A DNA stretch of 64,000 nt, taken from NCBI GenBank assembly GCA_003220685.1, contig QHTE01000048.1, positions 1 through 64,000 on the forward strand, given 5' to 3'. The stretch's first letter is position 1. Each line of letters starts with the position of its first letter. The notes under the pieces are model-generated. The model ran no database searches and was not told the origin of the DNA. It saw only the letters and a list, made by a program, of their open reading frames with translations. Of the stretch, positions 1 through 64,000 are shown one piece after another. The position numbers were made by a program, and so were the translations under genes. Source of the DNA: Candidatus Rokuibacteriota bacterium (GTDB lineage Bacteria; Methylomirabilota; Methylomirabilia; Rokubacteriales; CSP1-6).

Positions 1-535
1 CGCGAAGATGCACGAGAACCCGGCGTTCGCGTTCGCCAACGGCTGCGAGGTGTGCGAGCTGGAGGTCGACCCCGAGACCGGCGCGGTCGAGATCGTCGCC
101 CTGACCATCGTCGACGATTCCGGCCGCTCGGTGAATCCGATGATCGTGCACGGCCAGATGCACGGCGCGGCGGCGCAGGGGATCGGCCAGGCGCTGACGG
201 AGCGCTGCGTCTACGATCCGGCGAACGGCCAGCTCCTCTCGGGCTCTTTTCTCGACTACGCCATCCCGCGCGCCGACGATCTGCCGTCGATCTCGGTCAC
301 CAGCCGCGACGTGCCGAGCCCGACGAATCCGCTCGGCGTCAAGGGCGCGGGCGAGGGCGCCACAATCGGCGCGCCGGGCGCCGTGATCCACGCGATCCTC
401 GACGCGCTGGCCCCGCTCGGTGTGGCTCACATCGACATGCCGGCGACGCCGGAACGCGTGTGGCTCGCGATCCGGGCTGCTCAAAAGGGCGCCGATGCGA
501 CGCGACGCCCGAAGGCCTCGCGCGAGGCGTCCTAG
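1..535 (+). CDS. Xanthine dehydrogenase family molybdopterin-binding subunit, C-terminal part
   Basis: The gene enters from the left edge, with the reading frame starting at base 2, and ends at TAG 533-535. The visible part is the last domain of the large molybdopterin-cytosine-dinucleotide-binding subunit of a xanthine dehydrogenase/CO dehydrogenase-type molybdenum hydroxylase. The segments DDSGRSVNPMIVHGQ and GIGQAL are characteristic. The loop GAGEGA carries the glutamate that serves as catalytic base in the family. A paralogue with the same C-terminal architecture lies at 19186-21555. The substrate cannot be told from this fragment. The FAD and iron-sulfur subunits are not downstream and may lie upstream outside the window. 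Confidence 0.93.
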   Translation, partial: AKMHENPAFAFANGCEVCELEVDPETGAVEIVALTIVDDSGRSVNPMIVHGQMHGAAAQGIGQALTERCVYDPANGQLLSGSFLDYAIPRADDLPSISVTSRDVPSPTNPLGVKGAGEGATIGAPGAVIHAILDALAPLGVAHIDMPATPERVWLAIRAAQKGADATRRPKASREAS

Positions 536-756
536 GCGGTCGCCGCCCAGCTACTCAGGACGACCCAGGGGAGCGCCGAGCCGTCACTTTTCAGCTCTTC
601 CTTCACGATCCGTCGACCCGGTTCGTCTACGGCCGAGTGCCCGCGTCGGCGAAGCTCGCCGACGAGCGTGGACTTGCCGCCGCCCGAGCATCCGGAGATC
701 ACGACAAAGCGGTCTCTTCGTGGCTCCCGCGTGAGGCTCTCAGGTGGTTTCACCAC
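532..756 (-). pseudogene. Truncated AAA-type P-loop ATPase (N-terminal remnant)
   Basis: A 74-residue reading frame begins like the small single-domain ATPases related to thymidylate kinase (AAA_28 type), with a perfect Walker A motif GCSGGGKST at residues 22-30 followed by a typical EPGRRIVKEEL segment. Family members run to roughly 180 residues. Here the frame ends after about 60 recognisable residues, in the stop region of the preceding molybdenum hydroxylase gene, with which it overlaps by four bases. Walker B and the rest of the fold are absent, so it should not fold into an active ATPase. I read it as a 3'-deleted remnant. A genuine small protein is less likely. Confidence 0.6.
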
Positions 757-762
757 GGGCTG

Positions 763-1812
763 CTAGCCCCCGCGGAAGTCGCGGAGGCGGCGCCAGATCG
801 CGCGGAGGCCGGCGATGACCGGCACCGAGAGGAACATACCCGCGACGCCGGCCAGCTCGCCGCCGGCGAGCACGCCGAAGATCACGAGGCCGGGATGGAG
901 CTCGACGCCGCGGCCCATGATCAGGGGGCTCGAGACGTAGTCCTGGACGAGACGCCAGATCACGATGAAGAGCGCCAGGAGCCAGGGGTGCACGAAGCCG
1001 CTGAACAGGGCGACCGAGACGATCGTGACGCCCGCGGCGAGCGGTCCGACGACGGGAAGGAACTCGAGCGCCCCGCCGATCGCCGCGAGGACCAGGGCGT
1101 ACGGCACGCCCGCGAGCAGGAACAGCACCGCCCAGACGACGAACGTCAGCACGCACAGGAGGACAAGGGCGCGGACGTATTCACCGAACACGCTGTGGAG
1201 GTCTCGGGCGATCGCCTGATAGAGCTCGCGCCGCCCGCCCTGCTCGGCGATCGCGCCGGTCGCCGAATCCGCGATCCGCTCGGCGTCCCGCAGGAAGAAG
1301 AACGCGAAGATCGGAACCATGACGACGACCCAGGCGCCCGAGAGCCAGCTGAGGGCGCCGGCGAGGCCGCGCTGGGCGTACTCCACGGCCTGCGGCAGGT
1401 GCGCCCGGACCAAGTCGTCTAGAATCTCGGCGCCGGCCCAGCGCGGGAAGATGTTGCTGATCACTCGTCCGCTCTTGATCTGCGCCGAGATCTCTGGGAA
1501 CTTCTGGCCGAGCGCGGCCAGCTCGCGGCCGAGCGGGGGACCGACCAGCGCGGCCAAGGTGCTCAACGCGGCCACGAGCACGAGATAGACCGCGCCGATC
1601 GCGAGCGGGCGCCGCCCCGAGCGCGGCAGACCGCGCTCGGCGAGCTTCACGAGCGGAAAGATCAGGTACGCGAACACCACGGCGAAGGCCAGCACGAGCA
1701 GGACCGTTCGCAAGAGATAGAGGAGCGCCAGCCCGCCGAGGACGACGAGGACGGTCCACACCACTCGCAGGGTTGTGGGATCGAGGATGCGAGGCGGCGG
1801 AGGCGACGGCAT
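763..1812 (-). CDS. AI-2E family transporter (PerM/TqsA-like membrane protein)
   Basis: A 349-residue integral membrane protein of the AI-2E transporter family (formerly UPF0118). A short polar N-terminus is followed by two closely spaced hydrophobic helices, a third near residues 60-85, a soluble region of about 70 residues, and then a C-terminal block of five helices containing the family-typical segment GVELHPGLVIFGVLAGGEL. Length is normal for the family, whose members export autoinducer-2 or act in ion homeostasis. The actual substrate is usually unknown. The gene is a single unit, with the MFS gene following it upstream on the same strand after about 30 bp. The start ATG at 1812 directly precedes a predicted helix. 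Confidence 0.85.
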   Translation of the reverse strand: MPSPPPPRILDPTTLRVVWTVLVVLGGLALLYLLRTVLLVLAFAVVFAYLIFPLVKLAERGLPRSGRRPLAIGAVYLVLVAALSTLAALVGPPLGRELAALGQKFPEISAQIKSGRVISNIFPRWAGAEILDDLVRAHLPQAVEYAQRGLAGALSWLSGAWVVVMVPIFAFFFLRDAERIADSATGAIAEQGGRRELYQAIARDLHSVFGEYVRALVLLCVLTFVVWAVLFLLAGVPYALVLAAIGGALEFLPVVGPLAAGVTIVSVALFSGFVHPWLLALFIVIWRLVQDYVSSPLIMGRGVELHPGLVIFGVLAGGELAGVAGMFLSVPVIAGLRAIWRRLRDFRGG

Positions 1813-1841
1813 GACGGGCGCGATTCTAGATCACGCCGGGA

Positions 1842-3044
1842 TCAGCCGCGCTGCGGCAGGGTCGCCGCGGTCGGCCGGCGCCGCCGCCACAGGCTCGCCC
1901 GCCATCTGATGCCGATGAGCAGAGTGAACACGAGCCCGACGGCCGTGAACACGCTGATGGTCGACGGATAGCCGATGCGTTCGATGAGGACACCCGAGGC
2001 CATCAGGCCGAGCGGCATGCCGTAGATCGCCAGGGTCCGTACGCCCATCACGCGCGCCCGGAAGCGCTCGTCCGAGGCCGCGAGGATGTTGGCGGTCATC
2101 GCGATCATCGCGATGCTCTGGACGAAGCCCGCGATGACCAGCGCCGCGAGGCCGGGCCCCATGCTCTGCAGACGGCCGAAGCCGAACAGGATCGCGTACC
2201 AGATCGCCGTGTAGACCAGCATCGATCGCGCGAGCCGCCGTGGACCGCCCGTCGCGACGGTGGCGATCGAACCCATGAGACTGCCGAGCGCGAAGCTGGC
2301 GGCGAGCCAGCCGAGCCCCGTCGCGTCGACGAGGAAGACGCGCTTGGCCACGTAGGGCAGGAGGCCGCTCGAGATCGGGTAGGCGGTCAGGTTGATCAGG
2401 AACGCGAGCCACATCATCGCGAGCAGCTCCGGCGTCCCCAGCACGTAGAGCAGACCGTCCTTGAGCTCGCGGCGGCGCGACGGGACCAGCCCGGCGCCGG
2501 CGGCCGATTCGGAGCTCTCGCCGATCGAGCCGCCGGGATCCGGCACCGGACGCCGTCTCGCCACTTCCCAGGTGAGCACGAGGCTCGCCGCGTAGAGCGT
2601 CGTCACCAGGACGTAGGTTCTCTCGAGACCGAGAAGAGTCGAGAGCCCGGCGCCGGCGAGCGCGCCGACCACACGGGCCGAGTCCATCGTGGCGCGCGAG
2701 AGGCCGACCGCGCCCATCAGGTGCGCCGGCGGAATCGTCTCGCCGATGAGCGCGTTGCGGAGCACCTGGTCGTTGGGACGCACGATGCCGGCGAGCGTGG
2801 CGATCGCGAAGACCCAGCCGGGCGTCAGGTTCCCGGTCAAGGTCAGCATCAGAACGAACGCGGCGAGCAGGGTGTAGACCGCGCGCATTGCCGAGAGCAC
2901 CACCCGGCCGCCGAGCCGGTCGCCCAGCACGCCGAACATCGGCGAGGCGAGGGTGCCCAGCAGCAGCAGCGAGCCGAACGCGGTGAGCAGCAGGACCGAG
3001 CCCGTCTGCACCATCACGTACCAGCCGAGGATGACCGTCTCCAT
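1842..3044 (-). CDS. MFS transporter (start uncertain)
   Basis: A major facilitator superfamily permease, probably of the DHA/enterobactin-exporter-like group, with a GDRLGGR loop between helices 2 and 3 and about twelve hydrophobic segments. The first ATG at 3044 falls inside what should be helix 1. In the same frame upstream the sequence reads SFRFQWPADLLTS and LAFE, which looks like the normal N-terminus of the family. No ATG, GTG or TTG exists between that point and the TGA that ends the upstream aldo/keto reductase at 3138-3140. The only plausible alternative is a CTG at 3120-3122. Either CTG is used or the gene is 5'-damaged. The frame is otherwise intact to its stop. Confidence 0.8.
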   Translation of the reverse strand: METVILGWYVMVQTGSVLLLTAFGSLLLLGTLASPMFGVLGDRLGGRVVLSAMRAVYTLLAAFVLMLTLTGNLTPGWVFAIATLAGIVRPNDQVLRNALIGETIPPAHLMGAVGLSRATMDSARVVGALAGAGLSTLLGLERTYVLVTTLYAASLVLTWEVARRRPVPDPGGSIGESSESAAGAGLVPSRRRELKDGLLYVLGTPELLAMMWLAFLINLTAYPISSGLLPYVAKRVFLVDATGLGWLAASFALGSLMGSIATVATGGPRRLARSMLVYTAIWYAILFGFGRLQSMGPGLAALVIAGFVQSIAMIAMTANILAASDERFRARVMGVRTLAIYGMPLGLMASGVLIERIGYPSTISVFTAVGLVFTLLIGIRWRASLWRRRRPTAATLPQRG

Positions 3045-3137
3045 CTCGAACGCCAGCGACGTGAGCAGATCGGCGGGCCACTGGAAGCGGAAGCTCCGGA
3101 CGCGGAACGCGGCGGGGATCAGGGCCGAATGCGCGCC

Positions 3138-3974
3138 TCAGCCGGCCAGCCGCTCGATGGCCGACACGTCGTCGGCCGAGAGCGGCAGATCGCAGCTCGC
3201 GAGGTCCTGCTTCATGTGCGCGGGATCGGAGGTCCCGGTCAGCGGTAGCATGCCGACGGCGAGGGCGAACCGGAACACGACCTGGGGTGGTGTCGCGCGC
3301 AGGCGCGCGGCGATCTCGGCGACCCGGCGGCTCGACAGCACCTCGAGGTTGGCGGTGAGCAGCGAGAAGCCCTGGTAGACGATCCGGCGCTCGCGGCAGA
3401 ACGCGCGCACGTCGCGGTCCCAGCCGAGCCGGGCGAAGCACCGGTTCTGCACGAACGCGGGCGGCTCGGCGCCGGTCGCGATCATCTGGCGCAGATGGCG
3501 TAGCGACACGTTGCTGACACCGAGAAGGCGCGTGCGCCCGCCGTCGCGCTCCTTGATCATCGCGGCCCACACCTCGGCGTCGTGCTCGGTCCATCCGTAG
3601 CCGGACGCCGGCCCGTGCAGCACGTAGCTGTCGACGTGGTCGGTTCCGAGGTGCTCGAGCGAGCTCGCCATCGACTGCGCGACCTGCGTGGACAGAGGCG
3701 CCGTCTGATCGTAGGGGAGCCGATGGTCCTGGCCGCCTTCATAGGTGAATTTCGTCTGGAGGAGGAGATCGGCGCGGGTAACGACGCCGGCGCGGTACGC
3801 GGCGGCGAGCGCCTGGCCCACACCCGCCTCGAAGTAGTGCCGCCGCTGGTTCGCGGTATCGATGCCCCGGAAGCCCGCCCGGAGTGCCTGCTCGGTCAAG
3901 GCCGGCGTCCGGTCTTCCTTCCAGGCGGTTCCATAAAGGAAGTTGGGGACGCGTGCGGGCTCCGTTGCCGGCAT
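3138..3974 (-). CDS. Aldo/keto reductase
   Basis: A 278-residue NAD(P)H-dependent oxidoreductase of the aldo/keto reductase superfamily, a cytosolic TIM barrel. The catalytic tetrad can be seen in order: Asp39 in GIDTANQ, Tyr47, Lys75 in LLQTKFTY and His120 in SYVLHGP. It lies upstream of the MFS gene in the same direction, with its stop only about 95 bp before that gene's first ATG, so the two are probably co-transcribed. The substrate is not predictable. Length is at the short end of the family. Confidence 0.9.
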   Translation of the reverse strand: MPATEPARVPNFLYGTAWKEDRTPALTEQALRAGFRGIDTANQRRHYFEAGVGQALAAAYRAGVVTRADLLLQTKFTYEGGQDHRLPYDQTAPLSTQVAQSMASSLEHLGTDHVDSYVLHGPASGYGWTEHDAEVWAAMIKERDGGRTRLLGVSNVSLRHLRQMIATGAEPPAFVQNRCFARLGWDRDVRAFCRERRIVYQGFSLLTANLEVLSSRRVAEIAARLRATPPQVVFRFALAVGMLPLTGTSDPAHMKQDLASCDLPLSADDVSAIERLAG

Positions 3975-4050
3975 GGCGTCATTCTGCCACGGTCGCCGCG
4001 AATTTCGAGCGGACAGCGCCGGCGCGGGTGGCGTAGCCTTCGCGCCCTGC

Positions 4051-4063
4051 TCGTGCTAACGTC
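4051..4063 (+). promoter_or_regulatory. Putative extended -10 promoter element of the LLM oxidoreductase gene
   Basis: The sequence TCGTGCTAACGTC contains TG-n-TAACGT, an extended -10-like element, 22 bp before the ATG at 4084. The identical 13-mer recurs at 30268-30280, directly before another gene start. No convincing -35 box is visible. A Shine-Dalgarno AGGAG lies between the element and the ATG. Confidence 0.35.
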
Positions 4064-4083
4064 CAGCCCGAGGAGCGGCTACC

Positions 4084-5160
4084 ATGAAGGTCTCGTTCTT
4101 CGAAACCGCGCGTTACCAGGCAGCGAAGCCCCTGCCATCGGAATGGCCCGTGCCGTCCGGCGTCTACGAGCCCGACGCGGGCGCCCGCGCCTATCGCGGG
4201 ATGATCGAGCGGCTCGAGTTCGTCGAAGAGCTCGGGTTCGACTGGGTCAGCGTCTCCGAGCATCATTACTCGCCGCGGATCCTGACGCCGTCCCCGATCG
4301 TCTCGGCCGCGTTCCTCGCCGCGCATCTGAAGAAGATCAAGATCGCGCTGCTCGGCCCGATCGTCCCGCAGAGCAATCCCGTGCGCGTGGCCGAAGAGAT
4401 CGCGATGCTCGATACCATGGCCCAGGGACGCCTGGTCGTCGGGCTCTTGCGCGGAACCTCGAACGAGTCGCTGACGTACGATCTGAACCCGGCCGAGTCC
4501 CGGGAGCGAACCGACGAGGGGATGGAGCTCATCCTCAAGGCGTGGACGGAGCCGCAGCCGTTCGGCTGGCAGGGTCGTCACTTCCGATACCGCACCGTCT
4601 CGATCTGGCCGCGCCCGCTCCAACAGCCTCATCCGCCGACCTATGCGCTGGGAACCAGTCGCGAGGCCTGCGAGTTCGCGGCGCGCCACCATCTGGGCTG
4701 CGGCGTTTCCTACGGATCGTTCGAGGGGGTGGGCAGAGCCACGAAATACTACCGCGAGGAATGCGCGCACCACGGGTGGCAGCCCTCGCCCGAGCAGATC
4801 ATCTATCGGGCGAACATGCTCCTGGCCGACACCGATGAGGAAGCTCACGAGACGTTGCGCAAGCTGCCGGGCCAAGCGCCGTTCTCCATGCGGCCGCGTA
4901 TCCGCGACGCGATGATGACGCTCGATTCGCGCAACATCGCGGGCGAGGCGCGGTCGCCGATCGTGAGCGGGGCCCTGCCCACCACGTTCATCGGCAGCCC
5001 GGACACGGTCGTCGACCAGGTCCGCCGCTGTCGCGACGTAGTCGGGGCGGGCGTCATCGACATCTCGCTACACCCACCCGGCTCGAACGATCTCGAGCCC
5101 CTCATGCGCGCGCTCGAGCTCTTCGGCAAGAAAGTGCTCCCGCGGATCCGCGACATCTAG
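4084..5160 (+). CDS. LLM class flavin-dependent oxidoreductase
   Basis: A 358-residue bacterial-luciferase-like monooxygenase (F420- or FMNH2-dependent TIM barrel). Diagnostic segments are GFDWVSVSEHHY near residues 53-64, LGPIVPQSNPVRVAEEIAMLD, and the C-terminal TTFIGSPDTVVDQVR motif that binds cofactor phosphate in the family. The start is ATG 4084, preceded by AGGAG at suitable spacing. An alpha/beta hydrolase and a peptide-binding protein follow within tens of bases, so the three may form a catabolic operon. The substrate is unknown. A second, only distantly similar LLM protein is encoded at 56371-57309. Confidence 0.92.
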   Translation: MKVSFFETARYQAAKPLPSEWPVPSGVYEPDAGARAYRGMIERLEFVEELGFDWVSVSEHHYSPRILTPSPIVSAAFLAAHLKKIKIALLGPIVPQSNPVRVAEEIAMLDTMAQGRLVVGLLRGTSNESLTYDLNPAESRERTDEGMELILKAWTEPQPFGWQGRHFRYRTVSIWPRPLQQPHPPTYALGTSREACEFAARHHLGCGVSYGSFEGVGRATKYYREECAHHGWQPSPEQIIYRANMLLADTDEEAHETLRKLPGQAPFSMRPRIRDAMMTLDSRNIAGEARSPIVSGALPTTFIGSPDTVVDQVRRCRDVVGAGVIDISLHPPGSNDLEPLMRALELFGKKVLPRIRDI

Positions 5161-5173
5161 GACTTCCCCGGGA

Positions 5174-5965
5174 ATGGCCGAGACCGCGTTCCGCGAAGGT
5201 CACGTCGACGCCGACGGGTTCCGGATCCGCTTCCTGGAGGCCGGCGACGGTGTTCCGCTCGTGCACCTGCACGGCGCCGGCGGGCTGCGTCTCACCCCCA
5301 CGCACGAGCTCCTCGCTCGCCGGTTCCGAGTCGTCGCCTTCGAGATGCCGGGGTTCGGCAATTCGCCGGTGAACACGCGCACCGAGACCATGCCCGAGCT
5401 CGCCTCGACGATGTCGCGCGCGATCGACCGGCTCGGCCTGGACACGTTCAACCTGATGGGTACCTCCTTCGGCGGAAAGACCGCCCTGTGGCTCGCGCTC
5501 CAGCAGACCGGGCGCGTGCAGGCACTCGTGCTCGAGGCGCCGGCCGCGATCCGTCAAGAAGGCGCCGCGGCGCCGTCGGGCACGCCCCAAGAGATTGCGC
5601 GGCGCCTCTATGCGCATCCGGAGCGGGTCTCGGCTCCGCTGATCGACCCGGCGCTGCGCGCGAAGGCGCAGCCGCTGGTCCAGCGGCTTCTCGGTCCTCA
5701 CCGCGACGCGGATCTCGAGAGCCGGCTGCAGGATCTCTCGACGCCGACGCTCGTGCTCTTCGGCACCCTCGACGGCGTCATCGCGCCGGCGATGGGCCGC
5801 CTCTACAAGGACTTGATGCCCAACTGCCACCTCGTCTTCGTGTACGATGCGGCGCACGCGATCAGCACCGATCGCCCCGAGGCGTTCACCGAGGTGGTGG
5901 TCGACTTCCTGGAGCGCCACGAGGCGTTCGTCATCAGCCGCGCCGAGACGGTGATCCACCCGTAG
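5174..5965 (+). CDS. Alpha/beta fold hydrolase
   Basis: A 263-residue cytosolic alpha/beta hydrolase. The oxyanion-hole motif HLHGAGG is near residue 31, the nucleophile elbow GTSFGG places the serine at residue 98, the acid is Asp200 in LFGTLDG, and the base is His228 in DAAHAIS. Spacing of the triad is normal. The gene begins 14 bp after the LLM oxidoreductase stop and probably belongs to the same transcript, consistent with hydrolysis of an oxygenated product. No specific family such as C-C hydrolase can be assigned with confidence. Confidence 0.9.
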   Translation: MAETAFREGHVDADGFRIRFLEAGDGVPLVHLHGAGGLRLTPTHELLARRFRVVAFEMPGFGNSPVNTRTETMPELASTMSRAIDRLGLDTFNLMGTSFGGKTALWLALQQTGRVQALVLEAPAAIRQEGAAAPSGTPQEIARRLYAHPERVSAPLIDPALRAKAQPLVQRLLGPHRDADLESRLQDLSTPTLVLFGTLDGVIAPAMGRLYKDLMPNCHLVFVYDAAHAISTDRPEAFTEVVVDFLERHEAFVISRAETVIHP

Positions 5966-5996
5966 ACAATCCACCTCATCGCCGAGGAGGATGCTC

Positions 5997-7571
5997 ATGG
6001 TCCGCTTCTCGTCAGTGGCGTCGGCGACCGCGCTCCTCCTCAGCCTTTCCCTCTCGGCGTCGGCCCAGGCTCCCGCGCCGCCGCCCGTAGGGCGCTCGGA
6101 AGCGCCCGCGGGGCGCTCGGAAGCGCCCGCGGGGCAGGTCACGTTCGCCGTCACGGTGACATTGGCGCCGACCTGGTTCGATCCGGCGGAGACGCCGGGG
6201 GTCATCACCCCGTTTCTCACGCTCTACGCGCTCCACGACGCGCTCGTGAAGCCGCTGCCCGGCAACGCGTGGGCGCCGTGCCTGGCCGAGTCGTGGACGA
6301 TGTCGAAGGACGGCCTCACCTACGAGTTCGTGCTCCGCAAGGGAATGCGGTTCCACAACGGTGATCCGCTCACTGCCGAGGACGTGAAGTTCTCGTTCGA
6401 GCGCTACAAGGGCGGCGGCGCCACGACCCTGAGGGCGCGCGTGGCGGGGGTCGAGATCATCGATCCCCTGCGCATCCGGTTCCGGATGAAGCAGCCGTGG
6501 CCCGACTTCATGACGTTCTACGCGACGCCGGCCACCAGCGCCGCCTGGATCGTCCCGAAGAGGTACGTGGAGCGCGTCGGCGACGACGGCTTCAAGAAGG
6601 CTCCGATCGGCGCCGGCCCCTACCGCTTCGTATCCTTCAACCCCGGCGTCGAGCTGGTGCTCGAGGCCTATGAGGGCTACTGGCGCAAGACGCCGTCGGT
6701 CAAGCGCGTGGTGTTGAAGTCGGTACCGGACGAGGCGACTCGCATGGTGATGGTCAAGCGCGGCGAGAGCGACATCTCCTATGGCCTGCGGGGCCCGGAC
6801 GCCGACGACGTGCGACGCACCCCCGGCCTCGCGCTCAAGGTCGTGCTTCCGACCGTCAGCCAGTGGCTCACGTTCACCCAGCAGTGGGACCCGAGGTCGC
6901 CGTGGGCGGACCAGCGCGTGCGCCTCGCGGCGAACCTCGGCATCGATCGCAAGACGTTCAGCGACGCGGAGTATCTCGGACACGGCCGGCCGGCGCCGTC
7001 GATCATCCCGCGCGATTTCGAGTTCTACTGGGCGCCGCCCGCCTATCCGTACGATCCGGCGCGCGCGAAGAAGCTTTTGGCCGAAGCGGGCTATCCGAAG
7101 GGCTTCGACGCCGTCGAGCTCGCAACCGACGCCGTGTTCGCGCCGGAGGCCGAGGCTGTGCTCAACGGCCTGCAGTCGATCGGCATCCGCGCCCGGCTAC
7201 GCCCGATGGAGCGCGCGAGCTTCTACAAGGCGGATCAGGAAAAGCAGTTCAAGTACCTGGTGCGCGTGGGCAGCGGGGCCGCCGGCAACGCCTCGACCCG
7301 GATCGAGGCGTTCGTGATCTCCGGCGGGATTCGCTCCTACGGCGGCTACCCCGACATCGACGCGCTCTTCCGCGATCAGGCCGGCGAGATGGACGCCAAG
7401 CGGCGTGAAACGCTCCTGCACAAGATCCAGCAGCTCATGTACGAGCGCGCGATGTTCGCGCCGATCGTGGAGCAAGCTGGACTGATCGGCGTGGGCCCGC
7501 GGCTGGCCGAGGTGCCCACGATCACCGGACACCCGTTCATCTCGCCCTACGAGGACCTCAGGCTCAAGTAG
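5997..7571 (+). CDS. ABC transporter substrate-binding protein, peptide/nickel type (SBP_bac_5)
   Basis: A secreted solute-binding protein of family 5 (DppA/OppA-like), about 524 residues. It starts MVRFSSVASATALLLSLSLS, a clear Sec signal peptide ending around ASA. Two ATGs compete: 5991 abuts the GAGGAGG Shine-Dalgarno, while 5997 has a normal 6-nt spacing, so I prefer 5997. The signatures AESWTMSKDGLTYEFVLRKGMRFHNG and GAGPYRFVSF are present as separate segments. Between signal peptide and mature domain is the repeat GRSEAPAGRSEAPAG, encoded by a tandem 21-bp duplication. No permease or ATPase genes follow, so its transporter is orphan or encoded elsewhere. Confidence 0.92.
   Translation: MVRFSSVASATALLLSLSLSASAQAPAPPPVGRSEAPAGRSEAPAGQVTFAVTVTLAPTWFDPAETPGVITPFLTLYALHDALVKPLPGNAWAPCLAESWTMSKDGLTYEFVLRKGMRFHNGDPLTAEDVKFSFERYKGGGATTLRARVAGVEIIDPLRIRFRMKQPWPDFMTFYATPATSAAWIVPKRYVERVGDDGFKKAPIGAGPYRFVSFNPGVELVLEAYEGYWRKTPSVKRVVLKSVPDEATRMVMVKRGESDISYGLRGPDADDVRRTPGLALKVVLPTVSQWLTFTQQWDPRSPWADQRVRLAANLGIDRKTFSDAEYLGHGRPAPSIIPRDFEFYWAPPAYPYDPARAKKLLAEAGYPKGFDAVELATDAVFAPEAEAVLNGLQSIGIRARLRPMERASFYKADQEKQFKYLVRVGSGAAGNASTRIEAFVISGGIRSYGGYPDIDALFRDQAGEMDAKRRETLLHKIQQLMYERAMFAPIVEQAGLIGVGPRLAEVPTITGHPFISPYEDLRLK
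6090..6131 (+). repeat. Tandem 21-bp duplication, each unit palindromic, inside a signal-peptide linker
   Basis: Two perfect copies of a 21-bp unit (6090-6110 and 6111-6131) are followed by a partial third. Within each unit GGGCGCT and AGCGCCC form a 7-bp stem around CGGA. The repeat stays in frame and encodes GRSEAPA twice just after the signal peptide of the peptide-binding protein. Confidence 0.85.
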
Positions 7572-7798
7572 CCCAGGCGAGCCGCGTAGCCCCGGGACGG
7601 CGCGAGTCGCCGCCTGCGCGAGTCGACGGTCAGTCCGAGGGCTTCGAGCGTTTCGACTCCGAGGATCGGCTCGACGACACCGCCGACGTGGATGGTCGCC
7701 GGCGCTTCGCGCTTCCCGATCCGGCCCGTGTCGACGAGCATGCTGACCGTCGCCGCTTTGTCGGCCGAGACCCTCACGCGTTGATGAATGTGACCCAC
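7547..7798 (-). pseudogene. Clan AA (retropepsin-like) aspartic protease with internal deletion
   Basis: The frame reads VRVSADKAATVSMLVDTG, the N-terminal half of a retropepsin-like aspartic protease with the DTG active-site triplet at residues 23-25. It is followed at once by GKREAPATIHVGGVVEPILG and LGVETLEALGLTVD, the C-terminal part of the same fold. Family members have about 45 more residues between these blocks, holding the flap and the middle strands, so the gene seems to carry an in-frame internal deletion. I chose the GTG at 7798 (protein begins VGHIHQ); an ATG at 7834 is also in frame. Its 3' end overlaps the convergent peptide-binding-protein gene by 25 bp. Confidence 0.55.
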
Positions 7799-7858
7799 GG
7801 CCCAAAGCCTAGGTCGCGGTGGGCCTCGCGTCAACGAGCTTCGACAGATACATCACGC

Positions 7859-8881
7859 TCAAAGCCGATAGACGCGCGCGGCCGTGTCGTGAAAGAGCTT
7901 GGCCTTCTCGCCCGCCAAGAAGCCGGCCGTCAGGCGCTTGAACGAGTTCCACAGGACCGTGTAGCTGCAGCTCGCCACGTCGACCGGGAAATTCGACTCG
8001 AACATGCAGCGGTCGACGCCGAACTTCTCGATCGTGAAGTCGTAGTAGTGCCGCGTGGCGTCGGCGAGCTCGTGGCTGCCGGGCGGGCGCGAGCGCTCGT
8101 GCCAGCCGAAGCCGTTGATCTCCATGTTGATCCCGCCGAGCTTGGCGACGACGTTGGGGCAGGTGGCGAGCTCGCTGATCGACTTCTTCCACTCCACGTG
8201 GATGTCTTTCGCGCGGCCGGCGTAGGGCCCGATGCCGAGCGGCCCGCCGAAGTGGTTCAAGATGATCGTGGTGCCCGGAAACGCGCGCGCCAGCGACGTG
8301 ACGTCGGGGATCTGGTGGTGATAGAGCCACGCCTCGAAGGTGAGCTTACGCGGCGCCAGCTGCTTGAACCCCACACGGAAGTCGTCGCGCAGGAGCAGCC
8401 CCTGTCCCGGGTTGGTGCGATGGCTCGGCACGGACGGATTGGGATCCCAGGCCGCGCCGAGGCGGATGCCGCGGAACCGGCCGCCGCCCGCGGCGATCTG
8501 CGCGTCGAGCACGGCGCCGACTCGATCGCCCAGACGCAGGTTGGCTGTGCCGATGATGCCGGCGGCGATGCGCGTCTTGCCGTAGAGGCCCGAGGCGCTC
8601 ATCGCCGCGATCCCGTTCACGAACTCGGTCTCGCCGATTGGGCGGAGCTCCTCCGGGCCGTCCTTCTTGAACATCGCTCCGCACTCGATGAAGACCGTCG
8701 ACACGATGTTGTGGCCGGCGGAGAGGTCGGCCACGATCTCGTCGATCAGATAGCGCGGGGCGGTGCGCGCGACGTTCTGGTCCCACAGGTGATGGTGCGG
8801 GTCGCAGATCGGCAGATCGGGCTCGAGCGCGGTCTCGACGGTCTGCGCGAGCCAGTCGTGGTTCTTCGAGCGTGCCGTCAT
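7859..8881 (-). CDS. Amidohydrolase family protein (metal-dependent hydrolase)
   Basis: A 340-residue amidohydrolase_2-type TIM barrel, with the metal-binding motif DPHHHLWD near residue 27 and later histidines in ILNHFGG and FESNFPVD-like segments. This family includes decarboxylases (ACMSD-like) and lactonases acting on aromatic or sugar acid breakdown products; the exact substrate is unknown. The frame is open further upstream, but the ATG at 8881 begins directly before the conserved part. It is divergent from the VOC gene at 9044. Confidence 0.88.
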   Translation of the reverse strand: MTARSKNHDWLAQTVETALEPDLPICDPHHHLWDQNVARTAPRYLIDEIVADLSAGHNIVSTVFIECGAMFKKDGPEELRPIGETEFVNGIAAMSASGLYGKTRIAAGIIGTANLRLGDRVGAVLDAQIAAGGGRFRGIRLGAAWDPNPSVPSHRTNPGQGLLLRDDFRVGFKQLAPRKLTFEAWLYHHQIPDVTSLARAFPGTTIILNHFGGPLGIGPYAGRAKDIHVEWKKSISELATCPNVVAKLGGINMEINGFGWHERSRPPGSHELADATRHYYDFTIEKFGVDRCMFESNFPVDVASCSYTVLWNSFKRLTAGFLAGEKAKLFHDTAARVYRL

Positions 8882-8989
8882 GGTCGGTCGTTCCCCCTGC
8901 GTCGCGGCGCCTTGGTTCGGCGCCCGCGCGCGCCCATGATGCGCCACGGCCCGGCGGACCGCAAACACGAGGAGTCCGGGGACTCCGCG

Positions 8990-8995
8990 TATAAT
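8990..8995 (+). promoter_or_regulatory. -10 promoter box upstream of the VOC gene
   Basis: A consensus TATAAT stands out in GC-rich DNA, 48 bp before the ATG at 9044. No good -35 is visible at 17 bp spacing. Confidence 0.4.
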
Positions 8996-9043
8996 CGCGA
9001 CAGCACACATCAGCGCCTAGATTCGACACCAAGGAGGCCGACG

Positions 9044-9466
9044 ATGGCGGTGACCTCGCGCGAGCCGATTCGACCGGTGACCGGAACGCACGTGTTCCGC
9101 ATTCAGCACGAAGGGATCGCGACAGCCGACGCCGAGCGGTCGAAGGACTTCTACTGCCGGGTGTTCGGATTCCAGGTGTTGCCGCGCCCGGCGTTCACTT
9201 CGGGCGGCTACTGGCTCGGCACGCCCGGCATCTTTCCCCAGATCCACATCATCCAGTCGCAGATGCAGCCGCCCGGGGCCGCGGCGCCGATCAGCCCGCT
9301 CGGCCGCCACACGTGCTTCGAGGTGGTCGACTACGACAACATGAAGGCCACGCTCGAGCGCGAAGGCATCAAGTACGTCGAGAATACGCAGCCGGGCGGG
9401 CGCGTCCAGATGCTGTGCAACGACCCGGACGGCAACACCCTGGAGTTCCAGCCCGCCACTGTCTGA
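9044..9466 (+). CDS. VOC (vicinal oxygen chelate) family protein
   Basis: A 140-residue glyoxalase/bleomycin-resistance/extradiol-dioxygenase-fold protein with two beta-alpha-beta-beta-beta repeats. The first repeat holds FRIQHEGIATADAERSKDFY, and the second ends with DPDGNTLEFQP, which supplies the usual metal-ligand glutamate. An AAGGAGG ribosome site six bases before the ATG at 9044 fixes the start; the much longer open frame upstream is not coding. Enzymatic function cannot be assigned from the sequence alone. A second, longer VOC protein is at 61883-62461. Confidence 0.9.
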   Translation: MAVTSREPIRPVTGTHVFRIQHEGIATADAERSKDFYCRVFGFQVLPRPAFTSGGYWLGTPGIFPQIHIIQSQMQPPGAAAPISPLGRHTCFEVVDYDNMKATLEREGIKYVENTQPGGRVQMLCNDPDGNTLEFQPATV

Positions 9467-9537
9467 CCGGCGGCGCAACCGGTCGGTGCGCGGCCCGGCG
9501 CGGCTCGATGCGCCTGGCATACTGTTCGTACGAGCCC

Positions 9538-9599
9538 GGCCGTGCGCGCCGCAGGCCGTCGCGGGGCTGGGGCCCCGCCGGCCGAGGCGCGCTTATGAC
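9538..9599 (+). repeat. Palindromic intergenic repeat, copy 1
   Basis: An imperfect palindrome with three stacked stem blocks: GCGCGCC with GGCGCGC, GGCCG with CGGCC, and CGGGGC with GCCCCG around a TGGG loop. It is followed, with 2 bp between, by an almost identical copy. Related copies are at 22251-22310, 23014-23070 and 29526-29581. Confidence 0.85.
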
Positions 9600-9601
9600 C
9601 T

Positions 9602-9663
9602 GGCCGTGCGCGCCGCAGGCCGTCGCGGGGCTGGGGCCCCGCCGGCCGAGGCGCGCTTATGAC
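9602..9663 (+). repeat. Palindromic intergenic repeat, copy 2 (tandem with copy 1, 64-bp period)
   Basis: This copy repeats copy 1 base for base over 62 bp, so the two form a tandem duplication with a 64-bp period. It ends 3 bp before the ATG of the PolX-like gene, so that gene's leader is made almost entirely of the two hairpins and has no recognisable Shine-Dalgarno. Confidence 0.85.
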
Positions 9664-9666
9664 TAG

Positions 9667-11385
9667 ATGAAAGACGAGCGAAGCGCGACACCGCAAGCCG
9701 ATCGCCTGACGATCGCGCGAGCCCTGCGCGAGATGGCCGGGCTGCTCGACGCATCCGGTCAGGAGACCTTCAAGGCACGCGCCTACGCGCGCGGCGCCGA
9801 GGTGCTCGAGCGTCTCGACGCCGACCTCGGCGAGCTCGTCGCCCGTCGCCGACTCACGACGTTGCAGGGCATCGGCCCGGCGCTGGCCGCGATGATCACC
9901 GACCTCTATCAGACCGGACGCTCGCAGACGCTCGAGGACCAGCGCCAGCGGGTGCCGGCGATCGCGCTCGAGCTCTCGCGCATCCCGCGGCTGGGGCTCG
10001 ACAAGATCGCGGCGCTCCACGCGGCGCTCGGCGTGAAGACGATCGACGACCTCGAGGCCGCGTGCGTGGCGGGCCGCGTGCGGTCGGTCAAGGGCATGGG
10101 CGAGAAGACCGAGCGCCGGATCCTCGACGCGATTCGCCGGATGCGCGCGCCCGAGGCCCAGCGCGTCCTCCTGCCCGAAGCGCTCGCCGACGCTGCCGCG
10201 CTGTCCGCGCATCTCCGGAAGGCGCCCGTCAGCGCGAGCGTCGAGGCCGCCGGCGATCTCCGCCGCTGGGCGGAGTCGCTCGACGAGCTGTCGCTGGTCG
10301 TCGCCGCGGACCGGCCCCCCGACGCGATGAAGCACGCGCTCCGCGCGCCTTTGCTCGCGGAGGTGACCTCCAGGGACCAGGAGACCTTCCAGGGGCGTCT
10401 GGCCAGCGGTCTCTCGGTCAGGGTTCAGGTCGTGTCACGCGCCGCGTGCGCGCCCGCTTTGCTGAGGGCGACGGGCTCCGCGGCGCACGTGGAGCATCTC
10501 GAGCGCCTCGCCCGCGAGCGCGGCGTTCGCCTCGAGGGCGAGAGCGAAGCCGAGATCTACGCGCGGCTCGGGCTGCCGTTCATCCCGCCGGAGCTCCGGG
10601 AGGGCGAGGGCGAGATCGAAGCGGCGATGACCGACGCCTTGCCCGCCGATCTCGTCACCGCCGAGGATCTCAAAGGGCTCGTGCACTGTCACACCGTCTA
10701 CAGCGACGGCCAGGACACCGTCGAGCAGATGGCGCGCGCGGCCGATGCGCTCGGCATGGAGTACATGACCATCACCGACCACTCGCCGTCCGCGGCCTAC
10801 GCTGGCGGCCTCTCGGTCGACCGGCTGAAGACGCAGTGGGAGGAGATCGCGCGGGTCCAGGAGCGCGTATCGGTGAAGCTCCTGCGGGGCACCGAGTCGG
10901 ACATCCTCGCCGACGGAAGCCTCGACTATCCCGATGCGATCCTCGAGCAGCTCGACGTCGTCATCGCGAGCATTCACCGGCGCCATCGCATGGACGCGAA
11001 CCAGATGACGGAGCGCCTCGTCCGGACGATGGCGCTGCCGTGCTTCAAGATCTGGGGCCACGCGCTCGGCCGGTTGATCCTCTCGCGGCCGCCGGTCGAG
11101 TGCCGCGTCGAGGAGGTGCTCGACGCGGCGGCGACCGGCCGAGCCGCCGTGGAGATCAACGGCGACCCGCGACGGCTCGACCTGCCCCCGCGCTGGCTCA
11201 AAGCCGCGCGCGAGCGCGGCCTTCGCTTCGTCGTATCGACCGACGCCCATTCGGTGGGCGAGCTCGGCAACGTCCGCTACGGGATTCCGATGGCGCGGCG
11301 GGGCTGGGTCAGGCGCGGCGACGTATTGAACACGCGGAGCGCCGCGGAGTTCGTCCAGGCGGTGGCGCCAGCGGGCCGGAGGTGA
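9667..11385 (+). CDS. polX: PolX-like protein: helix-hairpin-helix, degenerate X-family polymerase, intact PHP nuclease domain
   Basis: 572 residues, the usual length of bacterial PolX. Order: 8-kDa-like helix-hairpin-helix region (residues 10-160, with LQGIGPALAAMI and VKGMGEKTE), X-family palm (about 170-310), PHP domain (about 335-572). The PHP metal ligands look complete: HCH at 340-342, TDHS, GTESD, SIHRRH, WGHALG, STDAHS. The palm is not normal. The family motif GS-x-RR with a following D-x-D reads GDLRR (196-200) and then DELS, and the third aspartate region reads VRVQVV, so all three catalytic aspartates appear lost. The protein is probably a DNA 3'-5' exonuclease or phosphatase with DNA-binding domains rather than a polymerase. 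It overlaps the next gene by GTGA. Confidence 0.9.
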   Translation: MKDERSATPQADRLTIARALREMAGLLDASGQETFKARAYARGAEVLERLDADLGELVARRRLTTLQGIGPALAAMITDLYQTGRSQTLEDQRQRVPAIALELSRIPRLGLDKIAALHAALGVKTIDDLEAACVAGRVRSVKGMGEKTERRILDAIRRMRAPEAQRVLLPEALADAAALSAHLRKAPVSASVEAAGDLRRWAESLDELSLVVAADRPPDAMKHALRAPLLAEVTSRDQETFQGRLASGLSVRVQVVSRAACAPALLRATGSAAHVEHLERLARERGVRLEGESEAEIYARLGLPFIPPELREGEGEIEAAMTDALPADLVTAEDLKGLVHCHTVYSDGQDTVEQMARAADALGMEYMTITDHSPSAAYAGGLSVDRLKTQWEEIARVQERVSVKLLRGTESDILADGSLDYPDAILEQLDVVIASIHRRHRMDANQMTERLVRTMALPCFKIWGHALGRLILSRPPVECRVEEVLDAAATGRAAVEINGDPRRLDLPPRWLKAARERGLRFVVSTDAHSVGELGNVRYGIPMARRGWVRRGDVLNTRSAAEFVQAVAPAGRR

Positions 11386-11996
11386 GCCGGATCTTCCTGC
11401 TCTCGCCCGCGCACTGCGGGGGACTTCGAGCGCGGATGGTCCTGAGCGATCGTGCGCCCTTCGACCTGGCTCAGCGCGTGCGGGCCGGCGCGGGCGCGCC
11501 GCTGGGCGAGGTCTTCTCGTTCCTGAGCGGCCTCTACTTCCGCGGCAAGCTTGCCTATGCCCGCGCGTTCGCGAATCCAGGCGACGGCGACGCGGGTGTG
11601 TTCGTCATCACACCGACCGACGGTCTGTGCCCGGCCGACGAGCCCGTCGACCTGGCCCGTTTGCGCCGCTTCGCGGCCGTGGACATCGAGGGCGACGATC
11701 CGCGCTATCGCAAGCCCCTCGACCGCGACGCGCGCCGGCTCGCCCGGCGCATCGGACCGGCCGGCGAAGTGGTGCTGCTCGGCAGCATCGCGACCGGCAA
11801 GTACGTCGATCCGCTGCTGGCCGTGCTGGGCGAGCGCCTGCGGTTTCCGGCCGACTTCGTCGGGCGCGGCGACATGAGCCGCGGCGGCCTGATGCTTCGC
11901 TGCGCGCGCACCGGCACCGAGCTCGCCTACGTGGGGGTGCGGGACGCCGCGCGCCACGGGCCGCGACCGCCGCGCCTGCCGCCGCCGGTCCGATGA
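11382..11996 (+). CDS. Protein of unknown function in DNA-repair operon
   Basis: A 204-residue protein I do not recognise. It starts at GTG 11382, which overlaps the TGA of the PolX-like gene and follows GGAGG closely, and its own TGA overlaps the ATG of the next gene. Coupling on both sides argues that it is real and works with its neighbours. Visible features are an N-terminal strand SRIFLLSPAHCGGLRA, a segment LSGLYFRGKLAYARAFA, and a glycine-rich VVLLGSIATGKYVDPLL that could bind a nucleotide, although it is not a canonical Walker A. No signal peptide or membrane helix is present. The C-terminus is arginine/proline-rich. Confidence 0.8.
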   Translation: MSRIFLLSPAHCGGLRARMVLSDRAPFDLAQRVRAGAGAPLGEVFSFLSGLYFRGKLAYARAFANPGDGDAGVFVITPTDGLCPADEPVDLARLRRFAAVDIEGDDPRYRKPLDRDARRLARRIGPAGEVVLLGSIATGKYVDPLLAVLGERLRFPADFVGRGDMSRGGLMLRCARTGTELAYVGVRDAARHGPRPPRLPPPVR

Positions 11997-12958
11997 GTCC
12001 CGCCGGCGCGAAGCGCGCCCGCACGCCGCGAGCCGCCCGCCGCGTGATTCCGACCGATGTCGACACCCTGGAGCTGCGCGCCGGGCCCCGCTCCGTTCAC
12101 CTGACCAACCTCCGGAAGCCGTTCTGGCCGGAGCTCGGCATCACCAAGGGCGATCTTTTGCAGTACTACGTCGACGTGTCGCCGGCGCTCCTTCCGCACC
12201 TGCGCGACCGGGCCATGGTGATGAAGCGCTATCCGAACGGCGCCGCCGGGGACTTCTTCTTCATGAAGCGCGCCCCGTCGCCGCGGCCCGACTGGATCGA
12301 GACGTGCGCGATCGAGCACGAGTCGGGCAGCGTCATCGACTTTCCGATGATCCAGGATCTTCCCGCGCTGCTCTGGGTCGTGAACCTCGGCTGCATCGAT
12401 CTGAACCAGTGGTACGCGCGGTGCGACGACACCGACCGGCCCGACTATCTCCACTTCGACCTCGACCCGGTGAAGGGCGCCACGTTCGCGCAGGTCAGCG
12501 AGGCGGCGCTCATTCTGAAGGAGACGCTCGACTCCCTGGAGATGCCGAGCTACCCCAAGACCACGGGGTCGCGGGGCATTCACGTCTACGTGCCGATCGT
12601 CCGCGGGCCGACGCAGAAGGACGTGTGGACGATCGCGAAGACGATCTCGGTGTCGCTGGCCGGCGCGCATCCGCGCCTGCTCACCGCCGAGTATCGCGTG
12701 GCGCGGCGTCCGAGCGAGCGCGTGCTCGTGGACTACAACCAGAACGCGTGGGGACGCACCCTGGCCTCGGTCTACTCGGTGCGCCCGCATCCGTCGGCCG
12801 CCGTGTCCACGCCGGTCGAGTGGACGGAGATCGAGCGCGGCCTGAGGATCGAGGACTTCCGGATCGACAACGTCCCGGCGCGCGTAGCCAGGCGCGGTGA
12901 CCTCTGGGCACCTCTGCTGGCGCGCCGCGGCCGCGTCAAGCTCGACGATCTGGCGTAG
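11993..12958 (+). CDS. LigD-type DNA primase-polymerase (NHEJ polymerase domain), stand-alone
   Basis: A 321-residue archaeo-eukaryotic-primase-like polymerase equivalent to the polymerase domain of bacterial DNA ligase D. The two catalytic aspartates are in HFDLDP (Asp156 and Asp158) and the third is Asp247 in VLVDYNQN. The conserved TTGSRGIHVYVPI is at 190-202. The N-terminal part VHLTNLRKPFWPELGITKGDLLQYY is typical, as is VVNLGCIDLNQW. No ligase or phosphoesterase domain is fused, and neither a Ku gene nor a ligase gene is in the window. The ATG at 11993 overlaps the preceding TGA. The stop sits in the 5' arm of a palindromic terminator. Confidence 0.93.
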   Translation: MSPAGAKRARTPRAARRVIPTDVDTLELRAGPRSVHLTNLRKPFWPELGITKGDLLQYYVDVSPALLPHLRDRAMVMKRYPNGAAGDFFFMKRAPSPRPDWIETCAIEHESGSVIDFPMIQDLPALLWVVNLGCIDLNQWYARCDDTDRPDYLHFDLDPVKGATFAQVSEAALILKETLDSLEMPSYPKTTGSRGIHVYVPIVRGPTQKDVWTIAKTISVSLAGAHPRLLTAEYRVARRPSERVLVDYNQNAWGRTLASVYSVRPHPSAAVSTPVEWTEIERGLRIEDFRIDNVPARVARRGDLWAPLLARRGRVKLDDLA

Positions 12959-13001
12959 CGCGCCGGGGCCTCGGCCGGCCCGAGGCCCCGGCGGTGCGCT
13001 A
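12956..13001. terminator. Bidirectional palindromic terminator containing both stop codons
   Basis: Arms 12961-12974 and 12980-12993 are perfectly complementary (14 bp, loop CCGGC). Outside them TAGCGC and GCGCTA pair again. The outermost bases are the TAG of the LigD-type gene (12956-12958) and the TAG, read on the minus strand, of the short convergent ORF (12999-13001). No T-run is present. Confidence 0.7.
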
Positions 13002-13109
13002 GAGCATCCTCTTGCGCGCCTTCTTGGCGCGCGCGGCTCCGATCGCGGTCTTCACTTCTTGCTCTTCCTCGGGCGGCGGGAGATCTGGATCGAGCCCGAG
13101 CGCGGCCAT
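12999..13109 (-). CDS. Possible small protein or gene remnant
   Basis: A 36-codon frame starting at ATG 13109 reads MAALGLDPDLPPP, an acidic EEEQEV stretch, and a basic C-terminus KKARKRML. The frame is open upstream to 13265, and the residues PVTLPNRVLEV just before the ATG also look protein-like, so this could be the end of a decayed gene. Its stop codon forms one end of the palindromic terminator, which suggests it was once a genuine convergent gene. I do not recognise a family. Confidence 0.3.
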   Translation of the reverse strand: MAALGLDPDLPPPEEEQEVKTAIGAARAKKARKRML

Positions 13110-13149
13110 CACCTCGAGGACGCGGTTCGGCAAAGTTACCGGGTAATCG

Positions 13150-14031
13150 TTACGCCCTGCGAACCCGGCCGATCCAGCTGACGACGAGATCGGCCAGCTC
13201 GCGCTCGTGTCCCTGGAAGCCGTGCCGCGCCCGCGGAACGACGGCGCCGGTGAACGATCGGGCACGCACCGCGTTGCGCCGGAACGCCTCGATCACCTCG
13301 CGCGCCGGGCGGTCGAGAAACTCGTCGCGACTCCCGAGGATCGCGGCGATCGGGAGTCTCACGGACCGGAACGCCGGCCACCGGGCGTCCGCGCGGTAGT
13401 AGGGGAAGACGTCCTCGACTTCTCCCGGGCGATAGAGGCTGATGTAGCGCCGGGCGCTCCAGAAGCCCCACGCGCGAGGCACGAGCCCGTCGGGATCGCG
13501 CCGCGCGATGCGCTCGGCCCCCGCGACCCGGCGGCGCAGCTCTCGCGCGCCCAGCCGCTTGGCCTCGGCCGCCACGTCGGAGACCGGGCCGACCAGGACG
13601 ATCCCGACGATGCGCCGGTCACGGGCTCGGGACGCGTAGTAGAGGACCTTGTTGGCGCCGGTCGAGTGGCCGGCGAGGACGACGCGGCGGTACCCGCACC
13701 GGCGCGCGAAGGCGACCATCGCGCGGATGTCCAGGACGCTTTGCCCGAAGCGCTCGAACGCCGCGCCCGCGAGCTGACGGCCGCGGCCGGCGACGACGTC
13801 GTGGCCGCGGTTGTTGAGCTTGAAGAAGGCGACCCCGGCCGAGTTCAGGCGCGTCGACAGCTCGCGCGTGAGCGGCTGGCCGGAGGAGAACACCGACCCG
13901 AGACCGTGCACCCACACCACCGCCGTGCCGCGACGCCCACGCGGCTCGGCGACGACCCCGTCGAGCCAGACGCCGTCTCGAGCCGCGATGCGCACGAGCG
14001 AGGCGGCCACGCCGATCGATCTCGGCACCAC
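13150..14031 (-). CDS. Alpha/beta hydrolase, DUF1749-like
   Basis: A 293-residue alpha/beta hydrolase resembling the DUF1749/UPF0613 group, with WVHGLGS as oxyanion loop, the nucleophile elbow GHSTGA (Ser123), acid in LGSRDEFLD and base in ARHGFQGHE. The extended FKLNNRGHDV segment after strand 4 fits that group. No signal peptide is evident. The substrate is unknown; plant and fungal homologues are mostly uncharacterised. It is divergent from the Rieske oxygenase gene, with a 125-bp intergenic region between them. Confidence 0.85.
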   Translation of the reverse strand: MVPRSIGVAASLVRIAARDGVWLDGVVAEPRGRRGTAVVWVHGLGSVFSSGQPLTRELSTRLNSAGVAFFKLNNRGHDVVAGRGRQLAGAAFERFGQSVLDIRAMVAFARRCGYRRVVLAGHSTGANKVLYYASRARDRRIVGIVLVGPVSDVAAEAKRLGARELRRRVAGAERIARRDPDGLVPRAWGFWSARRYISLYRPGEVEDVFPYYRADARWPAFRSVRLPIAAILGSRDEFLDRPAREVIEAFRRNAVRARSFTGAVVPRARHGFQGHERELADLVVSWIGRVRRA

Positions 14032-14093
14032 CGGACAATGGCCGGGTTGGGCGAGGGGGTCAAGCGCAAACGGCGGCGGGGGCCGCTCCGCAG

Positions 14094-14099
14094 TATAAT
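14094..14099 (+). promoter_or_regulatory. -10 promoter box upstream of the Rieske oxygenase gene
   Basis: A perfect TATAAT lies 57 bp before the ATG at 14157 in an otherwise GC-rich divergent intergenic region. The position 17 bp upstream holds no TTGACA-like hexamer. Confidence 0.4.
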
Positions 14100-14156
14100 C
14101 GGCCAGAGTTCCGGCGGGCGCTCGGCCGTGAAGCGTTCAGCGGGGAGGGAGAGGCC

Positions 14157-15437
14157 ATGCTGACCCACGAAGAGAACGAGCTCATCACGCGCATCGGTTC
14201 GGGTACTGCCATGGGGAACGCGATGCGCCGATACTGGATCCCAGCGCTGCTGGCCTGGGAGCTACCCGAGCCCGATTGCCCGCCGGTGCGGGTGAAGCTC
14301 CTGGGGGAAGACCTGGTGGCGTTCCGCGATACCCAGGGCCGCATCGGCCTGCTCGAGGAGCTCTGCCCCCATCGGCGCGCCTCGCTGTTCTTCGGCCGCA
14401 ACGAGGAGTGTGGGCTCCGCTGCGTCTACCACGGCTGGAAATTCGACGTGACCGGCCGCTGCGTGGACATGATGAACGAGCCGGAAGAGCTCTCCTTCAA
14501 GCACAAGATTCGCCAGCCGTCGTATCCGACCGTCGAGATCGGCGGCGTGATCTGGGCCTACATGGGCCCACCCGATCTGCAGCCGCCGCTGCCGAAGTTC
14601 GCCTGGACGCAGGCGCCCGCGACGCACCGCCACGTGTCGAAGGTGATCGAGGAGTGCAACTGGCTGCAGGCGCTCGAGGGCGGCATCGACACTTCGCACG
14701 CGCCGATCCTGCACCGGCTGCTCGTCCCCACCTCCAAGCGTGGCGGGCTCAATCCGACGACCGCGTTCGTGCGGGGCAAGGCGCCGAAGCTGGTCGTCGA
14801 CCTGACGGACTGGGGCTATCAATACTCGGGGATTCGGCCGCTCGGCGAGAGCGAGATCCACATCCGCACCTACCACTTCGTGATGCCGTTCCATCAGATC
14901 CGTCCCTCCCTGACGGACAAGGGCTTCCCCGGCGTGGCCGGCCACATCTGGGTGCCGATGGACGACTTCAACACGATGGTCTACAACTGGCACTACAGCA
15001 CCACGGAGCAGCCGCTCGACGAGGAAGACCGGCTCGAGCGCCGCTCCGGCAACGGTCCGAGCCACGTCGATCCGGCCACGTTCCGCTCGAAGGCCAACCG
15101 CCAGAACAACTATCTCCTGGATCGACAGGTACAGAAGACCGAGACGTTCACCGGGATCGACGGCATCAACACGCAGGATCGTGGAATCCAGGAGAGCATG
15201 GGCCGCGTTTGCGATCGCAGCAAGGAGCACCTCGGGCCGGCCGACAAGGCGATCATCCAGACCCGTCGCTTGCTGCTCGCCGCCGTGAAGACGGTGCGCG
15301 ACGGCGGCACGCCTCAGGGCGTCAACCCGACGTACTACCCGCTGCGCGCCTCTGAGGGCGTGGTCCCGCGCGACGCCGACTGGCGGGAGATCCTGACGCC
15401 GGAGATGGCGTCGGCCGAGATCTTACAGACGGTCTAG
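14157..15437 (+). CDS. Rieske 2Fe-2S aromatic ring-hydroxylating oxygenase, alpha subunit type
   Basis: A 426-residue Rieske non-heme iron oxygenase of the phthalate 4,5-dioxygenase/vanillate O-demethylase type. Rieske ligands are Cys70 and His72 (CPHR) and Cys89 and His92 (CVYHGW). The mononuclear iron site begins with GGIDTSHAPILHR, giving His181 and His186, with the carboxylate further downstream. A GGGAGGGAGAGG ribosome site precedes ATG 14157. No reductase gene is adjacent; the FAD-dependent reductase at 35690 could serve distantly. Substrate is probably an aromatic acid or ether, but this is inference. The TTG-start peptidase gene follows with no gap. Confidence 0.92.
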   Translation: MLTHEENELITRIGSGTAMGNAMRRYWIPALLAWELPEPDCPPVRVKLLGEDLVAFRDTQGRIGLLEELCPHRRASLFFGRNEECGLRCVYHGWKFDVTGRCVDMMNEPEELSFKHKIRQPSYPTVEIGGVIWAYMGPPDLQPPLPKFAWTQAPATHRHVSKVIEECNWLQALEGGIDTSHAPILHRLLVPTSKRGGLNPTTAFVRGKAPKLVVDLTDWGYQYSGIRPLGESEIHIRTYHFVMPFHQIRPSLTDKGFPGVAGHIWVPMDDFNTMVYNWHYSTTEQPLDEEDRLERRSGNGPSHVDPATFRSKANRQNNYLLDRQVQKTETFTGIDGINTQDRGIQESMGRVCDRSKEHLGPADKAIIQTRRLLLAAVKTVRDGGTPQGVNPTYYPLRASEGVVPRDADWREILTPEMASAEILQTV

Positions 15438-16778
15438 TTGACCACGACCGCTGGGCCGCGCCGAAGGCCCAGCAGGTTCGCGCTGGTCGCGACGGTCGTC
15501 GGAGTCTCGCTCGCGGGATGCGCGATGGGCCCCTTACCCTACGAGTTCGTCGACTCCTCGACGGCCGACGGGCCTTCGCGCGTCTCGGAGAACGCGGACA
15601 ACGTTGCCGCGGGCATCGAAGTCTCGACCATCGAGCCCGACGTCCGCTACCTCGCGTCGCCGGAGCTTCAGGGGCGCCTGCGCGGTACGGAAGGCAACGC
15701 CAGGGCTTGCGCCTACATCGTCGCGAGCCTGAAGGCGGCGGGCCTCGCGCCGCTCTTCGGCGACACCTTCGAGCAGCCCACCCATCCCGACGGCCGCAGC
15801 CCGGAGCCGTACGCCGTCAACGTCGGCGCGATCTATCGCGCGGCCGAGAGCGACGCGCGCTGGATCGTCCTCGTCGCGCACTACGATCATCGGGGCGTGA
15901 TCGGCGGCAAAGTCCAGGCCGGCGCCGACGACAACGCGAGCTCGGTGGCGCTGCTCCTGGCGCTGGGACATTCGCTGGGCCGCGTCCGGCCCCCGCTGCG
16001 GCGCCACGTCGTCCTGCTGTTCCCTGACGCCGAGGAGCCGCCGGACGTCCGCACGGAGCGGATGGGATCGTCGTGGTTCTGGCGCCATCCGCCTTTGCCG
16101 GCCGAACGCCTCGACCTGGCGCTCGTCTTCGACCTCATGGGCGGCCGCGCCTCGCCCGAGATTCGAGCCGCCGGGCTCGCGGACGCGCTGTTCGTCCTCG
16201 GCGCCGAGGCGCACCCGAGCCTGGTCTCGCTCGTGCGCGACGTCGCTGCGGCCGCGCGCGTGGAGCCCGTCCGGCTGAGCCTGCCGATGATCGAGGTGAT
16301 GCCGTACCGGCCGGGCTCCCGTTTCGCGCGCAGCGACTATCACGGCTTGCGCGAGCACGGGGAGCGGCCGTTTCTCTTCCTCACGACCGGGCGGACGGAG
16401 ACCTATCACACGGCCGCCGACACGCCCGACACCGTCGATTACGCTCGGCTCCGCGCGCTGTCGCGCTGGGTGGCTCGGCTGGCCGTTCACGCCGCGGACG
16501 TCGACGTCCAGCTCGGCTGGCGCGATCTGCGCGCCGACCCGCGCGCGGACGCGCGCTCGCTGCTGAGGCTCTACGGCGCGATCGACACGAGCGCGCGCGT
16601 CTCGTGGCTGCTTCGTCGAGCCCTGGCCACGGACCGGCGGCGGGTCGAGAAGCTGCTCGAGAGCTGGGATCGGGGCGTGAGCCCGACCCCGAAGAGCTAT
16701 CGCACGCTACAGCTCGCCTCGATCCGCGTCCAGGCGGCGCTGTGGCATCCCTCGGGCTGGTGGTTCGCCCTGTGGTAG
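15438..16778 (+). CDS. M28 family zinc aminopeptidase, lipoprotein
   Basis: A 446-residue secreted M28 metallopeptidase. The start TTG at 15438 immediately follows the TAG of the Rieske gene, giving a lipoprotein signal peptide with lipobox LAGC at about residue 28. Zinc ligands are recognisable in order: VAHYDHRG, GADDNASS (the family Asp-Asp-Asn), FPDAEEP (Glu-Glu), DLMGG and ETYHTAADTPD. Length fits an aminopeptidase with a C-terminal extension of about 100 residues of unknown role. Its link with the Rieske oxygenase is only positional; the genes may be translationally coupled. It converges on the cytochrome/propeller gene with 25 bp between the stops. Confidence 0.88.
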   Translation: MTTTAGPRRRPSRFALVATVVGVSLAGCAMGPLPYEFVDSSTADGPSRVSENADNVAAGIEVSTIEPDVRYLASPELQGRLRGTEGNARACAYIVASLKAAGLAPLFGDTFEQPTHPDGRSPEPYAVNVGAIYRAAESDARWIVLVAHYDHRGVIGGKVQAGADDNASSVALLLALGHSLGRVRPPLRRHVVLLFPDAEEPPDVRTERMGSSWFWRHPPLPAERLDLALVFDLMGGRASPEIRAAGLADALFVLGAEAHPSLVSLVRDVAAAARVEPVRLSLPMIEVMPYRPGSRFARSDYHGLREHGERPFLFLTTGRTETYHTAADTPDTVDYARLRALSRWVARLAVHAADVDVQLGWRDLRADPRADARSLLRLYGAIDTSARVSWLLRRALATDRRRVEKLLESWDRGVSPTPKSYRTLQLASIRVQAALWHPSGWWFALW

Positions 16779-16803
16779 CTTCAATCGAAAGGCCGAGTAA
16801 CCC

Positions 16804-19047
16804 CTACTTCGCCAGCGGATCCGGCCTCAGCTGGAAGCGCACGACCAGCGGGCTCGACAGCGTCTTGCCCGGCGCGCCGGGGCTCGGCGCGTCGATGCCT
16901 TCGATGTGCATCGGCGTGCGGTTGCCCGAGGTGACCCAGAGGCCTCGGCCCTTCCAGCTGGCCTTCGGATCGTCGATGCGGCCGTCCACGCCCTTGGCGA
17001 AAAAGCCCATCGGGTAGGGGACGCGCAGCTCGACCACCTTGCCGTACGTCAGGGCGTGCAGCGAATCCGAGAAATTGCCGGTGCCGATCGGCGTGTCCTT
17101 GCCCAGACCGAGGATGTCGTGCTGGTCCACCCAGGTGTAGTACGGCCCTTCGGCGGCGCCCTCGCGGCCGGCGAACGACGGGCCCGGCAGCGGGTAAAAC
17201 GTCCAGCCCTCGGGGCACAGATTGCCTTCGACCGCGCCGGGCCCGTTGAGACGTCCCTTACATTTGCTGCGATCGAAGCTCGCGATGTGACCGCTCGCCA
17301 GGGTCACCCACGCGACGCCGCGGCGGTCGATGTCGAAGCCGCGCATGCCGTAGCCCGGCGGCGGCACCCGGTAAACTTCCGTGAGCGCGGTGTCCGGCGG
17401 ATTCGGGCCCGGCTGCAGCCTGAGGACGTAGCTGGGGTGGCCGATGTTCGAGCCCCAGATCGAGCCGTCGACCGGGTTGTAGGCGATCCCGTAGAAGCCC
17501 AGGCCGAGGCGCTTGTCCTTGGCGGGATCGTCAGGCTGATCGGGCTCGACGTACGCATCGCGCTTGCCATTGCCGTTCGTGTCGACGATGAGCGGCGTCC
17601 AGCCCTGCGCCTTGCCCGCGTCGCGCGTCTGCCAGAACAGCTTCGTGTTGACCCAGCCGACGATGGCGAGCTCGTTCTGCAGATTGTTGCTGAGCCACAG
17701 CGTGTTGTTGGCATCCTCGGCGAAATTCAGATGGTGCGTGCCGAAGCACGTATCGATGAACGTGAACTGCTTGCTCTTGGGCTCGTACACGGTGACCTGA
17801 CGCGAGTTCTGCACGAATCCGTCGGGCGTGCGCGTGAGCGGATAGCCCTTCGCTGACGGGTGACCGGACTCGGCCGCGCAGTACCGCGGCGGATTCTTGG
17901 GCGAGCGGACCTGGGCTGTGTAGTAGACCCGGCCGTCCTGATCCATCATCGGGTTGTGCGCGTTGACTCGTGAGTCCCACACCTGCTCCGTGCCGAAGTA
18001 CGGCGACGGCGCCACGATCGGATTCGCCAGCGCCGAGCTGGGCGCGTCCTGATCGCGCACCGGGACCTTCATCGTGATCTTGGTGACCTTGACCGGGTCC
18101 AGGATCGGCAGGTCGTCCGTGCTGAGCTCGGCGGCGCCGTAGATCGGCCCGAAGGCGTTGACGGTAGGCTTCCGCCGGTCGGTGAGCGCCAGGTCGTGGA
18201 TGTAGTACTTCGGCGAGAGCCAGTCGTACACGGTCACGACCAGATTGCGCTCGATGCCGTTCGGCCGCGGCGGCATCGACGCCGGCAGCTCGCCGGCGCG
18301 GATGCGATCGGTCCAATCGGCCAGGCGGCGGATGTGGCCACCGTCCGACGTGTTCAGCGTGCCGATCGTCCGGACCATCGTGCCGCCGCCCGGTCCCGAC
18401 TGGAGCCGCCGCGTCCACGCGTCGACCGACGAGCTCCTCGACGCTTCGAGAGCCGAGGGGAATTCGCGCGTCGCCTTGTCGCCGAGCTGGTGACAGTTGC
18501 CGCAGCCGTTCAGCTGGACCGTGTTGAGCCACTGCTCCTGGCTCTTGAACGCGACGGGCATGCCGTTGCCGTCGGGGCCCGTGCCCGGGAACAGGCTCTT
18601 GTCCGGGATCCGAAGCAAGGCGAACCAGTAGATGGCGGGGTAGTACTCGGCGGCCGCCGCCGCGCTGGGCGCCGCGACCGCCGTCAGGTTCACGAGCTGG
18701 CCGCGCGTCGCCCTGACCTTCGGCGAGTCGACCAGGCCGTAGCCGCGCACCCAGACGTTGTAATTTGCCTGGGGCAGATCGGGGATCACGAAGCGTCCGC
18801 GGTCGTCCGTGACCACGATCTTCGCGAAGCGGGTTCCGAGGTCGGTCGTCTCCGCGATGACCCAGACGCCGGCTTCCGGCCCGTTCGTGCCGGTGACGAC
18901 CCCGCCGATGTCGTCGTTGTCGATCTGCACCCCGATCGGCGCCCCGCCGCCGGGCTGAGCCGACGGCCGGGCCATGGGCCAGGCGGCCACCAGGGCGACG
19001 AGGGCGACGAGCACTGCGCTCGAGCAGATCAGTCGTGAGCTCATCAT
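16804..19047 (-). CDS. Exported multidomain protein: carboxypeptidase-regulatory-like domain, c-type heme site, beta-propeller
   Basis: 747 residues with a Sec signal peptide (hydrophobic residues 8-23). Residues 45-125 form a CarboxypepD_reg-like beta-sandwich (VVTGTNGPEAGVWVIAETTD, DDRGRFVIPDLP). A single heme-c motif CGNCH is at 182-186. The rest, from about 330, is an NHL/SMP-30/virginiamycin-B-lyase-like beta-propeller with repeated asparagine- and tryptophan-rich blades such as NAHNPMMDQDGRVYYTAQ. One heme and a propeller suggest a periplasmic electron-transfer or quinoprotein-like oxidoreductase, possibly coupled to the divergent molybdenum hydroxylase. That link is inferred from position only. 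The combination is uncommon in characterised proteins. Confidence 0.85.
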   Translation of the reverse strand: MMSSRLICSSAVLVALVALVAAWPMARPSAQPGGGAPIGVQIDNDDIGGVVTGTNGPEAGVWVIAETTDLGTRFAKIVVTDDRGRFVIPDLPQANYNVWVRGYGLVDSPKVRATRGQLVNLTAVAAPSAAAAAEYYPAIYWFALLRIPDKSLFPGTGPDGNGMPVAFKSQEQWLNTVQLNGCGNCHQLGDKATREFPSALEASRSSSVDAWTRRLQSGPGGGTMVRTIGTLNTSDGGHIRRLADWTDRIRAGELPASMPPRPNGIERNLVVTVYDWLSPKYYIHDLALTDRRKPTVNAFGPIYGAAELSTDDLPILDPVKVTKITMKVPVRDQDAPSSALANPIVAPSPYFGTEQVWDSRVNAHNPMMDQDGRVYYTAQVRSPKNPPRYCAAESGHPSAKGYPLTRTPDGFVQNSRQVTVYEPKSKQFTFIDTCFGTHHLNFAEDANNTLWLSNNLQNELAIVGWVNTKLFWQTRDAGKAQGWTPLIVDTNGNGKRDAYVEPDQPDDPAKDKRLGLGFYGIAYNPVDGSIWGSNIGHPSYVLRLQPGPNPPDTALTEVYRVPPPGYGMRGFDIDRRGVAWVTLASGHIASFDRSKCKGRLNGPGAVEGNLCPEGWTFYPLPGPSFAGREGAAEGPYYTWVDQHDILGLGKDTPIGTGNFSDSLHALTYGKVVELRVPYPMGFFAKGVDGRIDDPKASWKGRGLWVTSGNRTPMHIEGIDAPSPGAPGKTLSSPLVVRFQLRPDPLAK

Positions 19048-19131
19048 ATCGGTCTACCTCGCGGTGCCAGCCGGTGAGGACGTCCAGACCGCCATGCGCT
19101 TGTCCGCCGCGCGCACGATCCGCCTGAACGT

Positions 19132-19158
19132 CGGCGCTGTCAAGCCTTGACAGCGCCG
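19132..19158. promoter_or_regulatory. Perfect 27-bp palindrome in divergent promoter region (probable operator)
   Basis: Arms of 13 bp meet around one central C. The core reads TGTCAAGCCTTGACA, so each half also provides a TTGACA -35 hexamer, one facing each divergent gene (19047 minus and 19186 plus). A dimeric regulator bound here could control both transcripts at once. Confidence 0.55.
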
Positions 19159-19185
19159 CGGCACCGCGCCACGATCCAGCGCGCC

Positions 19186-21555
19186 ATGTCCTTTCTCGAG
19201 TCGCGAACCCGCTCGGCGCGCGAAGGCTTCGGCAAGCCTGTCTTGCGGAAAGAGGACGCGCGTCTGCTCGTCGGCGGCGGCTGCTACAGCGACGACGTCA
19301 ACGTGCCGGGCCAGGTCTACGCCTGCTTCGTGCGCTCGCCGCACGCCCACGCCCGCGTCGAGCGCATCGAGAGCGCGGCCGCACTCGCCACATCGGGGGT
19401 GATCGCCGTGCTGACCGGCGCCGACGCCCTCGCGGACGGCGTGAAGCCGCTCACCCACAGTCCCATGCCCGGCAATCCCCACGAGGACATGCTGCGCAGC
19501 CGCGACGTGGCGTTCATCGCCCCGCACCCGCCGATCCCGGCCGATCGCGTGCGCTTCGTCGGCGAGGTGGTGGCGATGGTCGTCGCCGAGACACCCGCGG
19601 CGGCGCGCGACGGCGCCGAGCGGGTCGAAGTGTCATGGACGGCGCTCCCCGCGGTGACCGCCAGCACCGCCGCCGCGCGGCCCGACGCGCCGCTCCTCTA
19701 CGACGGGACCGTGTCGAACGTGTGCGTGGACACCGATCTGGGCGACGTCGCGGCGGTCGACCGCGTGTTTGCGCGCGCCGCCCACGTGGTGCGGCTGGAC
19801 ACCTGGGTGCATCGGGTCACCGGCGTGCCGATGGAGCCGCGCGCAGCCGTCGGCGTCTGGGATCCGACGACCAGCCGCTTCACCGTGCACGCCGGCGCCG
19901 GCGGTCTCGGCCGCACGCAGACCGCCGTGGCCGGCTCGCTCGGCGTCCCGGAGAGCGCCGTGCGGGTGACGGCGCGCGATGTCGGCGGAAACTTCGGCAC
20001 GCGCAACAGCGGCTATCCGGAGTTCGCGCTGGTCGCCTGGGCCGCGCGGCGGATCGGGCGCCCGGTGAAGTGGACGGCGGAGCGGCGCGAGGCGTTCATG
20101 GCCGACTACGGCGGCCGCGACCTCACGGCCCGGGCCGAGCTGGCTCTCGACCGCGAGGGCAACTTCCTCGCGTTCCGCGGCGCCAACACGAGCAACGTCG
20201 GTGCCCACGCGGTCTCGTTCCACCCGCTCAACAAGGGCATGGCGCTGACCGCGACGGTCTACCGGGTGCCGGCCGTGTCGATGCACGGGCGCGCCGTGAT
20301 CACGAACACGTCGCCGACGACGCCGTACCGGAGCGCGGGGCGCCCGGAGATCATGTTCGTCATGGAGCGGCTGATCGATCTCGCCGCGCGCCGCCACGGA
20401 TTCGATCGGCTCGAGCTGCGGCGGCGCAACCTCGTGCCCGCGACCGCGATGCCGTACACGAATCCGATGGGGCTGGTCTACGACAGCGGCGACTACCTGG
20501 CGGTGCTCGATCGGGCGGTCGAGCTCGCCGACTGGAAAGGGTTCGAGGCGCGGCGCGCCGAGGCGCGCCGGCGCGGCCTCTACCGCGGCATCGGCGTGGC
20601 CAACTACATCGAGCTCAACACCGGCTTTCCGCGTGAGCGGGCCCACATCACGGTGCGCCCCGAGGGGATCGTCGACCTGGTGCTGGGCACGCTCTCGTCG
20701 GGGCAAGGCCACGCGACCAGCTTCGCGCAGCTCCTGGTCGAGTGGCTCGGCGTCGAGCTCGCCGAGGTGCGGCTGATCACCGGCGACACGGACCTCACGG
20801 TGGTCGGCGGCGGCGCTCACTCGGCGCGGGCGCTCCGGCTCGCGGCGGTGGTGATGGCCAAGGCGGCGGATCAGATCGTCGCCAAGGGCCGGCGCGTCGC
20901 CGCCTGGATGCTCGAGGCCGCGGCGGACGACGTCGAGTTCTCGGCGCGGCGGTTCAGGGTGAAGGGCACGGACCGATCGGTCGATCTGTTCGACGTGGCG
21001 CGCGCGGCGGCGCGGCCCGACGCGCCGGCCGACCTGCGCGGTCCGCTCGACGGCCTGAGCGACGAGACGATGCCGCTGCCGTCCTACCCCTACGGCACGG
21101 CAGTGTGCGAGGTCGAGGTCGATCCCGAGACCGGCGAGGTCGCGGTGGTGCGCTATACGACCGTCGACGACTGCGGACGCGCCGTCAACCCGATGATCCT
21201 CCACGGCCAGACGCACGGCGGCATCGCGCAGGGGGTGGGCCAGGCGCTCTGGGAGGCCTGCGCCTACGAGGCCTCGACCGGCCAGCTGCTCTCGTCGACG
21301 ATGATGGACTACGCGATGCCGCGCGCGGACATGCTGCCGCCGTTCACGACCGAGATCAGCGAGGTGCCCTCCGCGGCGCATCCGCTCGGTCTGCGAGGGG
21401 GCGGCGAGGGGGGGACCACGCCCGCCCTCGGCGCCGCGGTGAACGCGATCGTCGATGCGCTCGGCGAGCTCGGCGTGGAGCACATCGAGATGCCGGCGAC
21501 GTCCGAGCGCGTCTGGCGAGCGATCCGCGACGCGCGCGCGGCCGCTCGGGCGTAG
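19186..21555 (+). CDS. Xanthine dehydrogenase family molybdopterin-binding subunit
   Basis: A 789-residue large subunit of a molybdenum hydroxylase. The N-terminal a/b hammerhead domain holds GKPVLRKEDARLL and RSPHAHARV. MoCo-binding segments are RDVGGNFGTRN, PTTPYRSAGRPE and GTLSSGQGHATSFAQ. The catalytic glutamate is in the C-terminal GGEGGT. The CO-dehydrogenase signature loop with selanyl/cysteine is not present, so this is not a CoxL. I prefer ATG 19186 to the TTG at 19147, which lies inside the palindromic operator. Small and medium subunit genes are not adjacent, so partner subunits must come from elsewhere or the divergent heme protein may accept electrons. Confidence 0.93.
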   Translation: MSFLESRTRSAREGFGKPVLRKEDARLLVGGGCYSDDVNVPGQVYACFVRSPHAHARVERIESAAALATSGVIAVLTGADALADGVKPLTHSPMPGNPHEDMLRSRDVAFIAPHPPIPADRVRFVGEVVAMVVAETPAAARDGAERVEVSWTALPAVTASTAAARPDAPLLYDGTVSNVCVDTDLGDVAAVDRVFARAAHVVRLDTWVHRVTGVPMEPRAAVGVWDPTTSRFTVHAGAGGLGRTQTAVAGSLGVPESAVRVTARDVGGNFGTRNSGYPEFALVAWAARRIGRPVKWTAERREAFMADYGGRDLTARAELALDREGNFLAFRGANTSNVGAHAVSFHPLNKGMALTATVYRVPAVSMHGRAVITNTSPTTPYRSAGRPEIMFVMERLIDLAARRHGFDRLELRRRNLVPATAMPYTNPMGLVYDSGDYLAVLDRAVELADWKGFEARRAEARRRGLYRGIGVANYIELNTGFPRERAHITVRPEGIVDLVLGTLSSGQGHATSFAQLLVEWLGVELAEVRLITGDTDLTVVGGGAHSARALRLAAVVMAKAADQIVAKGRRVAAWMLEAAADDVEFSARRFRVKGTDRSVDLFDVARAAARPDAPADLRGPLDGLSDETMPLPSYPYGTAVCEVEVDPETGEVAVVRYTTVDDCGRAVNPMILHGQTHGGIAQGVGQALWEACAYEASTGQLLSSTMMDYAMPRADMLPPFTTEISEVPSAAHPLGLRGGGEGGTTPALGAAVNAIVDALGELGVEHIEMPATSERVWRAIRDARAAARA

Positions 21556-21558
21556 AAT
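21553..21558 (+). promoter_or_regulatory. Putative -10 box upstream of the DsbA-like selenoprotein gene
   Basis: TAGAAT overlaps the TAG stop codon of the molybdenum hydroxylase gene and lies 41 bp before the ATG at 21599. A GGGAGG ribosome site at 21588-21593 follows. Confidence 0.3.
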
Positions 21559-21598
21559 CGGGGCAGCGTCGAGACCACCGCGAGACCGGGAGGCGGCG

Positions 21599-22225
21599 AT
21601 GAGCGAGCCCACGAGATTCGAGATCTTCACCGACTACGTCTGACCCTGGTGCTATCTCAGTACCGTGCGTATTGAGAAGCTCCAGGCGGCGTACGACATC
21701 GAGCCCGTGCTCGTGCATTTCCCGCTGCATCCGGAGACGCCCCCCGAGGGCCGCGACATGACCACGTTCTATGCCGAGCGCGGCATCGATCCCGATGCCG
21801 CCTACAACCGGATGAAGGGCCTGATGGACCGCGAGGGGCTGCCCTACAGCCGGCGCACGCACACCTACAACAGCCGGCTCGCCCAGGAGCTCGGCAAGTG
21901 GGCCGACACGCAGCCTGGCGGGACGGCCATCCACGACGCGTTCTATCGCGCCTACTTCGTCGGCGCCCAGAACATCGGCGACACCGAGGTGATGCTCGAC
22001 GTGGTGAAATCGGTCGGCCTCGACCGCGAGGCGGCGCGCGACGTCTTGAAGGAGCGCTGGTTCAAGGACGCGGTCGACGCCGACTGGGCGAAGTCGCGCC
22101 GTCTGGGCGTGACCGGCGTGCCGACCTTCGTGGCCGGCGGCTACGGCGTCGTCGGCGCCCAGCCGTACGAGGTGCTGGTCCAGCTGGTCGAGAAAGCCGG
22201 AGCCCGCCGGCGGGTGGTATCCTAG
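21599..22225 (+). CDS. Selenocysteine-containing DsbA/FrnE-like oxidoreductase (UPWC active site)
   Basis: The real gene starts at ATG 21599 with GGGAGG 5 nt upstream and is 208 residues including one selenocysteine. The codon for residue 15 is TGA (21641-21643), in the sequence FEIFTDYV-U-PWCYLST. All close relatives of this fold have CPWC here, so TGA replaces the attacking cysteine of the CxxC motif. Downstream the frame is intact, with YNRMKGLMDREG, the helical insertion of the 2-hydroxychromene-2-carboxylate isomerase/FrnE group, and the cis-proline loop GVTGVPTFV. A hairpin begins one base after the TGA. No signal peptide is present, so it probably acts in the cytosol as a thiol-disulfide oxidoreductase or glutathione-linked enzyme. 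Standard callers would start at 21665 and lose the active site. Confidence 0.9.
21644..21686 (+). promoter_or_regulatory. Candidate SECIS hairpin of the DsbA-like selenoprotein gene
   Basis: Immediately after the TGA: CCTGG (21645-21649) pairs with CCAGG (21682-21686), GCT with AGC (21651-21653 and 21678-21680), and TCTCAGTAC (21655-21663) with GTATTGAGA (21669-21677, one G-U). The loop is CGUGC, 20 nt from the UGA. An unpaired A and a T-T mismatch interrupt the stem. The distance to the loop suits SelB-dependent recoding. Confidence 0.8.
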
Positions 22226-22250
22226 CGGCCGTCCAAAGTTCCCCCACGCA

Positions 22251-22310
22251 GTGCGCGCCGCAGGCCGTCGCGGGGTTGGGGCCCCCCGGCCGAGGCGCGG
22301 CTATAAGTGA
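22251..22310 (+). repeat. Palindromic intergenic repeat, copy 3
   Basis: A diverged copy of the 9538-9663 element, with the same GCGCGCC, GGCCG and TGGG-loop blocks and a weakened central stem (CGGGGT facing GCCCCC). It lies between the DsbA-like selenoprotein and NIPSNAP genes and ends at the latter's ribosome site. Confidence 0.8.
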
Positions 22311-22318
22311 GGTGCCCC

Positions 22319-23011
22319 ATGCTTTACGAGCTTCGTCGTTACGATGTCGCCGCCGGCAAGCTCGCCGCGCTGGTCGACCGCTTCGGCAGCTTCACCGTCC
22401 ACAAGTGGAAGGAATATGGCTTTCGCCTGATCGGCTTCTGGACTCCCGTCGTCGCGGACAGGAGCAACCAGCTCGTCTACATCTGGGGCTGGGAAAGCAT
22501 GGAGGAGCGGGCCAAGAAGAACGCCGCCTGGCGGGCCGATCCCGAGCGGGCCAAGAAGTGGGCCGAGACCGAGAAGGACGGCCCGCTGGTCAATCGCGTC
22601 GACAACCAGCTCATGGAGCCCACCTCGTACTCGCAGATCGACCGCGGCGAGCCCTACGGACCCGACGCGTCGAGCCGGAGCCCGTATCTCTTCGAGCTGC
22701 GTGAGTACCAGGCGATGCCGGGCAAGATCCAGAACATCACCGATCGGTTCGGCAACTTCACATGTGGCGCGTTCAAGAAGCACGGCTTCCGGCAGGTCGG
22801 CTACTGGCACAACGTGTTCGGCGGCAACAGCAACGAGCTGATCTACCTGCTGGCCTGGGAGAGCCTGGACGAGCGCATGGCCAAGTTCGACGGGTTCGCC
22901 AAGGACCCCGAGCGCGCGCGCGTGTTCGCCGAGAGCGAGAAGAACGGCCCGATCGTGCAGCAGGTGCGCAACATGATCCTGCGTCCCACGGCCTTTTCAC
23001 CCATCAAGTAG
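22319..23011 (+). CDS. NIPSNAP family protein with two tandem domains
   Basis: A 230-residue protein made of two dimeric alpha-beta barrel NIPSNAP domains. The first begins MLYELRRYDVAAGK and the second begins FELREYQAMPGKIQNI near residue 125. Each has the family pattern of a WxW or AWES strand (IWGWESMEERAKK; LLAWESLDERMAK) and ends with a NGPIVQQV-like strand. ATG 22319 follows AGTGAGG. Bacterial NIPSNAP proteins have no settled function; some sit near degradation genes and may bind hydrophobic metabolites. It is preceded and followed by palindromic repeat copies. Confidence 0.88.
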   Translation: MLYELRRYDVAAGKLAALVDRFGSFTVHKWKEYGFRLIGFWTPVVADRSNQLVYIWGWESMEERAKKNAAWRADPERAKKWAETEKDGPLVNRVDNQLMEPTSYSQIDRGEPYGPDASSRSPYLFELREYQAMPGKIQNITDRFGNFTCGAFKKHGFRQVGYWHNVFGGNSNELIYLLAWESLDERMAKFDGFAKDPERARVFAESEKNGPIVQQVRNMILRPTAFSPIK

Positions 23012-23013
23012 AT

Positions 23014-23070
23014 GTGCGCGACCGCCGGCCGTCGCGGGGCTGGGGCCCCGCCGGCCGAGGCGCGCCTCTG
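23014..23070 (+). repeat. Palindromic intergenic repeat, copy 4
   Basis: This copy has the intact core CGGGGC-TGGG-GCCCCG and the outer GGCGCGC arm. It lies between the convergent NIPSNAP gene and the serine-hydrolase remnant, where it could terminate transcription. Confidence 0.8.
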
Positions 23071-23128
23071 AACGGACCCTCTAGACGAGGATCCCGTTTC
23101 ACACGATCCGCGCGCGCGGATGGCGACG

Positions 23129-23566
23129 TCAGTCGACGATCGCCTGGTAGACGAGCTGGCGGTAGAGGTTGCGGTGGTAGAGGCGCAGCGCGCCCGCCGA
23201 TTGCACCATGAAGACCGCCGCCAGCTGCTCCTTCGGATCGACCCAGAAGAACGTCCCCGCGTAGCCGCCCCAGTAGAAATCGCCGGCTGAGCCTGGGACC
23301 GGCGCGAGGCCGTCCGATGGCCGCACTGCGAAGCCGAGCCCGAACGTGTAGCTGGCCGCGCCGATGATGGCGCCGCCGGGAGTCGGCGCGGGCAGAATGC
23401 GCGAGCCGAGGTGATCGGAGGTCATGAGCCTGACGGTGGTGCGGCTCAGCACCCGCTGCCCGTCGAGAACGCCCCCGTTCGCGAGCATCTGCGCGAAGCG
23501 CAGATAGTCGCGCCCGGTCGACAGTCCTCCGGCGCCGCCCGAATCGTTTCTCGGGCTCGACATCAT
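23129..23566 (-). pseudogene. C-terminal remnant of a serine hydrolase (class C beta-lactamase family)
   Basis: About 145 residues correspond to the last third of a beta-lactamase-family esterase: GGAGGLSTGRDYLRFAQMLANGG split over two motifs, then FGLGFAVRP and the C-terminal strands FYWGGYAGTFFWVDP and AVFMVQS. The N-terminal portion with the S-x-x-K and Y-x-N motifs is missing. The upstream side on this strand is the stop of the dehydrogenase gene (23590), so the gene is 5'-deleted. A complete relative is at 62521-63807. It is unlikely to be active. Confidence 0.75.
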
Positions 23567-23589
23567 GACGTTCCCTCCCGCGGCGTGGG

Positions 23590-24543
23590 TTACGGCTTGA
23601 GCACCCGCACGGGCTGGCCGGCGAGCCAGGCCTTCACGTCCTCCAGCGCCTGGCCGTAGAAGATCCGATAGCCCTCCTCGGTGACGTAGCCGAGATGCGG
23701 CGTGATCACCGTGTTGGGCAGGTTGCGCAGGGGATGGTCGAGCGGCAGCGGCTCCTCGTCGTAGACGTCGAGGCCGGCGCCGGCGATCGTGCCCTGACGG
23801 AGCGCGGCCACCAGCGCGGTCTCGTCGACGATCGGACCGCGCGAGGTGTTGATCAGGTAGGCGGTCGGCTTCATCAGGCCGAGCTCGCGCGCGCCGAAGA
23901 GCTTGCGCGTGCGGTCGGAGAGCACGAGGTGAATGCTCACCACGTCCGAGCGCGCCAGCAGCTCGTCCTTGGTCACGAGCGTCGCGCCGATCTCGGACGC
24001 GCGCGCGGCCGTGAGGTTCTGGCTCCACGCGATCACCTGCATCTCGAACGCGAGGCCGATCCTGGCCACGCGCGAGCCCAGCCCGCCGAGCCCGACGACG
24101 CCGAGCGTCTTGCCGTTCAGCCCGAGCCCGCAGCTCACCTGCCAGCGGCCCTCGCGGGTCGCGCGGTCTTCGGCGGGGATGCGGCGGAAGAGCGCGAGGG
24201 TGAGCCCCCACGTCAGCTCGGCCGTCGGGTAGGGCAGCCCCGCGGTGCCGCACACCGTGATCTTGCGCTCGCCGGCCGCGGCCACGTCGATCGACGCGTT
24301 GCGCATGCCCGTCGTCACCAGGAGCTTGAGCCGCGGCAGCCGCTCGAGGAGCGCGCGGGGAAACGGCGTGCGCTCGCGCATCGCGACCACCGCGTCGAAG
24401 TCAGCCAGCCGCTTGGCGACCGCGTCCGGATTGCTCAGATGATCGGCGAAGACGACGACGTCGGTGCCGGCTGGCAGGCTCGCCCAGTCGGCCATGCGAC
24501 GGGCGACGTTCTGATAGTCATCGAGGATCGCGACTCGGGCCAT
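23590..24543 (-). CDS. D-2-hydroxyacid dehydrogenase family protein
   Basis: A 317-residue NAD-dependent D-2-hydroxyacid dehydrogenase. The nucleotide-binding domain has GVVGLGGLGSRVA, the catalytic arginine is in INTSRGPIVDE, the glutamate follows in YDEEPLP, and the histidine is in TPHLGYVTEEG. The N-terminus MARVAILDDYQNVARRMADW is the form typical of a subfamily often found in soil bacteria, with no defined substrate. Length is normal. It is flanked on both sides by gene remnants. Confidence 0.92.
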   Translation of the reverse strand: MARVAILDDYQNVARRMADWASLPAGTDVVVFADHLSNPDAVAKRLADFDAVVAMRERTPFPRALLERLPRLKLLVTTGMRNASIDVAAAGERKITVCGTAGLPYPTAELTWGLTLALFRRIPAEDRATREGRWQVSCGLGLNGKTLGVVGLGGLGSRVARIGLAFEMQVIAWSQNLTAARASEIGATLVTKDELLARSDVVSIHLVLSDRTRKLFGARELGLMKPTAYLINTSRGPIVDETALVAALRQGTIAGAGLDVYDEEPLPLDHPLRNLPNTVITPHLGYVTEEGYRIFYGQALEDVKAWLAGQPVRVLKP

Positions 24544-24618
24544 TTCGAAGCTCCTTGTTGTTGGGTGGGGCCGACCCCCTCAAACTCCCCCGGCAATCAT
24601 TTAAGCCAGCCTGCGTTC

Positions 24619-24738
24619 TCACCGGATGTCGTCGCCCCCGCGCGACGTCGGCTCGTCGCACTGCAGGCCGAAGGTCATGGTGCCGAGGCAGAGCTGAGAG
24701 ACGCGAAGGCCGGTACCGCCGAGACGAACGTGCCGCAT
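24619..24738 (-). pseudogene. N-terminal remnant of an aldo/keto reductase
   Basis: A 39-residue frame starts at ATG 24738 after a good GGGGAGG ribosome site. It reads [19 protein letters not shown], followed by [13 protein letters not shown], the unmistakable first strand and turn of an aldo/keto reductase. It then runs into unrelated codons and stops at 24619. The remaining 270-odd residues are absent. The initiation region is intact, so a short peptide may still be made. This fills most of the 265-bp gap between 24543 and 24809; the rest holds nothing I recognise. Confidence 0.75.
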
Positions 24739-24785
24739 GCCTGCCTCCCCACCGGAATGGACGTCAGCGACGCGCGCTCACGCAC

Positions 24786-24791
24786 TATACT
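24786..24791 (+). promoter_or_regulatory. -10 promoter box of the small membrane protein gene
   Basis: TATACT ends 17 bp before the TTG start at 24809. An AGGAG ribosome site (24798-24802) lies between, so the transcript would have a very short leader. Confidence 0.4.
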
Positions 24792-24808
24792 CCACTCAGG
24801 AGCGAGCC

Positions 24809-25204
24809 TTGAGTGCCACCGTCGAGCCCGATCGATCGCTGGTCACCGTGACCCACGTGATCTACGGCCTCCACGCCGCCAGCCTGATCACGGGGATCGT
24901 CACCGCGGCGTCGATCGTGTTCGCGTTCCTCACGGGCTGGCCGTCGATCATCGCCGTCATCCTGAACTACGTGAAGCGCGGCGAGGCGCGCGGGACGTGG
25001 CTCGAGTCGCACTTCCGCTGGCAGATCCGCACGTTCTGGTGGGGCCTGCTCTGGGTCGCGCTCTGCCTGGGCTTCGTCGTGCTGACGCTCGGCGTCGGCT
25101 TATTGATCGCCTGGCTCCCGCTGATGATCGTCGGGTTCTGGTTCATCTATCGGATCGCGAAGGGCTGGCTCCGGCTGGCCGATCGCCGGCCGATGGACGT
25201 CTGA
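24809..25204 (+). CDS. DUF4870-like small integral membrane protein
   Basis: A 131-residue membrane protein starting at TTG 24809, six bases after AGGAG. Hydrophobic segments lie near residues 12-35 and 70-110. The loop NYVKRGEARGTWLESHFRWQ with a following IRTFWW is typical of the DUF4870/YccF-like group of small membrane proteins. The protein ends IYRIAKGWLRLADRRPMDV. The ATG at 24737, further upstream in frame, lies over the aldo/keto reductase remnant and is not the start. Function unknown. Confidence 0.8.
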   Translation: MSATVEPDRSLVTVTHVIYGLHAASLITGIVTAASIVFAFLTGWPSIIAVILNYVKRGEARGTWLESHFRWQIRTFWWGLLWVALCLGFVVLTLGVGLLIAWLPLMIVGFWFIYRIAKGWLRLADRRPMDV

Positions 25205-25209
25205 GACGG

Positions 25210-25526
25210 ATGGCGTCGAGGGCTCCTCGGCGGTCGGGGCTCACGCCGCTCGACCATCATCACGGCGCCGAGCACCTGGCCGTCTGGCTGCCCGCTCCGC
25301 TCGGAGAGCAAGAGGCGATGATTTCACGGACCCGGAGCGATTCTTCCGGCCGCTCTACGTCGGGCCGCGCGGCTGGGTCGGCGTGCGCCTCGACCGCCGA
25401 CCCAACTGGGCGCAGGTGGCCAGCCTGGTCGGGCGCGCGTTCCGGCAGGTGGCTCCGGCGCGCCTTCTCGAGTCGCCCAGGACGGCGCCGGCGAAATCCC
25501 CCAAGCGCAGCAGGAGGGCTCGGTGA
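25210..25526 (+). pseudogene. Decayed MmcQ/YjbR-family gene (truncated and frameshifted)
   Basis: In one frame from ATG 25210 the sequence reads HHHGAEHLAVWLPAPLGEQE. The next part of the same fold, DDFTDPERFFRPLYVGPRGW and VGVRLDRRPNWAQV, continues in a different frame from about 25317 to the TGA at 25524-25526. Together they are the C-terminal half of an MmcQ/YjbR DNA-binding-like protein. The first 50 or so residues are missing. A small deletion near 25317-25322 explains the frame change. The AGGAGG at 25512-25517, inside its last codons, serves the next gene. Confidence 0.65.
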
Positions 25527-26326
25527 TGCTGACACCGGAGACGATCGAGGCCACCGCGCGCGCCGCGTTCCAGACCTACACGACACGCGCGCGCTATCGC
25601 CCGCTCGACGCCGCGATGCGGGCGGCGCCGCTCGAGGACGCCTATCGCATCCAGGACGCGCTGCATCGCGTGATGGCCGCGGCGGGGCGCGGCGAGATCG
25701 CCGGCTGGAAGATCGCGCTCACGTCCAAGGCGATGCAGCAGATGACCGGCGTCGACCAGCCCGCCGCCGGCGCCGTCTTCTCGAAGCTCGTCCACGCCTC
25801 GCCGGCTCGCGTCGACGTGGCCGCGTACCATCACCTCGGCGTCGAGTTCGAGGTGGCGGTGCGCGTCGCCGACGATCTGCCGGCGAGCGGCGGCCCGTGG
25901 ACTCGCGCGTCGGTGGCCGGCCGGGTCGCCGCGTGCCTCCCCGCCTTCGAGCTGGTCGAGGACGGCGACGCCGACTACAAGACCCTCGACGCCTTCACCC
26001 TGGTCGCGCAGAACACCTGGAACGGCGGCGTGGTGCTCGGTCCGGCGGTCACCGAGTGGCGCCCCGTCGATCTGGAGCGTGCAATCACGCGCTGCTGGGT
26101 CAACGGCCGGCCGGCCGGCCAGGGGAAGACCGGCGACGCGATGGGCCATCCGTTCGACGCGGTGGCGTGGCTGGCCAATCTCCTGAACGGCCGCGGCCGC
26201 ACGCTCCAGCGCGGCATGATCGTGATGACCGGCAGCAGCATCACCACCACTTTTCCGGCGCCGGGCGATCGCGTGCGGTTCGCGATCGACGGCCTCGGCG
26301 AAGTGGCGCTGGAGGCCGCCCGCTAG
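25526..26326 (+). CDS. 2-keto-4-pentenoate hydratase / fumarylacetoacetate hydrolase family protein
   Basis: A 266-residue protein of the MhpD/2-oxopent-4-dienoate hydratase group, which hydrates the dienoic acid from meta-cleavage of aromatic rings. Recognisable parts are AYRIQDALHR, GWKIALTSKAMQQMTGVDQP, the metal-site segment GVEFEVAVRV with its glutamates, AFELVEDG, and TGDAMGHPFDAVAWLANLL near the end. AGGAGG precedes a GTG at 25523 and an ATG at 25526; I use the ATG. No other meta-cleavage genes are beside it. Confidence 0.9.
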   Translation: MLTPETIEATARAAFQTYTTRARYRPLDAAMRAAPLEDAYRIQDALHRVMAAAGRGEIAGWKIALTSKAMQQMTGVDQPAAGAVFSKLVHASPARVDVAAYHHLGVEFEVAVRVADDLPASGGPWTRASVAGRVAACLPAFELVEDGDADYKTLDAFTLVAQNTWNGGVVLGPAVTEWRPVDLERAITRCWVNGRPAGQGKTGDAMGHPFDAVAWLANLLNGRGRTLQRGMIVMTGSSITTTFPAPGDRVRFAIDGLGEVALEAAR

Positions 26327-26379
26327 CGGCGCCCGCGCGCGGGGCCGCGGCCCTGGCCTCCCGCGCGCTCTGGTGAGCG

Positions 26380-27012
26380 TCAGCCCTCCCGCGTTTTCGC
26401 GGCCGGCCCCGGTCCGAAGAGGATCAGCGCGGCGCTGATCGCCTGCAGCATGGCGCACGCCCAGAGCGCCGCGCCATAGGTCCCGAACCGGTCGCGCACC
26501 ACGCCGACGAGCGATGGACCGAAGGCGAACGTGAGCTGGTTGATGCCGACCGCGAGGCCGACGAGCACGCCCCCGAGTGTCGCCCCGTTGAACGCGAGGC
26601 TGACCGCGAGGCCGCGCCGCCTTTGGAACCACGGCGCGAGGATGATGTTGATCGCCGCGCCACTCATCGCGCCCCAGCCCACCGACATCACGAGGAAGAC
26701 CGGATAGAGCTGCCACGGCCGGCCGACGAACCCGAGCGCCGCAAGACCGGCGGCCATGGCGGCGGCGCCTCCCGCCACGACCACCCGCGGCCCGAAACGC
26801 TCGTACACGCCGGCGATGGCCGCGGTCAGGAGCGCGCCGGCGACGTAGTAGAGGGTGACCGGCGCCGAGACCGCCGACGCCGACCACCCGTGGATGTACT
26901 GGAGGGCGGCGACGTACACGGCGATCCCGTAGAAGCCCAGCCCGAAGCTCCCGAGAGCCATCACGAACGTCGCGCCCACGACGTTCCAGCCGTAGAAGTA
27001 TCGCGCGCGCAT
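26380..27012 (-). pseudogene. MFS transporter with large in-frame internal deletion
   Basis: The frame opens as a normal MFS carrier of the oxalate/formate antiporter-like type (YFYGWNVVGATFVMALGSFG; GVYERFGPRVVVAGG; WFQRRRGLAVSLAFNG), then at about residue 150 jumps to INQLTFAFGPSLVGVVRD, which belongs to helices 11-12 of the same family. Only 210 residues remain against the usual 400 or more, so helices 6-10 are missing without loss of frame. Such a protein would have seven to eight helices and is not expected to transport. Start taken at ATG 27012; a GTG at 27021 is alternative. Confidence 0.6.
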
Positions 27013-27101
27013 TGCGCTCACGACGCTATCGGCTGCGCGCGCGTCTGTCTCGCCGTTTTCGGACGTGATCGTCCGGCGGCGGTCCGTGGCGCGATCGTGC
27101 G

Positions 27102-27110
27102 TGCTAGGCT
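27102..27110 (+). promoter_or_regulatory. Putative extended -10 element, leaderless start of the Ada-like gene
   Basis: TG-c-TAGGCT ends 6 bp before the GTG at 27117 and no Shine-Dalgarno lies between, so transcription would start at or next to the start codon. Confidence 0.3.
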
Positions 27111-27116
27111 CAGAGC

Positions 27117-27794
27117 GTGAGGAACGGCGCTCCGCTCGATTCGAAAACCTGTGATCGGGCGCGCATCGCTCGCGATCCGCGCTTCGACGGCGCGTTCTAC
27201 ACCGGCGTGCTGACGACGCGGATCTATTGCCGGCCCACGTGCCCGGTGAAGCCCGCGAAGTCGACGAACGTCGTCTTTTTCCCGACCGCCGCCGCAGCCG
27301 AGCGCGCGGGCTTCCGGCCGTGCCTCAGGTGCCGGCCGGAAGCCGCGCCGGGGACGCCGGCGTGGCGTGGCGCGGCGGCCACGGTGTCGCGCGCGCTCCG
27401 GCTCATCGAGCGCGGGTTCCTCGACGGCGAGGCCCGGGTGGGGGACCTCGCCGACGCGCTCGGCATGACGGCGCGGCATCTGCGCCGGCTGTTCCTGCGC
27501 CACGCCGGCGCGTCGCCGACCGCGGTCGCGACCACGCGGCGCGTGCAGCGCGCGAAGGCCCTCGTCGACGCCACGGCCATGCCGATGTCGGCCGTCGCGT
27601 TCGCCGCCGGGTTCGCGAGCATCCGGCGTTTCAACGCGGCGTTCCGCTCGGTCTATCGCCGGTCGCCGACGGCCGTTCGTCACGCGCGCCTGAGGCGAGT
27701 CGGCCGGCGGACCGAGCCGGCGCGGCCCGTCGCGCCTGCCGTTGCCGAGGCTCGAGCGTCGTGGCAATCTTCCGCCGGGAGGAGCCGACTATGA
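27117..27794 (+). CDS. Ada-type methylation-sensing regulator: zinc domain plus AraC-type HTH
   Basis: 225 residues. The N-terminal Ada zinc domain has all four cysteines at the same positions as E. coli Ada: Cys38 and Cys42 (YCRPTCPVK), Cys69 and Cys72 (CLRCRPE). Cys38 is the methyl-phosphotriester acceptor. Residues 85-190 are an AraC-type double helix-turn-helix (VGDLADALGMTARHLRRLF; MSAVAFAAGFASIRRFNAAF). Homologues with this N-terminus usually continue into an AlkA glycosylase domain of about 280 residues. Here the protein ends in low-complexity sequence, so it is a stand-alone regulator or a truncated Ada-AlkA fusion. Its TGA overlaps the next ATG. Confidence 0.85.
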   Translation: MRNGAPLDSKTCDRARIARDPRFDGAFYTGVLTTRIYCRPTCPVKPAKSTNVVFFPTAAAAERAGFRPCLRCRPEAAPGTPAWRGAAATVSRALRLIERGFLDGEARVGDLADALGMTARHLRRLFLRHAGASPTAVATTRRVQRAKALVDATAMPMSAVAFAAGFASIRRFNAAFRSVYRRSPTAVRHARLRRVGRRTEPARPVAPAVAEARASWQSSAGRSRL

Positions 27795-28420
27795 CGAAGG
27801 GCACGCTGATCGCGGCGATGAACATCGGGCGCGCGGCCGAGGACGAGTTCCAGGACTGGTACGACACCGAGCACCTGCCGGAGCGTCAGCGCGTCCCCGG
27901 CTTCCTGGTGTGCGAGCGCTGGATCGGCGCCGCCGACCGCAAGATCTCGGTCGCCACCTACGACCTCGAGAACGTGAAGGTGCTGGCGAGCCCGGCCTAC
28001 CTGGCCATCGGCGGCTCGAACCTCTCGCCGTGGTCGAAGCGGGTCACCAGCAAGGTCGAGCGCCTCATGCGCTTCGAGGGGGATCAGATCCTTCCGGGCG
28101 ATCAGCTCCCGCCGGCCGGCGCCGACGGCCTGCTCCTGAACGCCATGAACATCGCGCCGGAACACGAAGCCGAGTTCAACGAGTGGTACGACAAGGAGCA
28201 CATCCCGGCGCTGGCCGCCGTGTCCGGCGTCCTCGGCGCCCGCCGCTTCCGCGGCACCGGCAATCGCAAATATGTTGCCCTCTACCACCTGACGACGCCC
28301 GACGTGCACGAGTCGGCCGAGTGGAAGCAGGCCCGTCAGAGCGACTGGACCAGCCGGCTCCAGCCGCATTTCCGCGATCACCTGCGCCTGGTCCTGCGCC
28401 GCTACGTCCGCGGCGCCTAA
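27791..28420 (+). CDS. DUF4286-like dimeric alpha-beta barrel protein, duplicated
   Basis: A 209-residue protein built of two similar halves, each starting with a TLIAAMNI or LLLNAMNI strand and then a conserved acidic-aromatic motif: EDEFQDWYDTEHLPE in the first, EAEFNEWYDKEHIPAL in the second. The WYD-x-EH-P pattern is typical of ferredoxin-like alpha-beta barrel proteins (EthD/DUF4286-like). ATG 27791 overlaps the Ada-like stop in ATGA and has GGAGG upstream. It precedes a dehydrogenase in the same operon and might act on a small metabolite; its function is unknown. Confidence 0.8.
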   Translation: MTKGTLIAAMNIGRAAEDEFQDWYDTEHLPERQRVPGFLVCERWIGAADRKISVATYDLENVKVLASPAYLAIGGSNLSPWSKRVTSKVERLMRFEGDQILPGDQLPPAGADGLLLNAMNIAPEHEAEFNEWYDKEHIPALAAVSGVLGARRFRGTGNRKYVALYHLTTPDVHESAEWKQARQSDWTSRLQPHFRDHLRLVLRRYVRGA

Positions 28421-28431
28421 GGAGGCGAGCC

Positions 28432-29526
28432 ATGATCCTCGAGCGCTTCAAGGTTCCGGCGAAGGACCAGGTAATGGTCTCGGAGGCGGCGCTCCGCCGC
28501 ACCGTGACGCAGATCTTCGAGAAGCTCGGCCTCACGCCCGAGGACGCCGGCGAGGGCGCGGACGTGCTCACGATGACCGACCTCCGCGGCGTCGAGACGC
28601 ACGGCGTGTCGAACATGCTCCGCGCCTACGTTCGCGACTACAAGGCCGGCAAGCTCGACCCGCGCCCGGGCTGGCGGATCGCCCGCGAGTCGCCGGGCAC
28701 GGCGGTGATCGACGCCGAGCGGCGTCTGGGCATCATGGTCGGTCCCAAGGCGATGCGGCTGGCGATCGAGAAGGCCCGGCGCGTCGGCGTCGGCGTGGTG
28801 ACCGTGTTCAACAGCGGCCACTTCGGCGCGATCGGCCACTACGCGATGCAGGCCGCGGAGCAGGGCATGGTCGGCGTCTGTTTCACGGGCGCGGGACTCA
28901 GCGTGGTGCCGACGTTCGCCGCCAGGCCGCTCCTCGGCACGAACCCGATCGCGCTCGCGGCGCCGGCGCGGCACGAGGCGCCGATGCTCTTCGACGCCGC
29001 GACCTCGGCGATCGCCGGCAACAAGATCCGGCTGGCCATTCGCGTGGGCTCGCCGCTCCTGCCGGGCTGGGTCACGGACAAGGAAGGCATTCCGATCATG
29101 GAGGAGAAGCCCGTCTTCGACCGCGACGAGTACCATCAGGCGCCGCTCGGCGGCACGCGCGAGCAGGGCTCGCACAAGGGCTACGGCTTGGCGCTGATGG
29201 CCGAGGTCCTGTCGACGGTGCTCTCGGGCGCCCTGCCCACGATGCTCGCCGCCGGCAGCGGCTCGAAGAACCACTTCGCGGCGTACAACATCGAGGCCTT
29301 CACCGATCCCGAGCTATTCAAGGACACGATGGACGGGATGCTCAAGACCCTGCGCACGGCGACGCCGGCGCCGGGTCAGGAGCGCGTCCTCTATCCCGGG
29401 CTGTCGGAGGCCGAGGAGATCCAGCACCGCCGCGCCCACGGCATCCCGCTCCACAAGGAAGTGATCCAGTGGTTCGGCGTCTGCGCAGGCGAGATGGGCC
29501 TGGAGCCGCTGGCGACGATGCGGTAG
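28432..29526 (+). CDS. Ldh family (malate/L-lactate/sulfolactate-type) NAD(P)-dependent dehydrogenase
   Basis: A 364-residue Ldh2/MDH2-family oxidoreductase, a fold distinct from classical lactate dehydrogenase. Signatures are DLRGVETHGVSNM near residues 45-57 (with the family histidine), VTVFNSGHFGAIGHYAMQA (second catalytic histidine), GTNPIALAAPA, and HKGYGLALMAEVLS. The ATG at 28432 follows AAGGAGG. Substrates in the family range over malate, lactate, ureidoglycolate and sulfolactate and cannot be chosen here. It lies in a short operon with the duplicated DUF4286-like gene, and repeat copy 5 follows directly. Confidence 0.9.
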   Translation: MILERFKVPAKDQVMVSEAALRRTVTQIFEKLGLTPEDAGEGADVLTMTDLRGVETHGVSNMLRAYVRDYKAGKLDPRPGWRIARESPGTAVIDAERRLGIMVGPKAMRLAIEKARRVGVGVVTVFNSGHFGAIGHYAMQAAEQGMVGVCFTGAGLSVVPTFAARPLLGTNPIALAAPARHEAPMLFDAATSAIAGNKIRLAIRVGSPLLPGWVTDKEGIPIMEEKPVFDRDEYHQAPLGGTREQGSHKGYGLALMAEVLSTVLSGALPTMLAAGSGSKNHFAAYNIEAFTDPELFKDTMDGMLKTLRTATPAPGQERVLYPGLSEAEEIQHRRAHGIPLHKEVIQWFGVCAGEMGLEPLATMR

Positions 29527-29581
29527 TGCGCGCGGAAGGCCGGCGGGGCCGGAGCCCCGCCTGGCCAAGGCGCGCCTACGA
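29526..29581 (+). repeat. Palindromic intergenic repeat, copy 5 (diverged)
   Basis: The central stem is GGCGGGGC with GCCCCGCC around CGGA, with the same GCGCGC outer blocks and the CAAGGCGCGCCTA end. It fills the convergent gap between the Ldh-family gene and the ankyrin gene. Central-stem changes are compensated on both sides, which argues that structure is conserved. Confidence 0.75.
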
Positions 29582-29588
29582 GAGAGAC

Positions 29589-30173
29589 TCAGGTCGTCGC
29601 GCCGCGCTGGCGCAGGAGCGCCGCGATCTCGGGCTGGCCGCAGAACTCGGCGCAGCCCAGGACCGTCGACTGATACTTGTCGTCCCGGATGTCGGGATCC
29701 GCTCCGGCGTCCAGCAAGATCCGCGTGAGCTCGATCGCACCGCCCTCCGCCGTGACGCGGAGCGCGGTCTGATTGCAGTCCCAGAGCACGCGCTTGGTGT
29801 TCACGTCGACGCCCCGCTCGATGAGCCATTTCACGCCGTCGACGTCTCGCTGCGCGACCAGGAGATGGAGGGCGACGGTATCGCGCCCGTCCGCGCCGAT
29901 CCGCCGCGGGTCCTCGGCGAGGATACGCTCGGCGAGGCCGTAGCGTCGTAGCGTCAGCGCGGCGAGCAGGTCGAAGGTGGCCCCGGTGGCCTGCAGGCGC
30001 TCGAGCACATCTGGGCCGGCGCTCGAAGCGGCGGCGACGGTCAGCGCCGTCCGGCCCACGTCGTCGGTCGCGCGCGCGTCCGCGCCCAGCTCGAGCAGCA
30101 GGCGGACCATCGCCGGGCGATTCATCGCCGCGGCGTGGTGTGGCGGCGCGCGGCCGAGCTCGTTGCGGCTCAT
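29589..30173 (-). CDS. Ankyrin repeat protein
   Basis: A 194-residue cytosolic protein of about five ankyrin repeats: ELGRAPPHHAAAMNRPAMV, DVGRTALTVAAAS, DGRDTVALHLLVAQRDVDG, the NQTALRVTAEGGAIELTRIL repeat and a final STVLGCAEFCGQPEIAALL. The ATG at 30173 drops directly into the middle of a repeat (MSRNELGR), so the protein either starts abruptly or has lost earlier repeats. Binding partner unknown. It is divergent from the solute-binding-like gene at 30287. Confidence 0.8.
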   Translation of the reverse strand: MSRNELGRAPPHHAAAMNRPAMVRLLLELGADARATDDVGRTALTVAAASSAGPDVLERLQATGATFDLLAALTLRRYGLAERILAEDPRRIGADGRDTVALHLLVAQRDVDGVKWLIERGVDVNTKRVLWDCNQTALRVTAEGGAIELTRILLDAGADPDIRDDKYQSTVLGCAEFCGQPEIAALLRQRGATT

Positions 30174-30267
30174 GCGGGCCGACAAGAGCGACGGTGCGCT
30201 CCGGTCATGACGATCCCGCGCCGGCGCGGCGCCGCTTCGCGCTCGCCATGGCTTCCGGCGTGTGGTT

Positions 30268-30280
30268 CGTGCTAACGTCT
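30268..30280 (+). promoter_or_regulatory. Putative extended -10 element, leaderless start of the solute-binding-like gene
   Basis: TCGTGCTAACGTC is identical to the 13-mer at 4051-4063. The hexamer TAACGT ends 9 bp before ATG 30287, leaving no room for a Shine-Dalgarno. Confidence 0.35.
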
Positions 30281-30286
30281 GGCGCC

Positions 30287-31033
30287 ATGGCCACCGAGAT
30301 CACACCAGCCATTCGATCCGAGCTGGCACCTTCCGGAAAGCTGAGAGTCGGACTCAACCACGGCAATTTCCTGCTGGTCACGCCGGGGTCGTCGGCAAGC
30401 GATCCCCGCGGCGTCGCGCCCGACGTGGCCCGCGAGCTCGGCCGCCGGGTCGGGGTGCCCGTCGAGTTCGTCAAGTTCGAGACGGCGGGCAAGCTGGGCG
30501 ACGGGGTGAAGACCGGCGCGTGGGACGTGGCGTTCCTCGGCGCCGAGCCCCAGCGCGCCGCCGAGATCGCGTTCACCGCCGCCTATCTCGAGATCCCCTC
30601 GACGTACCTGGTCCCCGCGGGGTCGTCGATTCGTTCCGTCGCCGAGGTCGACCGTGAGGGCGTGCGGATCGTCGTGGCCGAGCAGAGCGCCTACGGCCTC
30701 TACCTGGCCCGGACGATCAAGCACGCGAAGCTCGTGACCACGCAGGGCCTCGATTCCTCGTTCGACGTGTTCGTCGCCCAGAAGCTCGAGGCCCTGGCCG
30801 GGCTCAAGCCGAGGCTCCTGACCGACGTCCAGAAACTCCCGGGCGCCCGGATCCTCGACGGACAGTTCACAGCGGTCCAGCAGGCGATCGGCACTCCGAA
30901 GAAGCGCGAGGCTTCCGCGAGGTTCCTGCGCGCGTTCGTCGAGGACGTGAAAGCCTCCGGCCTGGTGGCCGAGGCGATTTCCCGGAACGGCGCCCAGGGT
31001 GTCTCGGTCGCTCCGCCCGCGCCGGCCCAGTAA
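30287..31033 (+). CDS. Transporter substrate-binding domain protein (SBP_bac_3-like), possibly cytosolic
   Basis: 248 residues of the amino-acid-binding SBP_bac_3 fold: SGKLRVGLNHGNF at the N-terminus, GVAPDVARELGRRVGVPVEF, GAWDVAFLGAEPQRA and EIAFTAAYLEIPSTYLV. From ATG 30287 there is no signal peptide, as in a known cytosolic-looking subgroup. An upstream in-frame extension from GTG 30194 would give a basic RRR segment and a hydrophobic stretch that could be a signal peptide, so the start is not settled. I prefer 30287 because an extended -10 element ends 9 bp before it. No permease genes are adjacent. Confidence 0.8.
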   Translation: MATEITPAIRSELAPSGKLRVGLNHGNFLLVTPGSSASDPRGVAPDVARELGRRVGVPVEFVKFETAGKLGDGVKTGAWDVAFLGAEPQRAAEIAFTAAYLEIPSTYLVPAGSSIRSVAEVDREGVRIVVAEQSAYGLYLARTIKHAKLVTTQGLDSSFDVFVAQKLEALAGLKPRLLTDVQKLPGARILDGQFTAVQQAIGTPKKREASARFLRAFVEDVKASGLVAEAISRNGAQGVSVAPPAPAQ

Positions 31034-31072
31034 TACGCGACCTCCGGCCCGGGCAGGGGGATGCGGTTGGGG

Positions 31073-31078
31073 TATCAT
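31073..31078 (+). promoter_or_regulatory. Putative -10 box of the RND efflux operon
   Basis: TATCAT ends 7 bp before ATG 31086, with no Shine-Dalgarno between, so a leaderless transcript is likely. Confidence 0.35.
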
Positions 31079-31085
31079 CGACCGC

Positions 31086-32294
31086 ATGTCTCTCCCCGTC
31101 CTCGCCGCCTTCGCCCTGGCCCTCGCTCTGCTGCTGAGCGGCTGCCAGAGCCAGGGCTCGGTCGGCGCCGAGGAGCCCAAGAGCAAACCCGCGGGGCCGC
31201 CGCCGCGCGAAGTCAAGGTGACGCCGGCCGTCGAGCGAAGCGTGGCGCGGACGGTGGCGGCGACCGGAACGCTGGCGGCCGACGACCAGGTCGTGCTCGG
31301 CACCAAGGTCGCGGGCCGTCTCGCCGAGATCGCCGTCGACCTCGGGACGCGCGTGAAGCGCGGGCAGGTCGTCGGCAAGCTCGATCAGAGCGACTTCAAG
31401 CTGCGAGTCGAGCAGGCCGAGGCGGCGCTGCAGCAGGCGCGCGTGCGGCTCGGTCTCTCGCCGACGGGCAGTGACGAGAAGGTCGACCCCGAGCAGACCG
31501 CGATCGTCCGCCAGGCCCGCGCGATGCTGGACGACGCGCGGCTCACTCGTGACCGCAGCGTCAGGCTCGCGCAGCAAGAGCTGATCGCCCGCGCGCAGCT
31601 CGACTCGGCCGAGGCCGCGCTCCAGGTATCGGAAGGTCGGTACCAGGACGCGATCGAGGAAGTCCGCAACCGGCAGGCCGTGATCGCCCAGCGCCGCTCG
31701 GAGCTCGACCTGGCCCGCCAGCAGCTCGCCGACACCGTGATCCTGTCGCCGCTCGACGGCGTCGTGAGCCTCAAGCAGGCCTCGGTCGGCGAGTACCTGC
31801 CGGCGGGCGCGCCGGTCGCCACGATGGTGCGCGTGCACCCGCTGCGCCTGCGCGTCCCGGTTCCCGAGCGCGAGGGCGCCGGCGTGCGCGCCGGCCACGC
31901 CGTGACCTTGACCGTCGAAGGCGATCCGACGCTCTACCGCGGCCGCGTGGTGCGGCTGTCGCCCATCGTCCAGGAGCAGAATCGCACGTTGCTCGTGGAG
32001 GGCGAGGTGCCGAACGAGCGCGGGTTCCTGCGGCCCGGCTCCTTCGCGCGCGTCGAGATCATGACCGAGGTGAGCCAGCCGATGGTGACGGTCCCCGCGA
32101 CCGCCATCATCGTCTTCGCCGGCGTCGAGAAGGTGCTGCTCGTCCGTCGGGGCAAGACCGCCGAGGTCCGGGTGACGACCGGCCGCCGTCTGGGTCTCGA
32201 CGTCGAGATCGTCGAGGGGCTCAAGCGCGGCGATCCCGTGGTCACCGTGCCGGGCAATCTCGCCGGCGGCCAGCCGGTCACCGTGGTCCCGTAG
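31086..32294 (+). CDS. RND efflux periplasmic adaptor subunit (membrane fusion protein)
   Basis: A 402-residue lipoprotein with lipobox LLSGC at about residue 17. The order is the hallmark of the family: barrel-sandwich half VLGTKVAGRLAEIAVDLGTRVKRGQVV, a long coiled hairpin (about residues 100-215), the second lipoyl half ILSPLDGVVSLKQASVGEYLPAG, a beta-barrel and a membrane-proximal domain. The RND pump gene starts 6 bp downstream at 32301. No TolC-like outer membrane factor is in the window. Exported substrates are unknown. Confidence 0.93.
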   Translation: MSLPVLAAFALALALLLSGCQSQGSVGAEEPKSKPAGPPPREVKVTPAVERSVARTVAATGTLAADDQVVLGTKVAGRLAEIAVDLGTRVKRGQVVGKLDQSDFKLRVEQAEAALQQARVRLGLSPTGSDEKVDPEQTAIVRQARAMLDDARLTRDRSVRLAQQELIARAQLDSAEAALQVSEGRYQDAIEEVRNRQAVIAQRRSELDLARQQLADTVILSPLDGVVSLKQASVGEYLPAGAPVATMVRVHPLRLRVPVPEREGAGVRAGHAVTLTVEGDPTLYRGRVVRLSPIVQEQNRTLLVEGEVPNERGFLRPGSFARVEIMTEVSQPMVTVPATAIIVFAGVEKVLLVRRGKTAEVRVTTGRRLGLDVEIVEGLKRGDPVVTVPGNLAGGQPVTVVP

Positions 32295-32300
32295 CCCGCC

Positions 32301-35300
32301 GTGCAAAAGCTCGCCGAGGTCTGCATCAAGCGTCCGGTGTTCGCGACCATGCTGGTCATGGCCTTCGTGGTCGTGGGCGCCGCGAGCTGGTTTCGGCTGG
32401 GCGTCGACCGCTTCCCGACGGTCGATCTGCCGACCGTCAGCGTGCGTGTCGAGCTGCCGGGCGCCTCCATCGAGGAGACCGAGACCCAGCTGGCCCAGCG
32501 GCTCGAGGAGCAGATCAACACGATCCAGGGGATCAACGAGCTGCGCTCGATCTGCGGCCCCGGCACCGCGATCGTCATCGTCACGTTCAACCTGAACCGC
32601 CAGATCGACGTGGCCGCCCAGGACGTGCGCGACAAGGTGGCCATCGCGGTCCGCAACATGCCGCGCGAGATCCTGCCGCCGATCATCGCCAAGTTCGACA
32701 ACGACCAGGCGCCCGTCGTGACGATCGCGCTGTCCAGCGACCGCTCGCTGCGCGAGCTGACCGAGATCGCCGACAAGATCGTGCGTCCCCAGCTGGAGCG
32801 CTCGGCCGGGGTCGGCGAGGTGCGGATCGTCGGCGGCCTGGCGCGCTCCGTCAACGTCTGGATCGATCCCGATCGGCTGGCCGCCTACCAGATCCCGATC
32901 ACGAACGTGCGCGACGCCATCGTCCGCCAGAACGCCGACCTGCCGGGCGGCAACGTGACGGCCGGGCTCAACGAGGCGTCGCTCCGGACGATGGGCCGCA
33001 TCGCCGAGCCGCGGTCCTTCAACGACCTGGTGGTGGCCACCCTGAGCGGCGTGCCGGTGCGCGTGCGCGACATCGGCTACGCCGAGGACGGCACGAAGGA
33101 GCAGCGCTCGGCGGCCCGCCTCAACGGCGTGCCGACGGTCATCATGGAGGTGCGCCGGCAGTCGGGTGAGAACACGGTCGCCGTGATCGAGGGCGTGAAG
33201 GGCAAGCTCGCCCGGCTCCGCGACCAGGTGCCGCCCGACGTCAGCCTCGAGGTGATCCGTGACCAGTCGCGCTACATCTACGCGGCCCTGCACGAGATCA
33301 ACCTGCACCTGGTGCTCGGCTCGATCCTGGCCTCGCTGGTGGTGCTGGCGTTCATGCGCTCCTGGCGCTCGACGTTCATCGCCGCGGTGGCCATCCCGAC
33401 CTCGGTCGTCTCGGCGTTCGGCATGATGTGGGCGCTCAACTTCACCTTGAACAGCGTGACGATGCTCGCCCTGGTGCTGATGGTCGGCATCGTCATTGAC
33501 GACGCCATCGTCGTGCTCGAGAACGTCTTCCGCTTCGTCGAGGAGAAGAAGATGCGGCCGTTCGAGGCCGCGCGCGAGGCGACCGCCGACATCGGGCTGG
33601 CGGTCATGGCGACCACGTTCTCGCTGGTCGTCATCTTCGTGCCGGTCTCGTTCATGTCCTCGATCTCCGGGCGGTTCCTGTACCAGTTCGGCCTCACCGC
33701 CGCGGCGTCGGTGCTGGTGAGCCTGCTGGTGTCGTTCTCGCTGACCCCGATGATGTGCGCCCGGCTGCTGCGGGCGGAGGATGCTGCGAGCGGTCACGCC
33801 GAGGGCGCGCACGCGGGCTCGCGCGGCGGCTTCTACGCCTGGATCGACCGGGCCTACACGTGGAGCCTCGCCTGGTCGATGCGCCATCGCTGGGTCATCG
33901 TGATCGTCAGCGTGGTGACCCTGGTCGCGGCCATGCCGATCTACCGGCAGGTGAAGCAGGAGTACATCCCGAGCGACGTCGACGAGTCCGAGTTCGAGGT
34001 GCTCGTGTTCGGTCCCGAGAAGATGAGTCTCGCTGCGATGGACGAGGCCATGCAGGCGCTCGCGAAGGAGGCGCGCGAGACGGAGGGCGTCGCGCTCACC
34101 CTGGCCTCGGGCGGCGGCAGCTTCCTGGGCAAGGTGAACCAGGGCTACATGTACATCCGCACGGTGCCGCACCAGGAGCGTACCTTGACGCCCGAGCGGC
34201 TCTGGAAAGGGCTGCGCAACGGCCGGCCGCTGGACGCATTCAAGGGCAACTACTCCCAGCGCGACGTGATGGTGGCGCTCCGGCAGCGCTTCCGCAAGTT
34301 CACCGACATGCGCACGCAGGTCCGCAACATCGCCGGCTTCAACATCGGCGGCGGCACCTTCGACATCGACCTGGCGCTGCGGGGGCCCGAGCTCGAGAAG
34401 CTCGCGGAGTACGGCGAGATCCTCAAGGCGAAGGCGCGCGAGATCGGCGGCATCGTCGACATCGACACCACCCTGCGCCTGGACAAGCCCGAGCTCCGCG
34501 TGGCGATCGACCGCCAGCGGGCGGCCGACCTGCGCGTGGACACCCAGCAGATCGCGACCGCGCTGCGCCTGATGGTGGGCGGCGACGATCAGGTCTCGCG
34601 CTTCCACGATCCGGTCGTCAACGACGACTACGACGTGCAGATCCGGCTGATGCCCGAGTTCCGCGGCAACCTGAGCACGATCCAGCGGCTCTACGTCTCG
34701 CGCGACACCACGTCGACCAATCCGGCGACGGGCTCGCCGGCCCAGGTCAACCTGGCGCCCGGCGGCGGCCTCGTCCGGCTCGACAACGTCGTGAAGATCG
34801 AGCCGGCGTCCACCGCGTCGCGGATCGACCGCACCGACCGTCAGCGGGAGACCCGGCTCCGGGCCGGGATCGCGCCGGGCTACGGTCAGGCCGACCGCAT
34901 CAACCTGCTCAAGCAGGCGGTCGCCGACATGAACCTGCCGTCGGCGTACCAGGCGTTCGTCACCGGCAAGGCCAAGGAGATGGAGAAGACGTTCACCGAG
35001 TTCCTGTGGGTCTTCCTGCTCTCGGTCATCTTCATGTACATGATCCTGGCCTCGCAGTTCGAGAGCTTGATCCACCCGCTGACGATCTTGTTGTCGTTGC
35101 CGCTCTCGGTCCCGTTCGCGCTGTTCTCGCTCTGGTACACGGGCAACACGCTCAATCTCTACTCCGCGCTCGGCATCCTGGTCCTGTTCGGCGTCGTGAA
35201 GAAGAACGCCATCCTACAGATCGACCACATGAACGCGCTCCGCGCCCTCGGCATGGACCGTGGCGCCGCCATCATGCAGGGCAATCGCGATCGGCTCCGC

Positions 35301-35624
35301 CCGATCCTGATGACGACCCTGGCCCTGGTCGCCGGCATGCTGCCGCTGTGGGTCGGCACGGGGCCGGGCTCCGAGGAGCGGCGCGCGATCGCCGTCGTCG
35401 TCATCGGCGGCCAGACGCTCTGTCTCCTCCTGACCTTGCTGGTGACGCCGGTCGCCTACTCGCTCTTCGAGGACGTGGCCCGCGCGCTGCGGGTCTCGGC
35501 GCCCTCGCTCGCGCCGTGGCGCCGTCTCGCCCGGCAGGGCGAGCGCCGTGCCTGGCGCCACCGGTTGCGCCGTGCCTGGCGCCGCACGCCTGCTCGCGGG
35601 ATCTCCGGCGGCGTCGACGACTGA
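32301..35624 (+). CDS. RND efflux transporter permease subunit (AcrB/MdtB-like)
   Basis: A 1107-residue inner-membrane pump starting at GTG 32301, with twelve helices in two similar halves and two large periplasmic loops. The proton-relay aspartates are in VGIVIDDAIVVLENV (helix 4) and the helix 10 lysine is in FGVVKKNAILQIDHM. The N-terminal motif IKRPVFATMLVMAFVVVG is typical of HAE1-type drug exporters. It forms an operon with the adaptor gene. A long open frame antisense to it is only a GC-rich shadow. The C-terminus is arginine-rich and slightly longer than usual. Confidence 0.95.
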   Translation: MQKLAEVCIKRPVFATMLVMAFVVVGAASWFRLGVDRFPTVDLPTVSVRVELPGASIEETETQLAQRLEEQINTIQGINELRSICGPGTAIVIVTFNLNRQIDVAAQDVRDKVAIAVRNMPREILPPIIAKFDNDQAPVVTIALSSDRSLRELTEIADKIVRPQLERSAGVGEVRIVGGLARSVNVWIDPDRLAAYQIPITNVRDAIVRQNADLPGGNVTAGLNEASLRTMGRIAEPRSFNDLVVATLSGVPVRVRDIGYAEDGTKEQRSAARLNGVPTVIMEVRRQSGENTVAVIEGVKGKLARLRDQVPPDVSLEVIRDQSRYIYAALHEINLHLVLGSILASLVVLAFMRSWRSTFIAAVAIPTSVVSAFGMMWALNFTLNSVTMLALVLMVGIVIDDAIVVLENVFRFVEEKKMRPFEAAREATADIGLAVMATTFSLVVIFVPVSFMSSISGRFLYQFGLTAAASVLVSLLVSFSLTPMMCARLLRAEDAASGHAEGAHAGSRGGFYAWIDRAYTWSLAWSMRHRWVIVIVSVVTLVAAMPIYRQVKQEYIPSDVDESEFEVLVFGPEKMSLAAMDEAMQALAKEARETEGVALTLASGGGSFLGKVNQGYMYIRTVPHQERTLTPERLWKGLRNGRPLDAFKGNYSQRDVMVALRQRFRKFTDMRTQVRNIAGFNIGGGTFDIDLALRGPELEKLAEYGEILKAKAREIGGIVDIDTTLRLDKPELRVAIDRQRAADLRVDTQQIATALRLMVGGDDQVSRFHDPVVNDDYDVQIRLMPEFRGNLSTIQRLYVSRDTTSTNPATGSPAQVNLAPGGGLVRLDNVVKIEPASTASRIDRTDRQRETRLRAGIAPGYGQADRINLLKQAVADMNLPSAYQAFVTGKAKEMEKTFTEFLWVFLLSVIFMYMILASQFESLIHPLTILLSLPLSVPFALFSLWYTGNTLNLYSALGILVLFGVVKKNAILQIDHMNALRALGMDRGAAIMQGNRDRLRPILMTTLALVAGMLPLWVGTGPGSEERRAIAVVVIGGQTLCLLLTLLVTPVAYSLFEDVARALRVSAPSLAPWRRLARQGERRAWRHRLRRAWRRTPARGISGGVDD

Positions 35625-35674
35625 GCGAAGACTTTCGGCGTTCGCCCGTCGGCTCGCGCGCTGGCGTCGGCCTG

Positions 35675-35680
35675 TAGACT
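35675..35680 (+). promoter_or_regulatory. Putative -10 box of the FAD oxidoreductase gene
   Basis: TAGACT ends 9 bp before ATG 35690. The short spacer GGGGGCGAG could act as a weak Shine-Dalgarno, but the transcript would be nearly leaderless. Confidence 0.3.
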
Positions 35681-35689
35681 GGGGGCGAG

Positions 35690-36937
35690 ATGGAACGACC
35701 GCCGATCGCGATCGTCGGCGCTTCGCTGGCCGGGGGCACGGCGGCCGTCACCCTGCGCGAGGAGGGATTCGACGGCGACATCGTCTTGATCGGCGCCGAG
35801 GCGCAGCTGCCCTACAACCGGCCGCCGCTGTCGAAGGGCTATCTGCGCGGTCAGGACCGCTTCGACGAACAGCTGGTGAAGCCGGCGAGCTACTACGCGG
35901 AGCAGCGCATCCGGCTCGAGCTCGGCGTGCGCGCCACCGCGGTGGACCCAAAGGACAAGCTGGTCGAGCTCGACGGCGGCAAGCGTGTCGCCTACGACCG
36001 GCTGCTCGTGACCACCGGCGGACGCAACCGCACGCTCTCGGTGCCGGGCGCGACGCTCGCCGGTGTCTTCCAGCTGCGCACCGTGGAGGATTGCGACCGC
36101 ATCCGCGCCGCCGTCTCGCGCGGCCGCCGCGCGGTCGTCATGGGCTTCGGGTTCATCGGCTCCGAGGTCTCGGCGTCGCTGCGCCAGCTCGGTGTCGAGG
36201 TGGTGGCGATCGAGAACGCGCGCGTGCCGCTGGCCCGGGTGCTCGGCGAGGAGATCGGGCAGGTGCTCGCCGACATCCATCGTGAGAGAGGCGTCGAGCT
36301 GATCTCCGAGGATTCCGTCGCCGCGCTCGAGGGCTCGGGCCGGGTGACGCGCGTGCGCACGCAGAAGGGCCGGGTGTTCGACTGCGATCTGGTAGTGGCC
36401 GGCATCGGGATCGTGCCCAACGCGGAGCTCCTCGCCGCGGCCGGCGCCCAGGTCGACAACGGCGTGCTCGTGGACGAGCGCTGCCGGACGTCGCTGCCCG
36501 ACGTGTTCGCGGCCGGCGACGTGACCAACCACCTGCATCCGATCTTCGGTCGCCTTCGCGTGGAGCACTGGAACAACGGCTTGCAGCAAGGGCGCGCGGC
36601 GGCCCGATCGCTGCTGGGCCGGGGCGCGCCGTACGACTACATCCACACGTTCTGGTCGGATCAGTACGAGCATGTCATTGAATACGTCGGCTTCGCCGCC
36701 GGCTGGGACCGGGTGGTCTTCCGCGGCCGGCCCGAGAGCCGCAAGTTCCTCGGCTTCTATCTCAAGGACGGCATCGTGCGCGCCGCGGTCGGCCTCGACC
36801 GCGGCGGCGATCCCGAGGACCCGAAGGGCGACGGCGAGCTGAAGGCGGCGGTCGACATGGTGCGCCGCCGCGCGGCGATCGATCCGGCCAAGCTCGCCGA
36901 CGAGAGCACCGACCTCCGGGCGCTCGCAGGCTCCTGA
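35690..36937 (+). CDS. FAD-dependent NAD(P)H oxidoreductase (ferredoxin reductase-like)
   Basis: A 415-residue pyridine nucleotide-disulfide-fold flavoprotein of the type that reduces ferredoxins of Rieske or P450 oxygenases. The FAD site is IVGASLAGGTAAVTLRE at the N-terminus, the NAD(P) site is VVMGFGFIGSEVSASLR near residue 147, FAD O2' contact is in DVFAAGDVTN, and a Reductase_C domain starts near 320 with HIHTFWSDQYE-like residues. No redox-active CxxC pair is present. It could supply electrons to the Rieske oxygenase at 14157, but they are 20 kb apart, so this is conjecture. Confidence 0.9.
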   Translation: MERPPIAIVGASLAGGTAAVTLREEGFDGDIVLIGAEAQLPYNRPPLSKGYLRGQDRFDEQLVKPASYYAEQRIRLELGVRATAVDPKDKLVELDGGKRVAYDRLLVTTGGRNRTLSVPGATLAGVFQLRTVEDCDRIRAAVSRGRRAVVMGFGFIGSEVSASLRQLGVEVVAIENARVPLARVLGEEIGQVLADIHRERGVELISEDSVAALEGSGRVTRVRTQKGRVFDCDLVVAGIGIVPNAELLAAAGAQVDNGVLVDERCRTSLPDVFAAGDVTNHLHPIFGRLRVEHWNNGLQQGRAAARSLLGRGAPYDYIHTFWSDQYEHVIEYVGFAAGWDRVVFRGRPESRKFLGFYLKDGIVRAAVGLDRGGDPEDPKGDGELKAAVDMVRRRAAIDPAKLADESTDLRALAGS

Positions 36938-36983
36938 AGGGTCCGTCGCCGCCTCGCGTCTGGGCCCTGCAGAACCCGGCTGA

Positions 36984-37760
36984 TCAGCTCGAGAAGAACT
37001 CCAGCATCTTGCGATTCACGTCCGCCGACTTCTCGTACGCCGACCAGTGGCCCGCCGCCGGGATGCGATGGATGTCGAGCGTGCCGACGGCCGCGCGGAT
37101 CTCGCCGATCAGGAGATCCGAGGGCCGGAACGCGGAGTCGTCGCGCTCGCCCCAGAGCACACGGATTCGGCATTTGAGCTGGGCGAGGTCGCCGAGCAGC
37201 GTGCCGCCGCCGCTCACCTTGCGGCTGTCGAAGCGCGTGCGACGGACGCCGTCGGCCTGGATGTCGATGGCCTCTTCGGTGACGCCGGCCGAGTCGCTGA
37301 GCATGTTGACCAGCAGGTTGTGGCGGCAGATCTCGCGGAAGAGCCGCTCGTCTCCCCCGGCCTCCTTGTAACTCCGGATGGGCCGGTCGCCGAACCGGCG
37401 GGAGGGGAAGCCGCCGGGCGAGACCAGACAGAGATGGGTCACGCGCGGTCCAAGCCGCCGGGCGAGGCTCGCGGCGATCGCCCCGCCGAACGAGAATCCG
37501 GCCAGCCGGAGCGGCGCGTCGCCCGCGAACATCTCGACGAAGAGGCGATGCACGAGGTCCAGATACGCAGCGCCCGTGGTCTCGCGCGCGACGGACGCCG
37601 AGTCGCCGTACGAGGGATGGTCGAGCGCGTGCACGGTGAAGCGCGCGGCGAGCGCCTCGATGTTCCGGGTCCAGTGCCGCCACGAGCCCATGCCGCCGTG
37701 GAAGAGGACGAGGTCCGGGCCGCTCCCGCGCCGGCGCGCCGCCATCCGTGGTTGATCCAT
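36984..37760 (-). CDS. Alpha/beta hydrolase
   Basis: A 258-residue alpha/beta hydrolase with oxyanion loop LFHGGMGSWRHW, nucleophile elbow GFSFGGAIA (Ser near 108), acid in VLWGERDDSAF and base in IPAAGHWSAYEKSADV. The motifs and C-terminus resemble meta-cleavage product (C-C bond) hydrolases, but I would not assign that. The start ATG 37760 faces the peptide ABC operon across a 148-bp divergent region with an inverted repeat. Confidence 0.88.
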   Translation of the reverse strand: MDQPRMAARRRGSGPDLVLFHGGMGSWRHWTRNIEALAARFTVHALDHPSYGDSASVARETTGAAYLDLVHRLFVEMFAGDAPLRLAGFSFGGAIAASLARRLGPRVTHLCLVSPGGFPSRRFGDRPIRSYKEAGGDERLFREICRHNLLVNMLSDSAGVTEEAIDIQADGVRRTRFDSRKVSGGGTLLGDLAQLKCRIRVLWGERDDSAFRPSDLLIGEIRAAVGTLDIHRIPAAGHWSAYEKSADVNRKMLEFFSS

Positions 37761-37776
37761 GCCGCTCCTCGCTCGC

Positions 37777-37798
37777 CACGATCATGGCACAGATCGTG
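37777..37798. promoter_or_regulatory. Inverted repeat in divergent region, possible operator
   Basis: CACGATC (37777-37783) and GATCGTG (37792-37798) are perfect complements separated by 8 bp. The dyad lies immediately upstream of a predicted promoter for the peptide ABC operon and 17 bp from the divergent hydrolase start. Confidence 0.4.
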
Positions 37799-37803
37799 CC
37801 GTC

Positions 37804-37832
37804 TGGACTTGTTGCGCGAATATCACGATAAT
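37804..37832 (+). promoter_or_regulatory. Predicted promoter of the peptide ABC transporter operon
   Basis: A -35 TGGACT (37804-37809) and a -10 GATAAT (37827-37832) are 17 bp apart, the best-matched sigma70-like promoter in the window. The leader to ATG 37909 is about 70 nt. Confidence 0.5.
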
Positions 37833-37908
37833 CGGCCCGGCCTCGACGGCCTCGTGACGAACGCCGGGGCCCAGACCCGCGACGCGCCCGCGCGAAGGGG
37901 GAGCTCAT

Positions 37909-39936
37909 ATGCAGACTCGCACCCTCAGATCGAAGCTCACGATCGGCCTGACGATCGCCGCGCTCATCGGCTTTGCCGTTGCGGCGGTCGCGCAGAACAC
38001 CGGCAAGAGCCTGATCGGCAAGCTCGAAGGTCCCGAGGTCGTGACCGACGCCGCGAAGGCTCCCAAGACGTTCAAGGAGGCGCCGCAGCTCGCGGAGCTG
38101 GTCAAGCAAGGCAAGCTGCCGCCGGTGGCCGAGCGCATCGGTCAGGATCCGCTGGTGATCAAGCCGCTGAACGAGGTCGGTCGCTACGGCGGCACGTGGC
38201 GTGGGGGTTTCACAGGTCCGGCCGACTTCTGGAACGGCTTCCGCTGCTGCCAGGGGCCGGACCATCTGATGTTCTGGGACTACACGGGTGATCGTGTCAT
38301 GCCGAACATCGCCAAGGGCCTTGAGATGCAGGACGGCGGTCGGGCGTGGCTCGTGCACCTGCGTCGCGGAATGAAGTGGAGCGACGGCAAGCCGTTCACC
38401 GCCGACGACTTCGTGTTCTGGTTCGAGGACATCTACCGCAACAAGGACCTCGTCCCGACACCCTCGGCCCAGATGGCCATCAACGGCAAGCAGGGCGTGA
38501 TCGAGAAGGTCGATACCAACACGGTGCGGTTCAAGTTCCCCGAGCCGTACTTCATGCTCCCGGACGTGCTGGCCGGCTCGACCGACCTGGCCGGACAGGG
38601 CTTCGCGTACCGCGGCATGGGCGGCTTCGCGCCCGCGCACTACTTGAAACAATTCCATCCGAAGTACGTGGGGCAGGCCGAGCTCGACAAGAAGACCAAA
38701 GAGGCGAAGTTCGACAGCTGGGTGCGGATGTTCCTGTTCAAGAACGACTGGGCGCTCAACCCGGAGCTGCCCGTCCTGTCGCCGTGGAAGACCGCGACGC
38801 CCATCAACACGCCGACGTGGACGCTCGAGCGCAACCCGTACAGCGTTTTCGTGGACACCGCGGGTAACCAGCTGCCCTACATCGACCGCGTGGTGCTGAC
38901 TCTCGCCGAGAACCTCGAGGTCCTCAACCTGCGCGCGATCGCGGGCGAGTACGACTTCCAGCAGCGCCACCTCGACCTCGGCAAGCTGCCGGTGTTCCTC
39001 GAGAATCAGGCCAAGGGCAACTACAAGGTCTATCTCGACCCGGGCGATTACGGCGGCGACATGATCATCAAGTTCAACCTGAACTACGACGCCGATCCAG
39101 AGATCGCCAAGTGGTACAACACGGCCGACTTCCGCCGCGCGCTGGCGCTCGGGATCGACCGTGACCAGATCAACGAGACGTTCTGGCTCGGCACGGGCAC
39201 GCCGAGCTCCGTGGTGCCCGCGGACAACAACAAGTACAACCCCGGGCCGCAGTACCGGAAGATGTGGGCCACGCTCGACGTGAAGAAGGCCAACGAGATG
39301 CTGGACAAGATCGGGTTGGCCAAGAAGGACGCCGAGGGCTACCGGCTCCGCAGCGACGGCAAGGGTCGGCTGCGCATCGAGATCATGACTCTGGGCGGAC
39401 AGTTCGTGCAGTTCACGCAGATCGCCGAGATGATCCGCGAGCAGTGGAAGAAGATCGGCATCGACCTGGTCGTGCAGGAGGTCGAGCGCAGCCTCGCCCT
39501 CAAGCGGACCGCCGCCAACGAGCAGCAGCTCGGCGCCTGGAACAACGACGGCAGCGAGCACCTCTTTACGTTCCCGCTGCACGTGTTCCCATTCGAGCTC
39601 GCCGCCGTCGCTTCCTCAGGGCCGCTCTACGTCAAGTGGTTCCTCTCGGCGGGCGCCCAGGGCAAGGAGCCGGAGCCGAGGATGCGCGAGCTGATGGACA
39701 AGTGGAAGAAGGCCTTCGGTGTGCCCGAGAAGGAGCGGATCCAGCTCGGCAAGGACGTCTGGAAGATCGCGGCCGAGGAAGTCTACATCATCGGCGTCAT
39801 CGGCATGGGGCCGGCCTCCATGGGCGTGCGCGTGGTCAAGAACAACATGGGCAACATCCCGTCGCGGCAGTACAACAGCCCCGACGGCAAGACGCCGGGC
39901 ATCTCGCGGCCGATCACCTTCTACTGGAAGAACTAG
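37909..39936 (+). CDS. ABC transporter substrate-binding protein, peptide type (SBP_bac_5), long form
   Basis: A 675-residue periplasmic solute-binding protein with a Sec signal peptide (LTIGLTIAALIGFAVAAVAQ). Its family 5 fold is recognisable from RRGMKWSDGKPFTADDFVFW and GIDRDQINETFW. It is longer than typical DppA (about 500) and belongs to a subgroup that begins with a 90-residue extension (LAELVKQGKLPPVAERIGQD) seen in some oligopeptide- or glycoside-associated binders. It heads a five-gene transporter operon with both permeases and both ATPases directly downstream. Confidence 0.93.
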   Translation: MQTRTLRSKLTIGLTIAALIGFAVAAVAQNTGKSLIGKLEGPEVVTDAAKAPKTFKEAPQLAELVKQGKLPPVAERIGQDPLVIKPLNEVGRYGGTWRGGFTGPADFWNGFRCCQGPDHLMFWDYTGDRVMPNIAKGLEMQDGGRAWLVHLRRGMKWSDGKPFTADDFVFWFEDIYRNKDLVPTPSAQMAINGKQGVIEKVDTNTVRFKFPEPYFMLPDVLAGSTDLAGQGFAYRGMGGFAPAHYLKQFHPKYVGQAELDKKTKEAKFDSWVRMFLFKNDWALNPELPVLSPWKTATPINTPTWTLERNPYSVFVDTAGNQLPYIDRVVLTLAENLEVLNLRAIAGEYDFQQRHLDLGKLPVFLENQAKGNYKVYLDPGDYGGDMIIKFNLNYDADPEIAKWYNTADFRRALALGIDRDQINETFWLGTGTPSSVVPADNNKYNPGPQYRKMWATLDVKKANEMLDKIGLAKKDAEGYRLRSDGKGRLRIEIMTLGGQFVQFTQIAEMIREQWKKIGIDLVVQEVERSLALKRTAANEQQLGAWNNDGSEHLFTFPLHVFPFELAAVASSGPLYVKWFLSAGAQGKEPEPRMRELMDKWKKAFGVPEKERIQLGKDVWKIAAEEVYIIGVIGMGPASMGVRVVKNNMGNIPSRQYNSPDGKTPGISRPITFYWKN

Positions 39937-39954
39937 GGTCGGGGAGCGCCCGGC

Positions 39955-40944
39955 ATGCTGGCGTACATCGGCCGTCGGGCGCTCCTCGCGGTCTTCACGG
40001 TGTGGGCGATCTCCATGCTCGCCTTCGCCATCATCCAGCTGCCGCCCGGCGACTACGTCACCTCCTACATCGCGCAGATGGCGTCGATGGGCAGCGTCGT
40101 CACCGACGAGGAGGCACAGAACCTCCGGATCCAGTACGGCCTCGGCCAGCCGATCTACGTCCAGTACTGGAAGTGGATGAAGCAGATCGGCGACGGTAAC
40201 TTCGGCTTTTCGATGGAGTGGCGGCGGCCCGTCACGGAGGTGATCGGTGAGCGCTTGTGGCTGACGGTGGTCGTCGCCGTCTCCGCACTGCTCCTCACGT
40301 GGGTGCTGGCGCTGCCGATCGGCATCTATTCCGCGGTCCGCCAGTACTCGATCGGCGACTACACCGCGACCTTCGTCGGCTTCATCGGTCTGGCCGTCCC
40401 CAATTTCCTGCTGGCCCTGGTGCTCCTCTATCTCGGCTTCACCATGTTCAACGCCCACATCGGCGGGCTCTTCTCGCCGGAGCTGCAGGACGCGCCGTGG
40501 AGCTGGGCGCGGGTCTGGGACCTGCTCAAGCACCTGCCGATCCCGGCGCTGATCCTCGGGCTGGCCGGGACGGCGCAGCAGATCAGGATCATGCGCGCCA
40601 ACCTGCTCGACGAGCTCGGCAAGCCCTACGTGGTGACGGCGCGTTCGAAGGGGCTTCCCGAGACGCGGGTGATCGTGAAGTATCCCGTGCGGATGGCGCT
40701 CAACCCGTTCGCGAGCACGATCGGCTATACGCTGCCCTACATCGTTTCGGGCAGCATCATCGTCTCGCTCGTCCTCGGCCTGCCGACCGTCGGCCCGCTG
40801 TTGCTCAGGGCGCTCATCTCTCAGGACATGTTCCTCGCCGGAACCATCGTGCTCCTGCTCGGTATCATGACCGTGATCGGCACCTTGATCTCGGACATCG
40901 TGCTCGTCTGGATCGATCCGCGCATCCGGCTCGAGGACACGTGA
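39955..40944 (+). CDS. ABC transporter permease, DppB/OppB type
   Basis: A 329-residue inner-membrane permease with six helices. The N-terminal YIGRRALLAVFTVWAISML and the cytoplasmic EAA loop, RSKGLPETRVIVKYPVRMALNP split over two motifs, are those of the DppB family. An amphipathic soluble segment near residues 30-100 is typical. It starts 18 bp after the binding-protein gene and overlaps the next gene by TGATG. Confidence 0.93.
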   Translation: MLAYIGRRALLAVFTVWAISMLAFAIIQLPPGDYVTSYIAQMASMGSVVTDEEAQNLRIQYGLGQPIYVQYWKWMKQIGDGNFGFSMEWRRPVTEVIGERLWLTVVVAVSALLLTWVLALPIGIYSAVRQYSIGDYTATFVGFIGLAVPNFLLALVLLYLGFTMFNAHIGGLFSPELQDAPWSWARVWDLLKHLPIPALILGLAGTAQQIRIMRANLLDELGKPYVVTARSKGLPETRVIVKYPVRMALNPFASTIGYTLPYIVSGSIIVSLVLGLPTVGPLLLRALISQDMFLAGTIVLLLGIMTVIGTLISDIVLVWIDPRIRLEDT

Positions 40945-42086
40945 TGGCCGTCGCCGCCGATGCCGGGGCGCTGCCGAGCACGTCCACCGCGGACAGGCAG
41001 CGCATCTTCGTCGCCTCGCAGTGGCAGCTCACGTGGTGGCGCTTCAGAAAGCATCGCGTGGCCGTGGCCAGCGCCATCGTGGTCGCGGGCTTCTATCTGG
41101 TCGTGCCGGGCGCCGACTTTCTCGCGTGCTCCGATCCCAGCGCGTCCGAGGCGCAGCGCTCCTTGATGCCTCCGCAGCTCATCCACTGGTTCGACGAGGG
41201 GCGCTTGCGTCCCCACGTGTACGGCCTCAAGGGCGCCCGAGATCCGAAGACCTTCAAACGCGTCTACCAGCCGGATCCGAGCCAGAAGATCCCGATCCGG
41301 TTCTTCGCTCAGGGCTTCGAGTATCGGTTCCTCGGCCTGTTCCCGATGTCGCGCCACCTGATCGGTGTCGATCCGGGGCGCGATGCTTCCACGACGATCT
41401 TTCTGCTCGGCACGGACGTGCAGGGGCGTGATCTGTGGTCGCGGCTGATGTACGGTACGCGCATCTCGCTCACGATCGGCCTGCTGGGGGTGACGATGAG
41501 CCTCGTCCTCGGCGTCGTGCTGGGCGGGCTCTCGGGCTTCTACGGCGGGATCCTCGACACGGTGATCCAGCGGATCATCGAGATCCTGCGCTCGATTCCG
41601 ACGATTCCGCTGTGGATGGGCCTGGCGGCGGCCTTGCCGCGCGACTGGACGATCCTGCAAGTCTACTTCGCCATCACCATCATCATCTCGCTGCTGGGCT
41701 GGACGGAGCTGGCACGGGTGATCCGCGGCCGGTTCCTGGCGCTGCGTGAGGAGGACTTCGTCGTGTCCGCCCGCCTCGTCGGCTGCAGCCGGATGCGGAC
41801 GATCTTCGTGCACATGGTGCCCTCGTTCATGAGCCACATCATCGCGGCGACGACCCTGGCGCTGCCGGCGATGATCATCAGCGAGACCGCGCTGAGCTTC
41901 CTCGGCCTGGGCCTGCGGCCGCCCGCGATCAGCTGGGGCGTCCTGCTGCAGCAGGCCCAGAACGTCCAGACCGTGGCGATCTCGCCGTGGCTGATGCTCC
42001 CGGCGGTGCCGGTGATCGTCGCGGTCATGGCCTTCAACTTCCTGGGCGATGGACTCCGGGACGCCGCCGATCCTTATGGGCGATAG
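40944..42086 (+). CDS. ABC transporter permease, DppC/OppC type
   Basis: A 380-residue DppC-like permease. After the first helix it carries an unusually long periplasmic segment (about residues 60-160), then ATDVQG-type GTDVQGRDLWSRLMYGTRIS, the diagnostic DppC motif, and the EAA loop RLVGCSRMRTIFVHMVP. The ATG overlaps the upstream stop. The long form of the first loop goes together with the long binding protein of this operon. Confidence 0.93.
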   Translation: MAVAADAGALPSTSTADRQRIFVASQWQLTWWRFRKHRVAVASAIVVAGFYLVVPGADFLACSDPSASEAQRSLMPPQLIHWFDEGRLRPHVYGLKGARDPKTFKRVYQPDPSQKIPIRFFAQGFEYRFLGLFPMSRHLIGVDPGRDASTTIFLLGTDVQGRDLWSRLMYGTRISLTIGLLGVTMSLVLGVVLGGLSGFYGGILDTVIQRIIEILRSIPTIPLWMGLAAALPRDWTILQVYFAITIIISLLGWTELARVIRGRFLALREEDFVVSARLVGCSRMRTIFVHMVPSFMSHIIAATTLALPAMIISETALSFLGLGLRPPAISWGVLLQQAQNVQTVAISPWLMLPAVPVIVAVMAFNFLGDGLRDAADPYGR

Positions 42087-42137
42087 TCTGTCTCCCCCCA
42101 GGATTGCGCCGGCAAACCGGCGCGCGAAGCGGACGAC

Positions 42138-43157
42138 ATGACGCTCATAGGCGAGCCGCTGCTGTCGGTGAGGAATCTCAAGACGTATTTCGTCCAGGAC
42201 GAGGGGACCGTGAAGGCCGTGGACGGCGTCGATCTGCAGATGAATGCGCGGGCGACGCTCGGGATCGTCGGCGAGAGCGGGTGCGGCAAGAGCGTCACGG
42301 CCCGGTCGATCCTGCGAATCGTCGACCGGCCCGGCCGGATCGTCGAGGGCGAGATCTGGTTTCGCCGTCCGGCCGCGAACGGCGGGACGGGGAGCCAGGC
42401 CGTCGACCTGGCGAAGCTCGAGCCCAACGGGGTGGAGATGCGCTCGATCCGCGGCGCCGAGATCGCGCTGATCTTCCAGGAGCCGATGTCGTCGTTCAGC
42501 CCCGTGCACAGCGTGGGCAATCAGATCATCGAGGCGATCCGGCTCCACCAGGAGATCGACCGCCGCGGGGCGCGTGGCAAGGCGATCGAGATGCTGCGGC
42601 GGGTCGGCGTCTCGTCGCCCGATCAGCGCATCGACCAGCTGGCGCATCAGCTGAGCGGCGGCCTGCGCCAGCGCGCCATGATCGCGATGGCGCTCTCGTG
42701 CAGCCCGACCTTGCTGATCGCGGACGAGCCCACGACCGCGCTGGACGTGACGACGCAGACCCAGATCCTCGAGCTGATGCGCCAGCTCCAGCAGGAAGAC
42801 GGGATGGCGATCATGCTCATCACGCACGATCTGGGCGTGATCGCCGAGATGGCGACGGACGTGGCGGTCATGTACCTCGGCCGGGTCGTCGAGCAGGCGC
42901 CGGTCGACGCGATTTTTCACTCCCCGAAGCATCCCTACACCCGGGCGCTCCTGCGCTCGATTCCGCGGATGCGAGCGCGGAGCCGCGAGCGGCTGACGCC
43001 GATCGCCGGCGCGGTGCCGCACCCCTACGATCGCCCGGCGGGTTGCCCCTTCCATCCGCGCTGTCCGGACTTCATGGCCGGAACGTGCGATCGTGAGTCA
43101 CCGGGCCCGCGGACGGTCGGCGCGCGTCACACCGTGAGCTGTTTTCTCTACGAATGA
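42138..43157 (+). CDS. ABC transporter ATP-binding protein, DppD/OppD type
   Basis: A 339-residue ATPase with Walker [10 protein letters not shown]-loop FQEPMSS, signature LSGGLRQR and Walker [10 protein letters not shown], then a H-loop ITHDLG. The C-terminal oligopeptide-transporter extension has the four-cysteine pattern [15 protein letters not shown], which in homologues can bind a 4Fe-4S cluster. The stop at 43155-43157 lies in the first copy of a 14-bp duplication that separates it from the next ATPase gene. Confidence 0.95.
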
Positions 43158-43180
43158 GCGCGGCCGAATGAGCGCGGCCG
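43153..43180 (+). repeat. 14-bp tandem duplication at the junction of two ATPase genes
   Basis: GAATGAGCGCGGCC occurs twice in a row (43153-43166 and 43167-43180). Copy 1 contains the TGA of the upstream gene; copy 2 supplies the ATG of the downstream gene. A single copy would give the usual ATGA overlap of stop and start. Confidence 0.85.
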
Positions 43181-44184
43181 GGACCCCGCTCCTGCGAGTG
43201 GCCGGCTTGCAGAAGCTCTTTGCCGTTCGCAAGGGCTTCCTGAAGCGGACGGTCGGCCATGTTCGCGCGGTCGACGGCGTCGACTTTCACATCGACGAGG
43301 GCGAGACCCTGGGCCTGGTCGGGGAGAGCGGCTGCGGCAAGACCACCACGGCGCGCTGCATCCTGCGAGCCATCGAGCCGACCGCCGGCGAGATCTTCAT
43401 GCGGCTGGCCGACGGCTCCGTGGTCGACCTCGGCAAGCTGCGCGAGTCGGAGCTGCGGGCCCTCCGGCGCGAGATGCAGATGATCTTCCAGGATCCGTTC
43501 ACCTCGCTCAACCCGCGCATGACCTTGCTCGACCTCGTGGGCGAGCCGCTCCTGGTCCACGGCATGAAGAGCCGGCGCGAGCGCGAGGAGCGCGTGGGGG
43601 ATCTCTTGCGCCGGGTCGGGCTCAGGCCCGAGTACATGCGCCGCTTCCCGCACGCCTTCAGCGGCGGCGAGCGTCAGCGCATCGGCATCGCGCGGGCGCT
43701 GGCGCTCCAGCCGCGTCTGGTCGTCGCCGACGAGCCCGTCTCGGCCCTGGACGTCTCGGTGCAGGCGCAGATCCTGAATCTCCTGTTCGATCTGCAGGCC
43801 GAGTTCCGGCTGACCTATCTCTTCGTCGCCCACGATCTGAGCGTCGTCCGCTACATCAGCAATCGGGTGGCCGTGATGTACGTCGGGCGCATCGTCGAGA
43901 TCGGCGAGACCGAGGAGCTGTTCACGTCGCCCAAGCATCCCTACACGGCGGCGCTCCTCGCCGCGGTGCCCGAGCCCGATCCGCGGACGCGCTCGAAACG
44001 CATCGTGCTGCAGGGCGAGGTGGCGAATCCCGCCGCGCCGCCGTCGGGCTGCTACTTCCATCCGCGCTGCCCGCACGCGATCGAGGTGTGCCGGACCCAG
44101 ACGCCCGCGCTCGAGGAGATCTCGCCGGGCCACGTCGTCGGCTGCCACCGGGCCCACGAGCTCCGGCTGGCTGGGGTAGAGTGA
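43168..44184 (+). CDS. ABC transporter ATP-binding protein, DppF/OppF type
   Basis: A 338-residue ATPase with Walker [10 protein letters not shown], signature FSGGERQR, Walker [13 protein letters not shown] and switch histidine in VAHDLS. A cysteine-bearing C-terminal domain ([14 protein letters not shown]) closes the protein. It pairs with the preceding ATPase to energise the heterodimeric peptide-type transporter. The ATG used is in the second copy of the 14-bp duplication; the ATG in the first copy is followed by a stop after five codons. Confidence 0.95.
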
Positions 44185-44188
44185 GGCC

Positions 44189-45361
44189 ATGATCGTCTCG
44201 CGCGCCGTCACCGCCAATCTGTCGAGGGCCTCGTGGATCCGCCGCATGTTCGAGGAGGGCGCCCGCCTCAAGCAGGAGCGCGGCGCCGACAAGGTCTTCG
44301 ACTTCACCCTGGGCAATCCGGAGATCGAGCCGCCGCCGGCGGTGCTGGCCGCTGCCCGGCGGGTGCTGGACAGTACGGCGCCGCACCTGCACGCCTACAT
44401 GCCGAACGCCGGCCACGTGAAGGTGCGCGAAGCGGTGGCCGGGCGGCTCTCGGCCTCGACCGGGCTACCATACACGGCCAATCACGTCCTGATGACCGTG
44501 GGCGCCGGTGCGGCGCTGAACACCGTGCTGAAGGCGCTGCTCGACCCCGGCGACGAGGTGCTCACGGTCGCGCCGTTCTTCGCCGAGTACACGTTCTACG
44601 CCGAGAATCACGGCGGCAAGCTGGTCGTGGTGCCGCCCAAGGCGGATCTCACGCCGGACGCCGCGAAGCTCGAGGCCGCCATCACGCCGCGGACGCGCGT
44701 GATCCTCGTGAACTCGCCCAACAATCCGAGCGGCGTCATCTATCCCCGCTCGACGTTCGTCGAGATCGAGACGATGCTGGCGCGCGCGGCGCGGCCGATC
44801 GTGCTCGTCAGCGACGAGCCGTATCGGGCGCTCGTGTTCGACGACGTGGCCGTGCCCGAGGTGCCGCCGCTGGTCACGCGCGCGATCGTGGCGACATCCT
44901 GGTCGAAGTCGCTGGCCGTTCCGGGCGAGCGCATTGGTTACCTGGCAATCTCCCCGCGCATGCCGGAAGCGGCCGAGCTCTTCGAGGCGTGCACCTTCAC
45001 GAGCCGGGTGCTCGGCTTCGTGAACGCGCCGGCGCTCTGGCAGTGGGTGGTGGCCGAGGTCGGCGACCAGGTGATCGACGTGGCCCCGTACCGGGACAAG
45101 CGCGACCTGATGTACGAGGGCCTCACGCGGATCGGCTACCAGTGCGTGAAGCCGCAGGGCGCGTTCTACGTCTTCCCGCGGACGCCGATCGACGACGACG
45201 TGGCGTTCGTCCGGCTGCTGGCCGAGGAGGGCGTGCTGACCGTGCCCGGCTCGGGCTTCGGCATGCCCGGCCACATCCGCATCTCGCTCACGGTCGAGCG
45301 CGAGACCGTCGTGCGCGCGCTGACAGGGTTCGAGCGCGCGTTTCGCCGGGCCCGCGGCTGA
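44189..45361 (+). CDS. PLP-dependent aminotransferase, class I/II
   Basis: A 390-residue fold-type I aminotransferase starting 5 bp after the last transporter gene. PLP contacts are NSPNNPSG near residue 175, Asp209 in VSDEPYRAL, the Schiff-base Lys240 in SWSKSLAVPGERIGY, and a C-terminal arginine in GHIRISLTVE. It resembles aspartate/methionine-type enzymes that act with uptake of amino acids or opines. Being last in the transporter operon suggests that it processes the imported compound. Confidence 0.92.
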   Translation: MIVSRAVTANLSRASWIRRMFEEGARLKQERGADKVFDFTLGNPEIEPPPAVLAAARRVLDSTAPHLHAYMPNAGHVKVREAVAGRLSASTGLPYTANHVLMTVGAGAALNTVLKALLDPGDEVLTVAPFFAEYTFYAENHGGKLVVVPPKADLTPDAAKLEAAITPRTRVILVNSPNNPSGVIYPRSTFVEIETMLARAARPIVLVSDEPYRALVFDDVAVPEVPPLVTRAIVATSWSKSLAVPGERIGYLAISPRMPEAAELFEACTFTSRVLGFVNAPALWQWVVAEVGDQVIDVAPYRDKRDLMYEGLTRIGYQCVKPQGAFYVFPRTPIDDDVAFVRLLAEEGVLTVPGSGFGMPGHIRISLTVERETVVRALTGFERAFRRARG

Positions 45362-45414
45362 GCGCCGCGCGGGGGGCGGGGCGCGGCTCGGCGTGCGCGC
45401 CCGCGGCTCAGCCG
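45355..45414. terminator. Nested inverted repeats between convergent genes
   Basis: CGGCTGAGC (45355-45363) pairs with GCTCAGCCG (45406-45414), and inside it GCCGCGC (45364-45370) with GCGCGGC (45381-45387). The aminotransferase TGA and the selenoprotein's minus-strand TGA stop both lie in the outer arms, as in the 12956-13001 element. Confidence 0.45.
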
Positions 45415-45755
45415 AGCAGTCGCTTGTAGGTGGCCTCGTCGAAGCCGACGATCAGCGCGCGGCCCTTGCGGAGCGTCGGCGCCCGCAGATTGCCGGTGGG
45501 GCCCAGCAGGAGGCCGAGCAGCTCGGCCGGCGGCGGCTTGTCGCGCTTGAGGTCGACGTGCACGATCTTCTTGCCCTTGGCGACGTAGAGCTCGTCCACG
45601 TCTTTCAGCGTGCTCAGCGCGGCGTCACCCTTGATCGTGGCCTTTTTTGCATCGGTCTGTGAGGCGATACCGACCTTGTGCTTGGCAAGGAACCCTTGCG
45701 TCTTGGCGCAGGTCACTCAGCCCTGGCGGTGGTAGCTCCAATCGACGGCGCTCAT
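45408..45755 (-). CDS. Selenocysteine-containing ArsC/glutaredoxin-like protein (UVTC active site)
   Basis: The full gene starts at ATG 45755 and encodes 115 residues including one selenocysteine. It begins MSAVDWSYHRQG-U-VTCAKTQGFL. The TGA at 45719-45717 is codon 13, where relatives have the first cysteine of a CxTC motif at the N-terminus of the first helix. The rest is intact: FLAKHKVGIASQTDAKKATI, a conserved lysine and LRAPTLRKGRALIVGFDEATYKRLLG, with the cis-Pro loop APTL. The fold is that of ArsC/Spx or glutaredoxin. The function is a thiol/selenol redox reaction of unknown target. A hairpin with loop GUU follows the TGA by 23 nt. Callers would start at the GTG just after it and delete the active site. 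Confidence 0.9.
45672..45714 (-). promoter_or_regulatory. Candidate SECIS hairpin of the ArsC-like selenoprotein gene
   Basis: On the minus strand GCAAGG (45699-45694) pairs with CCTTGC (45690-45685) around loop GUU, and GACCT (45714-45710) pairs with AGGTC (45676-45672). A partly paired internal loop joins the two stems. The apex GGGUUCC is identical to that of the peroxiredoxin SECIS. The loop lies 23 nt after the UGA. Confidence 0.75.
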
Positions 45756-45784
45756 GTCGTTCTCCTGGTTTTGGAGTCGTGGGA

Positions 45785-47776
45785 TCACTTCAACGCGATC
45801 GAGGCGCGCAACTCTTTCAGGAGCCGATCGAGATCGTCCGGTGTCACCGGCCGCTCGTTGGCGAGCGTCTCGACGCGGCCGTAGAGCGTGCGCCGGACGT
45901 ACGCCCGGTAGGGGGCCGGTAGCGACATCAAGAGCCCAATGAATGCGTCCTGAAGCTCCGGCGGCCAGCGGCGCTCGTGCTCGCGGCGCGCTGCCCCGAA
46001 GTCGAACACCGCGCCCGTGCCCGCACGCGTCGGCTCCTCACTGCGCCGAGAGGCGCGCAGCGCGGCGGTGGCCGGCTCGTCGACCCGGTCGCCGTCGAGG
46101 ACGACGCCGTACGCCTCATGCGCGCGCTCGCGAGAGACCAGGCCCGACAGGACGTCGGCGAGCACGTGAGACGGCGGGCGCGTGAAGCGATCGCCGTGTC
46201 CGCCGCCGCCCGGCGTCCGGACGCTCAGCACGTCGCCGGGCTCGAGCGCCAGCACCTCGATCTTCGGGATCGTCCGCTCGGCGGTCGTGCCCGGATTCAG
46301 CATCACGCTCCCGGTCGAGCCGGCGGTGCCGCCCGCCACGCCCCAGGGCGCGAAGCGCAGCCGCTCCATCCCGCGCGCGGTCACGAGGCCCTCGGGCTGG
46401 AAGACCTGGAAGTCCAGGCGTACGCCGAAGCCGCCGCGAAACCGACCGGGACCCGCGGAATCCGGGATCAGGTGAAACCGCCGCACGACGATCGGCACCT
46501 CGGCTTCGAGCGTCTCTGCCGGCGTGGTCTTGAGAAAGCCGAGCGAAGCGTCGCAGCCGTCGATGCCGTCACGGGCGGGCCGGCCGCCGCCGCCGCCGAT
46601 CATCGGCTCGATCACGGTGACGTGGCGCCGGCCCGCCTCCGGGTCGGGCAGCGAGAGCGCGACCATGCAGCCCTGACCGCCGCCGGCCGCCGGAATGTCC
46701 TCGGGCACCGCGCGGGCCAACGCGCCGAGGACGGCATCGTAGATCCTGAGCACGGTGGCGTAGCGCACGCCGCACGCCGCCGGGAATTTCGGATTCACCA
46801 CCGAGCCCTCGGGCAGGGTCATGCGCACGCGGCGCAGCACGCCCGCGTTCAGCGGGATCGTCCGGTCGCGCGTCGCGAAGTAGTTGACGAGCGCGACCGA
46901 CATGAACGGGTGCACACGGCCGGCCGTCGGCACGTTCAGCGCCGAGCTCACCTGGATGTCGCTCCCCGTGAAGTCCAGGTGGATCTCGCCGTCGGCGATC
47001 GTGAGCGCGACCTTCAACCGGATCGGGATCTTCGTCACCACGTCGTCCTCGATGTAGTCCGAGAACTCGTAGCGGCCGGCCGGCATCCGGCGGATGAGTG
47101 CCTCGACCTTGCGGGTGGCGTAGTCGATCAGATCGTCCATCGCCTTGTCGACCGTGTCGGGCCCGAAGCGGCGGATCAGCTCGTGCATCCGCCGCTCGCC
47201 GGTGGTGAGCCCGGCCACCAGCGCCTGCAGATCCCCCCAGTTCTGCTCGGGGATCCGGCAGTTGGCCAGGATCACGTCGAGCAAATCCCGGTTGACCTCG
47301 CCGCGCTTGAAGAGCTTCTTGGGCGGCAGTCGCAGACCCTCCTGGAAGATCTCCGACGCGCGCGGCGTGATCGACGCCGGCACCATGCCGCCGACGTCGG
47401 AGCTGTGCAGGAAGCCCGCGCCGTAGGCGACCAGGCGGTCTTCCCAGAAGATCGGCTTCACGAGATGGATGTCGGGCAGGTGCGTCGCCGCGGCCGCCGA
47501 GCCGTATGGATCGTTCGTGATCACGACGTCGCCCGGCTCGAGCGGACCCACTGCCTCCAGGGTCTGCGCATAGCTGATGCCGCCGAAGCTCGCCACGCCG
47601 AGCTCCACCGGATAGGCGAAGAACTCGCCGGACGGGTTGAGCAGGCCGCAGGTGAAGTCGGCCGTCTCCTTCACGAACGTCGTGTAGGCCGTCCGCTCGA
47701 CGACGTACGCCATCTCCTCGACGGCGCCCTGCAGGTAGTTCCGGAGAATCTCGACCGTGAGCGCGTCCAGCCGCAT
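45785..47776 (-). CDS. Hydantoinase B/oxoprolinase family protein
   Basis: A 663-residue HyuB-type subunit: MRLDALTVEILRNYLQGAVE at the N-terminus, ERTAYTTFVKETADFTCGLL, VITNDPYGSAAAATHLPD, FLHSSDVGGMVPAS and the C-terminal GERPGPGGGG-like segment RTPGGGGHGDRF. About 80 extra residues follow the usual end. HyuA and HyuB together hydrolyse hydantoins or 5-oxoproline in an ATP-dependent way, or carboxylate acetone/acetophenone-like ketones in relatives. The ATG at 47776 overlaps the HyuA stop in TGATG. Confidence 0.93.
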   Translation of the reverse strand: MRLDALTVEILRNYLQGAVEEMAYVVERTAYTTFVKETADFTCGLLNPSGEFFAYPVELGVASFGGISYAQTLEAVGPLEPGDVVITNDPYGSAAAATHLPDIHLVKPIFWEDRLVAYGAGFLHSSDVGGMVPASITPRASEIFQEGLRLPPKKLFKRGEVNRDLLDVILANCRIPEQNWGDLQALVAGLTTGERRMHELIRRFGPDTVDKAMDDLIDYATRKVEALIRRMPAGRYEFSDYIEDDVVTKIPIRLKVALTIADGEIHLDFTGSDIQVSSALNVPTAGRVHPFMSVALVNYFATRDRTIPLNAGVLRRVRMTLPEGSVVNPKFPAACGVRYATVLRIYDAVLGALARAVPEDIPAAGGGQGCMVALSLPDPEAGRRHVTVIEPMIGGGGGRPARDGIDGCDASLGFLKTTPAETLEAEVPIVVRRFHLIPDSAGPGRFRGGFGVRLDFQVFQPEGLVTARGMERLRFAPWGVAGGTAGSTGSVMLNPGTTAERTIPKIEVLALEPGDVLSVRTPGGGGHGDRFTRPPSHVLADVLSGLVSRERAHEAYGVVLDGDRVDEPATAALRASRRSEEPTRAGTGAVFDFGAARREHERRWPPELQDAFIGLLMSLPAPYRAYVRRTLYGRVETLANERPVTPDDLDRLLKELRASIALK

Positions 47777-49833
47777 CAGCCTTTCCTCCGGAGCAGCAGA
47801 TTCCCGAACCGGTCGACCTCGCCGAGGTGGGCGCCCGGCACGAGCACGGTCGTGTCCGGCTGCTCGACGATCGCGGGGCCTTCGAGGCGCGCGCCGCGGC
47901 CGAGCGCCGCGCGGTCGAACACGCGCGCCTCGGTCGGACGTCCGTCGAGCCAGATCCGTCGGGTCGTGCGCGCGGTGGGCGTCGCGGCGCCCGCGGAGAT
48001 CTCGGTGATCGGCACCCGCGGGCGCTCGGCGCGGAGCTGGACGCGGAGGTTCACGACCTCGGCCGGCGCCGCGCGATCGGCGTGGCCGAAGGCGCGCTCG
48101 TGCGCGCGATGGAAGGCGGCGAGCAGAGGAGCCCCGCCGCCCGGCCCCAGCCAGCCGAGCTCGACGGGCACGTCGATCTCGTACGACTGCCCGACGTAGC
48201 GCATGTCGGCGGCGTACCGGAACGCGGCGGCGCCCGCGCCGGCGCCGAACCGCGCGAGCCACTCCGCGAGCTCGGCGCGCAGATCCTCGTACTGCCGGCG
48301 CAGCGCGGCCGCCTCGGAGAGCTCGGTCTCCACGCGCGTGTGCACCGTGCGGACCGCGTCGTTCACGATGTCGGCGCTGAGCGCGCCGAGGGCGCAGAGC
48401 GTGCCCGGCGCGCGCGGGACGAAGACCGCGGGGATGCCGACCTCGCGCGCGACGAGGGCGCCGACGACCGGGCCGGCGCCGCCAAAGGCGACGAGCGCAA
48501 AAGCGCGCGGATCGACGGCGGCGCGCGACAGGATCTTCGTGAACTCCGCGTACATGGTCGAGACGGCGACGCGGACGATGCTCTCGGCGGCTTCGTCGGC
48601 AGTCATCCCGAGGCGGTCGGCGAATCTGGCGATGGCCGCCTCCGCGAGCGATCGATCCAGACGCATGCGTCCGCCGAGGAATCGATCCGGATCGAGAAAG
48701 CCGGAGACCAGGAACGCGTCGGTGAGGGTGGCCTCCTTGCCGCCGCGGCCGTAGCACGCCGGCCCCGGCTCGGCCCCCGTACTCTGCGGACCGACCTTCG
48801 GCAGCCCCACGTCGTCGACCCACGCCACCGATCCGCCGCCGGCACCGATCGCGCTGACGCCCACGACCGGCATCATCACGGGCACGCCGCCGATGTGCTC
48901 GCTCGTGCTCACGCGCGGGCGCCCGTCCTCGACGACCGCCATGTCGGCGCTGGTGCCGCCGACGTCGAGCGTGATGACATTCGGGAAGCCGGCGCGGCCC
49001 GCGACGTACGCGGCGCCGATGACGCCCGACGCGGGCCCCGAGAGCAGCGTCGCGGCGGCCCGAGTGCGCGCGGCGGCGACCGGCATGATGCCGCCGTTGG
49101 ATTTCGTGACGTACGGGATGGCCGGCGCCCCGCGCGCGGCGAGCGCCTGCTCGAAGCCCTCGAGGTAGCGCCGCACCTTCGGCTGCACGTACGCGTCGAG
49201 CACCGCCAGCGCGGTGCGCTCGTACTCGCGCGCCTGCGGCCAGACGTCGGAGGACGCCGTCACCGGCAGCCCGGGGACCGCGGCTTCCGCGATCGCCCGG
49301 GCGCGCTGCTCGTGCGCGGGCCGCCGATAGGAGTGCAGCAGCGAGATCACGAGGCCCTCCACGCTCTGACCCGTCCGGGTCAGGTGATGCGCGGCGTCGC
49401 GCACGCTCGCCTCGTCCAGGGGCGTGTCGACCGTGCCGTCGGCGCGCAGCCGCTCGCGGACCTCGGCGACGCGCGCGCGAGGGATCAGGGGCACCGGGCG
49501 CGCGCCGTGCAGATCGAACGGGTTCGGCATCCGTAGCCGCTGCAGCTCGAGGACGTCGCGAAACCCCTGGGTGACGAGCAGGCCGAGCCGCGCGCCGGTC
49601 CGCTGGATCAGCGTGTTCACGGCGATCGTCGTGCCGTGGACGACCGTGCCGATCTCGCGGAGGTCGATACCGTGCTCGTCGGCCAGGCGCACCAGGCCGG
49701 CGCGGACCGCCTCGGCGAATTCGTGCGGGGTCGAAGGGACCTTCAGGCCAACCAGCTCGCCCGTCTGCGTGTCGAAGAGGGCGAAGTCGGTGAAGGTCCC
49801 GCCGATGTCGATCCCGAGCCAGTGCCGCGCCAT
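47776..49833 (-). CDS. Hydantoinase A/oxoprolinase family protein
   Basis: A 685-residue HyuA-type subunit with an actin-like ATPase fold. GIDIGGTFTDFALFD is the N-terminal phosphate loop, VVHGTTIAVNTLIQRTGAR follows, ITLDVGGTSADMAVVEDG is the second phosphate loop, and GGAGPVVGALVAREVGIP comes near residue 455. The C-terminal domain ends VDRFGNLLLRRKG. ATG 49833 directly precedes the conserved start. It is coupled to the HyuB gene. Substrate (hydantoin, oxoproline or related) is undetermined. Confidence 0.94.
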   Translation of the reverse strand: MARHWLGIDIGGTFTDFALFDTQTGELVGLKVPSTPHEFAEAVRAGLVRLADEHGIDLREIGTVVHGTTIAVNTLIQRTGARLGLLVTQGFRDVLELQRLRMPNPFDLHGARPVPLIPRARVAEVRERLRADGTVDTPLDEASVRDAAHHLTRTGQSVEGLVISLLHSYRRPAHEQRARAIAEAAVPGLPVTASSDVWPQAREYERTALAVLDAYVQPKVRRYLEGFEQALAARGAPAIPYVTKSNGGIMPVAAARTRAAATLLSGPASGVIGAAYVAGRAGFPNVITLDVGGTSADMAVVEDGRPRVSTSEHIGGVPVMMPVVGVSAIGAGGGSVAWVDDVGLPKVGPQSTGAEPGPACYGRGGKEATLTDAFLVSGFLDPDRFLGGRMRLDRSLAEAAIARFADRLGMTADEAAESIVRVAVSTMYAEFTKILSRAAVDPRAFALVAFGGAGPVVGALVAREVGIPAVFVPRAPGTLCALGALSADIVNDAVRTVHTRVETELSEAAALRRQYEDLRAELAEWLARFGAGAGAAAFRYAADMRYVGQSYEIDVPVELGWLGPGGGAPLLAAFHRAHERAFGHADRAAPAEVVNLRVQLRAERPRVPITEISAGAATPTARTTRRIWLDGRPTEARVFDRAALGRGARLEGPAIVEQPDTTVLVPGAHLGEVDRFGNLLLRRKG

Positions 49834-49879
49834 CGGTTCAGCGATTGTGCCGCCTTGGCGGCATCGAGGCAAGATATCG

Positions 49880-50646
49880 CTATCGAGCGGCCGCGTTCGC
49901 CAGGACCGCATCCATCCCGCCGGTGAAGTAGAACGCCTTCACCGGGACGGCGTCGTGGACGCCGTCGAGGATCTCGCGGCACACGCGGAGCGACTCGGCG
50001 AGGCCGACGGTGGCGCCGGGCCGCTTCGTGTACGGCTCGGCCACGTAGAACGGCTGCGCGAAGAATCGCAGCAGCTTCTCGGCGCGCTCGAGCGCCAGCG
50101 GATCGGCCTGGGGCCCGTCGCTCGGGGGCACCAGGAGCGCGCCGATGGCGGTCCGGATCCGCGCCGCCAGCTCCACGTGCCCGCGATCGTGGCTTTGGGC
50201 CTCGAGCAGCCGCGAGCGCGAGGTGAGGGGATCCACCGTTGGATGTATGCCGCGGCCGGCGAGCTCGGCCGACAGACGAATCACCACGTCGACTCCCGCC
50301 AGGCCGGCCAAACGCTCCGGCGTCCACGCGCCTTCCTCCGAGCGAAAATAGAACGTCTGCACCGGCCCCATCGTGCCTTCGCTGAACCCGTCCTGCTTCA
50401 AGGTGTCGGCGATCGAGACCGGTGTCCACGGCGCCAGGGTGAACAGCGACACCCCGGCGGATCCTCCGCTCAGCCGACGCACCAGCTCTTCCATCACGAC
50501 GGTGGTGCCCGCGCGCAGCTCTCCGGCGATCGCGACGGTGCCGCCGCGAACGAGCGGGCACATGACGTCGATCACCTTGATGCCGGTCTCGAGCAGCCGT
50601 CCAGATCGCCTCCGGCCGCGGCTCGAACCGTCGACTCGAGGTCCAT
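49880..50646 (-). pseudogene. F1-ATPase beta-subunit-like protein without Walker A lysine, frameshifted near its start
   Basis: The main frame reads LLETGIKVIDVMCPLVRGGT and AIAGELRAGTTVVMEELVRR, aligning to the nucleotide-binding region of F1 beta. However, GGAGVGKT is replaced by GELRAGTT, so the P-loop lysine is gone. DPLTSRSRLL corresponds to the beta DPLDSTSR motif. The natural start appears to be ATG 50646 behind AGGAGG (MDLESTVRAAAGGDLD), but the frame changes at about 50598, where one base seems deleted (GGACGGCTG for GGACCGGCTG). A GTG at 50575 could rescue a shorter product of 231 residues. It is not part of an ATP synthase operon. It may be a pseudogene, or the frameshift could be a sequencing error. 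Confidence 0.6.
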
Positions 50647-50729
50647 CGCCGTCCTCCTCACCAGTAAGTGCCGGGATCGTCAGATCGGCTTTGCCGCGGC
50701 CGCGTATCAGGGCCGGCCGGCGGTTGGAG

Positions 50730-50735
50730 TATCCT
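50730..50735 (+). promoter_or_regulatory. Putative -10 box of the amidohydrolase/polyamine-type ABC operon
   Basis: TATCCT ends 10 bp before ATG 50746 and no Shine-Dalgarno is present (spacer ACCTGCTGCG), indicating a nearly leaderless transcript. Confidence 0.35.
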
Positions 50736-50745
50736 ACCTGCTGCG

Positions 50746-51981
50746 ATGATCCTGATCCGGAACGCGAACTTGCTGGATCCTGCCTCGGGCAACCTCACCG
50801 AGAACGTTTCGGTCGTGGTCGAAGGCGAACAGATTCGCGAGGTGTCGCCCCGGCCGATCCAGGTCTCCGCCAGCCTCACGCTCGACGCCGGCGGCCGCAC
50901 CCTGATGCCCGGGCTGATCGACTGTCACGTGCACGTCTTCCTCTCCGAGGTGAACATCCGTGCGCTCGAGGCGATCCCGCTCACCCTGATGACGGCGCGC
51001 GGCGCCGCCCTCATGCGCGCCATGCTCGACCGCGGCTTCACGACCGTGCGCGACACCGGCGGCGCCGACTGGGGCATTCGCGAGGGCGTGGCGCAGGGCC
51101 ACCTGCCGGGCCCGAGGCTCTTCGTCGCCGGACGGCCGATCGGCCAGACCGGCGGGCACAGCGACTCGCGGCGGCGCACGGACACGAGCGTGTCGTGCCA
51201 CTGCTGCAACGCGATGGCGTTCACGCTCGGCATCGCCGACGGTGTGGACGAAGTCCGGCGCGCCGCGCGCGAGCAGCTGCGTCAGGGTGTGGACCACATC
51301 AAGATCATGGTGTCGGGCGGCGTCGCCTCGCCCTACGATCCGCTCGAGAGCCTCCAGTACACGACGGACGAGATCCGCGCCGCGGTCGAGGAGGCGGCGG
51401 TCTTCAAGCGCTACGTGTGCGCCCACGCCTACGCGGCCGAGGCGGTTGCGCGGGCGGTGCAGGCCGGCGTGCGCGTCATCGAGCACGGTAACCTCATCGA
51501 CGCCGCGACGGCCAAGCTGATGGCCGCGCGCGGCGCCTTCCTGGTGCCGACGCTCGTGGCCTACGACGCGATCGAGCGCCACGGCGGCCGCTGGGGGATG
51601 GGCGCCGACAGCCTCGAGAAGAACAAGATCGTGATGGCGGCGGGATTGCGCTCGCTCGAGCTGGCCCGCGAAGCGGGCGTGCGCATGGCGTTCGGCAGCG
51701 ACCTGCTCGGCCAGCTTCAGCCCGATCAGTCGCGCGAGTTCCAGATCCGTGCGAAGGTGCTCTCGCCGCTCGAGATCATCCGCTCGGCCACCGTGATCGG
51801 CGCCGAGCTGCTCGGGCGCTCGGGCGAGCTCGGCACCGTCGCGCCGGGCGCGCTCGCGGACCTGCTGGTCGTGGACGGCGATCCCCTCCGCGATCTCAGC
51901 CGGCTGGAGGGCCAGGGCGAGCACCTGGATCTGATCATGAAGGCCGGCGTGCTGCACCGCAATCGCCTGCCCGCGGCATGA
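50746..51981 (+). CDS. Amidohydrolase family protein (imidazolonepropionase/prolidase-like)
   Basis: A 411-residue metallo-amidohydrolase. The N-terminal beta-sandwich MILIRNANLLDPASGNL leads to metal motif LIDCHVHVFL (His-x-His near residue 64), DHIKIMVSGGV with the bridging lysine, CAHAYAAEAVARAV, VIEHGNLID and FGSDLLG, then returns to the sandwich (GALADLLVVDGDPL). Such enzymes cleave Xaa-Pro/Arg dipeptides, organophosphates or cyclic amides. It leads an operon with a polyamine-type ABC transporter and overlaps its first gene, suggesting that it hydrolyses the imported compound. Confidence 0.92.
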   Translation: MILIRNANLLDPASGNLTENVSVVVEGEQIREVSPRPIQVSASLTLDAGGRTLMPGLIDCHVHVFLSEVNIRALEAIPLTLMTARGAALMRAMLDRGFTTVRDTGGADWGIREGVAQGHLPGPRLFVAGRPIGQTGGHSDSRRRTDTSVSCHCCNAMAFTLGIADGVDEVRRAAREQLRQGVDHIKIMVSGGVASPYDPLESLQYTTDEIRAAVEEAAVFKRYVCAHAYAAEAVARAVQAGVRVIEHGNLIDAATAKLMAARGAFLVPTLVAYDAIERHGGRWGMGADSLEKNKIVMAAGLRSLELAREAGVRMAFGSDLLGQLQPDQSREFQIRAKVLSPLEIIRSATVIGAELLGRSGELGTVAPGALADLLVVDGDPLRDLSRLEGQGEHLDLIMKAGVLHRNRLPAA

Positions 51982-52778
51982 CCGCCGGCCGCGTGGCACT
52001 CCGCGTCGCCGCCGGCCTGGGCCTCGGCTTCATCCTGCTTCCACTGGTCCTGGTCTCGTGGCTCAGCTTCTTCCGCGACGAGGTGGTCGTGTTCCCGCCC
52101 TCGGGGTACACGTTGCGCTGGTTCCGCGCCATCCTCGACCAGCGCAACTTCGTGGACGGCTTCGTGACCAGCCTCGAGGTCGGCGTGTTCGCGATGCTGG
52201 CGGGCCTGGCTCTGGGCGTACCGGCGAGCCTCACCCTGGCGCGCTACCGGTTCGCGGGACGGGAGAGCCTCGGCCTGCTGCTGCTGACGCCGCTCGTCGT
52301 CCCCGGCGTCGTGGCGGGCACGGCGATCTACGTCTTCCAGGTCGAGACGGAGATCCTCACGCGGCTGCCGCTCGTGGCCTCGCTGCCGGGCCTGGTCCTC
52401 GCCCACGTCGTCATCACGATCCCGTGGACGGTGAGGCTCGTCACGGCCAGCCTGGTCGGCTTCGATCGCGCCGTCGAGGAGGCTGCGCAGAATCTCGGCG
52501 CGGGTCCGTGGACGACGTTTCGACGCGTCACCCTGCCGCTGATCCGACCGGGCGTGGTCGCGGCCGCGCTGTTCGGCTTCGTCATCTCGTTCGGTAATCT
52601 CGAGATGACGCTCTTCCTGATCGGCCCGGGCCGGACGACCTTGCCGATTGCGATCCTACAATACCTCGAGTGGCGGATCGATCCGGTCATCGCGGCGGTG
52701 TCGCTGCTCCAGATCCTCGTCATCGGCGCCGCGATGGTCGTCACTGACCGCTACGTGAAGCTGGCGCGGGTGCTCTAG
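51978..52778 (+). CDS. ABC transporter permease, PotC-like
   Basis: A 266-residue permease of the spermidine/putrescine/iron type with six helices and the EAA motif EEAAQNLGAGPWTTFRRVTLP. Segment FRDEVVVFPPSGYTLRWFRAI after helix 1 is typical of PotC. ATG 51978 overlaps the amidohydrolase stop, and 5 bp separate it from the ATPase gene. Confidence 0.92.
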   Translation: MTAGRVALRVAAGLGLGFILLPLVLVSWLSFFRDEVVVFPPSGYTLRWFRAILDQRNFVDGFVTSLEVGVFAMLAGLALGVPASLTLARYRFAGRESLGLLLLTPLVVPGVVAGTAIYVFQVETEILTRLPLVASLPGLVLAHVVITIPWTVRLVTASLVGFDRAVEEAAQNLGAGPWTTFRRVTLPLIRPGVVAAALFGFVISFGNLEMTLFLIGPGRTTLPIAILQYLEWRIDPVIAAVSLLQILVIGAAMVVTDRYVKLARVL

Positions 52779-52783
52779 GGCGC

Positions 52784-53908
52784 ATGGCGCGAATCGAGCT
52801 CGAGTCCGTCTCCAAGCGCTACGGCGACGTCCACGCCGTCCACGACTTCTCGCTGGCGATCGATGAAGGCGAGCTGGTCGTGCTGCTCGGCCCGAGCGGC
52901 TGCGGGAAGACGACGACCTTGCGGATGATCGCCGGGTTCGTCCCGGTGACGTCGGGCCGGATCCGGCTCGGGGGCCGCGAGGTGACGAATCTGCCGGCCC
53001 ATCGGCGAAACACCGGGCTCGTCTTCCAGGGCTACGCGCTCTTTCCGCACCTCACCGCCGCCGAGAACGTCGCGTTCGGCCTGGAGATGCGCAAGCTGCC
53101 CGACGGGGTCGTGCGCGAGAAAGTCGCGCGCGCGCTCGAGCTGGTGCGGCTCGCGGACCTCGGTGACCGTCTGCCGCGCCAGCTTTCGGGCGGTCAGCAG
53201 CAGCGGGTCGCGCTGGCGCGGGCGCTGGTCATCGAGCCCGACGCGCTCCTGCTCGACGAGCCGCTGTCGAATCTCGACGCGAAGCTGCGCGAAGAGGTGC
53301 GCGTCGAGATCCGCCAGCTCCAGCGGGCGCTCGGGCTCACCACCCTGATGGTCACGCACGACCAGGACGAGGCGCTCGCGATGGCCGACCGTCTCGTGGT
53401 CATGTCGGCCGGCGCCATCCAGCAGATCGGCACGCAGCGCGAGCTGTACGAGCATCCGCGCAACCGCTTCGTGGCCGGCTTCGTCGGCCGCACGAACTTC
53501 CTGCGCGGGCAGCTGATCGAGCCCGGCGTGTTCCGGAGCGACGGCGGCCTCACGCTCCGCTACGACGGCCGCTCGGCGCCGTCGAGCGCCGGGGCGCCGG
53601 GCGCTTCGCCGTCGGGCGTCCGGCGGGCGCTCGCGCTGCGGCCGGAGCGACTGGCGCTCGGGGTGCCCGCGGACGCCGCGCGCGCCAACCGGGTGGCGGG
53701 TACCGTGGAATTTGCCTCGTACCTCGGCTCCATCATCGAGTACTACGTGCGACTGAGCTCGGGAGAGACCCTGCGAGTCCACGCGCCCAACACCGGCGCC
53801 GCCGGCGATCGGGCCTGGGCGCTCGGCGAGACGGTCCACGTGTCCTGGCCGGTCGAGGTGGGCCTCGTGCTCGAAGACGAACATCACCCAGAGGAGGATC
53901 ATCGATGA
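52784..53908 (+). CDS. ABC transporter ATP-binding protein, PotA-like
   Basis: A 374-residue ATPase with Walker [13 protein letters not shown]-loop VFQGYALFPHL, signature [10 protein letters not shown], Walker [12 protein letters not shown], switch VTHDQDEA and a C-terminal TOBE domain (from about residue 285, RPERLALG onward). It is typical of spermidine/putrescine importers. It overlaps the binding-protein gene by 4 bp (ATGA). Confidence 0.94.
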   Translation: MARIELESVSKRYGDVHAVHDFSLAIDEGELVVLLGPSGCGKTTTLRMIAGFVPVTSGRIRLGGREVTNLPAHRRNTGLVFQGYALFPHLTAAENVAFGLEMRKLPDGVVREKVARALELVRLADLGDRLPRQLSGGQQQRVALARALVIEPDALLLDEPLSNLDAKLREEVRVEIRQLQRALGLTTLMVTHDQDEALAMADRLVVMSAGAIQQIGTQRELYEHPRNRFVAGFVGRTNFLRGQLIEPGVFRSDGGLTLRYDGRSAPSSAGAPGASPSGVRRALALRPERLALGVPADAARANRVAGTVEFASYLGSIIEYYVRLSSGETLRVHAPNTGAAGDRAWALGETVHVSWPVEVGLVLEDEHHPEEDHR

Positions 53909-54954
53909 ACAGCTCGAACAGATTCACGCGGCGCCGCTTCGTGAAAGGCCTCGCGATCGGCGTCGGCCTTGCCACGCTCGGGCGCCCCGGACGCGGCACG
54001 GCGGCCGAGAAGATGGTGCTCGGCACCTGGGGCGGCGATTATTCCAAGCTCCTCACGCAGAACGTGGAGACGCCGATCCTCACGCCCAAGGGCATCGAGG
54101 TGGTCCACGACATCGCCGGCGATCCCCAGCGGCGCGCCAAGCTGGTCGCCGAGCAGCGCCTGCCGCGCGGGACGACCGATCTGCAGGCGCTGAGCGCCGC
54201 CGGATCGCGCGAGATGTTCAACGCCGGGGTGCTCGAAACGATCGACTACTCGAAGATCGCGAACGCGCCGAACCTCCTGGCGCAGATGAAAACGCCGTAC
54301 TCGGTCGGCCACATCTACAGCGGCCAGGTGATTCTCTACAACCCGGCGACGATCAGCCCGGCCCCCACCTCGTACAACGACCTGTGGGATCCCAAGCACG
54401 CGGGCAAGGTGGGCGTCATCGACATCCAGTACGTCGGCATGCTCGAGGCCGCCGCGCTCGTCTCGGGCGGCAACATGGAGAACTTCGAGCCCGGCAAGGC
54501 CAAGCTGATGGAGCTGCGCAAGCTGAACTTCAAGATGTTTCCGACCAACGAGGCGATGGCCCAGGCGCTGAAGACGGGCGAGGTCGGCATGTGCGTCATG
54601 TGGAAGGCGCGCGGCGTGATGTGGCAGAACGCAGGCGTGCCGGTGCAGGCGGTGGCGCCGAAGGAGGGCGTGGTCCTCTACGTCTCCGACTTCGTGATCC
54701 CGAAGAACGCGCCGAACAAGGCTGCCGCCTACGCGTACCTGGACGCGATGCTGGCGCCCTCGGCGCAGATCGGCTTTGCGGAGACGATGGGCTACAACCC
54801 GACCGTGTCGAACGCCAAGGTGCCCGACGCGGTCGCCAAGCGCATCGGCTTCACCAAGGAAGAGCAGGCGCGGCTGCTCTCGCCCAACTACGACTACATC
54901 GCCAAGAACGACAGCCAGCTCAAAGAGTGGTGGGACAAGATCTTCAAGGCCTGA
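53905..54954 (+). CDS. ABC transporter substrate-binding protein, PotD-like, Tat-exported
   Basis: A 349-residue extracellular solute-binding protein of the spermidine/putrescine group. The N-terminus has a twin-arginine motif (TRRRFVKG) followed by a hydrophobic run and AA cleavage region. The body has LGTWGGDYSKLL, PTSYNDLWDPKHAGKVGVID, and the terminal NYDYIAKND with WWDKIF. Because the domain order is ATPase, binding protein, then second permease, the gene set 51978-55802 forms one complete transporter. Confidence 0.92.
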   Translation: MNSSNRFTRRRFVKGLAIGVGLATLGRPGRGTAAEKMVLGTWGGDYSKLLTQNVETPILTPKGIEVVHDIAGDPQRRAKLVAEQRLPRGTTDLQALSAAGSREMFNAGVLETIDYSKIANAPNLLAQMKTPYSVGHIYSGQVILYNPATISPAPTSYNDLWDPKHAGKVGVIDIQYVGMLEAAALVSGGNMENFEPGKAKLMELRKLNFKMFPTNEAMAQALKTGEVGMCVMWKARGVMWQNAGVPVQAVAPKEGVVLYVSDFVIPKNAPNKAAAYAYLDAMLAPSAQIGFAETMGYNPTVSNAKVPDAVAKRIGFTKEEQARLLSPNYDYIAKNDSQLKEWWDKIFKA

Positions 54955-54971
54955 CGGCGCCGCGGCGGTCG

Positions 54972-55802
54972 GTGGCCGGGGCCCTCGTGGGCCCGGCCAC
55001 CCTGGCCGTCGTGCTCGGCCTGCTGGTGCCGCTGGCGATCCTCTTTCGCTACAGCCTCAACCGTTTCGTGCCCGGGCGGCTCATGGTCGACGCGCTCACC
55101 GTCGAGAACTACGTCAAGTTCTTCACCGACCCCTACTACATGGCCGTGCTGGTACGGACCCTGCGCGTGTCGGCGGTGTGCATGGTCCTCTGCCTGGTGA
55201 TGGGCTTCCCGCTGGCCTACGCCCTCGCGCGCACGCGGTCGCGCTGGAAGAGCGCCGTGGTCATGCTGGTGGTGCTGCCGCTGTTCGTGGGCAACGCCGT
55301 GCGCGCGGCCGGATGGATGGTGATGTTCGGGTCGCGAGGCCTGCTCAACACGCTCCTCGGCGTGGTCGGGCTGATCGACCACCCGCTCCAGCTCATGTAC
55401 ACCGAGGCCGCGGTGATCGTCGGCATCACCGCGGTCAATCTCCCGTTCATGGTGCTCACGCTCGAGAGCGTCGTCGAGGGCATCGACCCGGCCATCGAGG
55501 AGGCCGCCGCGAGCCTCGGCGCGCGGCCGCTGCAGGTGTTCCGCCGCGTGATCCTGCCGCTGGCGATGCCGGGCGTGCTCGCCGGGACGATCCTCGTGTT
55601 CATTCTCGGGATGAACGCCTACGCCACGCCGATCCTCCTGGGCGGGCCGCGCTTTCAGATGATGGGGCCGCTAGTCTATGGGCAGTTTGCGGGGCTCAAC
55701 AATTGGCCGTTCGGGGCGGCTCTCTCGTTTGTCCTGATGGCGGCTACGTTATCGCTGAGCGCGGTCTCTAACCTGTTGATCCAGCGGCGGTACCGTCGCT
55801 AG
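54972..55802 (+). CDS. ABC transporter permease, PotB-like
   Basis: A 276-residue permease with six helices: LVGPATLAVVLGLLVPLAIL, a periplasmic FTDPYYMAVLVRTLRVS, and the EAA loop EEAAASLGARPLQVFRRVILP. No ATG lies near the N-terminus; GTG 54972 is the best start, with CTG 54951 or GTG 54987 as alternatives. There is almost no gap after the binding-protein gene, so translation is probably coupled. A perfect 15-bp terminator hairpin follows the stop. Confidence 0.88.
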   Translation: MAGALVGPATLAVVLGLLVPLAILFRYSLNRFVPGRLMVDALTVENYVKFFTDPYYMAVLVRTLRVSAVCMVLCLVMGFPLAYALARTRSRWKSAVVMLVVLPLFVGNAVRAAGWMVMFGSRGLLNTLLGVVGLIDHPLQLMYTEAAVIVGITAVNLPFMVLTLESVVEGIDPAIEEAAASLGARPLQVFRRVILPLAMPGVLAGTILVFILGMNAYATPILLGGPRFQMMGPLVYGQFAGLNNWPFGAALSFVLMAATLSLSAVSNLLIQRRYRR

Positions 55803-55805
55803 GCG

Positions 55806-55847
55806 AGGCTGCCGAGAAGGCCGCATCTGCACCCTTCTCGGCAGCCT
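55806..55847. terminator. Perfect 15-bp hairpin between convergent operons
   Basis: Arms 55806-55820 and 55833-55847 are exactly complementary (AGGCTGCCGAGAAGG), with a 12-nt loop. It lies right after the polyamine-type operon stop and faces the selenoperoxiredoxin gene end, about 60 bp further on. There is no long T-run. Confidence 0.7.
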
Positions 55848-55905
55848 GCTGGGCGCTTGCTCCTGCTAGACACTGCTGCTGCTCATTGCTGCCCGACGCT
55901 TGCCG

Positions 55906-56340
55906 TCAGAGCGTTTTGATGACCTCGGCGGGCCAGGCTCTTGCCTCGACGCGGTCGTGCCATTGCTTGATCTTGCCGTCGCGGTCGATCACGACGCCGA
56001 CGCGCTGGGCGCCCTTCGCCGGGTCGACGTTGGCGCCGTAGGCGGTGCCGATCGTGCGGTCGGTGTCGCAGATCAAGGGGAAGTTGAAGTGGTTCTTCTC
56101 GGCGAACTTCTTGTTGTCGACGGGGGTGTCGAACGATACGCCCACGATCACCGCGTTCTTGCGGTCGTAGTCGGCCTTCAGGTCGCGGAACCCGCAACCC
56201 TCGGCGGTTCAGCCGGCCGTGTCGGCCTTGGGAAAGAACCAGAGCACGACCGTCTTGCCCTTGAAGTCGGCGAGCTTGACGGTGTTGCCGTTGTGGTCGC
56301 GCCCGACGAAGTCCGGCGCCTTGTCTCCTGGATTCAGCAT
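55906..56340 (-). CDS. Selenocysteine-containing peroxiredoxin (BCP/PrxQ type)
   Basis: The full gene starts at ATG 56340 with GGAGGAG just upstream and encodes 144 residues including one selenocysteine. It reads GDKAPDFVGRDHNG, then WFFPKADTAG-U-TAEGCGFRD. The TGA (56211-56209) is codon 44, precisely the peroxidatic cysteine of peroxiredoxins. The resolving cysteine is Cys49, giving the U-x4-C spacing of BCP/PrxQ. Later motifs VGVSFDTPVDNKKFAEKN and FPLICDTDRTIGTAYG are intact. It reduces hydroperoxides in the cytosol. The TGA is followed by a hairpin with loop GUU. It is last in a series with an LLM oxidoreductase and an iron-type ABC transporter. Callers begin it at 56151 and lose the catalytic site. 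Confidence 0.9.
56174..56205 (-). promoter_or_regulatory. Candidate SECIS hairpin of the selenoperoxiredoxin gene
   Basis: On the minus strand GGTTGCGG (56199-56192) pairs with CCGCGACC (56188-56181, one G-U) around loop GUU, and GCC (56205-56203) with GGC (56176-56174) outside an internal loop. The loop starts 18 nt after the UGA. The apex GGGUUCC is shared with the ArsC-like gene. Confidence 0.75.
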
Positions 56341-56370
56341 GGCTCCTCCGTTTCAGGTAGGGGTGTCGAA

Positions 56371-57309
56371 TCAGCGCGCGCGGACGATCTCCGCCGCGAA
56401 CGCCTCCAGCGCGTCCCAGTCGTACGGCCCCTCGCGCAGCGCGATGCTGAGCCGCGTGCAGCCGAGCGCGCGGAACTGGTCCACCATCTCGCGCGCGTCC
56501 TTCACCGAGCCTCTCAGATAGCCCGTGCGCTCGGCGCGCGCCGGGCTGCCGCCGAAGTGGCTCTGAAACAGCGCGTCGGCGCGCGCGATGCCCTTCGGGT
56601 CGGCGCCGAGGTAGAAGCCGAGGTTCACGCTGCGCATGATCGTCCTCGGGTCGCGTCCTTCGGTCTGGCACCAGCGGTCGAGCACCTGACCCTTGTGCTT
56701 CCACTCGTCCGGGCCGATGTAGGCGCCGTTCCAGCCGTCGGCGTACCGCGCCGCCGCGCGCAGGGTGCGCTTCTCGCCGCGCCCGCCGATCCAGATCGGG
56801 ATGCGAGGCTGCAGGGGCTTGGGATAGTTCGGCGCGTTGGAGACCTGGAAGTGCTTGCCCTGGAAGCTCGCGCGCTTCTGCTCGGGGTCGAGCAGCAGCC
56901 TCAAGATCTGCGCGTACTCTTCCAGCATGTCTTCGCGCGGCCCGATCGTGGGGAACGGGTAGCCGAAGGCCCTGGCCTCGATGTCGTGCCAGCCGGCGCC
57001 GAGCCCGCAATCGACGCGCCCGTTCGACAGGTGGTCGATCGTCGTCAACGACTTGGCGAGTAGCCCCGGGTTCCGGTAGACGACGCAGTAGACGCCGCTC
57101 CCGAGCCGCACGCGCGTCGTGTCCATCGCGGCCGCCGTCAAGATCGCGATCGCCTCGTAGCAGTCCATGTCGCCGCCGCGGGGCGGCGACTCCTGGAAAT
57201 GATCGGACACCGAGAACCAGTCGAACCCCTTCGCGTCGGCGAACTTCCACAGCTTGCGCATCTCGGCCAGCGGCCCACCCATGGCGCCGATGTGGATCCC
57301 GAAGTTCAT
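56371..57309 (-). CDS. LLM class F420-dependent-like oxidoreductase
   Basis: A 312-residue luciferase-fold flavin/F420 oxidoreductase: MNFGIHIGAMGGPLAEMRKLW, FDWFSVSDHFQESP, the central LGSGVYCVVYRNPGLLAKSLTTID, GLGAGWHDIEARAFG and IPIWIGGRGEKRTLRAAARYADGWN as separate motifs. The start ATG 57309 overlaps the stop of the preceding remnant in ATGA. It lies 30 bp upstream of the selenoperoxiredoxin gene on the same strand. Such enzymes produce reactive oxygen through uncoupled turnover, which would make an adjacent peroxidase useful; that link is inference. Confidence 0.92.
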   Translation of the reverse strand: MNFGIHIGAMGGPLAEMRKLWKFADAKGFDWFSVSDHFQESPPRGGDMDCYEAIAILTAAAMDTTRVRLGSGVYCVVYRNPGLLAKSLTTIDHLSNGRVDCGLGAGWHDIEARAFGYPFPTIGPREDMLEEYAQILRLLLDPEQKRASFQGKHFQVSNAPNYPKPLQPRIPIWIGGRGEKRTLRAAARYADGWNGAYIGPDEWKHKGQVLDRWCQTEGRDPRTIMRSVNLGFYLGADPKGIARADALFQSHFGGSPARAERTGYLRGSVKDAREMVDQFRALGCTRLSIALREGPYDWDALEAFAAEIVRAR

Positions 57310-57776
57310 GTCACGCACCCCCAAGGGCTAAGAGCGCCCGGAATGCGCGCCTGGCGCGCTCGAGCGCGGGAAGATCGGCAGTCGCCCGGCACGGCGCCCG
57401 TGCGGGCCTCGCGGATCAGCGCCGGCGTGTCGGTCGGTCCGGGCATGTCGGGACAAGCATCGCAGATCTGCGCATAGCGGAACAGCGCTGGATCGACCTG
57501 CTTCACGTGAGCCGGTAGCCCACCGGGCCGGCTGAAATGCAGGGCGTCGATCAGGACCGACGCGTTCGAGCGCTTCGCCTTCGCCACGATGCTCGCGGCG
57601 TGGGCGAGCGTTCGCACGCCGGTATAGATCGCGAACTCCAGGCAGACGTGCAGGCCGTACTGCGCCGCGCGCTCGCAGAGCTCGCAGAACCGCTCGATCG
57701 TGCGCGCCTCGTCGGGCTCGGCGCTCATGACGAGGACGTTCTTGGCGCCCAGGGCGAGCGAGATCGGGCGACTCAT
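57306..57776 (-). pseudogene. Remnant of a sugar phosphate isomerase/epimerase (AP endonuclease 2-like TIM barrel)
   Basis: Starts at ATG 57776 with a strong GGAGGAG and overlaps the ATPase stop (TGATG). After MSRPISLA, a normal N-terminus for this family, it continues directly into LGAKNVLVMSAEPDEART, which is mid-domain, so about 85 residues appear deleted in frame. The middle region (VCLEFAIYTGVRTLAHAASI; ASVLIDALHFSRPGG; YAQICDACPDMPG) is well preserved. After LIREARTG it breaks down. A plausible native C-terminus, ERARRAFRALLALGGA, occurs in another frame. The gene is thus at least twice damaged and unlikely to be an enzyme. Confidence 0.6.
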
Positions 57777-58870
57777 CACTCCTCCAGCAAAACACAGTAC
57801 CGCGGATCGGCGCTGACGAAGACCTCGTCGCCCTCGACGAGCGGCTCCGCCGTCGCCAGGCGCACGACGAGCACCCGGCCGTCCCAGTCGACGTGATACT
57901 GCGTGAAGTCGCCCTGGAACACGCGCCGGCGGATCCGGGCCGGCCACACGTTGACCTGGGTCGCCGGCCGCGCGCGCTCGAGCCGGAGGCGCACGGTGCG
58001 GACGGCCATCAGCGTGTCGTCGCCCTGCGGCCGGCCTCCTGACGCGGTGCCGTGGACCAGCGCGCCGCCCTGGGTCTGGATGACGACGAGCCCGTCGCGC
58101 TCGAGGTCGGCGCGTCGCCGGCCGCGGATCAGGTTGGCCGACCCCACGAAGTCGGCCACGAACGTGTTGCGGGGCCGGTCGTAGATCTCGCCCGGGCTGC
58201 CGATCTGCTCGATCGCGCCGTCGCGCATGACGACGATGCGGTCGGAGATCGCGAGCGCTTCCTCCAGATCGTGGGTGACGTACACGGAGGTGATGTCGAG
58301 CCGCCGCTGCAGCTCCTTTAGCTCCACGCGCATCTCGGCGCGTAGCTTCGCGTCGAGGTTCGAGAGCGGCTCGTCGAAGAGCAGCACCGAGGGCGAGAAC
58401 ACGAAGGCCCGGGCCAGCGCGACCCGCTGCTGCTGGCCGCCCGACAGCTTCGAGGCGCTGCGCGCCCCGAGCTCGCTCAGCTGGACCAGGTCGAGCGCCT
58501 CGCGGACCCTGGCCGTCACCTCGGCCTCCGGCCGCTTCCGCACCCGCAGGCCGTAGGCCACGTTGTCGAACACGCTCATGTGCGGCCAGATGGCGTAGGA
58601 CTGGAAGACCATCGAGAGCCCGCGGCGCTCGGCCGGGACGTTGACGGCGGGGGAGGACGAGAACACCGGGGCTCCGCCGATCCGGATCTCGCCCGACGCA
58701 GGCTTCTCGAGCCCGGCGATCGCGCGCAAGGTGGTCGTCTTGCCGCAGCCCGAGGGGCCGAGCAGGGTGAGGTGCTCGCCGGCGCCGACGGTGAACGTCA
58801 CGCCGCGCACCGCGACGACGCCGCCGTAGCGGACCACCAGGTCGCGCACCTCGATCGACGCGCGCGCCAT
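57776..58870 (-). CDS. ABC transporter ATP-binding protein, FbpC/PotA-like
   Basis: A 364-residue ATPase with Walker [13 protein letters not shown]-loop [11 protein letters not shown], signature [10 protein letters not shown], Walker [12 protein letters not shown], switch VTHDLEEA and TOBE domain with [11 protein letters not shown]. It forms a transporter with the two-in-one permease and the iron-type binding protein upstream. The start ATG 58870 lies 3 bp after the permease stop. Confidence 0.94.
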
Positions 58871-58872
58871 CC

Positions 58873-60576
58873 TCACTCGCCTCCCTGCTGGACCGCGCGG
58901 CGAGCGACCGCGAACAGGAGCACGAGCGCCGCGACCACCGCCAGGGTCTGTAAGAGCGCCATGGCGGCGGTGAGCTCGGTGCTGGTCGAGAACCACGACT
59001 CGACGATGGCCGGCGTGATCACCTTGGCCTTGGGGCCCATCAATAATATCGAGGCGCCCAGCTCGCGGACGCTCGCGATGAACAGGAGCAGCCACGCGGC
59101 GATCAGTCCCGGCTTGAGCAGCGGCATCGTCACGGTGCGCAGCCGGTAGCCCCACGTCGCCCCGCACATCTGGGCGGATTCCTCGAGCGAGCGGTCGATC
59201 TGGAGGATCACGCCGGAGATCGTCCTGAGACCGAGCGGCAGGAACACCGTGAGGTACGCGATCAGCAGGAGCCAGAGCGTACCGTAGATCGGGATCGGGA
59301 AGATCAGCCACGCCCAGAGCATCCCGAAGGCGAACACGAGGCGCGGCACCGCCTGGGGAAACATCACCAGGTATTCGATGACGCCGGCGCCGGGCAGGCG
59401 CGAGCGATAGATGAGCCATGAGAGGAATCCCATCAACAGGACGCCGACGCTGGCGGTGGCGAGGCCGAGGAGCAGGCTGTTGCCGAGCGCCGAGCGCACG
59501 GCGTCGAGCGCCAGCGCGGTCTGGTAGTTGACGAGCGTGAAGTTGGCGGCGCGCGGGAACGCGCTTGTGAGGTGCTGGAACGACGCGTACGTGACCGTCA
59601 GCACGGGCAGGATCACGGCGACGGTGAGGTACGCGACGCAGACGCCGAGGAACGGCCAGCGCAGGCTGCCGACGTCCATGGCCCGCGGCCGGAACGCCTT
59701 GCCCGTGATGGTCACGTACGTGCCGGCGCTCACGATGCGGCGGTAGATCCACACCATCGCGAACATGACGGCGAAGAGGGAGACGCCCATGGCGGCCGCG
59801 GTCGGAAAGCGCGGCGGGTACTGCGAGACGAGCTGGTACATGGCGGTCGTGACGACGTAGAAGCGGTTGGGGAGCCCGAGCACCAGCGCCGCCGAGAACG
59901 AGCCGAGCATCTCCGCGAACACGAACACCGCGGCCCCGAGCACGCCGGGCAGGACGAGCGGCAGGGTGATGCGCAGCATCGTGCGCGCGCGCCCGGCCCC
60001 GAGGACCTGCGAGGCTTCCTCCATCGCCGGGTCCATCGACTTCATCACTGCCCCGATCATCACGAAGGCCACGGAGCCCTCGAACAGCGCCATCACCCAG
60101 GCGATGCCCCAGGGCGTGTTGATGTCGACGAGGTGGCCGTCGCCCCCGAGGGCCCGCCAGATCTGATTGACGAACCCGCTGCTCGGCGAGGCGATGAGCG
60201 CCCAGGCCAGGGCGCCCATGAGCGGCGTCACGTAATAGGGCAGGGCCATCAGCTGCTCGAATGCGGCCCGGCCGGGCACGTTGGTGCGCGAGAGGATCCA
60301 GCCCATCGTGAATCCCACGACCACCGCGAGCGCCGTCGCCAGCGCCGCGACGAGCAGGGTGTTGCCGAAGATGTGCGCGTAGCGGCCGAGCCCCGCGTAG
60401 TTGTCGAGCCCGTAGGCCTCGGGTGGGCGGGCCTGTGGATCGCCGACGCTCAGCGAGGCCTGCACGAGGTACGCGATCGGGTAGAGGACGAGCACGGCGG
60501 CGAGGCCGCCGACGAGCACGGATACGGTCACATGGGGGGATCGGAGCGCCCACCAAGCCCCCCGTACGCTCGTCAC
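58873..60576 (-). CDS. ABC transporter permease, fused double-permease FbpB type
   Basis: A 567-residue permease of the iron(III)/thiamine-type family, in which both transmembrane domains are joined in one chain (about twelve helices). Two EAA loops are visible: [21 protein letters not shown] near residue 185 and [21 protein letters not shown] near residue 455. The start is GTG 60576. The first base of that codon is the last base of a 9-bp GC hairpin (60576-60596), and the nearest Shine-Dalgarno GAGGAG lies on the far side of that hairpin, so initiation may be structure-dependent. Confidence 0.9.
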
Positions 60577-60596
60577 GCCCCGGGGAACCCGGGGCG
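60576..60596 (-). promoter_or_regulatory. Hairpin at the permease translation start
   Basis: CGCCCCGGG (60576-60584) and CCCGGGGCG (60588-60596) form a perfect 9-bp stem with a 3-nt loop. It separates the GAGGAG ribosome site (60602-60597) from the GTG start and lies between binding-protein and permease genes. Confidence 0.55.
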
Positions 60597-60614
60597 CTCC
60601 TCGGTCACGCGCGC

Positions 60615-61721
60615 TCACAAGCCCATGATCGAGTTCCACTCTTTCACGAACACCGGGTGGCTCGCCACGTAGTCGGTCCAGTCCGTGGGGAAGAGCAGTT
60701 TGAAGTCGGCCAGGCGTTTGCCCGTGGGCATCGGCCCCGCGTCGGGCCGCAGCGAGCCGTAGAGGAGGATCTTCTGGTTCTGATAGACGAGCTGGCCGCG
60801 CCTGGAGAGCGCCCAGTCGACGAAGAGCTTCGCCGCTTCCGGGTGTGGGGCCTTGTTGACGACACCGATGTAGATCGCGATCGCCGGCATCCCTTCGGGC
60901 GGCGCGACGAACTCGATCTCGGCGCCCTTGTCCTGGTAGAGCGTGTAGCCCGCGTACTCGGCGAGCGCGCAGACGCGGTCCTCGCCCTTGGCGAGCCGGT
61001 CGAAGAGCTGGGCGCGCGCGTCGAAGCCCTTCGGCCGCTGCTTGGCGAATTCCTGCCAGAAGTCGTTGCCGTACATCTTGCGCAGGATGTACCACTGCGC
61101 GTGCTGCATGCCCGAGGTCGCGAGCTTGGCGCTGATCCCGTCCTTGAAGGCCGGGTTGTTGATGTCCTTCCACGTCTTCGGCGCCTGCTCGGGTTTGACC
61201 TTGGTGCGGTTGTAGGAGATGCCGGAGAAGCTGACGCCCGGCAGGCCGTAGTAGCCCGCCGGGGTCGACTGATATTCCGGCTTGTACGCGGCGTACTCGG
61301 GCGACATGTACTGCTCCCAGCCGCCCTTCTTCTGGAAGTCGATGGCCGGCGAGATGTCCGAGAGCTGGAGCACGTCGACGCCGAAGCGCCCCGCCGACCG
61401 CTCGGCGGTGATCTTGGCGTAGAGCGCGCCGGTCTGCAGCCTCACGTAGCTGGTCTTGATCTTCGGGAAGTCCTTCCGGAACGCGTCGAGCAAGGTGGCG
61501 ATGCCCTGCTCGCCGTCGTGGCCGTAGTAGACGATCTCGCCTTCCTGCTCGGCTTTGGCGACGTCGGCCGAAGTCTGGAAATCGTGCACCTTGTTGACGT
61601 TGCGCGTCGGGCTCTGAGCCGACGCGAGCGGCACGTCGGCCAGCAGCGGCGCGGCCGCGGCGAGCGCGCCGGTCTTCAGAAAGCCGCGCCGCGTGACGGC
61701 GGGGTATGCAGGCTCGGTCAT
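60615..61721 (-). CDS. ABC transporter substrate-binding protein, iron(III)-type, Tat-exported
   Basis: A 368-residue extracellular binding protein of the FbpA/SBP_bac_6-8 type. It has a twin-arginine motif (TRRGFLKTGALAAAAP) followed by an A-x-A cleavage site. The body starts EGEIVYYGHDGEQGIATLL, the family's nucleating strand, and has GLPGVSFSGISYNRTKV and EAAKLFVDWALSRRGQLVYQ. The tyrosine pair of true ferric binders is not clearly present, so the ligand may be iron, another metal or an organic anion. Transcription probably begins before ATG 61721. Confidence 0.92.
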   Translation of the reverse strand: MTEPAYPAVTRRGFLKTGALAAAAPLLADVPLASAQSPTRNVNKVHDFQTSADVAKAEQEGEIVYYGHDGEQGIATLLDAFRKDFPKIKTSYVRLQTGALYAKITAERSAGRFGVDVLQLSDISPAIDFQKKGGWEQYMSPEYAAYKPEYQSTPAGYYGLPGVSFSGISYNRTKVKPEQAPKTWKDINNPAFKDGISAKLATSGMQHAQWYILRKMYGNDFWQEFAKQRPKGFDARAQLFDRLAKGEDRVCALAEYAGYTLYQDKGAEIEFVAPPEGMPAIAIYIGVVNKAPHPEAAKLFVDWALSRRGQLVYQNQKILLYGSLRPDAGPMPTGKRLADFKLLFPTDWTDYVASHPVFVKEWNSIMGL

Positions 61722-61825
61722 TCGGCGATCTCCTTTTGTCGAAGTCGTGGGGACGCCTCGCGGCGCCCGCCCGTAGCATAAGCCCCCGACGGGGCAGGAG
61801 CCACCGAGCGGCCGCGCGCGTCTCC

Positions 61826-61834
61826 TGCTATGCT
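61826..61834 (+). promoter_or_regulatory. Putative extended -10 element of the VOC gene
   Basis: TG-c-TATGCT lies 48 bp before ATG 61883 in the divergent region; the same TGCTA core occurs in several other predicted promoters of this window. Confidence 0.35.
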
Positions 61835-61882
61835 GTCGGGGTCACGAGGGCGCATCGCACCACACACACAGGGAGCGCTGGC

Positions 61883-62461
61883 ATGACCAACAAAGGGTTC
61901 TCCCACCTCGGTCTCTCGACGCTGGATCTGGACCGGACGCGCGACTTCTACGAGAACGTGCTCGGGTTCAAGCCGGTCCGCTGCGACATCATCAAGGTCA
62001 AGGAGGGCGGTCAGATCCGCCACATCTTCTTCGATACCGGACGCGATCAGCTCATCGCGTTCATGGAAGCCCGCGGCGTGCCGGGGGTGCCGGCCCACTA
62101 CGACGCCGGAATCACCCGGGGGCTCGGCGTGCCGAGCGCCTTCTATCACTTCGCGTTCGAGGCGGGCTCGGAGGCGGGGCTTGACGAGAAGCGCCGCGAG
62201 CTCATCGCCAAGGGGGTCGAGGTGACGGACGTCGTCGACCACGACTGGGCCAAGTCGATCTACTTCAAGGACCCCAACGGGCTCCAGCTCGAGTTCTGCT
62301 GCTTCACGCGTAACCTCAACGCCAACGACGCCCGGATGCAGGACCGCTTCGAGATGTCCGTGAAGCGGCTGGGTCTGGAGGATCCGGAAGCGCTCGGCGC
62401 CGCGAAGCGCGCACCGGCCGAGGCCGATCTCGAGCTGCTGGTGAAGACGCCCGGCGCGTGA
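61883..62461 (+). CDS. VOC family protein (glyoxalase/dioxygenase fold)
   Basis: A 192-residue VOC protein: FSHLGLSTLDLDRTRDFYENVLGFK provides the first metal ligand (His) in the N-terminal repeat, YHFAFEAGSEAG the second, and DPNGLQLEFCCF the final glutamate. A C-terminal tail of about 50 residues follows the fold. GGGAGCG precedes ATG 61883. The arrangement of ligands is that of extradiol-dioxygenase/glyoxalase enzymes, but no reaction can be assigned. Confidence 0.9.
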   Translation: MTNKGFSHLGLSTLDLDRTRDFYENVLGFKPVRCDIIKVKEGGQIRHIFFDTGRDQLIAFMEARGVPGVPAHYDAGITRGLGVPSAFYHFAFEAGSEAGLDEKRRELIAKGVEVTDVVDHDWAKSIYFKDPNGLQLEFCCFTRNLNANDARMQDRFEMSVKRLGLEDPEALGAAKRAPAEADLELLVKTPGA

Positions 62462-62475
62462 TCCCAACGTGAACG

Positions 62476-62513
62476 CGCGGGCGCTCCGTCCCGACAGAGG
62501 CGGAGCGCCCGCG
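62476..62513. terminator. Perfect 13-bp hairpin between convergent genes
   Basis: Arms 62476-62488 and 62501-62513 (CGCGGGCGCTCCG and its complement) enclose a 12-nt loop. It fills the 59-bp gap between the VOC stop and the serine hydrolase stop. There is no T-run, similar to the other GC-rich hairpins here. Confidence 0.65.
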
Positions 62514-62520
62514 ACAGCAG

Positions 62521-63807
62521 CTACACCGCCCTCAGGGCCTCGTACACGCTCCGCTCGAACTGCCCGTAGAGCTTCAGGGTCTTCGTGTCGGCGAACGGGA
62601 GGATCTGCGTCATGATCAACCCGGTGACGCGCTTGGCCGGATCGAGCCAGTAGTACGTGTTGAAGATCCCGCCCCAGCTCACGGTGCCGGCGCTCCGTCC
62701 GTTCGGCCCGGGCTCCATGTTCAGCATGTAGCCGAGCCCCCACCGGATCGGGGCACCGGGGAAGAAGTCGACGTCGTTCGAGCGCGCCGGGGTCGTCGTC
62801 TTCATGATGCCGGCGGCAATGTCGCCGGTGTGATTCTTGCCCATGAGCGCGACGGTCTCCGGCTTCAGGATCCGTGCGCCGTTGTGACTTCCCCCGTGCA
62901 GCAGTGCCTGGAGGAACGTGAGGTAGTCGCGGCCCGTCGAATAGAGCGGGCCGCCGCCCGACCAGAACTCCGGCGTGAACGGCGTCTCCAGAGGCTGCGG
63001 GGCGAGCGTACCGTCGGCCTGCCGCTGGTGCACGCGCGCCTGCCGCGCACGCTGCTCGTCCGACGTGACGTAGCCGCTGTCCTTCATGCCGAGCGGCGCG
63101 AAGATCTTGTCGCGGAAGTAGGCGTCGAGCGTCAGGCCGCTGATCGACTCGACCAGCCGACCGACCCAGTCGATGTTGACGCCGTACTCCCACTTGTCGC
63201 CCGGGTCGAACACGAGTGGCATGCGGATCGCGGCGATCTTGCCGGTGGCGGTCGAGGGCATCCCCGACGCTTTCACGTAGCGCACCATGTTCGCGTCCCA
63301 GATCTCGTAGCTGAACCCGGCCGTGTGGGTCAGCAGGTGCCGCAACGTGATCGGCCGCTTCGCTGGACGGAGCTTGGGCGCGCCGGAGGCGTCGAACCCT
63401 TCCAGCACCTGGGGCGAGCCCAGCGCGGCGTCGATGCTGGGCACCGGCTCCTCGAGCTTGAGCTTGCCCTGCTCCACCAGCTGCATCGCCGCCGTCGACG
63501 AGATCGCCTTCGTCATCGAGGCGATGCGAAAGACCGAGTCGAGCGTCATGTCCGGGCCTCGGCCCAGCTCGCGCACGCCGAAGGCGTTCTCGTAGAAGAG
63601 ACCCTTGTCGGTGGCCACCATCGCCACGACGCCGGGCACCTCCTTGGCGTCGACCGCCTGCTTCAGCACCGCGTCGATCTTCGCGCGCGACGCCGGCGCC
63701 GTCTGGGCGTGGGCCCGGCGGGGCGCGACGCGGCCGATGGCGGTCGTCGCGGTGATCGCGGCGGCGCCTTTGAGCAGAGCACGGCGGCTGGGCGATGCGG
63801 GAGTCAT
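62521..63807 (-). CDS. Serine hydrolase, class C beta-lactamase/esterase family, Tat-exported
   Basis: A 428-residue secreted serine hydrolase. A twin-arginine signal (SRRALLKGAAAITA) ends in AHA. The catalytic S-x-x-K is SMTK near residue 97, the tyrosine motif is YGVN, the HLLTHTAGFSYE segment is characteristic, and WGGIFNTYYWLDP near residue 380 fits the esterase-type C-terminus. It is probably an esterase or D-amino-acid peptidase rather than a resistance enzyme. ATG 63807 has GGAGGA upstream. It is the intact relative of the remnant at 23129-23566. Confidence 0.9.
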   Translation of the reverse strand: MTPASPSRRALLKGAAAITATTAIGRVAPRRAHAQTAPASRAKIDAVLKQAVDAKEVPGVVAMVATDKGLFYENAFGVRELGRGPDMTLDSVFRIASMTKAISSTAAMQLVEQGKLKLEEPVPSIDAALGSPQVLEGFDASGAPKLRPAKRPITLRHLLTHTAGFSYEIWDANMVRYVKASGMPSTATGKIAAIRMPLVFDPGDKWEYGVNIDWVGRLVESISGLTLDAYFRDKIFAPLGMKDSGYVTSDEQRARQARVHQRQADGTLAPQPLETPFTPEFWSGGGPLYSTGRDYLTFLQALLHGGSHNGARILKPETVALMGKNHTGDIAAGIMKTTTPARSNDVDFFPGAPIRWGLGYMLNMEPGPNGRSAGTVSWGGIFNTYYWLDPAKRVTGLIMTQILPFADTKTLKLYGQFERSVYEALRAV

Positions 63808-63862
63808 GATCGCGTCCTCCTGGTTCGACAGGCTCACAGCAGACCGAGTCACGCCACGTAGC

Positions 63863-64000
63863 TCACAGCACCGAGCGCACGAGACCGCCGTCGACGAGGA
63901 TCGTGGTCCCGGTGATGTAGCTGGATTTGCCGGAGGCGAGGAACGCGACCAGATAGGCCAGCTCCTTGGGCTCGCCGATGCGGCCCACCGCGGTCTCCGC
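63863..64000 (-). CDS. SDR family oxidoreductase, C-terminal part
   Basis: The last 45 codons of a classical short-chain dehydrogenase/reductase run off the right edge. The end reads [19 protein letters not shown] and [14 protein letters not shown], the standard SDR C-terminus, closing with LVRSVL and TGA at 63865-63863. The cofactor and active-site parts lie outside the window. The serine hydrolase gene follows on the same strand after about 55 bp. Confidence 0.9.

Follow-up and report, generated by a model that had tools for sequence, protein, structure and literature searches.

The window, the 64,000-nucleotide stretch of DNA analyzed here, comes from an uncultured host known from a metagenome-assembled genome of 137 contigs. 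Within it lies a predicted gene for a DsbA/FrnE-like selenoprotein, the elements of which are as follows.

21599-22225, plus strand: predicted DsbA/FrnE-like selenoprotein gene, 208 aa, selenocysteine (U) at residue 15, stop codon TAG.
21588-21593, plus strand: likely ribosome-binding site, GGGAGG, 5 nt 5' of the ATG, from direct reading of the sequence.
21641-21643, plus strand: TGA read as selenocysteine, residue 15 and position 1 of the motif UPWC; TGA in 27 Sec-form genomes, Cys in 74 homologous loci.
21647-21652, plus strand: codons TGG TGC, encoding Trp17 and the putative resolving Cys18 by translation; W17 and C18 are invariant.
21644-21688, plus strand: SECIS-like hairpin, from its predicted fold (z -4.59), frozen codons and pair counts.
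21655-21663 paired with 21669-21677, plus strand: upper stem of the conserved hairpin core, with the loop CGUGC at 21664-21668, from pair counts among relatives.

The gene occupies a single frame from the ATG at 21599-21601 to the TAG at 22223-22225, and its sole in-frame stop is the TGA at 21641-21643. The translated frame reads MSEPTRFEIFTDYV, the TGA, and PWCYLSTVRIEKL, continuing to the TAG that ends at 22225. A first-pass annotation of this DNA had placed the start at ATG 21599 behind GGGAGG with the frame open past the TGA, and both elements are borne out. It had also described an in-frame continuation of 190 residues after the TGA; the continuation is present, and its length is 193 residues. 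Cys18 is the only cysteine remaining in the predicted protein, with none located C-terminal to it.

The predicted protein matches the Pfam DSBA family (PF01323) over residues 8-196 with a score of 109.1 bits against a cut-off of 25.6. A sequence search of solved structures returned as its only relatives Deinococcus FrnE and Streptomyces SCO1869, and a fold search with a structure model built from 23 relatives (pLDDT 94.8) likewise placed FrnE first (5co3, E 4e-16, TM 0.87) and SCO1869 next. In this model helix 1 comprises residues 16-31, starting right after residue 15, and the invariant V174-P175 provides, in the alignment, the Val/Thr-Pro loop that faces the CxxC motif in the DsbA fold. FrnE of Deinococcus radiodurans (DR_0659; PDB 5CNW, 5CO3 and 5XWH; 32% identity over the fold match) carries CPWC at the same place as the UPWC of the window protein, with no signal sequence apparent, but has Cys rather than Sec and possesses a C-terminal CxxxxC that is absent from the translation of the window gene. 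This second motif is found in many, not all, FrnE proteins and is not required for membership in the family (PMC8945050). SCO1869 of Streptomyces coelicolor (PDB 3GL5), which shares the DsbA/FrnE fold and is matched over its full length (E 2e-22), is also a Cys form where the window protein has Sec.

The chain has no redox residues besides U15 and C18. In the mechanism that we propose, the enzyme would be cytoplasmic, the selenolate of U15 would attack a substrate disulfide, and C18, as the sole remaining cysteine, would resolve the resulting mixed selenosulfide. Because there is no second Cys pair, reducing equivalents would be supplied by thioredoxin or a low-molecular thiol. In Deinococcus, mutation of FrnE confers sensitivity to cadmium and diamide (PMC8945050); by analogy, the role of the window protein is likely disulfide repair in oxidative stress, and the reaction is probably the reduction or isomerisation of disulfides under such conditions.

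The protein could instead be a real Sec protein that functions as a redox sensor or a glutathione-type transferase and does not reduce or isomerise disulfides. The fold search also returned kappa-class GST, HCCA isomerase and YjbH, and the C-terminal CxxxxC, which recycles Deinococcus FrnE, is missing here as it is in some FrnE homologues. The three fold matches have lower scores, however, with FrnE and SCO1869 closest by both sequence and fold, and the UxxC motif is retained with both of its redox residues. A second Cys is not known to be needed by GST-kappa or HCCA isomerase, which counts against the transferase. We therefore consider a sensor or transferase unlikely, and disulfide reduction or isomerisation is the function that we favor.

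The identity of residue 15 was assessed among relatives. Their alignment at this column, a check proposed with the first-pass annotation, revealed Cys or Sec in 103 of 103 loci covering the residue, in agreement with its claim that the TGA takes the place of the first CPWC cysteine. A search of GTDB genomes yielded 80 loci, in which codon 15 is TGA in 6, TGC or TGT in 74, and a codon for any other residue in none; two of the six TGA loci are from Rokubacteria and four from genomes labelled Alphaproteobacteria or Proteobacteria. A family-wide search recovered the gene in 23 of 57 genomes, and every rokubacterial copy spanning codon 15, 23 in total, has TGA; the rest of the phylum sample (95 genomes) yielded none. 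The TGA-bearing relatives are 60-94% identical, and residues 6-14, encoded 5' of the TGA, show conservation at the protein level, with D12, Y13 and V14 invariant.

This upstream conservation argues against the possibility that the TGA is a true stop and that translation begins at an internal GTG (21665) to generate a 186-aa protein without the active site. A mechanical list of open reading frames does contain GTG 21665-22225, but a ribosome-binding site precedes ATG 21599, the shorter product would be deprived of both active-site residues, its GTG lies within the frozen hairpin loop described below, and a true stop would not persist in 27 lineages. We regard this explanation as highly improbable. 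Less probable again is a sequencing error or a decaying pseudogene in which TGC became TGA: the codon is one base away from TGC or TGT, but this explanation is refuted by the occurrence of the same TGA in 23 independently assembled rokubacterial and four alphaproteobacterial genomes, and the gene contains no other stop and no frameshift. The least probable explanation, a variant genetic code that reads TGA as sense throughout the genome, has nothing in its favor besides the in-frame TGA. It is refuted by the coding-like frames of the window: of 39 with 150 codons or more, 19 terminate at TGA. The genome also possesses tRNA-Sec and SelB.

The first-pass annotation had further proposed a search of the genome for selA, selB, selC and selD, and all four are present, each with a match above the curated cut-off. 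By profile search, selB (363 bits) and selA (588 bits) adjoin each other on contig 73 of the window's genome, and the tRNA-Sec gene (selC), with anticodon TCA, is located approximately 1.4 kb from selA (69.8 bits with Rfam; also called by ARAGORN). A second, weaker SelB match (C37) is likely elongation factor Tu. The selD gene (335 bits; L018) occupies positions 189837-190781 of contig 19 and itself contains an in-frame TGA, in the context SCAG-U-ASK. Behind that TGA is a strong hairpin whose CTCCTGGA/TCCAGGAG stem spans 8 bp. SelD is thus probably a selenoprotein in this organism, and the TGA and hairpin of its gene indicate that the genome has further selenoproteins. Of the 57 genomes in the window's family, 52 encode SelA, as do those of all four alphaproteobacterial Sec forms, while among five Cys-form hosts tested, two have selA and three do not.

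Bacterial SECIS elements have been assigned limits of 3-9 nt for the loop, 4-16 bp for the upper stem, a G in loop position 1 or 2, a distance of 16-37 nt from the UGA, and a minimum free energy of at most -7.5 (PMC13188914). The hairpin downstream of the TGA has a 5-nt loop, CGUGC, with G at loop position 2, a 9-bp upper stem, and a spacing of 20 nt from the UGA; the 50 nt from the TGA on fold with -24.5 kcal/mol, as compared with -12.9 +/- 2.5 for dinucleotide shuffles, 4.6 standard deviations below them (z -4.6) and with none of 200 shuffles as good. It thus lies inside the published limits in loop size, upper stem, loop G, spacing and energy (PMC13188914). The folding of these 50 nt had been suggested as a check on the first-pass annotation, and its outcome is within those limits. 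The CGUGC loop was found 20 nt from the UGA, at 21664-21668, as that annotation had described; the hairpin had been said to begin one base after the TGA, whereas the first predicted pair involves the base that directly follows it.

Comparison among relatives indicates that different parts of this structure are unequally conserved. The upper stem and loop are retained in nearly all aligned rows, while relatives do not preserve the lower stem folded in the window (columns 4-9 with 42-48). Two pairs have changed on both sides, a degree of covariation reached by 7 of 500 shuffles, and 7 of the 18 pairs never vary; the locus L027 has one true compensatory change, from U-A to C-G, at column 21 with 31. 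Compensatory changes are few because the sequence of the hairpin is frozen. A scan of the gene region against Rfam, with E up to 1, gave no match, a result of little weight given the great diversity of bacterial SECIS elements.

Since the hairpin is too conserved to covary, a test of synonymous sites was used, and the main evidence for selection on the hairpin is this conservation, with Cys genes as the control, rather than covariation. Codon identity was defined as use of the same codon where two genes share an amino acid. Among 25 distinct Sec genes it is 0.90 over codons 16-27 and 0.67 over codons 32-200, and the best 12-codon stretch starting at codon 34 or later attains 75%. Among 22 close Cys genes, in contrast, the values are 0.49 over codons 16-27 and 0.52 over the rest, with no freezing. 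Codon 20 is CTC and codon 24 is CGT in 25 of 25 Sec genes. Codons used in the hairpin are rare in the window: AGT accounts for 2.0% of Ser codons, ATT for 3.3% of Ile codons and CGT for 7.5% of Arg codons, while TAT makes up 17.5% of Tyr codons. The codon choice in the hairpin therefore runs counter to the habit of the genome. The Sec forms share the peptide YLSTVRIE or YLSTVRVE, while most Cys forms have YLGDNRVK at the same place. Frozen codons, together with their absence from the Cys control, are the pattern predicted for an RNA signal within a gene, and these comparisons indicate that the hairpin is under selection beyond that on the protein sequence. At this locus an RNA signal, not the protein, keeps 12 codons nearly constant in two phyla, which makes it a clean example of such constraint.

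The open frame, the sel genes, the homologues and the hairpin support the first-pass reading of a Sec-containing thiol oxidoreductase. This evidence makes it almost certain that the TGA directs insertion of selenocysteine in the active site, and we are highly confident that the gene as a whole encodes a cytoplasmic FrnE/DsbA-type oxidoreductase with a UPWC motif, in which UGA would be decoded as Sec by means of the downstream hairpin. SelB would bind the hairpin and bring Sec-tRNA(Sec) to the UGA.

The history of the Sec and Cys forms was examined with an alignment from which the hairpin (SECIS) columns had been removed. The free tree requires three switches between the labels Sec and Cys; trees constrained to one Sec clade (AU p 0.41) or to one rokubacterial clade (p 0.13) are not rejected. 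The window copy groups with the alphaproteobacterial L027 (95/80), which hints at transfer and is not decisive. A betaproteobacterial Cys form (L042), whose genome has no selA match, is sister to the rokubacterial Sec group. We infer a single origin of the Sec form, favored because the hairpins are near-identical across two phyla, with later transfer and replacement of Sec by Cys, L042 being one example. It is conceivable, if rather doubtful, that Sec was ancestral in the clade of Rokubacteria and Alphaproteobacteria, that gene and SECIS moved between phyla as a unit, and that the Cys forms arose later. Under such a history, Sec would have been lost in lineages that were thereby freed of the SECIS constraint, with YLSTVRIE changing to YLGDNRVK, and the usual assumption of Cys as the ancestral state would be reversed. 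A Caenispirillum Cys homologue (L052, at approximately position 1003), from a genome without a selA match, has the peptide YLNTGRIEKL, which is near that of the Sec forms, and is possibly a Sec-to-Cys reversion. T-x-R-I/M-E/D likewise occurs in some distant Cys proteins (Desulfofustis), which makes the RIE peptide unsafe as a fossil of a lost SECIS.

Sec-containing DsbA-like UxxC proteins of COG2761 were described from the Sargasso Sea in 2005 (PMC1088965), the same kind was designated "DsbA 1" in the GOS study of 2008 (PMC2398784), and it is listed as "DsbA-like form 1", PF01323, in a 2026 review (PMC13188914). The window protein has in common with these marine proteins the DsbA fold and Sec as the first residue of UxxC, and in both cases the SECIS closely follows the UGA and carries a G in its small apical loop; we group the window protein with the marine COG2761 UxxC selenoproteins (Zhang 2005) on the basis of PF01323 and the UxxC motif. 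The marine forms were from marine metagenomes, whereas the window gene is from Rokubacteria (Methylomirabilota). This is a kind of selenoprotein known since 2005, in a new lineage, and the finding, which extends the Sec-DsbA selenoproteins to a well-supported lineage of soil and subsurface, is solid, useful for annotation, and unsurprising to specialists in selenoproteins. According to the account given in the review, a groundwater study includes a Methylomirabilota MAG with 63 predicted selenoprotein genes (Deng et al., via PMC13188914), and going by that account the window gene may already be within that data set. Because automatic gene callers would give a truncated 186-aa protein without the active site, and there is no curated NCBIfam model for the Sec form of DsbA, the Sec-DsbA genes are probably mis-annotated in these genomes.

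The gene is flanked by those for a molybdenum hydroxylase large subunit (19189-21555) and a two-repeat NIPSNAP protein (22319-23011). Only the two closest genomes share this arrangement, which the other rokubacterial Sec-DsbA loci lack, and a functional operon with these neighbors is not claimed for that reason. Two other genes of the window contain an in-frame TGA.

45408-45755, minus strand: ArsC family (seleno)protein gene, TGA at 45719-45717; NF041106, 136 bits against a cut-off of 85.
55906-56340, minus strand: PrxQ/Bcp-like AhpC/TSA peroxiredoxin gene, TGA at 56211-56209, with U in KADTAG-U-TAEGCGF.

The ArsC-like gene has the motif U-VTC and a SECIS-like hairpin and is likely the second selenoprotein gene of the window; the PrxQ-like gene, with a hairpin of -20.7 kcal/mol, is likely the third.
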